The notes beneath the pieces were generated by a model. That model had not been told where the DNA came from, ran no database searches, and saw nothing but the letters and a program-made list of their open reading frames with translations. Shown here piece by piece: positions 1 through 64,000 of a stretch of 64,000 bases of DNA. This DNA is from Arctopsyche grandis (taxonomy: Eukaryota; Arthropoda; Insecta; Trichoptera; Hydropsychidae): positions 32,158,191-32,222,190 of the forward strand of contig NC_135357.1 of the NCBI RefSeq assembly GCF_051622035.1. Reading direction: 5' to 3'. Positions within the stretch are counted from its first letter, which is position 1. Every line of letters begins with the position of its first letter. The translations under genes were made by a program, and so were the position numbers.

Positions 1-207
1 TCATATTGTTGTCAAGTGAGGAATGTCCATAGACCTTTTCAAATAATTTTGGCATAAGTCGTATTTGATGCTTGGTGCTCGACGTATGTCCGATAAAAAC
101 TTCTCTGGGCAAGGGCAATGGGCAAGTGCATCGTTAAATATTGCACAATGCATTAAAAAACACACAATAAACAACATGGGATACATTTTTATAAGTAAAT
201 TGATCAT
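1..207 (-). CDS. possible small secreted peptide (68 codons)
   Basis: An open frame on the minus strand that closes with TGA at the very edge of the window. From the second Met (residue 8) it reads as a signal-peptide-like stretch: a hydrophobic core with residues LFIVCFL, ending near DALA, followed by a short cysteine-containing tail (HCPCPEKF, one further Cys) and a basic segment. No family was recognised. The stop gives a mature part of only about 40 residues, so it could be a peptide gene, a first exon, or chance. The flanking 208-680 is AT-rich with no other gene signal. Only the hydrophobic leader supports the call. Confidence 0.2.
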   Translation of the reverse strand: MINLLIKMYPMLFIVCFLMHCAIFNDALAHCPCPEKFLSDIRRAPSIKYDLCQNYLKRSMDIPHLTTI

Positions 208-689
208 TTAAGTAACATATTATTCAACTAACATCGTAGTTTGACAGTTTTTAAAAAGTTTCATGGCGATCGCCCGCATTCTACATAAAATTTCAGGGGT
301 GGTACCAGAGAAATGTACAAATTATTTTTAAATAAATGTAAAAACATTTCTATTGGTATTGGTATAAACATCGTTCATTTTATATTATACATATTTTTGT
401 TGAAACTATACATTACACGTTAATTTAAGAGTTCCAAGGACAGACAAATGCAAAACAGTGGATAAAAATAATCCCCCAATTGATAAAAGAAACGGATTGG
501 CCAACACCACCATATACTCAAATTGTAAATAAATCTATATCAAAACAAAACTTTAATTTCTGTAGTGAATATGTGATGACCCTGATTATATTCCGTGCGT
601 TGCAGCGTAGTTATGGAGACGTACCGCGTATTACTGACACAATTTATTTATTCGTAAATGCACTTTTATATTACATATTATAGCATTTC

Positions 690-910
690 TCTGGATATAA
701 CATAATAACTCAAGATTTCGCGAGAGAAATGAGAAGGGAAAGCCAATTTTGCAGGAATCGTTTCAATGAAAATCAGAAAAAAATTGGCACTCTGATAGGA
801 AACGACTGACCTAGTCACAAACCAAGGTCTGGCCAACGGCAACCAGTGTAACGCGAACTCATAACCACACTGACCATAGCAAGTTATGCTAACAACTAGT
901 CCACGGTGCT
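690..910 (-). repeat. tRNA-headed SINE, minus orientation
   Basis: Read on the minus strand it has a head with GGACTAGTTGTTAGCATA, a box-B-like region, then the family body GGCCAGACCTTGG followed by CGTTTCCTATCAGAG and CCAATTTTTTTCTGATTTTC. The same body recurs at 16062, 19978, 27660 and elsewhere in this window, which identifies it as an interspersed repeat. Confidence 0.7.
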
Positions 911-950
911 AAACAAGCATATGAACATTGAAATGTTGTAGTAAAAACTA

Positions 951-3005
951 CCATATTACAATGTCAATCAACCACAAACGTACAGACCAACTCTTCAAAG
1001 TTCATCCCAGATAAATGCACAGATTTCAACACGAGCACTTGGACGCGTACATACGATACGAGCAATTTCACCGCGACGTACGCGAAAACTGACGCACGAT
1101 AAACAAGCCGAGTTACAGAACACTGACGATTCTGGGGCAACCTTTTCACTGACCTCACTAATTTTTCGAATTCGACCAGCGGCACATATTCACAACACTC
1201 GTAGTGTTTATAAATAAATAAAGCGATTGGGGGGGGACTCGGGCGATAAGACGGTGGCGATATTATCAGCCGAGGGAGCACCTCGGTTCAGCGAGACTAG
1301 GGGTCAGAGGGATCACCGAGATCGACGGGGTCACGCAGAATCGGACCGCAGCGAGACATATGTACAAAAATCTCAACTCATTCACTTTACGGGGGTTATG
1401 CCGGGCGTGCGTGAACGATAAATTCGCGATAGTAATTAATCTATAGTGTCGGTCAACTGTGAAATACACACAAACACACAATCTGGGGGCCCCGACTTTT
1501 GTTTATGTTTCAATTAACTCTCCGATACAATCATCTATAATTGACGATACAAAATTGCACACCCATCATCATCATAATAATAATAACAATAGAAGAGCGG
1601 AATGCAATCGAACCGTCACTATTATCGAATTCAATTCCGACGAACGCACCGTTTTGAGGAGTCAAGGGATTGACGGCAATTCGAAATTGGTATCTTAGAG
1701 GATGACCCTAAAGGTCGATAGGCCGCGAAGATGCGCAAGTGCAAATATCGGGGGAACCGTAGTAACCTCTTACTATCGAAACGAACGAATACTATTTATA
1801 ATATATACACAAAAACAACTCGTCAGGTTATCACAACCTTTTTCTGCATATAAAATATATATACATATACGGAATGAAGACGATAACAATAATTATCGAT
1901 ATCGAATAGAATTATATTAAATACATGCAGATATAATGAAATATTAGAGTTAACATTTATAAACTTGAGGAATAATCTTCGTATGTATGTTTAAATTTTA
2001 TAATAACAAGTTTTGCATTTGAAATATGACTGAGCAGAAGAGTTCTATCGTTAAAATTTAGACAGTATATTGGTTTCAATCCTCACTCGGATACATTTTA
2101 TTGTGATTTCATCTGATCATGCAGACTGACAATACGCAAACAATCCAATAAATACGTACACAACAAATCAAAAGAGAAGAACCGGAATCGTAAAATGTTT
2201 ACATATAAACAAACACAGCTATTGATAAACAAATCTGAGAGGAAAAAGGTTTCTATTTCTAGCGCCGAAGCGACGATACCGAACCATCATATCATTTTAC
2301 AAATATAAATATTTGCACGAAAATATCTCTAAAAACGAATCGAAATTTCAACACGATTTTTGAGAAACGCGCTAATCGTACAGAAAACAGCCGAGTTCAA
2401 CGATTATCACACACTGCGTGCAAAAAATTGTCTATACGCATTGTTTATTTTATTTCAAACGTGCAATTGTGTATGCATAGATGTAAAATAACCAACTTGA
2501 TGACCTTTCGAAACAATGAAATGCTTTCTACATCACGGCAGCGAGTTGAAGTGCAACTTTAAGTTTGAAATTAGCAAACGTCACTAAACGCCGCTCAAAC
2601 AACACCATATTGAATAAATACTGTCGTAAAATATAAACTTTATATCTATGAATTAATAATTTCTTAACATTACTAGTACTATAGTTATCATCGCGGTGTT
2701 AAATGAAACACAAGTTGAGATTGTTTTGTTAACGATGTGCAAATTACTGGTCAGGTTTATTACAATTGATTTCGCAAGTTCATCCGCACAATACCGGTTA
2801 CTTGCAGATTGTTTCAGAAACGAACGGAACAAAATCTCCATTAAACGATAATTAAGGCAGGCCTCGAGCACAGTCGGTAGGAATTCAGCTACGGAAAGTT
2901 CTTGGAAAGCAAATGATTCGAAGACGTGCGGTACGGATTTGATATCTATGTACTCTTTCTACGGAGTCAATTCATCGATTTTGCTTTTTTATTTTTAACA
3001 TATTA
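951..3005. other. intergenic, nothing recognised
   Basis: Mixed-composition sequence with short chance frames only. 1557-1590 has a CAT/AAT microsatellite-like stretch. I see no exon with matching splice sites, no known repeat head and no RNA gene. Confidence 0.4.
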
Positions 3006-3066
3006 GCCACAGTGACATTACAGAGAACTCTAACGCGTCACTGTAGCCAGTCATACAATCATTACA

Positions 3067-3600
3067 TAATAATAATAATAACCTTAATAATAAATCAACC
3101 ACTAGCGTTGCTCAGCAACCACTCAACCAGTTTAGCACAGTTTACATTGAAGAGGTCAATTTCACCAGCAACCCGGTTGAGCAGATACATCGCTCTAGAT
3201 ATTGGAGACGTTGCCAACATATTTGTGCGAGCCACAGGAGGAGAAAACAAATCACGATTCCTCGGGTCCTTGAACTTACTAGGTGCATAAAACTTAAATT
3301 CATTAAGAACCTGCGGATTGTGTACTATCCCATTAAATAGCTTAAAAAAGTGCTTTTGCAGAAACATAACACAACGAGACTCCCAATGAGTTGAAGCCTA
3401 ACGAACCTAATAGGAATGCAATAGGATGTATAGTCGAGGATAATAACCATACAATTTCATATAAAGATATCTGAGAAACCGTTTTTGGATTCTCTCAATC
3501 TTCAATGAACGAGTCATATGAGTAGGACTCCATATAATGGAAGAAAATTCTAGAATGCTACGTACTAGAGATTCATAAAGAATTTTAAGCACCAACGCAC
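3067..3600 (-). pseudogene. 3' end of a jockey-type non-LTR retrotransposon ORF2, broken
   Basis: Two minus-strand frames follow one another in the correct order. 3595-3407 reads LKILYESLVRSILEFSSIIW and KIERIQKRFLRYLY, the segment that follows the reverse transcriptase core in jockey-group ORF2 proteins. 3367-3095 reads FFKLFNGIVHNP, APSKF, RNRDLF and a TSPISRAMYLLN-like end, the usual ORF2 C-terminus. The two pieces are in different frames, so the copy is dead. A (TTA)n run at 3067-3080 follows on the 3' side, as in elements with simple-repeat tails. The RT catalytic part is absent (5' truncation). Confidence 0.75.
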
Positions 3601-3605
3601 TCTAA

Positions 3606-3722
3606 AAGTTTACTAACTCGTAGTAAGAATCCCAGCATTGTTGTGGCCCGCAAACAAATATTGTCTTACTAACTCGTAGTAAGAATCCCATCATTTTTTG
3701 TAGCCCGCAAACAAATATTGTC
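3606..3722. repeat. 57-bp direct tandem duplication
   Basis: Two adjacent copies begin with TTACTAACTCGTAGTAAGAA and end with GCAAACAAATATTGTC, at about 3609-3664 and 3665-3721. They differ by a few substitutions. The function is unknown. Confidence 0.8.
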
Positions 3723-3947
3723 TATGTGCCGTTTAAAATAAAAATTATTTGAGAACATGACCCTCAAATCGCAAAATTCATCCACAAACACCACTTAGGT
3801 GATAGGGATAAATAAATCAAGCGATTTGAAGATCTTAACAGTGCATCCAAGTCCAACTGGAGAAGGGCTGCGTCACTATGAGACTTCACTGTCTTTAAAA
3901 GTTATATGAAAAAAACATAGAAAATAAAAAAAATAAATAGTATGAAC

Positions 3948-4696
3948 CTGTGAAAGGTTTCCCGTCGACCCGCTTGAGCCAGTAGATGCGTTGGGCATGC
4001 GGTCGGCTCTCGCGCTCGTACCCGTCCCACTGCTGTCTGAGGAGTGTACGACAGACCCGACAACACCGACGAGCACCCCCTGACCATCCGGTCGGGGGTG
4101 CGTGCGTCTCCAGAAACGGATAGTGAGGTTCACCAGGCGGCGCGTGCTCGGCACGAGCGTACAACGTCCACTCGGCGTGTCCGACGGCACCGCACACAAA
4201 GCACACGGCCCTGTCCTGATGACCGGCACCCCTCCGCTCACCCTCACCCTTAGTATCCTTGCCTAAATATTCACCCTGTCCCTGTTTACTCAGCGCATAC
4301 TCGTCACTACCTTTCTGTCCCATATAATCAGTCTGTTTCACTACGACGTGCTCGGCCGGCTTGATCGCGTACGGCGCGTCGTTCCTCTTCCCGTAGTCTT
4401 GGTATCTTCGGTCATCGCCGGACGGCTTCATAACACTCCCGTACATATCCACTTTAGTACTGTTCGCATACGGCTCGTCTACCTTTGCCGTATTGTTCTG
4501 TTTGATGTTATTCACATACGGATCTACCGGTTTGGTGTTGTTGTAGAATTGCACAGAGTTCCGAGACAGTTCAGGCGGTTTGCCGTATATCTCCTGTTTC
4601 GGAGTTAGTGGTTTAGAATTGTTCATGTATGGGTTTCCATCTGATGGTGGTTTGGAGTTTGTCAGTGCGAAGGAGGTGGGTTCGCGCTGGTCATGG

Positions 4697-4740
<44 letters not shown>

Positions 4741-4753
4741 TTGTTGTTGTTGC

Positions 4754-4808
<55 letters not shown>

Positions 4809-4837
4809 GCTGTTGTTGCTGTTGTTGCTGTTGTTGC

Positions 4838-4898
<61 letters not shown>

Positions 4899-5067
4899 GG
4901 TGTCGGAAGGCGTCGAGCGGTTCGGCCGGATGAGGGAAAGGTTCACTGCCGGGGCGGGGTCGGGGCTCCGGGGGGGAGAGCGTGGCGGCTGGAGGCTGTG
5001 GTTCGGAGTTGGGTCGCTCGCGCCCGCCACCGAGCTCGCTCTTTATGTAAGCCTTGGCCTTTTCCAT
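3948..5067 (-). CDS. first coding exon of a polyglutamine protein with a cysteine-rich module (partial gene)
   Basis: The exon runs from an acceptor (TTTGCAG, first exonic base 5085) to a donor at 3947-3946 (ACAG|GTTCAT). The ATG at 5067 is supported by an in-frame TAG upstream within the exon, so 5085-5068 is 5'UTR. It encodes about 373 residues: MEKAKAYIKS start, a Pro/Glu-rich segment, 67 consecutive Gln at residues 57-123, a low-complexity region with recurring NNxKP-type units (residues about 140-230), then a compact conserved-looking module: CFVCG, HYPFLETHAPP, CRVC, LLRQQWDGYE, RIYWLKRVDGKPFTG. The CxxC pairs suggest metal binding, and the whole looks like a nuclear regulator. I do not recognise the family with confidence. 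Later exons lie outside the window or were not found. The frame continuing past 3948 (YYLFFLF) is intron read-through. Confidence 0.72.
4699..4899 (-). repeat. CAG/CAA repeat, 67 uninterrupted Gln codons
   Basis: The minus strand is pure CAG/CAA from 4899 to 4699, flanked by His codons on both sides. CAA dominates the N-terminal part and CAG runs lie at the C-terminal end, so the DNA repeat is interrupted although the peptide is uniform. The mix should make the tract less prone to slippage than a pure CAG run. Confidence 0.95.
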
Positions 5068-5085
5068 CCTCCGTGGCTACGGCCT
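5068..5085 (-). other. 5'UTR part of the polyQ exon, with splice acceptor
   Basis: The acceptor reads GTTTGCAG|AGGCCG on the minus strand. The in-frame TAG between acceptor and ATG shows that an upstream non-coding exon must exist. Confidence 0.7.
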
Positions 5086-5799
5086 CTGCAAACAACACAA
5101 AATTGGTGAACGTTAAAAATCGTCCGAATATTGTGACGTGAATGCGTGCGTGTACGAGGAGCTAATGCTGTTTGCTGAGGTAATTTGAAACGATTCGAAC
5201 TGACCGGCATCGATACCGAGTGAAGTTTTGTCTTATGACATGTATGAGTGTAAACACAACCAGGAGTTGAAATTATATAAAACTAAAAGTCAAAATTTAC
5301 TTCTAAATTATTGAAAGTATTCAGACACAGCAATAGTATGAGAATTTCAATGATCAATATATATGTATATACATATGTACTTGATAAAGATTGAAACGTT
5401 TGCAAAATTGGATTATAGTTAGAGAATGCGCTTTTGATCAGATACCATAAAACTTTTTGAAGATATATCGTCAAAGATATATCGAGAGATAAGAATGAAT
5501 AATAAGCTAGAAAATTAGTGATCAGAGTGAAAGATAGCTAAATTATTTCATATAAATCTCAAAAGATTAAAACAGATGCAGATCATATAGATTGGCCAAA
5601 TTAAAAACAAAATGGTTAAATTGCTTCAACGAATGTTAAGATATCCCACCGAATTGTTTCAAACTTATCCCGTTTCGACTAATATTTATCTGGAATATGA
5701 ACATAAGTTTGAATTTGAGCCATTATCGGAACACGAGGAAAAAATCCCCGACACAAAATTCCAGCATCTTGATTATAAATAATCTTCAATGATTCTTCT

Positions 5800-6110
5800 A
5801 ATACCAGCAGTATGGCCCGATGATTGCGTTAATGCTAACAGCCGAGAGGTTCCTGAGTTGACCTTGATTGAAAAGAATTTATTCAGAGTATTGTCTGTAA
5901 TACTGCTGTTCAAACTAGGATATTTGTGACTTCAATCAATCAAAGTCAATCATTTCCTATCAGAGTTTGACAAATTATCTGATAAATGGATTATAATTTA
6001 AATGGTTCCTCATCAAATTGGTAAAACCAACCTGTTACCGCTATTTGAATACAAAATTTATAATTTATAAAATTAATATATGTCGCTCAAGGGCAATCCG
6101 AAAAACGACA
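5800..6110 (+). repeat. SINE, plus orientation
   Basis: The head contains CAGCAGTATGGCCCGATGAT and a GAGAGGTTCCTGAG region. The body has CTGTTCAAACTAGGATATTT, GTGACTTCAATC and TTTCCTATCAGAGTTTG, the same module order as other copies here. The 3' part is diverged. Confidence 0.6.
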
Positions 6111-8097
6111 TCATGGGAAAATATACAATTGGGTCCATTGCCTATGTCGCCTTTTCCAAGTATAAATAACAACACTGAGCAACAAAAAAAGAATTACCAG
6201 AGCGGATATTAACCAATCTTTACTATGTTTGACGCACTGAATTCGAATATGACAGTAATTTCTGATGGTTTACTCTCGTTTGAGATATGAGCGTTAAAAA
6301 AATGCACAATTTTTAGTTTTTTTTTTTACTTTCGCTGTCTTTAACTCAAAATCTAGTATTGCTTTGCCACAAGGGAGTATTGGAATCAACAGTCAGATGT
6401 TTTTCGCATTGATTATGATTTTTAATTACTTTACAATACGTATAATTAATTATCCAGCGAATTTTGAGTCAAAAATATTTTTTTCCCGTACTATTATGCA
6501 TTAGTTGGGCCAATTTTATATTTCACTAAGTTTACAAGGACTGGTTTTTTATATCACTGTTTTTTTATTTACGAAAATTCACTGTCATATTGGGTCAAAC
6601 TAAGTTAAAATTGATAATCTCCGCCCCGGTTAGTAAAAAAACGTGATTTTTTGTTGCTTAGTGTAAATCTACAAAATGTTGTAGAATCAGAGGAAGAAGA
6701 TCATTGCCCAAACCAATTGCAATTAAAATTTTAAAAAAAATCTTCAATTCTTAAAATAGTATACTCAATTCCGAGTTGCATGCAAAGAATTGTACCAGAA
6801 ATGGTATTCATCTAGTAATATCCGATTTTCTGAAGGGATAATGATGAGGATTTATAAACAGTGATGCCAGTTTCACAAACTAGCATCATAATCGCTAAAA
6901 TTTAAGCCGTTTACATTTCAATTAGCAAGCACTTAACTTTTGCAGTAGATTAGAATTGTTATAAACACTACACAATCTATTGTTTACGGCCTAGTACATG
7001 TATAAAACTATTCCATACAAAACACATGTATGAAAACGTGTTTAAATCACTAATTTGAACAACAATACAGTACGGAATTGTATGAAATCAATTAACTTTT
7101 CCCACATAAAAGAAATTACAATCACGTATCAAATCCAAACGATTAGTCAGCAAAACCGAACACTCAGCCGGAAAAGTCCCACACTAAATAGACAGATTTA
7201 TCAATGATCAATTACGATAGACACATGTCAACCGGACATTTTAGCACAATCATCGCGTCGCACTAACATCCGATAATTGACAAACACACCGGGAGAAGTT
7301 AGAGCTATGCGCAAATTAAATTCAATTAACACACATACATATATCGGAAAATACAAGAAGAAAAAAAGCCAATTTTAACTTTTAGTGTCGAATCAACGAT
7401 ACGAGGTGTATGACTTATTGATTTGCGAAAATTTAATGAACATTTCGTAGACATTAGCGCCGTTGTGTTGACGTTCGGACAGGATTTGTTTTGACATACG
7501 TTCCTCTCCGCTAGACGATGCCCGTTGAAAAATGTATACACGTCAAATTTGACTACGGCAAAGACAGCGTCAAATATTTGTTCATTGAGTCGATTTTATT
7601 TCTATTAACCCAAATATTCGCGGTGACCCAAATCGACGAAAGGTGAATTGAATTTTGGACTTTGGTGATCGTTTCCCAATTCAAAGCAGGAACATTCGAC
7701 TCGTGGGTTCGACGGCCTACTAACAACGTCGGGTCGCAGCTAATTTGAAGGAAACACGAATTAATTTGATACAAACTGTGTGGGCGATATTACACGACTT
7801 CGCCTTACGCACTACTTGGCGCTTTCTAAACATTTCGACCTATTCATTCTATGTAGTTCTAAGCATTCTTAACAATTCACAATTGAATACAAAACAACTG
7901 ATTTTAAAAAAGGCACTCTTTAAAGCGACAACATCATTGTAATAAAATACGGTTTCCCGATAAAACCGCGCGGGACAAAATCGCTTGCACAAAACTACGC
8001 AAACCAAAATAGCGTGGCGACAAAATCGCGCAACGCATATGGTAATTGAATTATTAGTCGCATTGAGATCGCCCAAAAGACAATTTTTGACATGAAA

Positions 8098-8190
8098 ATT
8101 GCGAATACGGAATATTTCGCACTCGATTTCTCGTTAGTATGATAGTAATCGTTAGTGTGATGGACCTTTCGGCTGCCAGATGATCAACAG
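8098..8190. mobile_element. fragment of the ATTCCGC-family MITE
   Basis: Shares GCGAATACGGAATATTTCGC and CTCGTTAGTATGATAG with the copies at 47636 and 51369. Only one end is preserved. Confidence 0.5.
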
Positions 8191-8321
8191 ATGATCAGAC
8201 GAATTACAAAGATATGAGGATACGGACAACACCTAGGCATGTGCATGGGCATCACCTAGTGCCGTACGACTCAGTGTGTCTGCGCCTTAAAGCTTGGAAA
8301 GAAACACCACAATAGATATAT

Positions 8322-8773
8322 TGTAACGTAGAGACTAGGTGATTGGCGTTCGTCTCATATCGCGTTCACGCCAAAAAGGCCTAGACGTATGAACAAGCTG
8401 TAGACAACAGCCAATAAGGTCTCGCGACCCCATCGAGCAATGATCTTTCTATGTTAAGAGTACCCGCTGGGTATAAACATTAGACGGTTTTGGTTCGTGC
8501 TTCATTCGGAGCTGGCAGGCCGACGGATCAAAAACAATAAACTACCTCTACCACAACTACTGCGTCTTTCAATCCGATCAGTTATACTTCCAAACCTAGA
8601 CCTTATTGGCCATCGACCAATGATACAACTGTGTTGATAGTACCCGCTGGTATTAGACGGTTTTGGCACGTGCTTCATTCGGAGCTGGCCGACGGATCAA
8701 GAACCATAAAATACCTCTACCACTACTATTTCATCTTTCACTCCGATCGGAAACCCCTCTACACGTCTCTACA
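8322..8773. mobile_element. LTR-like repeat with internal duplication
   Basis: Begins TGTAACGTAGAGAC and ends GTCTCTACA, giving short inverted termini. Contains TATAAA-like and AATAAA motifs and an internal partial duplication (the segment with GAGTACCCGCTGG, GACGGATCAA, ACTACCTCTACC occurs twice). A relative lies at 24909-25183. No clear target duplication was found. Confidence 0.55.
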
Positions 8774-9817
8774 TCATCCGACTCACACTACATGAATCAC
8801 GCTCAATAACAAAATGACAATCAATTATTTTCAAAGTCAACATCCAGAAACAACCGACTCAGCCAAGCAAAAACAAAAAGCTTCAAAAACTTGATCGGTC
8901 AACCGGCTCATTTAACACTTTGAATGACAAGTAGTTCTATCCGTGTTTGGTCGATTAAAAACAAATTATCTACCATATATATAAATACAACAACGCGTCG
9001 GTTGCATATTAAAAAACAAACAAACAAAATTAAACAGAAATAAACAAAGACCAGTCGCAAATATCAAAACCGGAAAGGTACACATAAAATAATAATAGAC
9101 ATTAACAATGTATAAAAAAAAAACCGGTAACACAAATTCAATGCCAGGCGAATTTATTAGTAACTGGATAACAAAGCACGCTAGTTATCATGCACATAAA
9201 CGTTTTATGCACTTCAATCGTACGCAATCTGGAACAATGACAAAGCAGTGATGCTGCGTAAGAATTAGAGTGTGTGCGTGACTTTTTTGTTTCCGATCGC
9301 TGTATATGAAACTTTAATTCGGTCAAATTCAAGCTGGATAAATTGGTATCAGTTGTCGTAGGTCGTACGTGAGCTGCCACTATGTAGTGAAAGTTTCGTC
9401 AGAGCAATTAGCATATAAGAGAGCATTGAATTTTTTTTAAATTTAACATGTGTGTTCTCTCCGATTGGTTACACTCGAAAGTAAAATACATAATTAAGCG
9501 TAATATGTATATGAAAAAATATTTTATATAATTTAAATTTTATTAACATCCATTTCAAGTAAAAAAAATACGAATAAATTTGAAGCGACGTGAAATTTTA
9601 TTTAAATTGCTATATTTATACTTAAATAATAAAAAAGCCGGGGCTGGCTAGGTCGCATTGATTCGTAATTTGTATGAAAATTATCATACCGCACATAATA
9701 AATTTGCATAAATAACGCAATTTAAAATCATTTATTGAGTATATAATAATAAATTGATGAGTCAGACGGATCTGGTCGTATCGAATTGTCAACTGCGATC
9801 GGGCCTGTTAAGCGTAA

Positions 9818-10102
9818 GGGCGAAAACACACAGTGATGAACGGAACATCGTGTGCATGGCTCCCCGGTGTGGGTGGTCTCCTATATTTCTTCAAATATGG
9901 GATACACCATCATCGATCACATCGATCAAGCAAGGATAAATACAAGGATACAATTTTACCGACAACACCCCCAGAGGATCAATTTTGGGGCGGGGCGTGC
10001 TGGGTGTTCCATGAATGTGCAAGGCACGGCCCATTTTTTTCGCATGTTTAAAAGTATCTAAAAATAACCATGTGCCACGTGCACCGCTGTGTGTTTTCGC
10101 CC
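9818..10102. mobile_element. Harbinger-like MITE with TAA target duplication
   Basis: Terminal inverted repeats GGGCGAAAACACACAG and CTGTGTGTTTTCGCCC, flanked by TAA on both sides (9815-9817 and 10103-10105). 285 bp, no coding capacity. Related copies lie at 10954, 17917, about 25905, 28195 and 58553. A 3-bp T-A target duplication is typical of PIF/Harbinger. Confidence 0.8.
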
Positions 10103-10953
10103 TAAGAGACGGTCTCGATTCATTTTGTAAAACTCACTGAGCAGAACGTTGTGAGTGACACTCCTGCCCATCAAAAAACTGTAATCTGATTTTTTGCTTG
10201 TTCGTAATTACGTGTATTGTTATTTGGTATTGCCCGAATGGGTATCCTATGTATAGTTGATAATAAGCAGTCACCAATTTGGTCCAGACAAGTGTAACAA
10301 ATATTTCATGGTCCAATTAATTCATTTACAAGCGTATTCTTCGCTAATATATACACTTACGTCAATTTTATGCGGTTCATATTAAATGCAAATTATAAAA
10401 AAAAAATTCGGACGTTATTACCATAACATTGCACCGTTGTTTTAGTATTTTACATAAGCTACGTGCGATATCCCGTATTTTTTGCGATTTTTTGCAAAGT
10501 GAAGTTGTTGTTTCTGTGTCGGCGTTGAGGAAGGTTGAAAATAAGCCCAACCGGCATTGTTTTGTGCAAACTCGGGCCGCGGCTATTACAAAGCGGCCCA
10601 AACCAGGCGAGATTTGGGCATTGCTGAGCGATATCCCCCTCCTTTCCAAACTTAATGACCAGCACATTGGAACGCATCTACTCATACTTTTTCTTAAAAA
10701 TATTGGAACGCATCCCTACTTTTTCTACGTAAGCCAAGTATTTTTTTATGCGGTATCCCGCGGAACGCATCTATCGCATAAATAAATAAAAAAGACCCGA
10801 GTATATATAATTATAAAGAGAAACAAAAATGGACTTTGAACCAAATCGATGGTAATCTTAACTTAGACAAACGTACTAGTGGAATTATCCAACTTAGATT
10901 GGGTTAAAATCTTCAAATAAGTCCTTACAGGGAAATAATGGAACCGAGATTTA

Positions 10954-11224
10954 GAGCGAAAACACACAGGGAAGAAAGGCACGTCGTGTGCATGGCTCCC
11001 AGATGTGGGTGCTCTCCTAAATTTCTTCAAATATGGGATACACCGTTATCGACCACTGTCAAGCAAGGATACAATTTTTTTTCCCGAAAACACTCCAGAG
11101 GGTCATTTTGGGGCGGGGCGTGCTGGACTTTCCATGAATATGTACAAGGCACGGCCCATTTTTTCGCACGTTTAAAAGTATTTAAAAAAAACCACGTGAC
11201 ACGTGCATCACTGTGTTTTCGCCC
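10954..11224. mobile_element. Harbinger-like MITE, second copy
   Basis: Same termini (GAGCGAAAACACACAG and TGTGTTTTCGCCC) and the same interior (CATGGCTCCC, TTTCTTCAAATATGGGATAC, TTTTGGGGCGGGGCGTGCTG) as the copy at 9818. Left flank TTA, right flank TTC. Confidence 0.75.
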
Positions 11225-11267
11225 TTCAGGTGACCAGCCATAGTATGATTTTTTTTAAATTTATATA

Positions 11268-11300
11268 CAACTAGCTGTATTACCCGGCTTCGCTCAGTGT
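11268..11300. repeat. ACCCGGCTTCGCTC repeat terminus
   Basis: ACTAGCTGTATTACCCGGCT followed by TCGCTCAGTG, then a long A-rich stretch to 11490. A similar terminus (GCTACCCGGCTTCGCTCGG) occurs at 34936. Such a sequence in two unrelated places marks the end of a dispersed repeat family. The element class was not determined. Confidence 0.55.
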
Positions 11301-11495
11301 TTATAATATAAACCGCTTAAACATGACTAAGCTAATTTAAATTAAAAAAAAAAAAAAATTTTAAATTTTAAAAAAAAATTTTGAAAAAAAATTTAAAAAA
11401 AAATTTTTAAAAAAAATAAAAAAAAAATAAAAAAAAATCAAAAAAAAAATAAAAAAAAAAATTTTAAAAGATCAAAAAAAAAATCAAATTTTTTT

Positions 11496-12620
11496 TTTGC
11501 CTTCTAGGGCTTCGCCCTCGGCACCCCCCTGAGCCTTTGCCTTCTAGGGCTTCGCCCCTCCACGCCCCATGAGCAATTGCCGTTTAGGGCTTCGCCCCCA
11601 TGATCAGTTGCCTTTTAGGGCTTCGCCCCTCCGCGCCCCCATGATTCAAAGCCGTCTAGGGCTTCGCCCCCCTTAGTTAATGCCTTTTAGGGCTTCGCCC
11701 CCCGCACCCCCAAGATTAATTGCCGTTTAGGGCTTCGCCCCCCTTAGCTAATGCCTTTTAGGGCTTCGCCCCTCCGCGCCCCCATGATTAACTGCCGTTT
11801 AGGGCTTCGCCCCCCTTAACTAATGCCTTTTGGGGCTTCGCCCCTCCGCACCCTCATGATTAAATGCCGTCTAGGGCTTCGCCCCCATGATCAGTTGCCG
11901 ATAAGGGCTTCGCCCCTCCACGTCCCCATGGTTAATTGCCGTCTAGGGCTTCGCCCCCATTATCAGTTGCCTTTTAGGGCTTCGCCCCTCCGCGCCCCCA
12001 TTATTAAATGCCGTTTAGGGCTTCGCCCCCCCTAGTTAATGCCTTTTAGGGCTTCGCCCCCAAGATTAATTGCCGTTTAGGGCTTCGCCCCCCTTAGTTA
12101 ATGCCTTTTAGGGCTTCGCCCCTCCGCACCCCCATGATTAAATGCCGTCTAGGGCTTCGCCCCCCCTAGTTAATGCCTTTTAGGGCTTCGCCCCCCGCGC
12201 CCCCAAGATTAATTGCCGTTTAGGGCTTCGCCCCCCTTAGTTAATGCCTTTTAGGGCTTCGCCCCCCGCGCCCCCAAGATTAATTGCCGTTTCGGGCTTC
12301 GCCCCCCTTAGTTAATGCCTTTTAGGGCTTCGCCCCTCCGCACCCCCATGATTAAATGCCGTCTAGGGCTTCGCCCCCCCTAGTTAATGCCTTTTAGGGC
12401 TTCGCCCCCCGCGCCCCCAAGATTAATTGCCGTTTAGGGCTTCGCCCCCCTTAGTTAATGCCTTTTAGGGCTTCGCCCCTCCGCGCCCCCATGATTAAAT
12501 GCCGTCTAAGGCTTCGCCCCCATGATCAGTTGCCTTTTAGGGCTTCGCCCCTCCGCGCCCCCATGATTAATTGCCGTCTAGGGCTTCGCCCCCCTTAGTT
12601 AATGCCTATTAGGGCTTGCG
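11496..12620. repeat. tandem array of GGGCTTCGCCC hairpin units
   Basis: About 35 copies of a roughly 30-bp unit, arranged as alternating dimers of about 60 bp: one half reads TGCCTTTTAGGGCTTCGCCC with a CTCCGCGCCCCCATGATT tail, the other TGCCGTCTAGGGCTTCGCCC with CCCTTAGTTAA. Every unit contains GGGC-TTC-GCCC, a perfect short inverted repeat. Higher-order homogenisation is visible, as neighbouring dimers are nearly identical. Confidence 0.95.
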
Positions 12621-13195
12621 CCCCATGAGGCTGGGCCCCACGGGGCTGCGCCCCTTGTGGCGCCCCCTTTTGAGCCCCATGGGGCTGCGCCCCATGAGGC
12701 TGGGCCCCCCGGGCCCCCATTCGGGGCCCCACGGGGCTGCGCCCCTTGTGGCGCCCCCTTTTGAGCCCCATGGGGCTGCGCCCCATGAGGCTGGGCCCCC
12801 CGGGCCCCCTTCGGGGCCCCACGGGGCTGCGTCCCTTGTGGCGCCCCCTTTTGAGCCCCATGGGGCTGCGCCCCATGAGGCTGGGCCCCCCGGGCCCCCT
12901 TCGGGGCCCCACGGGGCTGCGCCCCTTGTGGCGCCCCCTTTTGAGCCCCATGGGGCTGCGCCCCATGAGGCTGGGCCCCCCCGGGGCCCCACGGGGCTGC
13001 GCCCCTCGTGGCGCCCCCTTTTGAGCCCCATGGGGCTGCGCCCCATGAGGCTGGGCCCCCCGGGCCCCCACGGGGCTGCGCCCCTTGTGGCGCCCCCTTT
13101 TGAGCCCCATGGGGCTGCGCCCCATGAGGCTGGGGCCCCACGGGGCTGCGCCCCTTGTGGCGCCCCTGGCGGGGCCCCATGAAGCTACTCGCCTT
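12621..13195. repeat. GC-rich 80-90-bp tandem repeat
   Basis: Units start with CCCCATGAGGCTGGGCCCC at 12621, 12690, 12781, 12871, 12961, 13041 and 13120, giving periods of 69-91 bp, three of them 90-91. It directly continues the preceding array. Because the commonest period is a multiple of three and stops are rare in this composition, several frames stay open on both strands. They are artefacts of the repeat. Confidence 0.95.
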
Positions 13196-14494
13196 GCGCC
13201 CCCGCGGGGGTGAATCCATTGAAACGAAAAAAACAAATCGGCGCCCATGGATCGAAAAAAAAAAAATCGAATCACGTGTTCGATGACGTCACCGATCTAC
13301 GGACGACGAAGACGACGACGACGACCAAGGATACATACATACATACAAAGTCTCTTTCCAAATTATAGATTAGATATCTTTATATGTATGAATTATGAGT
13401 AGAGAGCGGATAGAGAGCGTGCTTTTTCCAGGAATCTGGGCGGTTTGGCTCTATTTACAAAGCTAGAGTGCAAAAAAAAGGTTCGACGAACCTTGAACAA
13501 TGCATTTACAACAATTGAACAATGAACGGCGCGTTCTGGGTCCGCTCTTTAATTATGAGACTTTCCTTTACAATCTAGATACATATATAACTAAAATGTA
13601 TGTTCCAACGAGTAGAACTCGCATTAAAACCAATAACTACTACCTTTGTATGGAAAAAAATTACTCACATTTCCCATGACATCATAATTAATCTACACGG
13701 TGAGGAAAGACTACAGGTGTGATGCGATGGAATCATTAATAATAAAACATGTATGAAAAACAAAACAAAAAATAGGGAGCGGGGGGTGTCAACACGAATG
13801 TACATATATACAAAGATATACATCGTTACAACGCCAGTGGCAAAATACGAACGGAACACAAATGAGGCTTTGTAAAAATGTATTTAGGACAGATGGTAGA
13901 TATGCATGAAGGGATAACAACAACGATTCCGTGTTGGACACCTTGTACGGAAGTCTTCTGACTCATCATCATCTTCATCATCGGCTACCGTACATTTCTC
14001 GAGAAAGTGCAACGTTGTGTTTCCACAATACACATTTATTTACACACAGGTACGACTAAATGTATGATAATACACGCACATACCATGTTAAAAAAAACGT
14101 AACCTGATTTTCGAGAAAAATCGTGCATTGCAAATGATAAGCCGAAACGCACTACGTTACAAAACTATCTGAATATATTGAAGATATGGGTCAAGATGAT
14201 AAATTACATCACTGTATTTATTTATTTAATAACAAAACGGCTAACCCTTTAGATGCCGGGGGAATCACAGTGCGGCTAATCTGAGATTTGATTTAATTTA
14301 TCTCGATTCCCATTATAATATAGAAAGGCCGTCTCGATGACGCATATTATTGAATACTGTGTTTTAATCGAAATATATTGATATAATTAGGACTTAAGCT
14401 TCCAGATGATAACAGTTTACATCAGTGGTCGACAATCTACTCATCGCGAGTAATTTAATTTAATTAAAAAAAAATGTTTTATTTTACCTATTAC

Positions 14495-15192
14495 CAGTGG
14501 CGGCTCGTGGATAAGATATCTGGGGGTGCTGCGGTTGATTAAAAATAAAAAAAATGTTTATTTGGATTATATTTTACTATTAACATCAAAATTATCAAAA
14601 TAATCAAAATTATCAAAATTAAACATTGTATGTATTTTATATCATTAAAAAATTGATTCTTCTGTCTTTTTTACTTTTCCTTGAAAAAAGGTCTATCACC
14701 TATTCGTTAAATTTTTGTGAAATAAATGAGAAGAAATAAAACTGTTACAGTGAGGTTTAGAAGGAAGAGTAGAAATGTAGAAAGTGTAAGAGGTGTAGAA
14801 GGAAAGACAAAAGCAGAAGTAATGACGAAAAGTGAGGGGTGTCGGGCGTGCGCATACGACGCAAAATACGTCTCGTACAGCCGGGAGTGGCAGTACGAGA
14901 CCAAGCTTCTAGCGCGAGCTCCCTCCCCGCGCCCCTCCTTCACCCACTCGGCATATTCCAACGAAAACCGTACTGCACAAAATCATAAACGATGCCTCAC
15001 TTTCTGATATTAGTACCGCGATGTATGATCATTATTGGATGTATCGGTGTGCGGGCGAGCTTAATACACGCTTAAATAATATTGATATTTTCATATAATA
15101 TACATACATTTATGTATATAATAATATTATTTTTTTCTCAATTTCCTTGGGGGTGCTGCAGTACCGCAGTGCGTATGGACGAGCCGCCACTG
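14495..15192. mobile_element. non-autonomous hAT-like element, 8-bp target duplication
   Basis: Termini CAGTGGCGGCTCGT and ACGAGCCGCCACTG, flanked by an exact 8-bp duplication CCTATTAC (14487-14494 and 15193-15200). 698 bp with no transposase. The 8-bp duplication and the CA-G start fit hAT. A shorter relative lies at 42253. Confidence 0.85.
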
Positions 15193-15289
15193 CCTATTAC
15201 CCAAAATTTTTGATCAAACTTAAATTTCTAACCTCTCAAAAAGTTGCCGACCGCTGGTTTACATGTTAAATGTGTAAAAGCGGGCTAGA

Positions 15290-15530
15290 ATGGGTTCTAG
15301 AATTTGATGAGGAACCGTTTCAACAATAAAATCAGATAAATTGGCAAACTCTGATACGAAATTATCAACTTGGAGTCACAAATATCTATGTAAGTCTGAC
15401 CAGCAGCACTCCAGAAAAAATCGGAATAAATTATTTTAAATCGAGGTCAACCCAGGGATCAAACCCGCAACCACCAAGCTAACATATGTTGTTGGCTAAT
15501 GAACTGTTGATTATTGCGACAGCTTCGTTT
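15290..15530 (-). repeat. SINE, minus orientation
   Basis: On the minus strand the body GACTTACATAGATATTTGTG, GTTTGCCAATTTATCTGAT and GAAACGGTTCC is present. Part of the same family as 32457-32888. The head at about 15480-15530 is degraded. 15690-16040 contains more worn pieces of the same family. Confidence 0.6.
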
Positions 15531-16061
15531 AGAGACGTTATATTCAAGAGAGCAACAAATTGACATATTTTATGATTACGATTTAAGGTGACATGACAGG
15601 TCACCTTAAATCGTAACTAATGCTAACTGTGAACAAATGTATTTATTAATTAAAAACCGCAAGCATATGCATGCTTGCAGCCATCAAGAAATCCGGACTA
15701 ATTTTTGAGAGAGGAAGGGGATGACGATTTTATTGAAACCGTCAAATTAGATTAGATAAATTTGCAAACTCTTACAGGAGACGTTCGATCTGGAATTAAT
15801 AATCATCCAGATCCAGCCAGCAGCGATAGCCGTACGCGTAACCATCAAGAAAATCGAAAAAACTCTTTGATTCTGGCCGTGATTCGGACCCACCCACCTC
15901 TCTAATGGAAAACTTCGGCTAGTCCGAATTTGCTCAATTTAAGTTAGATAAGATCTTTCAGAAGTAAATCTAGATATACAAACCAAAATCTTGCCAAGCA
16001 GCGATACACGTACTCGAAATCATTAAATGGTGGCTACGAGCGGATGCTTCTTCAAATATCC

Positions 16062-16510
16062 AGCAGCATGGACTAGTGGTTACCGTATCTTGCTATGGTC
16101 AGTGCGGTTATGAGTTCGAGTCACACTGGTTGCTGCTGGCCAGACCTTGGTTTGTGATCGGTCGTTTCCTATCAGTTTGCCAATTTTTCTGATTTTCATT
16201 GAAACGATTCCTACAAAATTGGCTTTCCCTCCCCATGTCTCTCGCAAAATCTTGAGTTATTATGTTATATCTCAAGTTTCGCCGGGTTTCTCACCATAGA
16301 TATCTCTGTGAATGATTGTTGTATAAAAATTCGTATTGTGTACGATGTTTGCAATGCAATTTGCCATAGATGTCATGTATAATTTCGAATTATGTAATAA
16401 TTATGTATATAATTTGGTGTTTCTTGATCTATATAGTACACTCGTCGCATTGGAGCGATCTGTAATGACGAGTGTACATAGATTGATTGAATAAAAATAA
16501 AATAAAAACA
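16062..16510 (+). repeat. tRNA-headed SINE, plus orientation
   Basis: Head CAGCAGCATGGACTAGTGGT with a box-A-like part and GAGTTCGAGTCAC as box B, then GGCCAGACCTTGG, the CGTTTCCTATCAG body, and a tail ending in an ATAAAATAAAA run near 16500. This is a good full-length copy. Confidence 0.8.
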
Positions 16511-17916
16511 ATAGACCGCTCCATTAGTGTTCAAAGCAAGAGAGCAAAAAAGCATGGTTTTTCTACGATATAAACAATAGTGAACCATTTTTTGTTCAAG
16601 TATGGTAATCATCAAGAAAATCGGAAAAAATGATTCTGGTCGGGATTTGGACTCACGGACCTCTATAATAGAAAGCAATAAATTAAAAATGTTCACGCCA
16701 TTTTGAGCTTTTGTTTGTGAGTAGGTACTAGGGATCCCATATTTTTAAAAGAATCATAATTTGGACCATCGAATAGAAATAAATGTGCTGTAGATTGAAA
16801 ATAAAAAAAATGAGTTCGTATAAAAAGTATTCGAATATTCGGATTTGGGATACCTAGTAGTAGACCGCTGCGTATATTCGTATGGGCAGCGTACATATAA
16901 CCGTAACTTCCACAAACGAACCACTCCACATTGTAAATATATATTCACCGAACACAAAAAGCGACATCAATTTGATTTATCAACGGGCACAATACTACTT
17001 TTAATTACATGAGATGAAAATTTTAATAAAATGAAAAAAAAATAGACAAACAATAAATTTATCAGCATACAAAGATTTACATCTTTATTGTATGCAATTT
17101 ATATAGAATTAACTTTAATACGAGAGATAAAAGATCTAAGTCCAAATAAACCATTATCATTATCATCAAAATTTGTTCGATCAAAATGGATAAGATGGGT
17201 TTAAAGAGTGTACGATTATTATACACAGAATTTAGATTACGAGCATTATAAATAAATGTTCGTGCGTAAATGCATATCTATTCGTATAATACAAATATGT
17301 ATGTATGTATTATTGTTTACAATAAACAGTCCGTGAACTTTTAGCAATTCTTCCTAGCACTGAACCACGTTGCATCAGCACGCGATAACAAATCACAACA
17401 ACAAAAATAAAACTAGAATAAACGGCCGAATGTAATATAATAATTATTGCGACCGTTATCAATAAGCGTTTAATGTTATCAACGTCAACCGAGTGACAAT
17501 TAATTTACAATGTTGATGGTGATAAAGACTACACGAAAGAGTTGTTACCTCTCGTTACCGCCGCTTTATCAAAATTGCGACAGGTTTTTTTTATTTTTAT
17601 TATATTCGTGCAATTTTCGAAAAAAAATACAAGCATGTGATAAATCTTGTCGATTCTATAGAAAAATGTGTTAACAAGTCACAAGATAGTGAACGACGTG
17701 AGGAACGCGTGACGCAAATTTGCGTCAAAGTACGAAAACACCTGTATGATCAGAGTTGGGAATTTTTGGGTGGGGTCATCGTGACGATATCGTAACGTAT
17801 GATTGTCTGATAATCATACGGCAAATCGACAACGATTACAGGTGTGTATGTTTCGGCGACATCAAACCATACGATCCGCGATCAGATAAATCACGGTTTT
17901 TAATGACACAAACTAA

Positions 17917-18172
17917 GGCGCAGAAACCCAGAATCGTAGAACACGGCATGCCTAGGTAGACTCTAGCTGTGAATCGATCTCAAGATTCTCCATTTCTTCA
18001 AATATGGAAATCACCGTTATCGATCATTGTCAATACAAGGAAAATATATCACCGAAAACACTCCAGGGGGTGAGTTTTGGATCGGCATAGATCAGGCCTG
18101 CTAGCGTTTTTTTTTACATGTGCGAAACAAAAAAAAAACACGTACCGCGTACCATTCTGTGTGTCTGCGCCC
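17917..18172. mobile_element. Harbinger-like MITE, diverged copy
   Basis: Ends GGCGCAGAAACCCAGAAT and ATTCTGTGTGTCTGCGCC. The interior has TTCTTCAAATATGGAAATCA, ACCGAAAACACTCCAGGGGG, matching the 9818 family. Flanks TAA and CTA/TAG. Confidence 0.6.
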
Positions 18173-18324
18173 TAGCTGTCATTGTCCTAAAAGGTTACTT
18201 CAATACTACAATACAATACAATATACCTAGAAGCCTTATTTCATACACGATTCTTATTGGTCTGTGTTTAAACAAAGTTTGTAGACCGATAGACAAGCTG
18301 ATCTAGAGTTGGCCTACTATCGGG

Positions 18325-18867
18325 TTAACCCTTTGAGTGCTGACGACGTCTTTTCTGTTGAAATCCCGCCAAGCTGAAAATTTCGCCAACATTTCCAACT
18401 AGAATTTTTTAGAAATCCAATAGAAAGCAGGTATAAAAACCCTAGATAACTATCACCGAGGATTTCGAGTTTTGTAAAGGTGTGTTTAGACTCTCTAATA
18501 TATCTTGCAACAATATAAAATAAACAAAAGTCTATTAATGAATGTATTTTTCCAAAACCAGTTTCATCTTCTTCATTGTTATTAAAATGTAATGCTAACA
18601 ATCTAAATGCCGAGCGACAATCTAAAATACTCGGCATTTGGGGATTTCTGCTATGGTTATAAATTCAGAAATTCCGGTGTAAACCAGTCTTTATAAATAT
18701 TGACACGGATTGCACGACCCATGTTCAATGCTACCTGGAAAAATTTAGCGGGTAGTATTCTCGTTTATTTTTTACATACTCAAAAAATAACGATGATCGG
18801 CGTATTTTAGGCTCATGGGATTGTTGGCAAAGCGCCGATCGGCGGTGGTCAGCATTCAAAGGGTTAA
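18325..18867 (-). mobile_element. internally deleted piggyBac element
   Basis: Bounded by TTAA at 18325-18328 and 18864-18867 with inverted ends TTAACCCTTTGAGTGCTGAC and the matching TTAACCCTTTGAATGCTGAC. The minus-strand interior still encodes piggyBac transposase remnants: LNMGRAIRVNIYKDW, then FRLLALHFNNN and GKIHSLIDF, corresponding to the N-terminal half of the DDE domain family. There is an in-frame stop and most of the transposase is missing, so it is inactive. Confidence 0.85.
18330..18760 (-). pseudogene. piggyBac transposase remnant
   Basis: Coding relics inside the TTAA-flanked element above. The order of the peptides (LNMG...W, then LHFNNN, then GK.R.LIDF-like) follows the family. 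The catalytic aspartates are not all present. The longest uninterrupted piece is 106 codons. Confidence 0.7.
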
Positions 18868-19354
18868 CTGGGACGAGGCATATAATTAAGCGAAAACTTT
18901 ATATAGGCTGTAAATCTGATCACACGAGATTTTCATCAGCCACCTTATACATGTAGTTGGTATTTATAAAATACAAATGTATAGGATGGAATCATATATA
19001 AGAACTCTTTAGATACAAATTGGCGTTTTGATTGAACAAAAGATCTATTACAAAAGATCAATAGGTCTAAAGGGCTACCCTAAGGCAAACGAGCCAAATA
19101 GAGCATAAGAGCAGAGTATTTTGCTCGAGCTTGCACCGCAGATGGAAGACCCAACGAGCGAAACGTTCCGAGACAGCATCCAAGAGCGATCTTTCACTGA
19201 CAGACCCAGAAGAACTGTCAATGTGAGCGTTCGTTTTCATTTCGACGCAACTCTTGCTAACGATCCCAAATAATGACTTTCACATTCCAATTAGCGCGCT
19301 GAGCGTTCACGGAGAGTCGATCCGCCGGTAGTAACGAACAATTGAAACCGGAGG

Positions 19355-19370
19355 ACCGGTTTGAACCGGT
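19355..19370. promoter_or_regulatory. double Grainyhead-type motif
   Basis: ACCGGTTTGAACCGGT, two AACCGGTT-like palindromes in tandem, with further AACCG and AACCGG sequences nearby (19346, 19381). It is embedded in an unusually GC-rich, repeat-poor block (about 19190-19790). The identical 16-mer occurs at 33395-33410. Grainyhead/CP2 factors bind AACCGGTT; the enhancer role is inference. Confidence 0.4.
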
Positions 19371-19977
19371 CCGCCCGCTGAACCGGGTGTCGAGGGTCAG
19401 GGCGGCTGGATCAATTGGACAGTTGAACAGGCAATTGTCGTGGAGCAGGAGAATGACCTCAACTAGATCGATGATTAAACGAACGGCATAATTGGAACCA
19501 ATCGCGAACGGCCAGAGCACGTGGTGCAAAAAATAATTTTCGAGTCGACGTGCGGTTGGTCAAGTCTACTAAGGTTAGAGGTGTTCTCAAAGGTCAGCTG
19601 AGATCAATTGGTCTGGACGCCGATGATGATGATGATGATGATGCAAGCTTCGCCGAGCATTGTGGGTCACGACACGGAGATCCTGCCGAAGACTACATTT
19701 CACCAGTCACGACGCAACGAGAGATGCAGATCCGACATGGGAATGAAAACGACTATGCCCCAACTTTCATGACCGCACTGATAAGTACGTGGCAACAGTC
19801 ATAATCGCACAATTAGCAAGATGATTATTGAAAAATTCGAAATTGATGTACATACACATATTATCATTGTTGCTCTTTAAAACCGGTAATAATTTTAGAT
19901 CAGTGTCAGGGTTGTCAAACAAGTTCTTAAGATTGGGCCACCTATTAATTTCAAAAATATATGCTTGCGACGCATAA

Positions 19978-20376
19978 CCAGCAGCGTGGACTAGTGGTTA
20001 GTGTATAATGTTTCGAGTAGAGTGGTCACGGGTTCGAGTCCCATTAGAGTTCCGCAGCTGGCCAAACCTTGATTTCTGACTCCAGGTCGATCGTTTCCTT
20101 TCAGAGTTTGCCAATTTTTCTGATTTTCATTGAAACGGGTCTTGTAAATTGACATTTCTTTTTCAATCTCTCTTGCAAATCTCAAGTTATTCAGCGTCTT
20201 GACGTTCGTCAATTTCTATAATAAAATGCTGCAAAATTTTCTCCATATATGTCACTGTGGATGATGTTTGTATGAATTCGCATTGCATAAAAATGCTTGT
20301 ATAATTGTATTACTGTATTGTGATCTGTAAAGGCGAGTGTGTGTACACGTTCGATTGAAATAAAATAAAAATACAT
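19978..20376 (+). repeat. tRNA-headed SINE, plus orientation
   Basis: Head CAGCAGCGTGGACTAGTGGT, box B GGTTCGAGTCCC, body CTGGCCAAACCTTG, ATCGTTTCCTTTCAGAG, tail GAAATAAAATAAAAATA. The box B is close to the tRNA consensus, so this copy is comparatively young. Confidence 0.85.
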
Positions 20377-23300
20377 ATTTACATACATATGTCAAGTCTC
20401 TGTGTGGTACAATTTCGAAAAGAAAACGATAACTTAAAACGCAAACGTGATCATCAGAGATCTTAGTAGAATCTTAAGTAAAAGAAAAAGACTATATGGA
20501 CAGTTCAAAAAGTTCAAAATAAAAAAAAATGCACACTAAAAAAACGGTTTCGGTGAATGGGACCGGTTCATAAGAATTTCGCGAAACATAATGGAACAAT
20601 AAATTAGGGTCGGTTTCACAGATAATCGTCTTGTCTCGCCCATTGAGATCGATTCCTTGGAATACCCCACACTGGCATATCATATCAACACTGTGAACCG
20701 ATTCGTGTGAATCTGTTTTTCGCGCCATAATTCCACGACAATGTATTTTTATACATGTGTGTATACGCGGTGTTGTACCATCTGCTACTACGACGCATCT
20801 TATCTGCGTAAACTACTCTCTTATCTTGTTTTAGTTTATATTGCCTCTGCGATTCGCCTACATCTGCTGCAATCGTCAATGGACTGACTGCTGTGACGTT
20901 GTGATGTTTGCCCCATTACAATAACAGTTCGCTTAATAAAATTAGTGTTATTACTGAATTGGTCACAACTCTTTCTCGGTCTAAATAGTTTTTACTGAAG
21001 TGCTTAATCGACAATTCCTTAAACTTAACTTTTTAAGAATCCTAACCATCCTAATTTGAATTTCTGTGTGAATATTGCGTTGCATAACCTATTCCTGCGT
21101 AGATAGCTCAGTAGAATGGTTGTGGGTTCGTATCCCGAATTGTTGTAAGAATACATAACGCTTGTGTATACAAATAAAGATTTTAGTATAACTAACTAAA
21201 ATCGACGCCATCGAGAGATTCCACTGTGAATTTGACGTAGGTGATCGACCGGGTGTGCATATAGAGGACGCTATCCGATTTGGTCGGAGTGCACGTGTAC
21301 ATGCAAATATTGCAATAGTATCTCACCACTATCCATCATTGTCGTAAATATAGTCAATAAAAAATAACTTCTAATAGAAGATTATGCATAACAACCCCTG
21401 TTTTTTGTGCCTTGAGCCTATTCTGACATTATAAGTGAACTCTAGAAAGGTCAGATATGTAGATAACTGGGATATAAAACCAGCAAATTAAGACAAAAAC
21501 AAACAGTTCCAATCAGTGTGCAATCACGACCCGGCTCAAATTAAAAACAAAAAAATGGTTGTAGTGTTATATCTTATATGTTAGTTCGAAATATATTCTA
21601 AAAATAAAAATTGATCTACATTTCAGGAATACGTCCTTTCCGTAAGGCGCAGTTTATACAATCCAATACCAAAGGGGTATTTTCTTATCTGTTCCACGTG
21701 TAAATGGGCAAGGCCTCTCCGGCGACGATGGACCATAGGAATTTTGCACGTGTCCTTCGGAAACTACCTCTGGGACACGACGTTGCCGAAATATAAAGGA
21801 GGTCCCCTCACTATTTATAATTCAGGTCCGGTTGTTCGGCATCCGATCCATAACGGCGGTAAAACACCCCGAGAAGTGGCGTTCGTCGAGAGGGAGGGAG
21901 GAAGGGGAAGAGGGCGAGAATGGCAGCCATTCACCTGCCGAGAGGTTGAAATGTTAACAAGAAAGCAGGAGGACGAGGATGAGGAGGCGTCAGAGTAGGA
22001 GTAAGAGGCAAAGGAGACTTGAGGGGAGGGGTGCCCGACGATAAAGCAATCGGACCGATGCTATAGCGCAGTGGATCGGTGACCTTTTTGTTGTGAATGC
22101 ATGCATATGGGCGAAATCGAGTGGAATCGATACCAGCATACGGCGTGGTTCAACAATGCTCGATTTTAGAGTCGAGGCACTTTCCAACCGGGGTGCTATG
22201 GTGGTGGCTGTGTAGGAATCTCGAGTGTCGTGGATAGAATTCAAACAGTTCAGGTCAAAAAATAGCGGCTCGAGATACGCCATTCCAAGTCCTACTTAAA
22301 AGCGTGTGAAGAAATCATAAGCAGGAGTTTATTCGTTCAGTGTCGAGATTCGACTGCGCATACTAGGCATTCCAGAATGATGGGAAGTACAAAACGAAAA
22401 GTTAAATCCAATGAGGAATTTCAGCCGGGTCAAAAGTATTTTTTTTTTTTACAACTGTGTTGGTTCCAAAAGGGCCGATGTCTAAATCTTCAAACGAATC
22501 GATGTTACGAAATTTTCGTGAAAGTTTGCAAGCAGCTGGTGTCTTTTGTAATACATAAGATGCTAGATTTTATCCCAAACTCAACTTGAGATCCTTGTAA
22601 GTTTTTTTTTCGGATGGATTGCATTCAGTAACAGGCAGAACTTTGTACACACCGTTACAGTACTTTTATTTTAGAAGAATGTTTTTACTCGGCAACAAAG
22701 GTAGTAAAGTGAAATAGTGTCATAAGAACCATTTGATGGCAGGTAACAGTGAGCAATAGCAATAATTTTGCAAAACTATAACTTTGCAAGATCTCACGCC
22801 AGCATTGCTCAAACAATACTCGTGTTGAACCATCAAAACGACTGTAAAACAAGTAAACGCTTATTGGTCGTGAATCTGTGCTGGATAACAATGACCCAAA
22901 ACTATTTTCATATTTCTAGTTATGTATATTGGTTTTCTTTTGTATTACAGCACTTCCTTTGACTATAAATTGGACAAAAGAAATGCGCATGAAAGTGAGA
23001 AGCATCCCATGAGATGCCAAGACAGTCCCTAGAAATTAGCGTATGTTCACAATGTAATATTTTCTATTGCATTGTAGTCCATTATATCATGAGAATGCAA
23101 GGAAATTGCATAGTAAACATTTTTTTCCAGGAAATAGCACTTTTTATAATAATTTTTAAATACTTATAATTTAGAAACATAAAAAATTATGCCTACGTGT
23201 ATAGATCGTTTTATATTATCAAAGCAAGTTATCGAGTATTTGATCTTGGGTCATACAAACGAAAGTGGATCAGCTGAGCAATGAAGTAAAACCTTATAAC

Positions 23301-24469
23301 AACACTGCCGGCTTAAAGTTTCAAGCCATTTAACCTAGAAAATTTAACACGAGAGTGCAATTTAGATAATAAAATGAAAATGACGGTAATACGAAGAAAA
23401 TAAATGCAAAAAAAAAGCAGCAAGACTAGAGGCGACGGAAACGAAACCAACGTAGATGTAACACACAGATTCCCAGTACAAATGGCCGTAAATGTGCGGG
23501 TGGACTGCTATTTCCGTAACGGATGGAAATAAATTAAACAAAATAAAAGCGAGAAACGACTACGAGAAGGGGAGTACACTCCTGCATACAAGTAGACAAC
23601 ACACAAAGAAGAAATTCCAAAAAAAAGGGGGAGGAAAAACAAAAAACGCAAAAGAAAAGAGCCGGGTCCTTCGAAACATAGCACGGCACGCAAACCTAGC
23701 AACGAAACGTTTCGCAAAAGAGAAAAATCGCAAAACAGAAGGCATATCGAATGATACGACCTCAACGTCGATTTATCGACAGCTCAATGGCGAAAAGCAA
23801 CGGCGTGTACGAAGGTGAAGTTTCAGAGTTTGAAACCGAACGATGACTTGCAAAATTTTGCTAAACCAGACAAATAATAATAAAAAAAAAAACAGAAACG
23901 AAGTGAATTTGTCCGTTAAGTTTAAATGGAGAACCACACACTAGCTCTAGAAGCACTAAAACCTGCAGAAATTTAACTACCAAATCAGTATATTTTATGA
24001 TTTGAAGTATTTCTAGAGTATTTAAAGTATTAAGTATTGAGAGTATTTTAAAGAAGAGTATTCCGAAGTATTTTTGAAGTAGAGTTTGCCGATTTATCTA
24101 ATTTAATTGATTTACCCACCTACCCATAATCACCACCATTATGATTTGTACTATGCATATGCCTATTGCATTCACTTGGAAAGATACGTTTTTTTCCTAT
24201 TATTCTGTATACACTAACAAGAAATATAACGTACAACGGATAATGATCGCTGGATCAGTATCCATTAGAATATATCTAAGATGAATTGCGAACAAAATCC
24301 CATATGAAATGAACGAACTGCAGATCACATGCCAAACTGAATAAACAAAAAACACTTTCAACAACAAAAACCATTTCACTTGTTAAAAAACATTAACTTG
24401 GCAACAAACTGTTATAGTTAGAATCAACACAATAATTTTTCAGAATTTGAAGTCTGCGAAGCGACTGCA

Positions 24470-24905
24470 AGTCACCAATACTTGGCGGTTGCGTTAATGT
24501 TAACCTCCGAAAGGTTCAAACCCTGGATTGACCTCGATTGAAGAGAATTTCTATTATGCTACTGGTCAGACTTGGATATAAGTGACTCCAATTAGATCGT
24601 TTCTTATCACAGTTTGTCAATTTATCTGATTTCATTGTTGAACGGTTCCTCCATCAAATTGGTAAAAATCATCCTACCCGCTGTCACAAATATCTGAATT
24701 TAATTTATGTATCATATGTAAAAATTTATGTACATGCCTAAATCCATAGATGTCTATGGATTAATTCATTAATTGTTAATTTCGTGTTCTTCGGCCTCTC
24801 AACATACAGCGATTTATGTAATAAAAAATGCTGCAATGTTTGTAATTAATTATCTAGCATTGGGGTCTACCTTCGTTAGCCCTTCATGGTAAAATAAAAT
24901 ACAAA
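24470..24905 (+). repeat. SINE, plus orientation
   Basis: Head GGCGGTTGCGTTAATGTTAA, body ACTCCAATTAGATCG, TTTGTCAATTTATCTGATTT, tail with CATTGGGGTCTACC and an ATAAAATACAAAA end. Confidence 0.65.
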
Positions 24906-24908
24906 ATA

Positions 24909-25183
24909 TGTTCAAGATTAGGTGATTGGTGCCCGTCAACCACTAGTTCACTATCGTTGATCACCTGATTTTCCGAATGAACAAGCTATATACAAAAGCC
25001 AATAAGGTCTCGCGACACATCGACTAATGACCTATGTATGTGTTGAGAGTACCCCTGGGTATAAATTTTGGTCGGTGCATCATTCCGAGCTGGCAGGCCG
25101 ACGGATCAAGACCAACAAACTACCTCTACCATATAACTACTGCGTATTTCACTCCGATCTCGGAAACCCCCCAAACAGCTACA
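24909..25183. mobile_element. LTR-like repeat, relative of 8322-8773
   Basis: TGTTCAAGATTAGGTGATTG at the left, CAGCTACA at the right, sharing AATAAGGTCTCGCGAC, CTGGCAGGCCGACGGATCAA and ACTACCTCTACC with the longer copy. Confidence 0.5.
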
Positions 25184-25904
25184 GTACCATAGCTCAGGGG
25201 TAAAACCCCTAACGCCATCATGGTAAAATATAAATATAATAATGAGACATGAATGCGATCTAAAGCACATTTTAGCTAAAATGCACCCTCGCGAATGTGC
25301 ATAGTTCTACGTGGAATAGAAAAAGTGGAACAGCACACGACAGGGGCAATACACCACTTGTCCAAATAAATAATGCATACGTAGACGATTGAGAAGCGGT
25401 TCGCGACGTGCATACAATGCACGTGTGTGATACGAGACGGATGCTACCGGTATCGGCGAGTCGATACTACGCGTCTTTCAGCGGTTGTCAATGTGTTTGA
25501 CAGTTTGAGAGCCCCTGGAGACGAGCCGGAGCCGTCGGCTGTGTATTGTATTAATTATCGAAACTGGAAAGTGAGAAAAACATGCGATGTTTACAAACAA
25601 CATTACGAAGGAGCCGAAGCAAAATGCATGCGGCGATAACAGTGTGAATTAAAATAAATATGTATATACATATGTATACACGTATACTCAATATGTCGAG
25701 GATTTTGTGCCGCTACTGCATTATTCAAACTGCTGTTAAATTGTATTACACGAGTATCCCTAAAAAAGTACTGTATAAATGGGTGCGTCAACCGGCACTG
25801 CTCGGTTAAAAATTTTCATTTTTTTTATTTCATATTGAACATAAAAATTAATTAATTTAAATTAGTTTCTATTCGATTTAGATTGGCTAGAATTAAAAAA
25901 AATA

Positions 25905-26190
25905 TCAGAACGCCTAGGTAGTCTCCACCTGTGATGGGCGAATCCTTATATCATTGTTAATTCATACGATCTTAAATTTCTTCAAATATGGGAATCACCG
26001 TTATCGATAACTGACAAACATATTTCAATACAGGGATAAAATATCACCGAAAACACTTCCAGGGGGTGAGTTTCGGCCTGGATCGCCATAGAATAGATCA
26101 GGCGTGCTAGCGATTTTTATACACGAGCAAAACTATTTAAAAAAAAAAAACGTATATTGTGTGCGTCGCTCCACCACGCACACAATATAA
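25905..26190. mobile_element. Harbinger-like MITE, worn copy
   Basis: Interior TTTCTTCAAATATGGGAATC, ACCGTTATCGATAACTG, ATATCACCGAAAACACTTCC is shared with 9818, 17917 and 58553. The termini are poorly preserved. Confidence 0.5.
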
Positions 26191-27659
26191 AGGCAGAGCT
26201 TTCTTTCATGTACTCCGGTGTTAATTTAAACCAAGTATACTTTTAAATTGCTCATTTCAATTAACATATAAAGCGAGGACAGTCAAAAGAGAAATGTGCA
26301 CTCTAATCAAATTAAATGAACAACTGTGCACATATGTGGATGATTACATGTTAAACAAAATTTACATCATAGGTCACGTGCATAAAGCAACATTTACAGC
26401 AAATTGTGGACTTGGGTCAATCATTGACCCAACGAAAAAGCTTTTGGTGCAAATTGAGAAGAATTCACTACGTGATCACATTTGAAACACGCACATAAGA
26501 GGAAACGATTAACGACTTTTCGAACGTTGTACAAAAAAGGTTATCAATTATCAAAATTATAGATTGAACTTTGGGAATTGAAAACAGAAAAAAAGAATAA
26601 AGCTTTTAACGCCAGTACTGGACTTTTATTCGTTTTATTGAGTCAAAAACGAATAAATACATGGAAACACACGGACAGTGTAAATAAAGGTTTAGAAAAA
26701 ATATAAAAGAACAAACAGGTCGTGGGGTTGTTGAATCTACACAATAAGACAATAATTGAAAGTCACGCAATACAAGAAGGCGTGAGAAAGCGAAAGTTGT
26801 CTAGAACAAAATTTTGATAGAAAGACGTATTGACGGAAAATAAGAAAAACAGGAAAAGAAACGCGTCAAAACACCCACTTTATTTATTTTAATTATTTTA
26901 TTCGAGGTCGTTTAATTTCCCCGAAAAAGAAGCGTTGGACCGGTTAATGCGGATGACGATGATGATGATGATGATAATTTAAAAAAAAAAAGTGCATAGC
27001 CAATTTATAATAAGGAAAAACGAAGAAAAAGAGACGCTACTGCTATTGCAGTGAGCGCTTCCAAAGCGGATCGAAGCAACGTGTCATCGAAAGGCAAAAA
27101 GGGTCAAATTATCGATTCGAGGAAAATTTTCACGGAGAAACCCATGGTTTCGCCGGCGACAAGAAATACCACTCTGCATTATTTATCAAACCACAAACCG
27201 ACAACCAGAAAATGAAGGCGAAATATCAGGTTCTAAAACTAGGCAGAGCGGAGGTGTAGTCCAAGCCCTCAAAAAGAACACGCTTTCAATGCAGTAACGA
27301 TGTTGTTCTTCTGGGTCAAAGGTTTCCATATATTATAATACAATCTCTGATAGAAGTAGTGGCCAAATCGGGAAGAACGCAATTTTGAATACGAACGACG
27401 GTTTTTCTGAAGTTGTGTTTCCATATTCTGAATTGCTTATTAAGTTTCAGGCAGAGAGTGGTTAGCGGCACGTGTTGTTTTGCACATGTACAAAAACATC
27501 GTTCATTGGTTAGCATATAATGCTATGGATTCAATCCCTGACCAGATGTTGCTGGCCAGACCTTGGATATATTTTATTTTATTTCAATCAAACATTTACA
27601 AAATGCTCCAAAGCGACGAGTGTACTAATACAAATACAATACAACGCGAATTCATACAG

Positions 27660-27942
27660 AACATCAACCACAGTGACATTTATTGAAATTTCTTTACAGC
27701 ATTTCATTATAGAAATTTCCAAACTTCCAGACGCCGAACAACTTGAGATTTGCAGGAGAGATTGGAAAGTCAATGTCAATTTACAGGAACGGTTTCAATG
27801 AAAATCAGAAAAATTGGCAAACTCTGAAAGGAAACGATCGACCTGAAGTTACAAACCAAAGTCTGGCCAACAGCTACTAATGGGATCGAACCGTGATCAC
27901 TCCGCTCGAAAGCATAATATGCCAACCACTAGTCCACGCTGC
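27660..27942 (-). repeat. tRNA-headed SINE, minus orientation
   Basis: The minus strand reads CAGCAGCGTGGACTAGTGGT, GATCACGGTTCGATCCC and the family body. It abuts an oppositely oriented fragment at 27943. A further short fragment lies at 27505-27600. Confidence 0.75.
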
Positions 27943-28190
27943 TGGTGATTCCAAGTCGATCGTTTCCTATCAGAGTCTGCCAATTTATCTGATTTCATTG
28001 TTGAAACAGTTCCAAAAAATTGGCAACCTATCCTCATTTGTCACGATTCTTTGAATATTTCATGTAATAACAATGTTGAAAATTTAAATAAAAGTACATA
28101 TATTACATACAAATGTCTCTTTTACATTTGTCGCATTGGAGTAAAACCCGTAATGGCACCATGGTAAATATATAAAAAAAAAAAACACGG
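27943..28190 (+). repeat. SINE 3' fragment, plus orientation
   Basis: Starts inside the body (TGATTCCAAGTCGATCG), runs through TTTGTCGCATTGGAG to an A-rich end. It has no head. Confidence 0.6.
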
Positions 28191-28194
28191 CTAG

Positions 28195-28350
28195 GTCAAA
28201 TATATACCATCGCGTTTCTTCACAAACTTCACCCCCTTGGGTTAATTTCCGTGATATTTTATCACAGTGATTCCCATATTTGCAGAAATGTACGAGAAGC
28301 TTGTCGAGATAATAAAGACACAAAGATACGCCCATCACAGCTGGAGACCA
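28195..28350. mobile_element. Harbinger-like MITE fragment
   Basis: Reverse orientation core: CACCCCCTTGGGTTAATTTC, GTGATATTTTATCACAGTG, CCCATATTTGCAGAAATGTA, matching the inverse of the 25905 interior. Confidence 0.45.
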
Positions 28351-28361
28351 CGAGCGTGTCC

Positions 28362-28640
28362 TGTGTTATTTATTATTATTAGACTTATTTATTATTATTT
28401 ATTTATTATAATTATTATTATTTATTATTATTATTATTTATTATTAATATTATTTATTATCAGTAATATTTATATATTTACTTATGTATTTATTTATTTA
28501 TTTTTTGTTTACTATTTTTCAATACTTTTTTTTTTATTTTTATTATCTATATATTATTTATATGGGCGTTGGGGATTGCACTATTCTCCTCATCGTCTGG
28601 AATAAAAGCTATTATTATTATTATTATTATTATTATTTTG
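28362..28640. repeat. ATT-type microsatellites
   Basis: Long runs of TTATTATT with TTTA variants at 28362-28520 and a pure (TAT)n stretch at 28608-28636. Confidence 0.9.
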
Positions 28641-29073
28641 AATGTGTTCTTATCATTAAAGTATGCCAATGCTCCGGGAGTCCAATATAATCTTTAGTGC
28701 GACGTCATTTGAAGTTACCACAATTATACACATACAGATTTCCAATTTGACAGCTATAATAAAAAGATGCCGTCAATTCATTCCTATACAAGTATACACA
28801 ATCGGCCGAGTTTAAAGACGAAGCTTGGCTACCATGGAGGATGCATCTTTTGCATCGTAAAAGTCGAGCATGAATAGAAAATGACATAAAGAGCGCCATC
28901 ACACTTAAATCCATTCATAAAAGTAGACACATTTTGGCACACACCCCTATCAGTTCGAGCTTTAATGAGCACACTACATGCATCGACTCCCATCCAAATA
29001 TTTTCCCATTTACGACGACCCATCTATCTCCATTTCGCGAAAAAAGTCCGCCCGTATACCGACCGAGGAGTGA

Positions 29074-29369
29074 GGGCAGTTTCAGACTAGCGTATTTTTC
29101 TGCGCGTATATCGTCGTTTCGGCATACGCGCTTACACGCGCGCTACATTTCGCGCTTCAAAAAACCGGACTCGCGTACACGGGCTTATTCCAGCGTGTTC
29201 GCTCCAACCGGTAGTGGTGACTTAGTATCAACATGGATAATACGAGCTTATAAGCGCGTCTACGCTCGTACGAGTTGCGCGCATGGAAAACGACGCGCCT
29301 ATACGCGTCTACAAGCACTTCAAAAAACGAGATTATACGCGCGTATAAAACGCTAGTCTGAAACCGCCC
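29074..29369. mobile_element. 296-bp MITE with GGGCRGTTTCAGACTAGCG ends
   Basis: Inverted ends GGGCAGTTTCAGACTAGCG and CGCTAGTCTGAAACCGCCC, flanked by TGA on both sides (29071-29073, 29370-29372). The interior is rich in CGCG and TACGCG. A second copy of exactly the same length lies at 31908-32203. Confidence 0.85.
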
Positions 29370-29416
29370 TGAGGGTGGCCCATCGCGAACGAAACAACCT
29401 TCCATTGCAAATAGCC

Positions 29417-30556
29417 AATAGCCCCCTTTACACAGTCGTTCTATCGCGCGTTCTCAGGAGCGTACAGGATTGCGTGCGGGTAAGCCTGTGCGCGCAATCG
29501 TGCGCGATACTGTTTTCGCAGTTGTGAACACTAACGTTCTTTCGCGCGCGATTACTCCTACCACTTTTTGTTAAAACGGAAAGAGCGAACGTGTAAAGGC
29601 TAACGTGCGTGATAGACCGCGCGAAACTGGCGCGTGTTGGAGTGTGGGCGAAACGCACAGTTTTACTGAAGTAACGCAGTTTTAGAGTAATGTTGCGGTG
29701 AAAAATGGATAGAAGAAATATCATGGCGCAAGTTATGATGTTCGTTGGTGTTGATTTAATCAAAAAGAAGAAGAAAGGATCCATTAAATGAAAATTTTAA
29801 TAAAATAAAATGAAAAATAAATCAAATACGAATAATTGCCATCACTGATGCAGTGTATGTTCCAGAATCTAAAATCCATTGTATATCATATCTAAAAATA
29901 AATTCAATTCAGCACAATTATTATTGTATTATCAGGTGCTATTGTTGCAAATTATCAAGAGACAGATATCAAAAATAAAGCTTTTCTCTTAGGGCGTCTG
30001 CACACTTGCCGGAGCGTTCGTTGCGGCTAGCCCGTTGCGTATGCCAGTACGTCCGCTTTCATATAAATGAGCGATAGCCGCCACACTGACGGACTTGCGG
30101 CTACCGCTCATTTGTATTGAGGCTAACCGCTGCGGCCGATCCGGCAAGTGTGCAAACGCCCTTAAGCTTTGAAATTTTTTGGTAAACCAACCGAACCAAT
30201 TTTTTGACAAAAAAATCTCGATTAGCATTAGAAAATCCTTTTTCTTTAACGCAGTCTATTAAATCGAAGAACTATTTTTTTATAAGCAGATTTTTGTTTT
30301 TATATTCCTCGGACTTGATTTTCCAGTGGCACGGAAAAGACTGGTACATTAAAAGTAATTCAACAATCAATTCTTTACTCCACTTGCGTAAGTCCGCAAT
30401 ATTGTAACAAAAGCGCGCCCGAAAGAATTTTCTGTGTAAAGACAACGTCAAGTCACACGATTGCGCGCAGGACTGCTGAGTTTATCGCGCGGTTTATCCC
30501 TTCCCGGTCCAAGATCTTTACACGCGCGATAGAACGACTGTGTAAAGGAGGCTATT
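29417..30556. mobile_element. 1.14-kb non-autonomous DNA element, interrupted by a nested MITE
   Basis: Inverted ends AATAGCCCCCTTTACACAGT and the complement at 30540-30556, extending over about 30 bp (the arms share CGTTCTATCGCGCG). No transposase. The MITE at 29992-30161 is inserted inside. Confidence 0.75.
29992..30161. mobile_element. 170-bp Harbinger-like MITE, TTA target duplication
   Basis: Inverted ends GGGCGTCTGCACACTTGCC and GGCAAGTGTGCAAACGCCC, flanked by TTA at 29989-29991 and 30162-30164. Nested inside the 29417-30556 element, so it is younger. Confidence 0.85.
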
Positions 30557-30866
30557 CCAAATTACACACCCCGAGCACAAACATGTACCATTCGCCCAAT
30601 AAAACCAGGACTGTGGAGTCGGGGTCGTTAAAAAATTTAGTATCTGATATTTGCACAGATTTATATACTGGATGTATGAGACTGGTATATGAACATGTAT
30701 CATAAACTTCACGTTCTAAATATTCAGGCGATACATATCTTGTGGTTTGATTGATTTTCGTGATTAGGTTAGTTGTGTTTGAACAAAGGTCAATTTGCAA
30801 CTGTAGCTGATGTCTAGAAAATTACGTCAGGCGACTATCAATCATGTTTACAGGATTAATATGAGA

Positions 30867-30996
30867 TGGCATGAAAAACTATATATTCAAATCTAACTAT
30901 TATGAGCCACAATAGTTAGATTTGAATATATATTTTTTCATGCCACGCATTTCATACTCGAACAGTCATAATTTATGACTGTTCAAGAATGAAATG
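30867..30996. repeat. two adjacent hairpins
   Basis: First hairpin: arms of about 34 bp (TGGCATGAAAAACTATATAT and its complement) around the loop ATGAGCCAC. Second hairpin, 30948-30996: CATTTCATACTCGAACAGTC and complement around AT. Only 2 bp separate them. Confidence 0.8.
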
Positions 30997-31907
30997 GATG
31001 GCGAAAAAGCTTTCGCGATTAGCTAACGGTCATCTCGTCGACCTGACGGACAATTCTGATGCAATTTTAATGATATCGTTAGTGATTGAACTCTTCTAGC
31101 GTCATGTAGGAGAAATTTGCTTATTTTATTGATAGTAAGACCCCTTCAGTGTCGATTAAATATCAAAACAATCGGTGTGAAAGTGGTTCAAAATCAAAAT
31201 CAATTTCGGAAATGATTAACAGTTAGTGAAACCAATAAAACGCCTGTAAAAAAAAGAGATTCGAACCTACAATTCCTATGCTATTATTTTATTCTACTTG
31301 CCTTTAACAAAATACCTAGAAACGCCTAGTTACTAAATATGTAGTGTGCAATATGAATATTGAATTACTAACTGAGAATGATTCGCCAATACCCAATGTA
31401 TGCAGATCTAACAGTGTTCCTATATTTGCCATTTTCCCACGTTTACAGCCCAGCACAGCAGTGCACGGATAAACTTATATTCATACTATACAGCAGCGCG
31501 CGTTTACGTTTCGGCACGTTCAAACTTGTTTTGGCCGAGTGCAAATCGAAATCGGCTTACATATTGCTTGCGTCATATCGTCGAGTCAATATTGTCATAC
31601 GCGCACTTCTGTTAAAACTACAACGTCACGTCACGCTTGAATATTTCCAGTGGTCAAAGAAAACTGTTTCTTGATACGTTACGGTGACACGTACTGCTGT
31701 ATAATGTGAATAAATCGCATCGGCTACTGATGTTACATCCACGCCACGCACATATTACGGCACATTTGAATGTGTCCATATAAAAGGTACTAAATAATAT
31801 TGTTCGTTCTGCTGTTCATCAGCAATTGTCCGTTTGTGCTGTGCCAGTTTGAATAGACCTATGTAAATGCGTACATTTTTTAGTATGCATTCTTACGGTA
31901 GCCCTAA

Positions 31908-32203
31908 GGGCGGTTTCAGACTAGCGTATTTTTCTGCACGTATACCGTCGTTTCGGCATACGCGCTTACACGCGCGCTACATTTCGCGCTTCAAAAAACC
32001 GGACTCGCGTACACGGGCTTATTCCAGCGTGTTCGCTCCAACCGGTAGTGGTGATTTAGTATCAACATGGATAATACGAGCTTATAAGCGCGTCTACGCT
32101 CGTACGAGTTGCGCGTATGGAAAACGACGCGCCTATACGCGCCTACGTGCACTTCAAAAGACGAGATTATACGCGCGTATAAAACGCTAGTCTGAAACCA
32201 CCC
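31908..32203. mobile_element. 296-bp MITE, second copy
   Basis: Same ends and interior as 29074-29369 with a few percent of substitutions and no length change. Flanks are TAA and TTA. Confidence 0.85.
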
Positions 32204-32456
32204 TTACGGCATTAACTCCGAATTGATGTAGACTCGAAAAATGAACACGTACCAAAATATTAAGATTCGGAGTGTAGGATAGACGGTTTCGTCGTCTCCT
32301 CCTGTGAATCTCAAAAAATACACGCGTACTTGTCCCGTAAACTGTCTACCCCCACTGCTAATCTTAATGCTTTGGTACGAGTTCATTTTTCGAGTCTTCA
32401 TCAACTCAAGAGTCGGTGCCGTAAGGTGGACCCGTATTCTTACGCTCCGCTACAAA

Positions 32457-32888
32457 CTTTTATTATATTATATTACATTTTATACCAGGAAGGCCTTACA
32501 GGTAAACCCCAATGCGCCTTCCTGGCCAATTACAAACAATACAGCATTTTTATTATACAAGACACTGAAAACTCGCAAATTAATGAGAAATCTATGAATT
32601 GTACATAAATTTTATTGTACATTAATCATATTCAAATAATGGTGACATAGTAGGTAGGAAAGTTTTTAGCCAATTTTTAATCGGGAACCGTTTCAACGAT
32701 GAAATCAGAGAAAATTGGCAAACTCCGATAAGAAACGATCGACCTGGAGTCACAAATATCCAGGTCTGACCAGCAGCACTACAGATATACTCGGAAAAAA
32801 TCTTTTCAATCGAGATCAGCTCATGGGATCGAACCCGGCGCCTCTCGGTGTTAGGTAAAAGCTTAACGACCGAGCTATGCTGCTGGCA
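32457..32888 (-). repeat. tRNA-headed SINE (second head type), minus orientation
   Basis: The minus strand reads CAGCAGCATAGCTCGGTCGT, GCCGGGTTCGATCCCATGAG, the common body, then the tail hairpin with CCAGGAAGGCGCATTGGGG and AAGGCCTTCCTGG and a TA-rich end. The head differs from the GGACTAGTGGTT type, so two SINE subfamilies share one body. Confidence 0.85.
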
Positions 32889-33240
32889 AATCGCTGCAAA
32901 CGACGCGGCTGCATGCTCATTACATACTTTTACCTTTTTAAACTTGCCAGAAACTCAATTTTAATAATTGCACATCAAACCGTCATCTGCGCAACCCAAT
33001 GAATAGCTCGCCTTTCGTACATGCTTAAATTCAAACGGTCGCGAATTTCGCTGTATGCATGCAGCCGCGTCGTTTGCAACGAATTGTAGCAAACCCGTAT
33101 TCTTAGTATGGAGAATATGGGTCAAACGCGCCTCTTCCAAAATTTGCAACCGTACAAAAACGGCACAAACGGACCGAATCAAATCAAACGAAATAAAAAA
33201 TAAAAAGATCCAAAACTCAAATTACCGTAAATTCATCGCA

Positions 33241-33246
<6 letters not shown>

Positions 33247-33275
<29 letters not shown>
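33247..33275. repeat. (GT)n microsatellite
   Basis: GT dinucleotide run of about 29 bp. A matching (CA)n run lies at 33651-33670. Confidence 0.95.
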
Positions 33276-33276
<1 letters not shown>

Positions 33277-33393
33277 GCAGATATGACGGACGCACACAGC
33301 TGCGTCCCGCTCGCTCTTATTGATAAATAATTACTGACGTCGCCGTCATTACGGAACACCCTGTGGCTAGTCGGTTTTGAGGCGCAACCGGCG

Positions 33394-33410
33394 AACCGGT
33401 TTGAACCGGT
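33394..33410. promoter_or_regulatory. double Grainyhead-type motif, second site
   Basis: AACCGGTTTGAACCGGT inside a GC-rich block (about 33290-33500) with extra AACCGG and ACCGG sequences on both sides. It is the same 16-mer as at 19355 although the flanks differ, which argues for conservation of the motif and against a duplicated repeat. Confidence 0.4.
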
Positions 33411-34087
33411 GGCGCCGGACCGGCATAAATGCGAGTAGCGAGCCGCGGCGCACAATCGAATCGGAGGCGGGAGCCAAGAGGTTAACGTCTGTGATCAGCT
33501 GTGCCAACTAATTGACTTGTACCGCATCACTGCCAGACCAGAGATTCACCATTACTACTATCGAGATCAACCCGCATCGATAAAATTGCCCCCCCAACGA
33601 CTCACTGACACGAATTTGACAAACTTCTGCAAAAAGTATCCAAAACTATCAACACACACACACACACACACATATCTACCTCTTTTATACAATTTGGTAG
33701 CATAAACGTAGTAAACTTTTCTTTCCTGCTCAATTTGGATCAATGCGGCGAAAACATATGTACATCGAATACATGAAAACTTTCATCTTTAAAAAGTTTT
33801 TCCCTTGAATTTGCAGTCTGCTTGCAAAATTTTCTGATCTCTGATTTTACCGCGCAACATCTTCCAAACTTTTACAAGGCTCTTATTAGCAGAGATCGGC
33901 TCTCTAGAGTCTAGAGAAAAAAAAAAAAAATAGGAACCCGTTTCAGCGTAATTTCCGCGCCTATCTCTGCTTATTAGTTACCAAAATATCTTGTACGATT
34001 CATCAAATGTACTTTGCGTGGGTTGAAAATGCCCCGACTCTTATTTTCTATTGTCTCCTCGTGTGATATACTTTTTACCGGTCTCCG

Positions 34088-34421
34088 TGACGAGACAGAA
34101 TGTTAAATGACAGAAAACGCAAATATCGGAGGGCAAAGATCGAAAAATCTTAAGTTGGAAGATCAAAAAAAAAAAAAAAATGGTGCATGGTAAACGGCAC
34201 ATACTCACTTAATTTGCGCGAGCAGGATACAACAGGAACAAGAGGAACAGGCTTTTCCTCCCGTATTAATGTGCGCGCGCAGAATACGGTATGTTCCTCT
34301 TGTTCCTGTTGTATCCTGCTCGCGCAAATTAAGTGAGTATGTACCGTTTACCATGCACCATTTTTTTTTATCTTTGGCTTCCGATATTTGTGTTTTCTGT
34401 AATTTAACATTCTGTCTCGTC
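34088..34421. repeat. long inverted repeat (hairpin arms 130-160 bp, 42-bp loop)
   Basis: Left arm 34088-34249 and right arm 34292-34421 share long near-perfect stretches: GACGAGACAGAATGTTAAAT, ATGGTGCATGGTAAACGG, CATACTCACTTAATTTGCGC, AACAGGAACAAGAGGAACA. The loop itself contains CCGTATT and AATACGG. Insertions lie only in the outer left arm. A foldback element or hairpin-RNA locus are both possible. Confidence 0.9.
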
Positions 34422-34919
34422 ACGTAGACCCACTTTTTACAGTCACTATAAGACTAAGCAGTTCTTCATTCATGTTCAGCTGTACAATTGTCTTTGCCTA
34501 GTTCTTGGACAGGAAGCTATTTTTTTGTGGGGGAGGGTTGGTAGCCTTAAGATATTATGGGTCAACTTAATTGGTTCCTTAAAATGTTCTTAAAAAGAGT
34601 CTTTATATTTGTATATATAAAAAGTATGAGTGGTTCGGGGCCTATTAGCCATCAGGCTTAAACGTAAGATTCAAATTTATTCACGGGGAACCAATCAACT
34701 GGCTTTTTATTAGGCGTATCCATGTTTGCTTTCGCAAAAGATTGAGCTAAAATTCCCAATTTTCAAATCGTTTTGAAAATTTGCCATTTTGCGCGGTTTG
34801 GTCAACGATGGAAATTTCAGTTGACTTTTATAGTTCGATGATGAAAAATAATCGTAATATTCACGTATAACTTTTATGATATTTTTGGATACGTTGATGT
34901 TTAAATTAATAAATTTTAT

Positions 34920-35200
34920 ACACAGATTAGTGGTGCTACCCGGCTTCGCTCGGTTCCGCTTTTGACTATCTCTTCCATTTTAGCAAGGATATAATAAAAA
35001 TAACTTGAAATGGAAATGCAGTCTAGTGGTGAGAATACCGTCGAACAGAAAAAAATCTTTATTAAATTTATTTGAATCGAAAAAAATTAATATTATTTAA
35101 CGACCGACCAATCCCAAACGTCTCATTCAGAAACGACTTTGACGACAGCCAATCAGAAACGAATGATATACCGTGTTTTGGTTTTATATATAAGATGTGT
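34920..35200. repeat. dispersed repeat beginning with ACCCGGCTTCGCTCGG
   Basis: Shares its terminus with 11268. The following sequence ends near a TATATATAAGATGTG stretch. Class unknown. Confidence 0.4.
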
Positions 35201-38200
35201 TCCTGATTTCTGCGACAGATAAATCTTCTGGCGTCTCAGGAGCATTTTTATTTGCACTGCGATCATTTTTTTTCATTAACATACTAAAACATGACCTAAC
35301 TAGAACCATACCCTTGAATGTCTATGGCGAAAATATGATCGCAACGCAAAAAATACCCCGGAAATGTTCGGAAAACTTATAATTACGCGGAAATGAGTCA
35401 CACTATACGGAAACAGACCTTTATATGCGAAAGTTTAGATGCGTTTCAAAACAAAAAGCGCAATACATTTTTCCATACAATTAAAAGGCACAAATGCGAA
35501 ATATTCGCATTTAAATACCATAATATAGGAAATTCAGTCTGCATTTGTATCGTGGGATGAGAACGTAATAACACATTTCCTTATTCCAAATTCGAATATT
35601 CTACATTTTTAGTTCGAAACAATTATATTCTATATTTCGATAGGCAGACTTTGTCGCGCGACCAGATCAAACGTATACAGTTGCGTGGAGCATGCCACAC
35701 CAGGCAACTCACCGGTTGCCCAAGCTATAAAGTCACCCAACCAGCGCGATTGGTTGCTTCTGATCGGCGTTTGGTCTGGTCATGGTGATTTTATTGCTCG
35801 AGTGATTGGCGCGATCCCTCAAAATGTATAGCTTTGAATTAAGGGGTGCCACACTCGGTGATTAATTGCCAGCGACTACACAATGAAAGAACACTTGTGA
35901 CTATCGTCGCGTATTGAAAACTAGCAAGTATAATTAGGCAGATTTTTGGTCGCTTCTGGTGTGTCCAAGAGTGACCACGAGCAACTAACTACGCTTGGGC
36001 AACAAAGGCACTTTATGTGGCCCAGCTTTCAGCAAGCGAGGGTGGACTACTAATTTGCTTCAACTAAATACTAGTAGTTCTGCAAAAACGATCCAAACCA
36101 CTTAAATTTCACGAATATTCATCGATTAAAACTTAATTGAAAAAAGCGATTGAATTTTTATTGCCTTTTAGAAAAAACTACCTATAATAGTGATGCTTGT
36201 AAAAATAAGCTACTGCTATTGATCAGCCATATTCTGACAATGTTAACCTGCAGTCGAACTAAACGAAGTATGACACAAAAACGGCACATAGTCGCCCACC
36301 ATATATGTATGTACAGCATCTCGAAAAGCTGCAAACGCCACCAGCTGTATGTATACATACATACGGCGACATCGATTATTAAGATATACAACGCCAGGCT
36401 CACAAAGTTTACGAAATGCACAGCAATAAGAAACGGCCCCACCGAAACTGGAAGTTCAAAACGTGACCAGGGATCGATTCTAAATACAAGTGGCACCAAA
36501 ACAAAGATACACTTTCATCATAATTAAAAAAAAAAAAAAAAAAACCACCGCGAAATTACATCAGGCTTATTCTAATAAACCCTCTCGGGACTGGGTCGGG
36601 TCTTAGAGGGAGAGTAGGATAACAACGAGGACAGACGGACAGGTCGAGAACGCGGAAGATTGATAAGGGTAGTAGTCCTGGTGGCGAGCCACGATCAATT
36701 GAATACAAACTGAACATCTTCGACGAGAATACGTTCATTATCGAGTAAGTCGCCAGCAAAACGTGCCGTCACAATAAAATATATATATATGTATGTTTAT
36801 AAAGTGCATCATTGTAGTGGAATTATGCCACTTGGTGACTGGTAATGTTTATTGTAGTACCATATTCAACCAGCTCCGTTCAAACTGTCGCCTCAAACCA
36901 AAGATCAAGATGATGCAACTTCGCATCTCGGAAATATATGTGTATATATAAATTTAAAATTTGGAAATTCAAATTTCGGAGACGATTTCAGACAGAATAG
37001 TTGAATTTTGAACTCGACGAGCGGATATTAACATATTGGTTTATTCAACGGTTCAGTATTATTCAACCGAGGTGTCAATGCTGTTACTCTCCGATATTGG
37101 TCTGACCAGCCGGGCGACGGTTGCACATTACAATTTGAAATGTATTCGTTACATAAACAGAGATTAAACTATTTACATACTGGTGGTTAGCTTGTCAACA
37201 AAATAGTGACGGAATTCACTTCAGCTTCAGCTTAAAAAAAAATACGAACCACACTAGTAATACGATACAAAAACAATGGTCAAAAATTACACTCACAAAT
37301 TGGAGGTTTATTCAAACGAGCCAAGAAGAAATACACCACAGATGTGACAATGAAATGTGTTCAACACTCGAAGATTAAATCTCACATTATCCACAGCATC
37401 GAGACAACGAAGTGTCTGAAGCAATCCTTCGGTACAATGTAATGTACCAAACCGGGTACAATTTGAAACTATTCACTAGTAAAAAGATCTGCATCCCAGG
37501 ATTGAAACACCAACACAATCCCGACCGAAGAAACAAAACAGCTCAAAGCCGTTGCAATTATGCACAATGCAAGCCGATTTTAATAAACTTTCTCCCGTAG
37601 TAACCCAATTTCGCATACGTACAAATTCAATTAACCAAAAACGGTGGCATGCAAATAGGACGGTCCGGTCAGTTCAGCCGAACAGAAGATATTCAATTGT
37701 CATCGATATATCCATACATACATATATGATAACAATAACAGGTAGATAACGTTGTCGTCGTCGATTACATTGGCAATTAATCATGTATAATATAATATAT
37801 TTGTATGTGTGTCTGTGTAAATATTTAATAAGAACGAAGTGTACACACGTACGGAGCGGCGCTTGATAATTCTACTACGAGACAATTCGAAAATTTTCCT
37901 TTCAAATATATATGGCGGTAAACACAAAAATTATTGTCAATATGAACAAGTGTTAATGCCGAGTCGTTGGTATATATTGTGCACGAGACGAAATATGCCG
38001 GCGGGATTAAGGTCGTGAAACGTCTTGCGCGTTTAAGGTTCAATTCAAACCGTCGAGACGTTTACTCAATTGTATGTATTTAAAAAAAATAAATAAACTA
38101 TGAACAGTGATCTTTAACCGGTCAAATAATAACCGGCTACTTATTTTAAAATGATTTTTTTATATTAATGATTAGTAATGATAAATCCGCTTTAATTTAT

Positions 38201-38385
38201 TGTAATGATATATTCCCGAGATAAGAAGCAGTATGTAATGAGACGAGAGTAATTGAAATATAGTATCAAGTCCAATGTGCTCAGAATTTTAAAGCGAAAG
38301 ACAAACAAATCGATGCGAATTTCAATCAATTGAAATAGTAATGTCGTTTTTAAGATAAAAGAGTGTGAAAGGATTCAAGGAAGGC

Positions 38386-39490
38386 AAGATGGGTAGGAAT
38401 GGAAGCATGTGGAAGATATCTTCGATGACGGTGATAATGTACTGTAACGAGTGAAGAGACTGAATTGAATCCAAAAGATCGTATGAAAGAGAGTTGCTTT
38501 AACGGTAGCTATGAGAGAGTTAAAGGTCACATGGAAAGCAAGATGGGTAAGAATGAACACATGATGAAGATGTACTGGAATGAGTCAAGAGATCGAAATA
38601 GTATCATATCCAGAAAATTATATGAAAGTTGGATGAGAGGTGCTCAAACGTTTCTAGCAGAGTGTGAAAGGTTGCAATAAAAGCAAGATGAATAGTAACG
38701 GAAGCATGTTGAAGATGTCTTCGATTATGATGATGATGATGTATTGGAACGAGTGAAGAAATCGAATGGTATAATAAATTGTAAAGATGGAAGATGAAAT
38801 AATAAATATGAAAGATGGATGAGAGAGGTGCTCAAACGATATTCATTAGTGAAGGCTGCAATTAAAGCAAGATGGGTAAGAATGAAAGTATGTTTAATTA
38901 AGATGTACTGGGACGAGTGAGGAGATTGAAATGGTATCATAGCCATAAGATTGTATGGGAGAAGTGCTCAAACGGTATCTACATGAGTGTGAAAAATTGC
39001 AAAGGCAAGATGGGTAAGAATGAAAGCATGTTGAAGATGTCTTCGGTGATGATGATGTACTGGAACGAGGGAAGAGATCAAAATGGTATCATAACCAGAA
39101 GATTATGTGAAATATAGATGAGAGGGGTACTCAAACAGTATTTATGAGTGAAAGGTTGCAATTAAAGCAAGATAGGTAAGAATGAAAGCACGTTGAAGAT
39201 GTACTGGAACGAGTGAAGAGATTGAAATGGTATATCATAGCCAGAAGATTGTATGAAAGATAGATGAGAGAGAGGTTCTCAGACAATATGTATCAGAGTG
39301 TGAAAGATTGCAAAGAAGGCAAGATGGATTAGAATGAAAGCATGCTGATGTCTTCGATGATGATGATGATGATATGTATTGAAACAAGGGAAGAGATTGA
39401 AATGGTACATACATCATAGTCAGAAGATTAAGTAAAATATGGACGGGAGAGGTGCTTAAACATTATCTATGAGAGTGTGAAAGGATAAGG
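38386..39490. repeat. minisatellite of roughly 150-bp units, about 7 copies
   Basis: Unit starts AAGATGGGTAAGAATGAAAG recur at 38386, 38540, 38685, 38869, 39007, 39169 and 39321 (spacing 138-184). Each unit contains TTGAAGATGTCTTCG or a shortened form, TACTGGAACGAG, GAAATGGTATCATA, GAAGATT, GATGAGAG and CTCAAACGGTAT. Copies are diverged, so it is not a recent amplification. The frames in it are broken. Confidence 0.9.
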
Positions 39491-40689
39491 AAGATGTGTA
39501 CATGATGATATATTATATAAATGAATACTGGAACAAAAATAAATAGAAACATGAGTCAATCAAAATAATTGTAATGTTTTTTTTTCAAAGTCACTGAATT
39601 GTAAACAGAAGCTATATAAATATCGTGTCTCTGGACTGGCAATGGTTATGTTTTGTATATTAAAATAAGAAAAGAAAAGCAATATAAAATATATTTAAAA
39701 AATGGATCAAGGTTTGATAATTATATATAAAAACATTTTTTTAATATGAACTTCATTGTTTACTGAGAAAGTGAAAGTTTACTCAAATACAATGCTTTTC
39801 TTAACGTTTCTATTCTGTATAAATGTCTAAAGTTGATCGAATGAAAAAATGAATATTCAATTAATAATAAGCATAACGAGTGAGTGAATGAGTCGTATTT
39901 CAATCAGTAGTACGGTAATTTTCGAGATACGAGTGAGTTCACAAAAAAAAATACGCATCACAGTGAATTCTTAAAAAATTCAAAGACAAACTCCAATTAA
40001 AAAAAGTTCTAATATGATTTAAACACGGCGGCACAATAACTACAATGCAACAAAACACTCGTTCGAATCCATTCGACTATAAACACATACAAAGTTATAA
40101 ATTTCACAACGTAAATAATAAACCCAAGATAAAGACCAAACGTCACACGGACGTAGGCCGGCAAAGTCACGATAAAGAAATCGGATTTCAAGTGATACAC
40201 AACGAGACGGAAACGAACCTTATGCAACAAATTAATAGTGTATTCATATTCGTAGAAAAAAAATAGCCGACGGCAATCGAAACCTACCTCTGATCACAAA
40301 TCGAAAATCAAACCTATACAATTCAAAACATCCACATATTCTGACTCATAGTAGGTGAGGAATCAATCGTGTAATAAAAAAAAAGCGAAATCGCTCGGAA
40401 TATCACGTAAGCGCGAAAATGTATATTATGACGTCGACGACGAGACGATGAAAGCCAAACGAGGGGGTGTTTCGAGGAATTATATAAAGGCGATATTTCC
40501 GTAGGGGGTGTTGTCAAGCGAAAGCGTACAAATTGTTATTGATTTAATAGCGAGCATCGAAAGGGACACGACGAGCCTTTTGGGTAAACGTCAAAAGGGA
40601 TGACGCATCTAGTAGGTGTGCGTGGAGATTTTTTGCGCGAATTTCGAGGCGATAGAAGGGGAAACAAACGTACGTCAAAAGCGCATACT

Positions 40690-41110
40690 CGTATGTGAAT
40701 GAATATGGGTCGAGGGGCGAACGGCAGGGCGGGGCGGGCGGGCGGGCGGGGCGAGGCGCGGCGCGGCGGCTTCTCGCGGGGTCTCCGGCGTTCGGGGCCC
40801 CGGCGGGGGGCGGAGCGCCTGCGGGGGCGCGGCGTGCGGGCGGGAGCGGCGGCTTCCGCGTGGGCGGTGGGGAGCGGGGCGCGGGTCGGGGGCGTCGCCG
40901 CTCAGCTCATGCGGAGGGCGGCGGCGGCGCGGGCGAGGGGGGGGCGCGCGGGCTAAAGCGGGGGCGCGCGAGGGGGCGGGGGCGCGGGCGAGGGGCGCGG
41001 GAGAGAGAGGCGATGGACTCACCGGCGTCAGCGGCGGGGGCGGCCGCCCGGCGCGCCCGCCATCTTGGCTGGCCGTGTCCCGGCCTAAACTAACTCAACT
41101 GCGACCATCG
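40690..41110 (-). promoter_or_regulatory. CpG-dense promoter-like block with YY1/Pho-type motif
   Basis: About 300 bp of nearly pure G+C (GGGCGGGGC, GGCGCGGCGCGGC) in otherwise AT-rich DNA, with abundant undepleted CpG. On the minus strand the upstream edge carries GCCAAGATGGCGGGC (41054-41068), which includes the AAGATGGCGGC-type core bound by YY1/Pleiohomeotic and often found at start sites. Likely the promoter and 5' exon of a minus-strand gene. Confidence 0.6.
41023..41100 (-). other. probable non-coding first exon with GTGAGT donor
   Basis: The minus strand reads GCTGACGCCG|GTGAGTCC at 41023/41022. The ATG within AAGATGGCGGGC opens only 11 codons before TGA, so this exon is 5'UTR with a short upstream frame. 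The next acceptor on this strand with a matching UTR structure is the polyQ exon at 5085. That link is inferred. The transcription start is not defined; 41100 is approximate. Confidence 0.5.
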
Positions 41111-41354
41111 CTAGTTGACTCCAAGCTTGCACACGCCGTGCACGAATGTTGGCCGTTAAAACCGAAAGATTAAAACTGACCATTTTTTTTTTACATCGCT
41201 CCACTCCGGTTTCGATTCGTATTCACTCCGTGGAAATTATATGGGTACAAACGCTAAAAAAAACTCTATTCAAATATTAATGCAAATTTATTTAATACAA
41301 CTTTCTATTTTTAATCAAATGCATTTTTAATTACTAAACTATAAAATTTTATAT

Positions 41355-41769
41355 GGTAAAGGGACTACTAGTCAAATGTGAACCTGTCACAGGACAACTG
41401 GTCGCTCTAGATTGGTCACTCGTGATCATCCGTCACGCTAAAACTGGTCACGAGAAAACTAGTCACATGCTAAAACTGGTCACGATAAAATTGGTCACCC
41501 GCTAAAACTGGTCACGAGAAAATTGGTCACCCACTAAAACTGGTCACGAGAAAACTGGTCACACCCAAAAATTTAAAGTTGGTCACACAAACAAAAATAT
41601 TCTCAAATACTTTTTATTTACGAAATTTTTATTATTATCGACTAGACATATATTCGAGCCAAAGGCCCTCGTGGCCGTTGTTTGTGGTCTTCGCGAGAAT
41701 TTCGAAAACCACAAACAACGGCCGAGTTGTCCTGTGACAGGTTCACATTTGACTAGTAATCACCGAACC
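41355..41769. mobile_element. MITE with 9-bp target duplication and internal GGTCAC repeats
   Basis: Flanked by an exact 9-bp duplication ATTTTATAT (41346-41354, 41770-41778). Inverted ends contain ACTAGTCAAATGTGAACC. The interior is a degenerate tandem array of CTGGTCACGAGAAAA-like units. A second copy at 47045 has its own 9-bp duplication. This length of duplication suggests a Mutator-like (MULE) origin. Confidence 0.85.
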
Positions 41770-42252
41770 ATTTTATATATATACTAAATTTATATGCACT
41801 CTCTCTCTCTCTCTCTCTCTTACAGAGTCTCCTCGCACCTCGCAAGTATGTATTTACGGTCTTAGAAGACCTACACACTCAGGGAGGGCATTGTACATGA
41901 GCGCTCCCCTGTGAAAGACACCACCCGCTGCCTTCTTTCTCCTTACTCTACCTACAACTAAATTGTTCTTATTTCTAATATAATAGCTACATATGTATAT
42001 CACTATTTCTTATTGTATAATCCTTAAAATACTACTCCTGCCCCGGTTTCAGCTCTAGTTCATTCATCTACTTTAGTTACTGCGGGGGCTTATTTATTAA
42101 TTCGATTTAGTAAAGTTGCTTTAGTGAATCTTTATTAAAATTTCATATTAAGTTTTAAATAAAATAATTTTAAATTGTTTGGAATTTAGGATAAATTTAA
42201 TTTAGTTTTAGGTAATAACTTGTGAGCAAACTTATAAAAAAAGACAATGTAC

Positions 42253-42425
42253 CAGTGGCGGCTTGTGAGAATTCATAAAGGGGGGGGGGGGGGGGGCTGC
42301 AGAGATTAATCGGGATGTAATAGCTCGTTGACCATACCGGTGATCGAATGCAAACAAAATTAGCATGCTTATGTACTATACTGGGAGGGCTGTAGCCCTG
42401 CAGCCCATATAGACGAGCCGCCACT
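42253..42425. mobile_element. short hAT-like MITE
   Basis: Ends CAGTGGCGGCTTGT and ACGAGCCGCCACT, as in 14495-15192. Contains a poly-G run at 42281-42296. No exact target duplication remains. Confidence 0.65.
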
Positions 42426-42814
42426 TCATATAATATACTTATACATTCATGCCAATTCATATAACATACTTCTAATACTTTTTAATCTACCAAAATTCAA
42501 AATACCCGTCATAGCTTTATTTTGTTATTTTTGTCTTTTTCCTAAATCTTGGCCATTAAACATGTTAAGCACAGTGGCACAATAAATCATGTGTTGCAAG
42601 ACAATTATTATAAATTATAATTATTTACCTTTTGCGTCCTGTCGCTTAAAAATCATTTCAACGCAGAAAACAATTGATCGAAATGTAGGAATGGTAAACG
42701 GATTGCGTACTACGGATTGCGTAATAACGGATCGTACATTGCGATCGCGCACACAACAATCGTTGCCATTAAAATCGTGAATACGGAATATATATATGTA
42801 TATATGTAGTCAAC

Positions 42815-43110
42815 AGTATGGCGTTTATGTTTAGTGACGAGAGGTTACCGGGTTCGATCCCATGCTAATCTTTAATGCTGTTGGTCAGAATTGGATATTT
42901 GAGACTCCAAGTCGATCGTTTCCTATCAGAGTTTGCCAATTTATCTGATTTCGCTCTTGAAACGGTTCCCCATCAAACACCATCATGGCAAAAACCATCC
43001 TACCTAATATTTGTCACCTTTATTTGAATATTATTTAAAAATTCATAATATAAATGTATGTATGCACAAGTGTAATACCATAGATGTCGCTCTGGGGCAA
43101 CCCGATTAGA
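42815..43110 (+). repeat. SINE, plus orientation
   Basis: Head remnants with GGTTACCGGGTTCGATCCC, body GGTCAGAATTGGATATTTG, CGATCGTTTCCTATCAGAG, 3' part TACCTAATATTTGTCACC. Confidence 0.75.
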
Positions 43111-43300
43111 ATATTTGAAACTTTAAACAATTTATTTTAATTTTCAAAGCCTTTTGAGGCCCCTCATGGATTAAACGAGCGCATAATGCCCCTGAAGGAT
43201 AATCTACCACTGAATACAATAATAATATTTATGTATAAAAACGGAAAGTATGTATGCATGTGTGTGCTGTGATACCCACAGCTCTTTTTCGAAATCGTTT

Positions 43301-43385
43301 CAGTGATTATTCCGCACAAAGTGATCTCAGACACGTCACTAAAATCTCAACCACGGAACATCTGGCACCTAAAAATTCCTTATGA
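43301..43385. mobile_element. fragment of the ATTCCGC-family MITE
   Basis: GTGATTATTCCGCACAAAGT followed by CACGTCACTAAAATCTC and ACGGAACATCTGGCACC, one end of the element complete at 51369-51550. Confidence 0.6.
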
Positions 43386-43720
43386 AAACCAACCTTTTTC
43401 GAAACAAATGTTTATGACCAAAGCAATACGAGCTCTTCACAAAAAAAATTATTGTTAAAAATACTAACCCGATTAATATTGAATTATTAAGATTTCAGAT
43501 TTTAACGCTTTATAATCTTTTCTCTAATGTCAGTATTAAGAAAAAGATAATACAACTGCGTCTTAGGTCTGTATAATTAATTATGGGTGAATTACTCCTA
43601 TTGCAAACAGCTAAAAGTATTATTTCCTTAATTTTTAGTATATTCGAAAATGCCAAAGAGAAAGTGCTGATTTTTAGAAAACTATAGTTCTATAAGTTCT
43701 AATATCAATATGTATGTATG

Positions 43721-44130
43721 CAGAGCCAGCTTGTGGCGTGTGCGAAGTGTTTGCCACACACAGGCGCCGTAAAAGAAAAGGCGCCTAAAATATTTCGATA
43801 CATAAAAATGCTCATAAACCGTCATGTTTTCGACTTAATAGTTTCGAAGAATAACAATTTTTAAATAGTACAAGTACACATAATGATACTGATTATAAAT
43901 TGAAATTTCCCAATATTTCAATATTGATGTTTTGCAGACGAATTTAAAAGCCAAACAATAAAATAGCCCGACGACTTCGTTCTACCAAAAATTGAAAACT
44001 TTTGTAATTTTTATAATTTTTTTAGTTCTGTATTTTCCTTTATTTTGTATTGGTTTATATATTTTTATATTATATATTATATATTTTTTTTTAATTCTCA
44101 AATTTTTTTAAAATCAGCGAGCCGACTCTG
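43721..44130. mobile_element. hAT-like MITE with near-perfect 8-bp target duplication
   Basis: Ends CAGAGCCAGCTTGTGG and CGAGCCGACTCTG. Flanks TATGTATG and TATTTATG (7 of 8 match). The interior carries GGCGCCGTAAAAGAAAAGGC. 410 bp, non-coding. Confidence 0.7.
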
Positions 44131-44496
44131 TATTTATGAAGTTATGTGAAAATAAGTTTTCATATTTCCATAAACATTTATATTTTACCCAGGCTAATTT
44201 CATATTATCTTATTAGCTCGAAGCAATACCTTATATTCTAAACTGGAAAATTTAAATGTAAATACGCACACGCTCAGACAAATATTGTATTTCAGATCAC
44301 AAATATTTAATTAGTTTCCTTACTTCAACAAACAAGTGTATTGAATGAAAACAAGGCAAGTGTGTTGAATGAAAACAAAAGTATAACGTAACAAAATCTA
44401 TGTACAATTTATACAAAAGTAAGTATGTAGTTACATTGCAAACAACAAATATACATAAAACAATCTCTTAATTACACATTTGAGTAAGAAAAGTAG

Positions 44497-44502
44497 TTTA
44501 TT
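44497..44502 (-). terminator. polyadenylation signal overlapping the CIAO2B stop
   Basis: The minus strand reads TGAATAAAC: the last A of the TGA stop is the first A of AATAAA. This would give a very short 3'UTR. Confidence 0.6.
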
Positions 44503-45046
44503 CAGAAGCAGTTGATGCATTGATTGATCAATTCAATCAAATTATTGTTTTCTAAAGCCGCCGCGACTCTTTCCTTATCAGCGAGTTGTTTATTTACTGC
44601 ATGCTCCGATACGTGACTTCCGGGAGTTACCTCCACACTCACCTTAAACCTGAAATAAAATTGAAGTCATATTGGTATAAAAAATATAAAAGTTATGAAG
44701 GTTATTTGACACATTTTGAGAATTACCTATACGGTAAGGCCCGCAGTAAAAGAACCCTAATTGACAATCCAATGAGAGTAGCCATGCTGCAATGAGGTAT
44801 AGTTGGAGTGAAACTAACATGAACACTGTTGCCTTTGTTGTCCACGTTAATGTTTTTCTCTTCAACTACATGCAATTGTTCCAGGGTCAGGGGATGTTCG
44901 GGATCGTTTATGTTTCTAATTAGATCAAAAATTTCTCTTTCATCAAATTCATCGACGACATATTCGTCATATTCATTGCCGGAAGCTTCTCTGTCGCCTA
45001 CTTTCTCGAATACTTCGGGATTTATATTGTCTGCTACTTTATCCAT
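44502..45046 (-). CDS. CIAO2B: CIAO2B / galla-2, MIP18-family cytosolic iron-sulfur assembly factor
   Basis: Two exons: 45046-44727 (donor AG|GTAATT) and 44649-44502 (acceptor TTTCAG), joining in phase to 155 aa ending with TGA; the human protein is 163 aa. Exon 1 contains [20 protein letters not shown] and [18 protein letters not shown], with the family's invariant Cys at residue 86. Exon 2 contains [20 protein letters not shown] and [12 protein letters not shown]. The [11 protein letters not shown] and [12 protein letters not shown] wording separates it from the CIAO2A paralogue. Known role: with CIAO1 and MMS19 it forms the CIA targeting complex in cytosol and nucleus, delivering [4Fe-4S] clusters to DNA polymerases, helicases and other enzymes. 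A polyadenylation signal AATAAA overlaps the stop codon. No truncation or damage is visible. Confidence 0.95.
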
Positions 45047-45056
45047 ATTTTATTGA

Positions 45057-45627
45057 GATAATTCTACAATGAAATGTTGATAATACATTAATATAATGAA
45101 AAATGATTTAAAATTCATTTGATAGCGAAAGTACGACGTAAACATACCTCACGATGAAAACCACCCCAATAGAATGTCAGATGTGTCAAAGTATTTGGCC
45201 GAAACAAAATTATATTCGTCTATAGAGAGAACATATTTTTAAGTATAATGGAGATATATAGCTCGCGCAGCGAAAGCTGGCACGTACCAATACAAACACG
45301 TATATTGTATCCGTGAAGATATGAATAAGATTTTTTGTATCTGTTTTCTAGGACAATCAGTTGGTCCCTTTCATACGCACCCACTTTCCGAGCATGACAG
45401 AAACAACAATTATTTTTTGTATTGCTCGGTGATTTTTGCTCAGTGATCAAGTGTGCACTACAGGGTGATTTTTTCCAGTTTCACTGGTCAGTCACCGATC
45501 AACCCCCACAAACTGACGTAACGCGTTCTTATATTGTTTGCTAATTGGTTAATTGGAGTTAGTTCATTAGAATTAGTGGATATATGATAATAAAATGCTT
45601 TGTAATAAAATTGGATCTGGGAAAACA
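45057..45627. other. upstream region of CIAO2B, no gene seen
   Basis: Presumably contains the CIAO2B promoter and 5'UTR. A minus-strand frame at 45220-45450 contains CCFCHARKVGAYERDQLIVL, but no splice context or family supports it. Confidence 0.4.
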
Positions 45628-45895
45628 CTAACGGGACAATCTCGCGAAATTGTGTATAATGTTTTCAACTATTTCATGCATCGTATAGTGAATCAGAGCA
45701 GAGTCAATCACTATTGATACATTAAGAGACGTTTGGAGACATGTGAAAAAACATGAAGAAAAATTTATTGAACTGGAACCAAAACTCGATAATTTAACGG
45801 ACAATTTCACTGACATTATAAAAGTAGAATATTCTGATAGCGAATATATGGATTCTTCAAGTGATGGAGAATTAAGTGGCGTAGAAGAATTATGA
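45628..45895 (+). pseudogene. internally deleted DDE transposase relic (N- and C-terminal ends fused)
   Basis: First part reads TGQSREIVYNVFNYFM, the N-terminal start typical of a Tc/IS630-like transposase group. One frame further on comes TLRDVWRHVKKHEEKFIEL, then an acidic tail EYSDSEYMDSSSDGEL and a stop. The catalytic middle is missing, so this is a non-autonomous deletion derivative. No terminal repeats were found between 45450 and 46100. The family assignment rests on the pattern of the two ends. Confidence 0.5.
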
Positions 45896-45899
45896 TACG

Positions 45900-47030
45900 A
45901 CATTGTATAGAAACAGAAGACTATCCAAAACGAGCAAAGAAGTAACGAATTAAAGAAAATCAGAAAAGGTTAGTAAAACTAGAAGTACGTTTAGTAGTAG
46001 AGTAGTAAAAGTAAAGTCTTATAATAGAAAAGTTTGAAATTGAAATTCAAAAATAAGATTATAAAATGAGCAATGTATTTATTTAGATTAGAAACACTTC
46101 CGGTTCGGGTAGACTTTCTGGGAGTAAATGTACTGCGGCATTATCCAAAGATCGCCGCAATATTTTTTTTGTAAGTTTATTTTATTATTATTTATGACAA
46201 GTTCTGACTTAGCTACAAAATTCTGAAGCCGACAAACAATTCTATGCAAAATAATGAAAAAATATTTTGATGGTCTAGGTACCCAACAGTAAACAAATTT
46301 GAAGTGAGCAAATAAACAACAAAGTGTAGCGCTTTCTTTGCGAATTTTTTTATTATCTTTGTAACGGTCGGGACTTAATACTAGCCGACAAAGAAGAATG
46401 TCTATACATAATAATGAAAAGGACTGCATTATTATCAAAATTCGAACACTTTTAAAATCACTTATTTCCTGTTTAATATAATTTATATCCTATATTTTTT
46501 TCTCATTTTTAATTCGTATTAATTTTTGCATACGTACGTTTGTTTTACTTATAATTTAAAAAAATGCTATTTATCATTTTATTCGTGGTACGTATTCAAA
46601 TATTAAATAAATATGCCACCCAAATTATATCATAGATCTTAAAAACATTACAGGATCGGTTGAAATAAAATATATTAATAACAGCCTGTATATGAAAAAT
46701 GCATTTGTATGAGTACTGTGCACGCGCCTTCTGTAGCTAATAGACCTATATGTGTTTAGCTTGGCTTTCTTTGTAAGATTGACATTAGGCCGAAGTGAAA
46801 AATGTGAATTTTGGATTTTCATCGATGGACCTAGTGGAATACTTTCATCGTATCAAAGGAAAATTAAATAAAATAAAAAAAAATCATTGATTTTAATAGA
46901 AGGAAAAATGGTTATATATTCATATTTATCCTTCAAAAACCACAAAACTCCTACATGTCAACAGAGTTTACATCACCGGTGCAGGAGTCATTTTTTAGCA
47001 TCGAAAAGGTTAAACAATGTACAATGCCTC
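45900..47030. other. intergenic, nothing recognised
   Basis: AT-rich, no conserved frame, repeat head or RNA gene seen. Confidence 0.4.
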
Positions 47031-47044
47031 CAACCATTTGATTT

Positions 47045-47381
47045 GGAAAACGGACTACTAGTCATATGTGAACCAGTCACAGGACAACCGGTTGCTCTAG
47101 ATCGATCACAAGTGATCACCCGTCACACTAAACTGGTCACGAGAAAACTGATCACACCCTAAAACTGGTCACGAGAAAATTAGTCACGAAAAATTGGTCA
47201 CACTAAAAAATTCGACCAATTTTTAATTTTTGGGTGTGACCAGTTTTATCGTGACTAATTTTCGGGTGTGACCAGTTTTAAGGTGTGACCAGTTTTCTTG
47301 TGACCAGTTTTAGTGTGACGGGTGATCACGTGTGACCGATCTAGAGCGACCGGTCCACATTTGACTAGTAATCACCGAACC
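47045..47381. mobile_element. MITE with 9-bp target duplication, second copy
   Basis: Exact duplication ATTTGATTT at 47036-47044 and 47382-47390. Ends as in 41355-41769. The interior is a large imperfect palindrome built from GTCACGAGAAAA and ACCAGTTTT-type units plus CGATCTAGAGC and its complement. Confidence 0.85.
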
Positions 47382-47635
47382 ATTTGATTTATGTCGACAG
47401 AAATTTCGAAAAAGCAGGTTTTTTTCATATACAAACATTTTTAAGAATATTTTCGATTATTATTACCATTTTCAAAAGAAAGCTAAATATTCACCTATTG
47501 AAGTTTATTTGGGTTGATTATGATATTTTTTGACTGATTGACGAGAGTTAAAATTCGCTCACAACGGGTGTTTGTATGGGTAAACGGATTATTTCACACA
47601 TTGTAATAGCAATTATGACAATCGTTGCCATAAAA

Positions 47636-47775
47636 ATCGCGAATACGGAATATCTGGAGCTCGAATTCTTGTTAATATGATAATTCACGTGAATGAAATT
47701 TTTTGGTGCCAGTAGTTCCCTGATCGAGATTTTAGTGGCGTGGGCGAGATCGCTTTGTGGGGAAAAATCAGCAAA
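47636..47775. mobile_element. ATTCCGC-family MITE, worn copy
   Basis: GCGAATACGGAATATC, TTGTTAATATGATAATTC, GATCGAGATTTTAGTGGCGT, GCGAGATCGCTTTGTGGGG, matching 51369-51550 in order. Confidence 0.6.
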
Positions 47776-47889
47776 ATGTTTGTATGAGGCAAGTATTATT
47801 TTCAGACAATCGTCATTTTTTTCATGTTCACGTGATTATTTTGAAAATAAAAATCATCGAGAGCTTCTTTCAGTATATTTTATTAATAC

Positions 47890-48290
47890 TGTTACGTATA
47901 CTAAAATAAGAGGTTAGTAAAGAGCCGCTGGTTAAGGACAATCGGATTAAGTCAAGGCGTCGAGGCCATGCGACCGTGATAATTGGTTTCGAGGATTATC
48001 TACAAACTAAGTGCTGTCGGCTAAACAATGATTGCACTTCTCAGAAGTGACCCATACCGTGGGACCGAATGTCGTGGGAATACATATCCGAATACGTGAC
48101 ATAACAATAGGCAAACAAATTAGACGTCGAAGATGTCCTGAGAGATCTATCCCTTATAAGGCGGTACTTAGGCGATATCAAGACATTCTGGACTGAGCAC
48201 TGCCAGTGCGTGTATCTCCTTAATCATCAATAAATGCTGTGAGACGACTTTGGCCTTTTACTTGGATCCTCCACCCACCCCTACGCGACA
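47890..48290. mobile_element. solo LTR of a gypsy-type retrotransposon
   Basis: TGTTACG...GCGACA, 401 bp, flanked by an exact 4-bp duplication ATAC (47886-47889, 48291-48294). Internally there is a TTATAAGG promoter-like box and AATAAA near 48230. The rest of the retrotransposon is absent, so it arose by LTR-LTR recombination. Confidence 0.85.
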
Positions 48291-48436
48291 ATACCTTTAA
48301 TTTGAAAACAGAAAATACTTGAATTTTATGAAATTATATGGAGGCCAAAATGAATTATTTTAACACAGAATGTTAGTTTTACGTCAAAACAGTTCATTTT
48401 GGCTTCACATTTCATAATTCACATTTCACATTTCAT

Positions 48437-48885
48437 TAGCCAGCAGCATAGCTCGGACGTTAGGCTTCTGCTTACCGTCAAGAAGGTGCCGGGTTCTATC
48501 CCTGAATGAAAATGAATTTTTCAGAGTATGCTGTTGGTCAGATCTGGATTTGTGACTCCAGGTTGATCGTTTCCTATCAGAGTTTGCCAATTTTCTCTGA
48601 TTTCATTGTTGAAACGGTTCCCGGAAAAAAAAAATTGACTAAAAATCCTTCCTACCTACTATGTCACCACTATTTGAAATTTGATTGATGTACAATAAAA
48701 ATTTGTGTACAATTCATAGATGTCTCGTTAATTTGCAAGTTTTTTCAGTGTCTCGCAATTCAACGACTTATAATAAAAATGCTGCATTTGTATTTGTAAT
48801 TGGCCAGGAAGGCGCATTGGGATTTACCTGTAAGGCCTTCCTGGTATATATGTAAAATAAAATAAAATAAAATAAAAATAAGATT
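48437..48885 (+). repeat. tRNA-headed SINE (second head type), plus orientation
   Basis: CAGCAGCATAGCTCGGACGT head, GTGCCGGGTTCTATCCC box B, body CGTTTCCTATCAGAGTTTGC, tail hairpin CCAGGAAGGCGCATTGGG with AAGGCCTTCCTGG, and an (AATAA)n end. Very close to 32457-32888. Confidence 0.85.
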
Positions 48886-49080
48886 CTAAATTTTTTGGAA
48901 ACTTTTTGTATTCAGATTGAAGGTATAAAATAAACCTAATGAAGCTCTCGACGACTTTTATTTACAAACTTTTGTTTAAATTTAAATCTATCAAAGCACC
49001 ATTGAGGACGAAAAAGATTTTTTCACAATTCTAGAGAAATTTACAGAAATACTAAAAATAATATATGGTGGTTTAATTTT

Positions 49081-49086
49081 TTTATT
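49081..49086 (-). terminator. polyadenylation signal of JMJD7
   Basis: AATAAA on the minus strand immediately downstream of the TAA stop at 49091-49089. Confidence 0.5.
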
Positions 49087-49088
49087 CT

Positions 49089-50383
49089 TTAATTGTTATT
49101 ATTAATATTACATAATTCTTCTAACATTTTAAAATAACAATACTTTATATCATATTCCATATCATACCAGTAATTCACAGCAATACATCGGTGGCTTTGC
49201 TTAACGTGATGAAACCACAAACTTGGCAAGTAAAGGCAGTCTCCTTTTTCAACGCGAACTGTGAACCTATGAGCCATTTTGAATTCAGCATGCTTTTTAA
49301 AATCTGGATATAACGGATCGATATCAATCCATTTAATTTTATCAGAACTGTATTCATCGTCGTTTGGCTGCGAGCACAGAGGCTGAATTTTGAAAGTTGG
49401 AGAGGCTGGATAATTTATCATCTCATACGTAGCTGAAGGAAAAACCTTGTAAGGAACAAATGGCAAATCCGTTGGAGGTATTAAAATAAATTCTTTCCAT
49501 CCATCAATCACACAATACATATTTTCATATGGATCTTTATGCACTAAAAATGACAATAAATTAAGAATAAAACACTATCACATTTCTAGGATTAAATAGC
49601 ACATGACTAACTTGATGTGATAGCACGACTATCACCCATCCAAAAATTAACAGCATCTGGCCGTTTTCCAAAAGCTTCGGTTGCTTTATCAATGTCAAGA
49701 TTAACATCATTCATCAATTCTTCAAAATCTTCAGTTAAATTAGAATTTTGAGTTTGAATGTAAGGAATAAAACCAGGTCTAGCTTAAAGTATCAATTGAG
49801 AAATATTTATACAATGAATAAGATGTTTAAACAAAATGATTTGGGTGAAACTTTACCTTTTTTCATCTAGGTAATTCAAAAACTCTGACATGGCCATTTC
49901 TTGTTCGTAAGGCACCACAAAATACTCCTGTTTGGTATCGGGATCGTACGCAATACCATCTGCATAGCCGTTTGGAGTGAGAGCAACCTTTACATTCTTA
50001 TTGGGCATTATTTTTCTGCAAATTTATACGTATATAAATTTATATTTATATGCATAAAAAATACATTCATATGGGAAATTGAAAGAGAGTAAGCTGACCG
50101 GAAATAATCCGAATTCCATAACTTCGTAGCAGGCCAATGAGATATATAATTCTTCAATAGAACTGGTATATTTTTTGATACATATTTCCTGTGAAAATCC
50201 AGAGAGGTTATTTCGTCAGACTCGATACATATTTCTCGATCTAAATAAAGTTCTGTAACCATACAGCAATCATCAATTTAATAATGATCAATTACTATTG
50301 AATAGATTTAACTGTCGATTGAATTAGAAACCTGAGGATTCTTCTCGTAATATTTTTATAGCACTAATTATATTTTTGTTCAT
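49089..50383 (-). CDS. JMJD7: JMJD7, JmjC-domain lysyl hydroxylase
   Basis: Five exons, all with GT-AG borders and matching phases: 50383-50332, 50252-50099, 50015-49857, 49778-49612, 49543-49089; 328 aa, human JMJD7 is 316. Landmarks in order: ELYLDREI (18-25), [36 protein letters not shown], the iron-binding HKD triad members H179 and D181 ([12 protein letters not shown]), and the distal His in [12 protein letters not shown] (H289), followed by AVNYWYD. Known of the family: an Fe(II)/2-oxoglutarate oxygenase that hydroxylates lysines of DRG-type translation GTPases. A protease activity was also reported. All three metal ligands are present, so the enzyme should be active. AATAAA lies 3 bp after the stop (49086-49081). 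Confidence 0.95.
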
Positions 50384-50762
50384 CTTTTTGCTTTGTTTAA
50401 TTTTTATGTTGATATTTTTCACTAGATGTTAACCTCAAAAAATTTCATCCTTGTTTGACAATTGTACGAAATCTGATGGTAGATTTAGAAATAATATTCC
50501 GAATAACGACCATTAACGGATAAACATAAATAAAATTATCTTTTTGTAAAAACATTTACAATTTAATTAGATTAACATTTAAAAAACTTTTAATTCTAAA
50601 GCAAGAGAAGATTAGATGAGATTATAATTTATTAGAAAAACTCAAAAAGTGTATAAACGCGTTCAGTGTAGGTATTGTTTTACCACTAGCTGATCCAAGG
50701 GGAGGGGGTCATGGGGCTAATGACTCCCACTTTAGAGAACTACATAATGTACTTGGTAAACG
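50384..50762. other. JMJD7 upstream region
   Basis: Contains the JMJD7 promoter by position. AT-rich, with no clear core element. The start of JMJD7 and exon 1 of the Rap1-like gene are divergent and about 2 kb apart, separated by LTR and MITE debris. Confidence 0.4.
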
Positions 50763-50766
50763 GATT

Positions 50767-51368
50767 TGTAGGCATATAGTACAACTGAAATGATCTCATC
50801 AGGTCACTGCGACACATATCCAGGAAAGTCATTAACGCATGGCACACGCTCGCCTCGTCAAAAGGTCGACACGTGTTTCTATACACGTGTCTTGGAAACA
50901 AAGGAAGAACTCACTGAACCCATAAAAACCACGAACTACGTCCAGGCGTATGAACCCATAAAACCACGCTCGCAGCATAACTAGGGCAGCGCGAGTACCA
51001 AGAACAAAATATGTGCACACGACACACTTCAACCCAAAACGTTTATAAAGCAACGCAGCAACCTCCACCGGCAGAGTGAGCCTCTAGAGTTCAACTAGAT
51101 CACATCTCCGAAGAAACCTCTTTGTACATACAATAACCATTGTACCAATTGAACGCAAATAAACGATCCTCTTTCAAACTACACAACACGTGTTTCGTTA
51201 GACCGGGATACGGTCAACATACCTTCCCTGTCTTACACTGATGACCGCCGACTACTAAATTGGCGATCTTACACTGGTGACCCCCTCAACGAACGTCGCA
51301 ACTTCGCCGCAGCCAGCACTACCTGTCTTACACTGATGACCGCCGACTACTAAATTGGCGATCTTACA
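50767..51368 (+). mobile_element. LTR remnant inserted at the end of a MITE
   Basis: TGTAGG...CTTACA with GATT on both sides (50763-50766, 51369-51372). The right GATT is also the first four bases of the MITE that follows, so the LTR appears to have inserted at the MITE end. AATAAA occurs near 51160. The 3' part contains a 98-bp duplication carrying GTCTTACACTGATGACCGCC and a TGGTGACCCC sequence resembling a primer-binding region. No internal coding part. Confidence 0.5.
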
Positions 51369-51550
51369 GATTATTCCGCAAAAAGTGATCTCGCTCACGC
51401 CACTAAAATCTCGGTCACACAGTATCTGGCACTCGAGTTCTCGTTAGTACAGTCTATCGCGTGATGGTGATTGATGGAGTTTTTGGGTGCCGAATGTTCC
51501 GTGATCGAGATTTTAGTGACGTGCGTGAGATCGCTTTTTGCGGAATAATC
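51369..51550. mobile_element. complete palindromic ATTCCGC-family MITE
   Basis: 182 bp. The left arm GATTATTCCGCAAAAAGTGA is mirrored at the right, with CACTAAAATCTCG in both arms and TGGCACTCGAGTTCTCGTTA in the middle. Fragments elsewhere: 8098, 43301, 47636 and 51955. Confidence 0.85.
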
Positions 51551-51954
51551 ACCCAACCAATTTACTTATATAAAATTTAAATGATGTTTTTTTTTCGTTT
51601 CTATAGTTCAGTTAAAATAATGTTTTACAAATTAAAAAGCTTATAATAATAATTTTATAACTGATTCAACGTTTTATTATTGAAAAAAATGTATGTGTTT
51701 ATTGTAAATAATGAATGGCCCCCTGATTGCCAATTTCCTGGATCCACCCCTTGTACTTTACATAATTCATTACTCGTGTGCAAATGTTAGTTGCAACCAA
51801 AGTAATACGATTATTTGTAAAAAACATTCAAAACTAATTTGAGTCTTTTGAGTGCTTGATTCGTCACAGTTATAAAAAATAATTGGAAACATATTTTTAG
51901 TTAATAAAAAAAATTGATTCATGTCTTTAAAATAAATCCTTATTTATTGGATGT

Positions 51955-52080
51955 CATTAAAATCTCTATAATCACTAAAAAAGTCACTAAAATCTCTATA
52001 ACGGAACATCTGGCAGCCGAAAAGTCCATCATACTAACGATAACTATCATACTAATGAAAACTCGAGTGCCAAATATTCC
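51955..52080. mobile_element. ATTCCGC-family MITE, truncated by a duplication breakpoint
   Basis: CACTAAAATCTCTATAACGG, AACATCTGGCAGCCGAAAAG, ACTCGAGTGCCAAATATTCC. It extends into the start of the 2,286-bp duplicated unit. Confidence 0.65.
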
Positions 52081-52254
52081 GCATTCGAGCTTTTCATAGC
52101 AAAAATTGTCTTTGTGACCATCACAATGTGACTAATAATCCAATTACCATTGGATGACCTAATAGAATTTTCATAATGAAACATATAAAAGCCTTGTAAA
52201 AAAGAATACATTATGTATGCGTCTGATTGAAAAATGCATGGTGTTTATTTGTAG

Positions 52255-52362
52255 GTTTTACGGCCATAGTTGATCGCGTTGGCCGTTCTCGTTGGCGGGA
52301 TATTCTGTTCCTGCATCTCTGTTTAACTGTCATCTGTCAACTGTCAGTGCAGAGATGCCGCC
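52255..52362 (+). promoter_or_regulatory. putative 5' exon and promoter of the Rap1-like gene, copy 1
   Basis: CTGTCATCTGTCAACTGTCA precedes GCAGAGATGCCGCC and a perfect GTAAGT donor. The 8 coding bases complete codon 3 with the first base of exon 2 at 56713, giving MPPIYYS. No clear TATA box. Confidence 0.5.
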
Positions 52363-55300
52363 GTAAGTCATCATTTATAATATTAACTACAATATTCGTA
52401 ACTTGCGCTTTCCTAGAGATGCTTATATACTTGCATTAATACATATTAAATGTTTAATAAACAGCTGTCATGTGAATGTGTAGTACGCTATAAAATCCAG
52501 ATCCACACCTTCTTACCACGTGTTGCCTGGTTATATCAGAAAATATTTGTTACATATAAAATTGGCATTACAACCTACATATGTACATATGTACCAAAAT
52601 TATTTATTTATTCGGAAAATTTACAGTTTATTAAGTTACATAGATTGATAGTAAAAAAACAATTATGTTAAGTAAACCATTAATAATTTTCACATATAGG
52701 TAAAAAAAAGAAAAGCTCAAACATTTAAAATAAGAAACAAAAATGATAATAGAGTAAGATAGTTAGAGAAAACAAAAAGAAAAAAATAGAAATAATAGTA
52801 TAATAAAAATATCAAAATAATAAGAATAATAATATGATAAAAATTATGAAATAATAAAAATAACATAATATATAACAAAAAACAAAAAGACAAAATAAAT
52901 ACATCAAAATAAAAATTCATAATCACAATCGTAAATTTTCAATAAAATTAATCATCGAAAAACAAATTTGCAATAATCACTCTAGCTTGTATAGCATTAA
53001 TATTAAATAAGTCAAACATATAAATTGTTAAAATTAGTGTGTTGACGGTGGAGCTTGCATGCCAGATGAATGAGCTTCTTCCATAATTAGAAAAAAGTAT
53101 TAGGTATGTAAAGGAGCTCATTACATCTAGTCATTCTATTTGGCACACGCAATGATAGTCTGCTCAATAATTGAGGACAGTCGATCGAGCCTTTAAGGAT
53201 GTTCAAAATTGTTGAGATGTCAGCTATCTCCCTTCTTTTGACAAGTGGAAGTAGATGCTGACACCTACAAGCATCTTCATAGGAAGTATAGGATAATCCA
53301 AAACGGCTACTGATTATAATCTTCTTTCTTCGTTATTTCTGCTTTAAAAGAAAAATGAGAAACCCTTGGTGATAAACAAACCTTTCTCAACTTCATTTCA
53401 TGGAAAATACAATTGTTCAAATGAATTGATCGAGGCTTGCATTTATTTGTGTCAACTCTTGGCATTTCATTTATCATACACATAGTCGCGTTTTGATTAT
53501 CATACACACCTGATTTTTGCAGTATGGGTCTATTCTTCATTACCCGAACGCACTCTATCCTGATTGCATTTTATATTCATCTCTTCTTCCTTCTATCCGA
53601 ACATGTAAACAACTAACATACTATACAAAACATATTCATATATTTTTTGAACTTTTTGCATAATCAAAATTATTTTACGTTGATTTTTTTAACAAAACTG
53701 ATAACGAATGCAATCAACCGAAAGCACATATTATGAATTGTTATACAAAATATGTACATTGAATTCATATTCAATTTGTTACTATTTTCCTTTCAAATTG
53801 TATTTTGTTGCCACTGTTATACATCAAACATGAAAAAAAGTTTCATATATGTATGTCTAATTTTCCGTGTCGTATATTTATATTAACCCTTTGCCCGCGG
53901 CAATAAATATAGCGAACAAGCCCTGTACGCGGCACCTTTTTCGCAAATTTGGCAATCGAGTTTTCGACCTTAAATACAGATTTTAATATTTACTCAAGTA
54001 ACCAGATACGTTAATTAACACATAAAGTGTTATTTTAAACAATAAAAAACATAATATATCTCGTAGTTTTGGCTTAATTGTCAAATAATCATTCTTACAA
54101 TTGAGACGTATCGTCGCCATTGTTCAACAGACGTGACGTCACCTAAACGAGGTTTCAGTATTGTTCCACAAAAAACTAATTTTGACTGGTATATATTCAT
54201 TTTAAGCAAATTGAATAGATGGCATTCAACTCTCAGTAATATATTCAACCAATTTTGAACTTTAAAACAGTTGAAATAGGCGCATATAAGGCTCAAAATC
54301 CCTTGCAAAGTTCAGAAATTCTATGGAAGACAGCCGCGCTACAGAATTTTGTCGCGCAAAGCTTCCGCATTCGAGCTTTTCATAGCAAAAATTGTCTTTG
54401 TGACCATCACAATGTGACTAATAATCCAATTACCATTGGATGACCTAATAGAATTTTCATAATGAAACATATAAAAGCCTTGTAAAAAAGAATACATTAT
54501 GTATGCGTCTGATTGAAAAATGCATGGTGTTTATTTGTAGGTTTTACGGCCATAGTTGATCGCGTTGGCCGTTCTCGTTGGCGGGATATTCTGTTCCTGC
54601 ATCTCTGTTTAACTGTCATCTGTCAACTGTCAGTGCAGAGATGCCGCCGTAAGTCATCATTTATAATATTAACTACAATATTCGTAACTTGCGCTTTCCT
54701 AGAGATGCTTATATACTTGCATTAATACATATTAAATGTTTAATAAACAGCTGTCATGTGAATGTGTAGTACGCTATAAAATCCAGATCCACACCTTCTT
54801 ACCACGTGTTGCCTGGTTATATCAGAAAATATTTGTTACATATAAAATTGGCATTACAACCTACATATGTACATATGTACCAAAATTATTTATTTATTCG
54901 GAAAATTTACAGTTTATTAAGTTACATAGATTGATAGTAAAAAAACAATTATGTTAAGTAAACCATTAATAATTTTCACATATAGGTAAAAAAAAGAAAA
55001 GCTCAAACATTTAAAATAAGAAACAAAAATGATAATAGAGTAAGATAGTTAGAGAAAACAAAAAGAAAAAAATAGAAATAATAGTATAATAAAAATATCA
55101 AAATAATAAGAATAATAATATGATAAAAATTATGAAATAATAAAAATAACATAATATATAACAAAAAACAAAAAGACAAAATAAATACATCAAAATAAAA
55201 ATTCATAATCACAATCGTAAATTTTCAATAAAATTAATCATCGAAAAACAAATTTGCAATAATCACTCTAGCTTGTATAGCATTAATATTAAATAAGTCA

Positions 55301-58300
55301 AACATATAAATTGTTAAAATTAGTGTGTTGACGGTGGAGCTTGCATGCCAGATGAATGAGCTTCTTCCATAATTAGAAAAAAGTATTAGGTATGTAAAGG
55401 AGCTCATTACATCTAGTCATTCTATTTGGCACACGCAATGATAGTCTGCTCAATAATTGAGGACAGTCGATCGAGCCTTTAAGGATGTTCAAAATTGTTG
55501 AGATGTCAGCTATCTCCCTTCTTTTGACAAGTGGAAGTAGATGCTGACACCTACAAGCATCTTCATAGGAAGTATAGGATAATCCAAAACGGCTACTGAT
55601 TATAATCTTCTTTCTTCGTTATTTCTGCTTTAAAAGAAAAATGAGAAACCCTTGGTGATAAACAAACCTTTCTCAACTTCATTTCATGGAAAATACAATT
55701 GTTCAAATGAATTGATCGAGGCTTGCATTTATTTGTGTCAACTCTTGGCATTTCATTTATCATACACATAGTCGCGTTTTGATTATCATACACACCTGAT
55801 TTTTGCAGTATGGGTCTATTCTTCATTACCCGAACGCACTCTATCCTGATTGCATTTTATATTCATCTCTTCTTCCTTCTATCCGAACATGTAAACAACT
55901 AACATACTATACAAAACATATTCATATATTTTTTGAACTTTTTGCATAATCAAAATTATTTTACGTTGATTTTTTTAACAAAACTGATAACGAATGCAAT
56001 CAACCGAAAGCACATATTATGAATTGTTATACAAAATATGTACATTGAATTCATATTCAATTTGTTACTATTTTCCTTTCAAATTGTATTTTGTTGCCAC
56101 TGTTATACATCAAACATGAAAAAAAGTTTCATATATGTATGTCTAATTTTCCGTGTCGTATATTTATATTAACCCTTTGCCCGCGGCAATAAATATAGCG
56201 AACAAGCCCTGTACGCGGCACCTTTTTCGCAAATTTGGCAATCGAGTTTTCGACCTTAAATACAGATTTTAATATTTACTCAAGTAACCAGATACGTTAA
56301 TTAACACATAAAGTGTTATTTTAAACAATAAAAAACATAATATATCTCGTAGTTTTGGCTTAATTGTCAAATAATCATTCTTACAATTGAGACGTATCGT
56401 CGCCATTGTTCAACAGACGTGACGTCACCTAAACGAGGTTTCAGTATTGTTCCACAAAAAACTAATTTTGACTGGTATATATTCATTTTAAGCAAATTGA
56501 ATAGATGGCATTCAACTCTCAGTAATATATTCAACCAATTTTGAACTTTAAAACAGTTGAAATAGGCGCATATAAGGCTCAAAATCCCTTGCAAAGTTCA
56601 GAAATTCTATGGAAGACAGCCGCGCTACAGAATTTTGTCGCGCAAAGCTTCCATATAAGACGGCCGCGGGCAAACGGTTAATTTACAATTTATAAGTATT
56701 TATTTTTTTCAGTATTTACTATTCAATGAAAGAAAAAAAGGATCTTTTAAATTACATCATTAGAAATCGGGCTTTTAATGATGTAAAAGGACGAAAATTC
56801 TGGCAAGATTTTTCCAATAGCGATGTAAATAAGAAATTTTCAATAATAATGATGTTTTGTGTATATTTAATTTAGTAAATTAACATGTATTGTTTTGCAT
56901 CTAGGCAACTACGAGATCTTGGCAAAGTTTAAAAGAAGTTTTTTTAAAGAAGATATTTACTGATCTCTATAATCCATATTATGCATTGAGCAGTCAGGAC
57001 ATTCAAAGCCTGAAAATGGGGTAGGTTTAAAATTTTTCATTTGTTATATTTTTAATTCAACACATTATTATTTATTGGTATTTATTTTCAGATACAAAAG
57101 TGACAATAGAAATAAATCTTGGGCGTCTCAAGCAAAAACTAAATACTCTCCACTAAATGGTATTTATTTTTATCAATTTCAAAATATTAAAAATAAATTT
57201 ATATTTACTATACTTACAAGTATTTCGACCGTCTTTTGAACAGTTTCAAAAGCCGTATTATCAGTTGGATCTGATATTAAAAAAATTGAAAGTAAACAAA
57301 TTCAGAATGCTACGTATGTTGCTACTCCAGTCGATGCCCCTCAACAAATTGAAATAAACGATACATACGAGGAAAGTAGTAAATCGAAGGATGACCTTGT
57401 AATATCAGGCACTCCGAAAAAGTCTGTGCCGTTACAATCTTCTGACGATCTTTTTGAAGATTTGGATGTTAGTCGTATTTCTGCAACTATGGAAGAAAAA
57501 CAGCCCAGTGATGAGACTATTCAAAAACCAGTTAAAGAGCCGACGGTTCCAAAAGATCCAGTCGTTGCAAAACCTCTCAAGCAATTTGATTCGAGACTAT
57601 TCGGATTTTCTTCCGGTTTGTTCCAATTAATTTTTTAAAAAAACATATATTAGCTATGTCTCCGCTTGGTCGTTTTCGTCTTCAATGTTCGCTTTCAATT
57701 TTCATTTCAACATTCAACATGCCTTACGGCGTATATGTAGCGCATGTAGCACTTGTTCAATATCGTTGACTGAAAATTTACCATGTTTCATCAGTTCCAG
57801 CACCGCTATTTTTGTTTAGTTTACTGTCTTTGTTTTTCATTTACAATAATATGACCGAAGACACTTAATTTTTTTCTTCACTTCAGAGTTCGAATTATAT
57901 TTGCAAAACTTTTAAAGCATCATTTATTTATTTTTTTACAGTCCCATATTAGCAGAAAATTTCGATAATTTTTCATAAAATTTATTATTTTCTCCAATTT
58001 GAGGGTGTGACGTCACATGACGCACGAAAAGTTGCAAGAAAACCCAACCAGCTCGGAAGTGCGTGCGTTTCACGTGTAAAAGTCTATTCATACTATCCAT
58101 CAGTTCATGGCTACAGTATAGTACAGCAGCTCACGTAAACGACAGTTTGTATTCATACTATCCAGCACCCAACGATTCCGGCACATACAGACAAGTTTTG
58201 GCTGAGTGCAAGGCTTACAATACATTTCTTAAAATCAGCTTACATATACATACATACATACATATATAAAGAGCGCGACGATACGGCGCAATATTGTTTG

Positions 58301-61300
58301 CATTGTGAAAATATTCATATGTGCATGCGCACCTTCGCTAGTACACGTGCACTCGCCACTCTGACATAATTTTTATCCTTGCAGTCCTATAGTACCGGTA
58401 AATTTCGACAATCTTCTATAAAATGTATTATTTCCTCCGATTTGAGTGTATGACGTGACATTGTGTGACGTGACGTGACGTGACACCCTCCTGAATGGCT
58501 CAGGAGTGCGTGCCCTTCCCATGCAATCTGTCAAAACGAGTCCGTTCAATTCTAAAGGCGAAATCACACAGAGAGGCACGTGGTTTTTTTCAGATACTTT
58601 TAAAAATCCCAAAAATCACCCCCTGGAGTGTTTTCGGTGATATTTTGTCCTTGTTTTGATATAAGCTTGACACTGATTGATAACGGCTAATCCCATATTC
58701 GAAGAAATGTAGGAGAAACTTGTTGAAATAATAAGATCGTACGAATTAACAATCAACTGGGAACGCCATTTCTTGACTCGAAGTCAATACTGCGTGCCGT
58801 GCCGTTCATCTCTATGTATTTTCGGCCTAAAGCGCATGCGCTACGTGCGACAAGCGCATGCGTCTCAAGTTGCACGAATAATGAACAAGTGGAGACATAG
58901 CTAATAGACAGTGACTATAACATTATTTTCTTATATCATTCGAAACTAATTTGGTAAACATTTTCAGGTCAAACCATGGTTAATCGCAATAAAAAAAAAA
59001 ATGAGCTCACTAGTACTCCTTGTGAAGGCAAAAATAACAAGTATATTTGATATTGTGTTTATTTTGTGTGTATATAATTTGAATTGATGAAACTATTTGA
59101 ATTATTTTTCATTATCTACAGGTTTACAAAAAAGAAAAAGGAATATGATTCCACATATAGCAGTTCGAGTGACGAATCGTCGAATGCGCAGCCACAAAAA
59201 AAGTTATAAGAATGTTCATAGTTAAAATGTCTTTTCATACTGTTTTATTTGTGTAATATATTATTATTTTTATATACGCAGAGGTCAGCGAAAACGCACA
59301 TTGTATGGATTATTAAATGGAAAACTCTACCCGTTATATTGCGGAAATGTTAAATATGAGATGAATCAATGCTATTGTGAAACAAACGTCGATACTCCCG
59401 GTTGGTAATTTTTACAATTATACTATGACTGTTTTTCCATCGTTTTGTATATAGGTATATTATATATGTATGTATGTTATTTAATTTCTAGATAATTCAA
59501 TTCAGACCAGAAAAATGAGTAATATTGGTTTACAAACAAGTCTATACGATCTAGAGGATGTAATAAGTAAAGTGATCGATTAATCGGCTAGTTTTTAATT
59601 ATTTAATTTTTGTCTGTTTTTACATAATTTTCCGTTTTAGATGAATTGTTCAAAAATGATCCGGAATCATCTCCCTTATATTGGAAATTGAAATATTATT
59701 TTGATAAACAGAAAGGAAAAGACATATTCAAGTACTTATTTGTAAATTTTTTTTAAGATATTGAATTTTAGTGATTCCATTCTATTTTTGCCACTTTAGT
59801 ATGCACATATCTACTTTAGTATGCGATCTACCTTCACGTTTTTACTTTAATGTGCGGTCTCACTGTCTCAGTTCTCGCGTGTGACAGTGAGACTGAATAA
59901 TACCGACCCTAACAACCTAATCTTAAATGAATAGGGCCAACCCTAACTTAACCTAACCTAACCTGACCCTTAACCGTTTGCCTGCGGCCGTATTCTATAG
60001 AAGCTTTGCGCGACGAGTCTTCCATAGAATTTCTGAACTTTGCACGGGATTTTGAGCCTTATATGCGCCTATTTTAACTGTTTTAAGGTTCAAAATTGGT
60101 TGAATATATTACTGAGAGTTGAATGCAATCTATTCAATTTGCTTAAAATGAATATATACCAATCAAAATTAGTTTTTTGTGGAACCATACTGAAACCTCA
60201 TTTATGTGACGTCACGTCTGTTTAACAATGGCGATGATACGTCTCCATTGTATGAATGATTATTTGTTTAAAATAATACTTTATGTGTTAATTAACATAT
60301 CTGGTCACTTGAGTAAATATTAAAATCTGTATTTAAGGTCGAAAACTCGATTGCCAAATTCGCGAAAAAGGTGCCGCGTACAGGGCTTGTTCGCTATATT
60401 TATTGCCGTGGGCAAATGGTTAAATAGATAGGTATTGTCTGCTAAGATATGTTTTATTTTGTAAAAATATTGATGAAATAAAACATAAAAAAAACATCTT
60501 TGCAGCCAACGCCTATTTATTTAAGGGTCAGGTTAGGTTGGGTTAAGTTAGGATTGGCCCTATTCATTTAAGATTAAGTTGTTAGGGTCGGTATTTTCTT
60601 CGCTGCTGACGATATTTTGATAGACATGCTTCGACAACATTATGGGGCGGCAGGAAAAAACAAAAATTACATATAATAAACAGGCCGTTGCTACGATACA
60701 AATAAAAAAAAATAGTCGACTGCGATTCAAAGGTAGAACGCATGCTAAGGTAGACCGCATACTAAAGTAGCACCCTATTTTTACATTTGTGCTAATTTCT
60801 ATTTACAGATCATCAGACATTGATAATGATACAGATCTTGTCCCAAAAGACAAAAACTGTTTAAATATACCTTCAACTTCCCATAAACTGTAATGTTATA
60901 AATAAATTACAACATAAATTACACATTTAAAATATTATTAATGATTTTTTTGCTGTTTTAGAAAAAGTAATAATGCTGACGAGCAGAATGCAAAAGTAGA
61001 AAATAGTTTGCGCAAGAATCATTGCAAGATATCTATTTTCAAACATGGCCGAGTATGTTTCGTATTCAATTTTCGAATAATATAATCGCATCTCATGTGC
61101 AACAATTTTATATTACAATACTATGCATTAAAAACTTTATTTATATACATGACATTGTTATTTGTGAATATGTTGTAGGATGTTATTGATGATGTGTACG
61201 TTATGGACACGCAGAAAGCCGATATGCTTATAGATGTGTTTAAAAAGAAGCCCATTAAAGGCGATGATGATGATGTAAAAGATGTGCCTGAAAATAGTGT

Positions 61301-62798
61301 TGAAAATTATTCGCTTATGTGTAATGGTAGAACTTCACACTGATTTAATTATTTTTTATAATACGTATATTTTTGTGATTGAATAAATGCAATTTGTTTT
61401 TTAGAAGATAAGTGCAATACAGAAATAGCCGATATTGAAGAATCTATATTTGAGGCTATACATTGTACAAAGACTGAAGGAAATCTTGACGATGACAGAC
61501 AGATTTTTAGCACTTTCGAATTGGAAATGATTTTGAGTAATAATGACAATCCTAATAATAACACTAACAAAACTGAAAATATAGTAAAAGTGGATGAAAA
61601 CATTGTCACAAAAGATCAGTCAGTTGAAGATACATCAAAGAATGTGGAGCTAGATAGGTTTAGAGTAGTTTTTTTTTTAATAATTTCTTTTGATTATAAC
61701 ATATATGTGTATTATTATTGAAATAACTTCAGCTATACTTATAACGGTAGTTTTTTTTTATTATTTAAGTGGTACGTCTGTTAAAAAATCCAAAAATAAA
61801 AAAGTGGTTACAACTGATAAAAAGAATGACGAAAAAAGTCTGCCAATTGATGGTCAGTCAGATAATGTACAATTAGATAGGTTTGAAATTTTTTTATGAC
61901 ATGATTTACTATTATATATGAGCCGTTATATTTGAAAGCGGCAATAGTCCAATTTTTAGTTCCCAAAACACTATTTCTGTTTGGCTTAACTCACAAATTC
62001 TTATCATTTCTTTTAATTCGAGATGTCCAGAATCTCGGAAAAGCAGAATATAAACGTATTTCAGGCTACCAGTATTTTTAAATATTGTTAAACTGTACAA
62101 CATTATATTTAATGTTTTGTGAAATACTTCTCGAAACGAAGAAAAGTCGACGTTTGCCACTCTCAAATATAACAGCTCACATGATTATTGAAACTCTGAA
62201 CTTTAGTACTTATGAAGATAGATTTTGCTATTATTTCAGAGGAGCATCTATTAAAAAATCAAAAAATCAAAAGAAAGTGGATAAAACTGATGAAAAGGTT
62301 GACAAAAAAATTCAATCAATTGATGATCCTTCAGAAAATGTACAATTAGACGGGTTTGTAATTTTTTTATGACATTATTTACTATTATATATGAGCCGTT
62401 ATATTTGAAAGCGGCAATAGTCCAATTTTTAGTTCCCAAAACACTATTTCTGTTTGACTTAACTCACAAATTCTTATCACTTCTTTTAATTCGAGATGTA
62501 CATAATCTCGGAAAAGCAGAATATAAACGTATTACAGGCCACCAGTATTTTTAAATATTGTTAAACGCATTATATTTAATGTTTTGCGAAATATTTTGAC
62601 GGTCGACGTTTGCCACTTTCAAATATAGATAGTTGCACTCCGAGTGCATCCGAACTTTCAAAGACGCTCAAGGAGAACTTACGTAATAAAGTTCCACAAA
62701 AAAGTGTCAAGGGGTATAGTCCTTGCTACATAACTTTGTCAAACGCTTACCGTTCGTTTAAAAAGTATTTACATCTTTTTTTAACATTTAATTGGTAA
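52355..62798 (+). CDS. Rap1-type Myb-domain protein, 17 exons, about 692 aa
   Basis: Exons joined by phase: 52355-52362 (ATGCCGCC|GTAAGT; duplicate at 54641-54648), 56713-56824, 56905-57020, 57092-57159, 57244-57615, 58968-59040, 59122-59202, 59282-59400, 59492-59566, 59641-59731, 60809-60889, 60962-61052, 61179-61326, 61405-61657, 61770-61880, 62240-62353, 62633-62798. The frame stays open throughout. Residues 4-57 resemble the Rap1/TERF2IP Myb domain: YYSMKEKKDLLNYI, VKGRKFW (W33), TRSWQSLKEVFLKKI (W46). The remainder is acidic, Ser- and Lys-rich, with KRTLYGLLNGKLYP, a TPSASEL end and three ISOform-like repeats of NVxLD at exon ends 14-16. Rap1 proteins act at telomeres and as transcription regulators; here no BRCT domain precedes the Myb, and no RCT domain was identified. 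The exon 7 donor (GTTATA), the exon 17 acceptor and the true 3' end are the weakest points. Confidence 0.7.
53883..54366. mobile_element. piggyBac MITE, right end lost at duplication junction
   Basis: TTAACCCTTTGCCCGCGGC start, identical to the full copy at 56169, cut after AAAGCTTCC. Confidence 0.85.
54367..56652. repeat. 2,286-bp tandem duplication, copy 2
   Basis: Second copy. At its right end the piggyBac MITE continues intact into single-copy sequence, so this end shows the ancestral arrangement. Confidence 0.95.
54541..54648 (+). promoter_or_regulatory. putative 5' exon and promoter of the Rap1-like gene, copy 2
   Basis: Exact repeat of the 52255-52362 block. From this copy intron 1 would be 2.06 kb; from copy 1 it would be 4.35 kb. 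Both splice in frame. Confidence 0.5.
56169..56681. mobile_element. complete piggyBac-type MITE, 513 bp
   Basis: TTAA at both borders (56169-56172, 56678-56681); inverted ends TTAACCCTTTGCCCGCGGC and GCCGCGGGCAAACGGTTAA. Sub-terminal GTACGCGGCACCTTTTTCGC. It lies in intron 1, only 31 bp before exon 2. A third, inverted copy is at 59970. Confidence 0.9.
57940..58535. repeat. diverged direct repeat in intron 5
   Basis: The block with GTCCCATATTAGCAG, AAATTTCGATAATTTTTC, CTCCAATTTGAGGGTGTGAC at 57940-58075 recurs at 58380-58525 as GTCCTATAGTACCGG, AAATTTCGACAATCTTC, CTCCGATTTGAGTGTATGAC. The second copy contains a (GACGT)n expansion at 58470-58483. Confidence 0.7.
58553..58830. mobile_element. 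Harbinger-like MITE copy in intron 5
   Basis: AAAGGCGAAATCACACAGAG left end, interior CCCTGGAGTGTTTTCGGTGA and CCCATATTCGAAGAAATG, right end TGTATTTTCGGCC. Reverse orientation relative to 9818. Confidence 0.6.
59790..60771. mobile_element. 982-bp inverted-repeat element in intron 10, with telomere-like repeats in its arms
   Basis: Outer ends GCCACTTTAGTATGC and GCATACTAAAGTAGC. Farther in, arms of about 75 bp contain CCGACCCTAACAACC, ATCTTAAATGAATAGGGCCA and ACCTAACCTAACCTGACCC (left 59895-59969), mirrored at 60523-60600. ACCTAACCTAACC is three units of the insect telomere repeat TTAGG on the other strand. A piggyBac MITE is nested inside. Confidence 0.75.
59970..60423. mobile_element. nested piggyBac MITE, 454 bp, inverted copy
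   Basis: TTAA borders at 59970-59973 and 60420-60423. Same family as 56169-56681 in reverse orientation with about 59 bp missing. Inserted next to the telomere-like arm of the larger element. Confidence 0.85.
61920..62178. mobile_element. MITE in intron 15
   Basis: Inverted ends GAGCCGTTATATTTGAAAGC and the mirror of GAGCTGTTATATTTGAGAGT. A second copy with the right end cut lies at 62393-62627. Confidence 0.75.
62393..62627. mobile_element. MITE in intron 16, truncated at its right end
   Basis: Part of a direct duplication of about 473 bp that also carries exon 16. The right terminal repeat reads TTTCAAATATAG at the exon 17 acceptor region instead of the full CAAATATAACAGCTC. Confidence 0.7.
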
Positions 62799-62807
62799 AA
62801 GTCGGAA

Positions 62808-63322
62808 GTCGACCCGATCCTTCCTGTGCTTGGTTGCACTTTGCGACTACTCTAGTATTGCTGTGCCCTGAATTAACTCGACTTTTACCTGATGAAATAC
62901 TCCGACATATACTGCCTGGTTCGCATATAATTTCAGACAGTTGGGCAGCGTACGGAAATATTCCGAATTCCGGTAAAAGTGGTTATAATTTCGTGGATCC
63001 AAATGATAGTGAAATACATACGCAAAATGTGGAAAATATGTGAATGCGTGTGAAAAGAATGATGAAGCGTCAATTTGGCACAACGCGTGCCCGTATTGAT
63101 TCATATTTAGATGAATTTGCATTGAATCACAAACGAATGCGTGTATATTCCATTCGCAATATGTGGAATATTTCCGTACGCTACCCAACCATCCGAAATT
63201 ATATACGAAATAGGCAGTATATGTCGGAGTAATTCATCAGGTAAAAGTCGAGTTAATTCAGGGCACGGCAATACTATTGGCATCGAAAGAGTAGCCAATG
63301 ACAGGAAGGAGTGGGTCGACGG
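62808..63322. mobile_element. two head-to-head Merlin (IS1595/ISXO2-like) transposase fragments
   Basis: The plus-strand part, 62836-63136, reads LTRLLPDEILRHILPGSH, IISDSWAAYGNIPN, YNFVDPNDSEIHTQNVENM then a TGA where the family has Trp, then MRVKRMMKRQFGTTRA, SYLDEFALNHKR. The minus-strand part, 63293-63140, repeats the first half (LTRLLPDELLRHILP, IISDGWVAYGNIP, GIYTHSFV). The inverted arms are about 150-170 bp. IISD and the later N-E pair fit the DDE/N motif of the superfamily. Dead element. Confidence 0.8.
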
Positions 63323-63516
63323 AGCCTCGCTTCCGAGCCTAGAGGGTCCGTCCTGTCGAGAACTCTGACTTTAACTAATATTTTCTATTTAATCTATTTT
63401 CAGTAATTACTTCAGTAGTTATTTTTTCAGTAGTTACTTATGTAAAAATGTAATTTAAAACTACCTTAAATTATATATAGTTAAATACCATCCAAGTTTG
63501 ATAAATATAAATTAAT

Positions 63517-64000
63517 GTGATGTGCGCACCGCATTTTCATTTCATTAAACTGAAATCAAAAAACTCCTATGGACCAAACTCTATACCGGCTTCTCTACTC
63601 ATAGTCAACTCAGTTTATTTATCCAAGCCATTGATGCATATTTTTAATTTGGCTTTATCCTTTGGATCTTTTCCAAAGGAATGGAAAAGGTCCGGAATAA
63701 TCTTGTATAATAATCTAAATCCTGTCCATAAAAATGGTGAAGTAGACAACATCGTAAACTATAGACCTATATCTATGCTATCCTCTTTGGGTAAGCTGTG
63801 TGAAATTGTTGTATTTAATGAAATTTCCAAACAAATTGATGACTCTCAGCATGGATTCCAATCAAATAGTTCTACCACCACTAATCTACTCATATTTTTA
63901 TCATCAAAGATTGACCTGAAACATCATGTAGATGTTATATATACTGACTTCATGAAAGCAGGATATACAACATCTACATGTTGTATATACTGTTAACATC
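63517..64000 (+). pseudogene. jockey-type reverse transcriptase fragment, running off the window
   Basis: Reads LKSKNSYGPNSIPASLL, LSKPLMHIFNLALSFGSFPK, NYRPISMLSSLGKLCEIVV, DDSQHGFQSNSSTTTNLL and VDVIYTDFMKA, RT fingers and palm in the right order. A short insertion (ILYNNLN) interrupts the segment between EWKRSG and PVHKNG, and the frame breaks at DFMKA where DFSKAFD is expected. So it is inactive. The 3' part may continue beyond 64000. Confidence 0.85.

Follow-up and report, generated by a model that had tools for sequence, protein, structure and literature searches.

A candidate reduced Rap1-type Myb gene in the TTAGG genome of the insect Arctopsyche grandis

The RAP1 homologues known so far all have BRCT, Myb and RCT domains, according to a review (PMC10813129). 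Human RAP1 is described as a 399 aa protein with BRCT, Myb, an acidic region and RCT (PMC8657031), and its Myb domain as one that does not bind DNA (PMC8657031, PMC7045384). In S. cerevisiae Rap1, a Myb and a Myb-like domain are described as jointly binding duplex DNA, together with BRCT and RCT (PMC10813129). From a 2025 alignment of metazoan RAP1, contact between BRCT and KU was inferred to be widespread (PMC12221994), so a RAP1 lacking BRCT would be unexpected. The TEBP-1 and TEBP-2 proteins of Caenorhabditis are reported to have a RAP1-homeodomain-like N-terminal region, no other annotated domain, and a less conserved remainder; orthologues are reported in Caenorhabditis only, and the proteins bind the worm telomere repeat directly (PMC8113555). 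Little is known about how insects protect TTAGG telomeres. A BLAST survey published in 2014, which covered six insects (two of them aphids) and two mites, reports no POT1, TRF1, TRF2, RAP1, TPP1, or TIN2 (PMC4296714), and among the matches listed, titles and abstracts of the open-licence literature hold no description of an insect RAP1.

Here we describe a Rap1-type Myb gene on chromosome C3 of A. grandis, which has TTAGG arrays at both ends. The window analysed is 64,000 nucleotides long, and positions are given in its numbering, extended past its end where needed. Between 54641 and 62353, 16 exons with GT/AG borders chain in consistent phase (Table 1), and past the window end the same frame runs on through seven further exons to a stop. 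The full model has 23 exons and 993 residues and spans 54641 to extended 69847 (C3 32212831-32228037). Its joined frame stays open for all 993 codons, and AATAAA occurs 96 bases after the sole terminal stop. The gene adjoins a zf-AD zinc-finger gene, a type typical of insects.

Phase and codon bias establish the gene structure. The assigned frame is the best of three by codon score in 18 of the 22 exons tested (exon 1, too short, was left out), the exceptions being exons 2, 7, 8, and 9. Against a baseline of 405/1112 from noncoding stop-free stretches, the binomial P is 1.7e-5, with fewer independent exons behind it than counted because exons 15-18 are copies. The locus also has transposon insertions, repeated exons, and a duplicated first exon, and the donors of exons 7 and 8 are unusual, all of which would fit a pseudogene or two neighbouring genes wrongly joined; given the uninterrupted reading frame and the codon score in favour of the assigned frame, we regard this as highly improbable.

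A first-pass annotation, which supplied no exon list (the borders here are those of the present analysis), had joined exons in phase into a 692-codon frame ending in an exon 17 at 62633..62798 (+). The 16 in-phase exons with GT/AG borders hold; exon 17 and the gene end are not confirmed, and the frame instead continues to give about 993 residues. Joining 62633-62798 does yield 692 residues and a stop. The candidate is nevertheless probably wrong: it lies inside a transposon nest, starts where repeated-unit homology ends (62627), has another frame that scores better by codon score, and is equalled in codon score by 37% of 188 noncoding stretches. Part of it (62649-62747) recurs inverted at extended 64057-64172 with 69% identity.

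The gene start is ambiguous because exon 1 sits inside a tandem duplication, whose copies have zero mismatches from 52077 to 54366 at an offset of 2286. The exon 1 sequence is present at both 52355 and 54641, and either start gives the same protein. Upstream of the 54641 exon there are 27 in-frame codons, stop-free and without ATG, preceded by an in-frame stop 28 codons upstream of the ATG. An acceptor-like cag is immediately 5' of the ATG, and an opposite-strand gene is located about 2 kb from the first ATG copy. A Pfam Ocnus match in the frame scan (27 bits, cut-off 23, two stretches) was treated as spurious, because it involves AT-rich duplicated sequence read through stops.

Table 1. Positions of the tandem duplication and of exons 1 to 16 in the window
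Feature	Position	Strand	Support or remark
2286-base tandem duplication, exon 1 and its upstream region	52071..56652		copies 52071-54366 / 54357-56652
Exon 1, upstream copy (ATGCCGCC, gtaagt donor)	52355..52362	+	identical to 54641 copy
Exon 1, downstream copy, used in model	54641..54648	+	phase
Exon 2, first part of Myb domain	56713..56824	+	phase, profile match
Exon 3, last part of Myb domain (SWQSLKEVFLKKI)	56905..57020	+	phase, profile and PDB match
Exon 4	57092..57159	+	phase, codon score
Exon 5, largest in model	57244..57615	+	phase, codon score
Exon 6	58968..59040	+	phase, codon score
Exon 7, unusual donor gttata; frame not best by codon score	59122..59202	+	phase
Exon 8, unusual donor gttggt; frame not best by codon score	59282..59400	+	phase
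Exon 9, lowest codon score	59492..59566	+	phase
Exon 10	59641..59731	+	phase, codon score
Exon 11	60809..60889	+	phase, codon score
Exon 12	60962..61052	+	phase, codon score
Exon 13	61179..61326	+	phase, codon score
Exon 14	61405..61657	+	phase, codon score
Exon 15, lysine-rich repeated exon module	61770..61880	+	second copy at extended 64378-64488
Exon 16, repeated exon module	62240..62353	+	second copy at extended 66636-66749

At the N-terminus, the initial 57 residues match a single Pfam family, Myb_Rap1 (PF08914). The trimmed 76-residue domain scores 27.5 bits against a cut-off of 27.1 (E=4.2e-6), and residues 1-101 score 26.8 bits (E=7.1e-6), just under that cut-off; with more sequence attached the score is 22.5 bits on 638 residues and 21.8 on 956. 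No other Pfam family matches residues 1-101 at E up to 1, and the trimmed domain likewise matches Myb_Rap1 only. The protein appears to be a borderline member of PF08914, the sole family matched on the Myb part. Residues 1-101 have a pI of 9.8 and match nothing in NCBIfam, which is built for bacteria and archaea.

The Myb_Rap1 profile stays in register across the intron between exons 2 and 3. Exon 2 alone gives 13.0 bits (profile 1-33) and exon 3 alone has no match to this profile, whereas the two joined give 27.5 bits (profile 1-52). None of three hand-made scrambles of the domain matches Myb_Rap1, and their two matches are unrelated (E 0.11 and 0.21). The best two PDB chains, 1FEX and 8RD4, are both human RAP1 (best match of the Myb domain E=3.8e-4), and the SWQSLK motif is common to human RAP1 and the A. 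grandis protein. Judged from these comparisons, the Myb_Rap1 match is more than chance. The landmarks named in the first-pass annotation (Y5, Y6, W33, W46, and SWQSLK at 45-50) are present in the translation, and the profile search that it proposed places the N-terminus in Myb_Rap1 and in no different Pfam family. Counting against the reading favoured below are a Myb score right at the curated cut-off and the four exons in which the assigned frame is not best-scoring.

The protein was scanned as a 956-residue version, from which the 993-residue version differs solely by a copy of exon 15. Only the Myb domain was recognised, in searches of limited power. The model has just three residues before the Myb part. 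There is no BRCT match in the 956-residue model (Pfam) or in the three forward frames of 50300-64000, a scan that did not pick up the Myb domain either, its sequence being divided between exons. Rap1_C (RCT, PF11626) is likewise unmatched at E up to 10, both in the 956-residue model and in the final 169 residues; this negative is less certain than that for BRCT, since a strongly diverged RCT would escape the search. Within that power, the Pfam results support the original description of a Rap1-type Myb without detectable BRCT.

The tail was described as long and acidic. It is long and probably mostly disordered, but only weakly acidic overall (pI 5.8, 956-residue version), and it has basic stretches. 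Two of these patches, KRRR at 786 and KRLRTR at 803, could form a nuclear import signal. PDB searches gave no convincing match for residues 101-400 (best GINS, E 0.63) or 713-993 (best vimentin, E 0.045), and tail matches to Gifsy-2 and DUF7876 are weak and below their Pfam cut-offs. The last two windows (851-970) are ordered by a crude rule. An RCT beyond the Pfam profile could sit at this C-terminal end, and a BRCT could have been overlooked as diverged or split, like the Myb domain in the three-frame scan, or could lie in a 5' exon upstream of the ATG, where the acceptor-like cag would fit. This seems very unlikely: the stretch between the first ATG copy and the opposite-strand gene has no BRCT match in that three-frame scan, the in-frame stop lies close upstream, and the last 169 residues match no Pfam family at E up to 10.

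A complete BRCT-Myb-RCT Rap1 may be encoded elsewhere in the genome, with the domains lost in this copy. Genome searches leave room for such a paralogue: PF08914 found nothing in the A. grandis genome, missing even this gene, and control genomes were empty with both PF08914 and PF11626. We consider it improbable, as PF11626 yields no candidate in the genome (at low power) and RAP1 is reported absent from the six insects of the BLAST survey (PMC4296714).

We favour, with about even confidence, a single real 23-exon gene that encodes a reduced, diverged member of the Rap1 lineage and a candidate telomere or chromatin adaptor. Descent from the Rap1 lineage, with divergence and reduction, is the most likely origin. 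The Myb_Rap1 and human RAP1 matches, the in-phase chain to one stop with its AATAAA, the codon scores, the TTAGG arrays on the same chromosome, the basic pI of residues 1-101, and the basic patches speak for this reading. The gene may instead encode a chromatin or transcription factor of the Myb/SANT-like kind, nuclear but without a role at telomeres, and either derived from Rap1 and repurposed or carrying a convergent Myb motif. The Myb_Rap1 score at the family cut-off, the Myb part as the only one in common with RAP1, and the reported activity of human RAP1 away from telomeres (PMC8657031) are consistent with this. It is a possible but rather unlikely reading, considering that RAP1 accounts for the only Pfam match and for the top two PDB matches, SWQSLK included.

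For the favoured Rap1-lineage adaptor, we infer expression, nuclear location, telomere binding, and a scaffold role. The Myb domain, together with the basic residues that follow, would anchor the protein to chromatin, with TTAGG telomeres as the most likely site, either by touching DNA itself or via a DNA-binding partner, and the tail would be a flexible platform for other proteins. With no RCT found by these searches, contact with a TRF partner would lack a known route, which counts against this reading. A bolder proposal, which we put forward as doubtful, is that TTAGG insects kept a stripped Rap1 (Myb and disordered tail) that attaches directly to double-stranded TTAGG in place of TRF-type proteins, parallel to the nematode TEBPs, and that it was missed earlier because the domain is diverged and intron-split.

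Finding a Rap1-type Myb gene in a genome with TTAGG telomeres gives a concrete candidate that can be tested. Absence of BRCT and RCT, if true, would break the three-domain rule for RAP1 homologues (PMC10813129). Insects may retain a pared-down protein related to one that had been reported missing from arthropod telomeres, and it is possible that insect proteins annotated as TERF2IP-like already stand in public databases.

The protein has in common with metazoan RAP1/TERF2IP the Myb domain, including SWQSLK, and a stretch that may resemble a nuclear signal. Compared with human RAP1, it is about 993 aa long, with Myb first and BRCT and RCT undetected, and its helix 3 is very similar to helix 3 of the human Myb domain, which is reported not to bind DNA; this similarity speaks against the favoured reading. 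Like S. cerevisiae Rap1 it is Myb-based, but one Myb was found here, whereas the yeast protein has a Myb and a Myb-like domain, BRCT, and RCT. TEBP-1 and TEBP-2 differ in their reported restriction to Caenorhabditis and their direct binding of the worm telomere repeat; likened by description, they share with the A. grandis protein a RAP1-like N-terminal module.

The Rap1-type Myb locus is almost certainly a real gene. The first-pass annotation had joined 17 exons (52355-62798), of which 16 stand, with GT/AG borders and consistent phase. The window spans 32158191-32222190 of contig C3 in the source genome (475.7 Mb, 189 contigs). We read 40 kb downstream of it, and the reading frame carries on past the window end. 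The full model has 23 exons and encodes 993 residues with a single terminal stop; the copy at 64378 may or may not be used, and a variant without it has 22 exons and 956 residues. There is an in-frame stop 28 codons upstream of the ATG and an AATAAA at extended position 69943.

Coordinates of downstream exons and neighboring genes (extended positions carry the window numbering on past 64000)
Feature	Position	Strand	Remark
Exon copy	extended 64378-64488	plus	same frame as model
Exon copy	extended 66636-66749	plus	same frame as model
Exon	extended 67062-67185	plus	same frame as model
Exon	extended 67310-67358	plus	same frame as model
Exon	extended 67799-67961	plus	same frame as model
Exon	extended 69225-69553	plus	same frame as model
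Last exon with stop	extended 69669-69847	plus	same frame as model
JmjC/cupin gene	49092-49574	minus	profile match; more exons to about 50280 by eye; upstream of Rap1-type gene
Fe-S assembly protein gene	44726-45049	minus	profile match

The proposed exon 17 (62633-62798) was rejected. It begins right after homology of the repeated exon unit stops (62627), part of it (62649-62747) has an inverted copy at 64057-64172 (69% identical), and its codon score falls in the usual range of noncoding DNA, with a better score in another of its three frames. Reverse-transcriptase matches are found nearby, one weak (63511-63993, 18.4 bits, below the cut-off) and one strong (RVT_1, E = 9.1e-34, extended 64495-66216, which is 495-2216 of the downstream stretch L001). 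We therefore conclude that an intron was split by transposons and that the earlier model had read into them. The segment 62808-63320 contains inverted repeats (157-base arms, 86% identical) and a match to an ISXO2-like transposase (PF12762) just under the cut-off (26.3 versus 27 bits); it is probably a broken DNA transposon.

Exons 15 (61770-61880) and 16 (62240-62353) were duplicated together as one module, introns included (61700-62627 and L001 about 309-2770). The strong reverse-transcriptase element interrupts the second copy, and an extra fragment (L001:232-299) matches the intron end and the start of exon 16. The paired copies differ at eight codons, six amino-acid-changing and two silent, so purifying selection is not demonstrated in this module. 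A 2286-base tandem duplication (52071-56652, mismatch-free from 52077 on) doubles the first exon and its upstream region and is either a very recent event or an assembly artefact. A repeat of roughly 500 bases occurs within model introns at 53875-54331, 56161-56681, and 59970-60430, one copy being inverted.

We trained a codon model on stretches of three neighboring genes (a zinc-finger ORF, a JmjC/cupin exon, and a Fe-S assembly exon). The assigned frame scores highest in 18 of 22 exons, a count that overstates the independent evidence because exons 15-18 comprise only two modules, each present twice; the corresponding rate for noncoding stop-free stretches is 405 of 1112. The assigned frame fails in exons 2, 7, 8, and 9, and exon 1 is too short for the test. 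The signal is stronger in the tail exons than in the Myb exons, which rest on the profile match instead.

That the gene carries a Rap1-type Myb, as first proposed, is highly probable. The landmarks Y5, Y6, W33, W46, and SWQSLK are all found in the translation, and residues 1-101 match Myb_Rap1 (PF08914, E = 7.1e-6) at 26.8 bits, slightly below the cut-off of 27.1. A trimmed 76-residue stretch scores 27.5 bits, and the score drops as the scanned sequence lengthens (22.5 bits for 638 residues, 21.8 for 956). A phmmer search of 177,635 distinct PDB sequences gave three matches in all: the human RAP1 chains 1FEX (E = 3.8e-4) and 8RD4 (E = 0.0056), then miRFP718nano (E = 0.62). Exon 2 (56713-56824) alone has a weak Myb_Rap1 match (13.0 bits, E = 0.15) and none in the PDB, and exon 3 (56905-57020) alone matched nothing relevant in either search; the evidence thus sits in the two exons joined, in register with the profile.

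The predicted absence of BRCT agrees with our searches. Scans of the 956-residue model (E up to 10) and of the three forward frames between 50300 and 64000 matched neither BRCT nor RCT; their power was limited, given that the frame scan also failed to pick up the intron-split Myb. Past 64000 the spliced exons were covered. The whole genome gave no Rap1_C (PF11626) candidate, nor did 14 control genomes, and a genome-wide Myb_Rap1 search gave no match, missing the present gene itself. A diverged C-terminal RCT may lie beyond detection, since even the Myb match is borderline. Any extra 5′ exon would have to fit into the roughly 2 kb between the JmjC/cupin gene, which we take to be JMJD7-like, and the first ATG copy. 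The Fe-S assembly protein is presumably MIP18-like. We do not file the gene as a full RAP1 under the three-domain definition, because the model has no BRCT match and no RCT match, although a diverged RCT would escape.

By a crude charge-hydropathy rule, 15 of 19 overlapping windows are disordered and four ordered, including the last two (851-970); this is a rough guide only, because the Myb stretch itself is classed as disordered. Basic patches at residues 786 and 803 could form a putative bipartite nuclear signal.

C3, the contig carrying the gene, has CCTAA/TTAGG arrays at both ends. Among 13 contig-end stretches (L006-L018), 11 contain at least one run of four TTAGG units, and in nine the matches number in the hundreds; neither the start of C1 nor that of C11 has any. 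Several also have in common a satellite-like repeat in which GAAATCAAAGAATTCGACATT-like sequence occurs.

Human RAP1 combines BRCT, Myb, an acidic region, and RCT; the human Myb lacks the positive surface charge for DNA binding and does not bind (PMC8657031; on the Myb, similarly PMC7045384). Helix 3 of the present Myb, RSWQSLKEVFLKKI, closely resembles its human counterpart, HSWQSLKDRYLKH, and is by eye similarly or slightly more basic, so this Myb may or may not bind DNA directly. One review places BRCT, Myb, and RCT in all known RAP1 homologues (PMC10813129), and according to an inference drawn in 2025, contact between the RAP1 BRCT and KU is widespread in metazoa (PMC12221994). A 2014 survey covering two mites and, among insects, two aphids, Tribolium, Apis, Anopheles, and Bombyx found neither RAP1 nor any other shelterin gene (PMC4296714). 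The C. elegans proteins TEBP-1 and TEBP-2 have a RAP1-like N-terminal region, are otherwise without annotated domain, and bind telomeric duplex directly (PMC8113555). For the present gene, the most likely reading is a putative Rap1- or TEBP-like role at telomeres.
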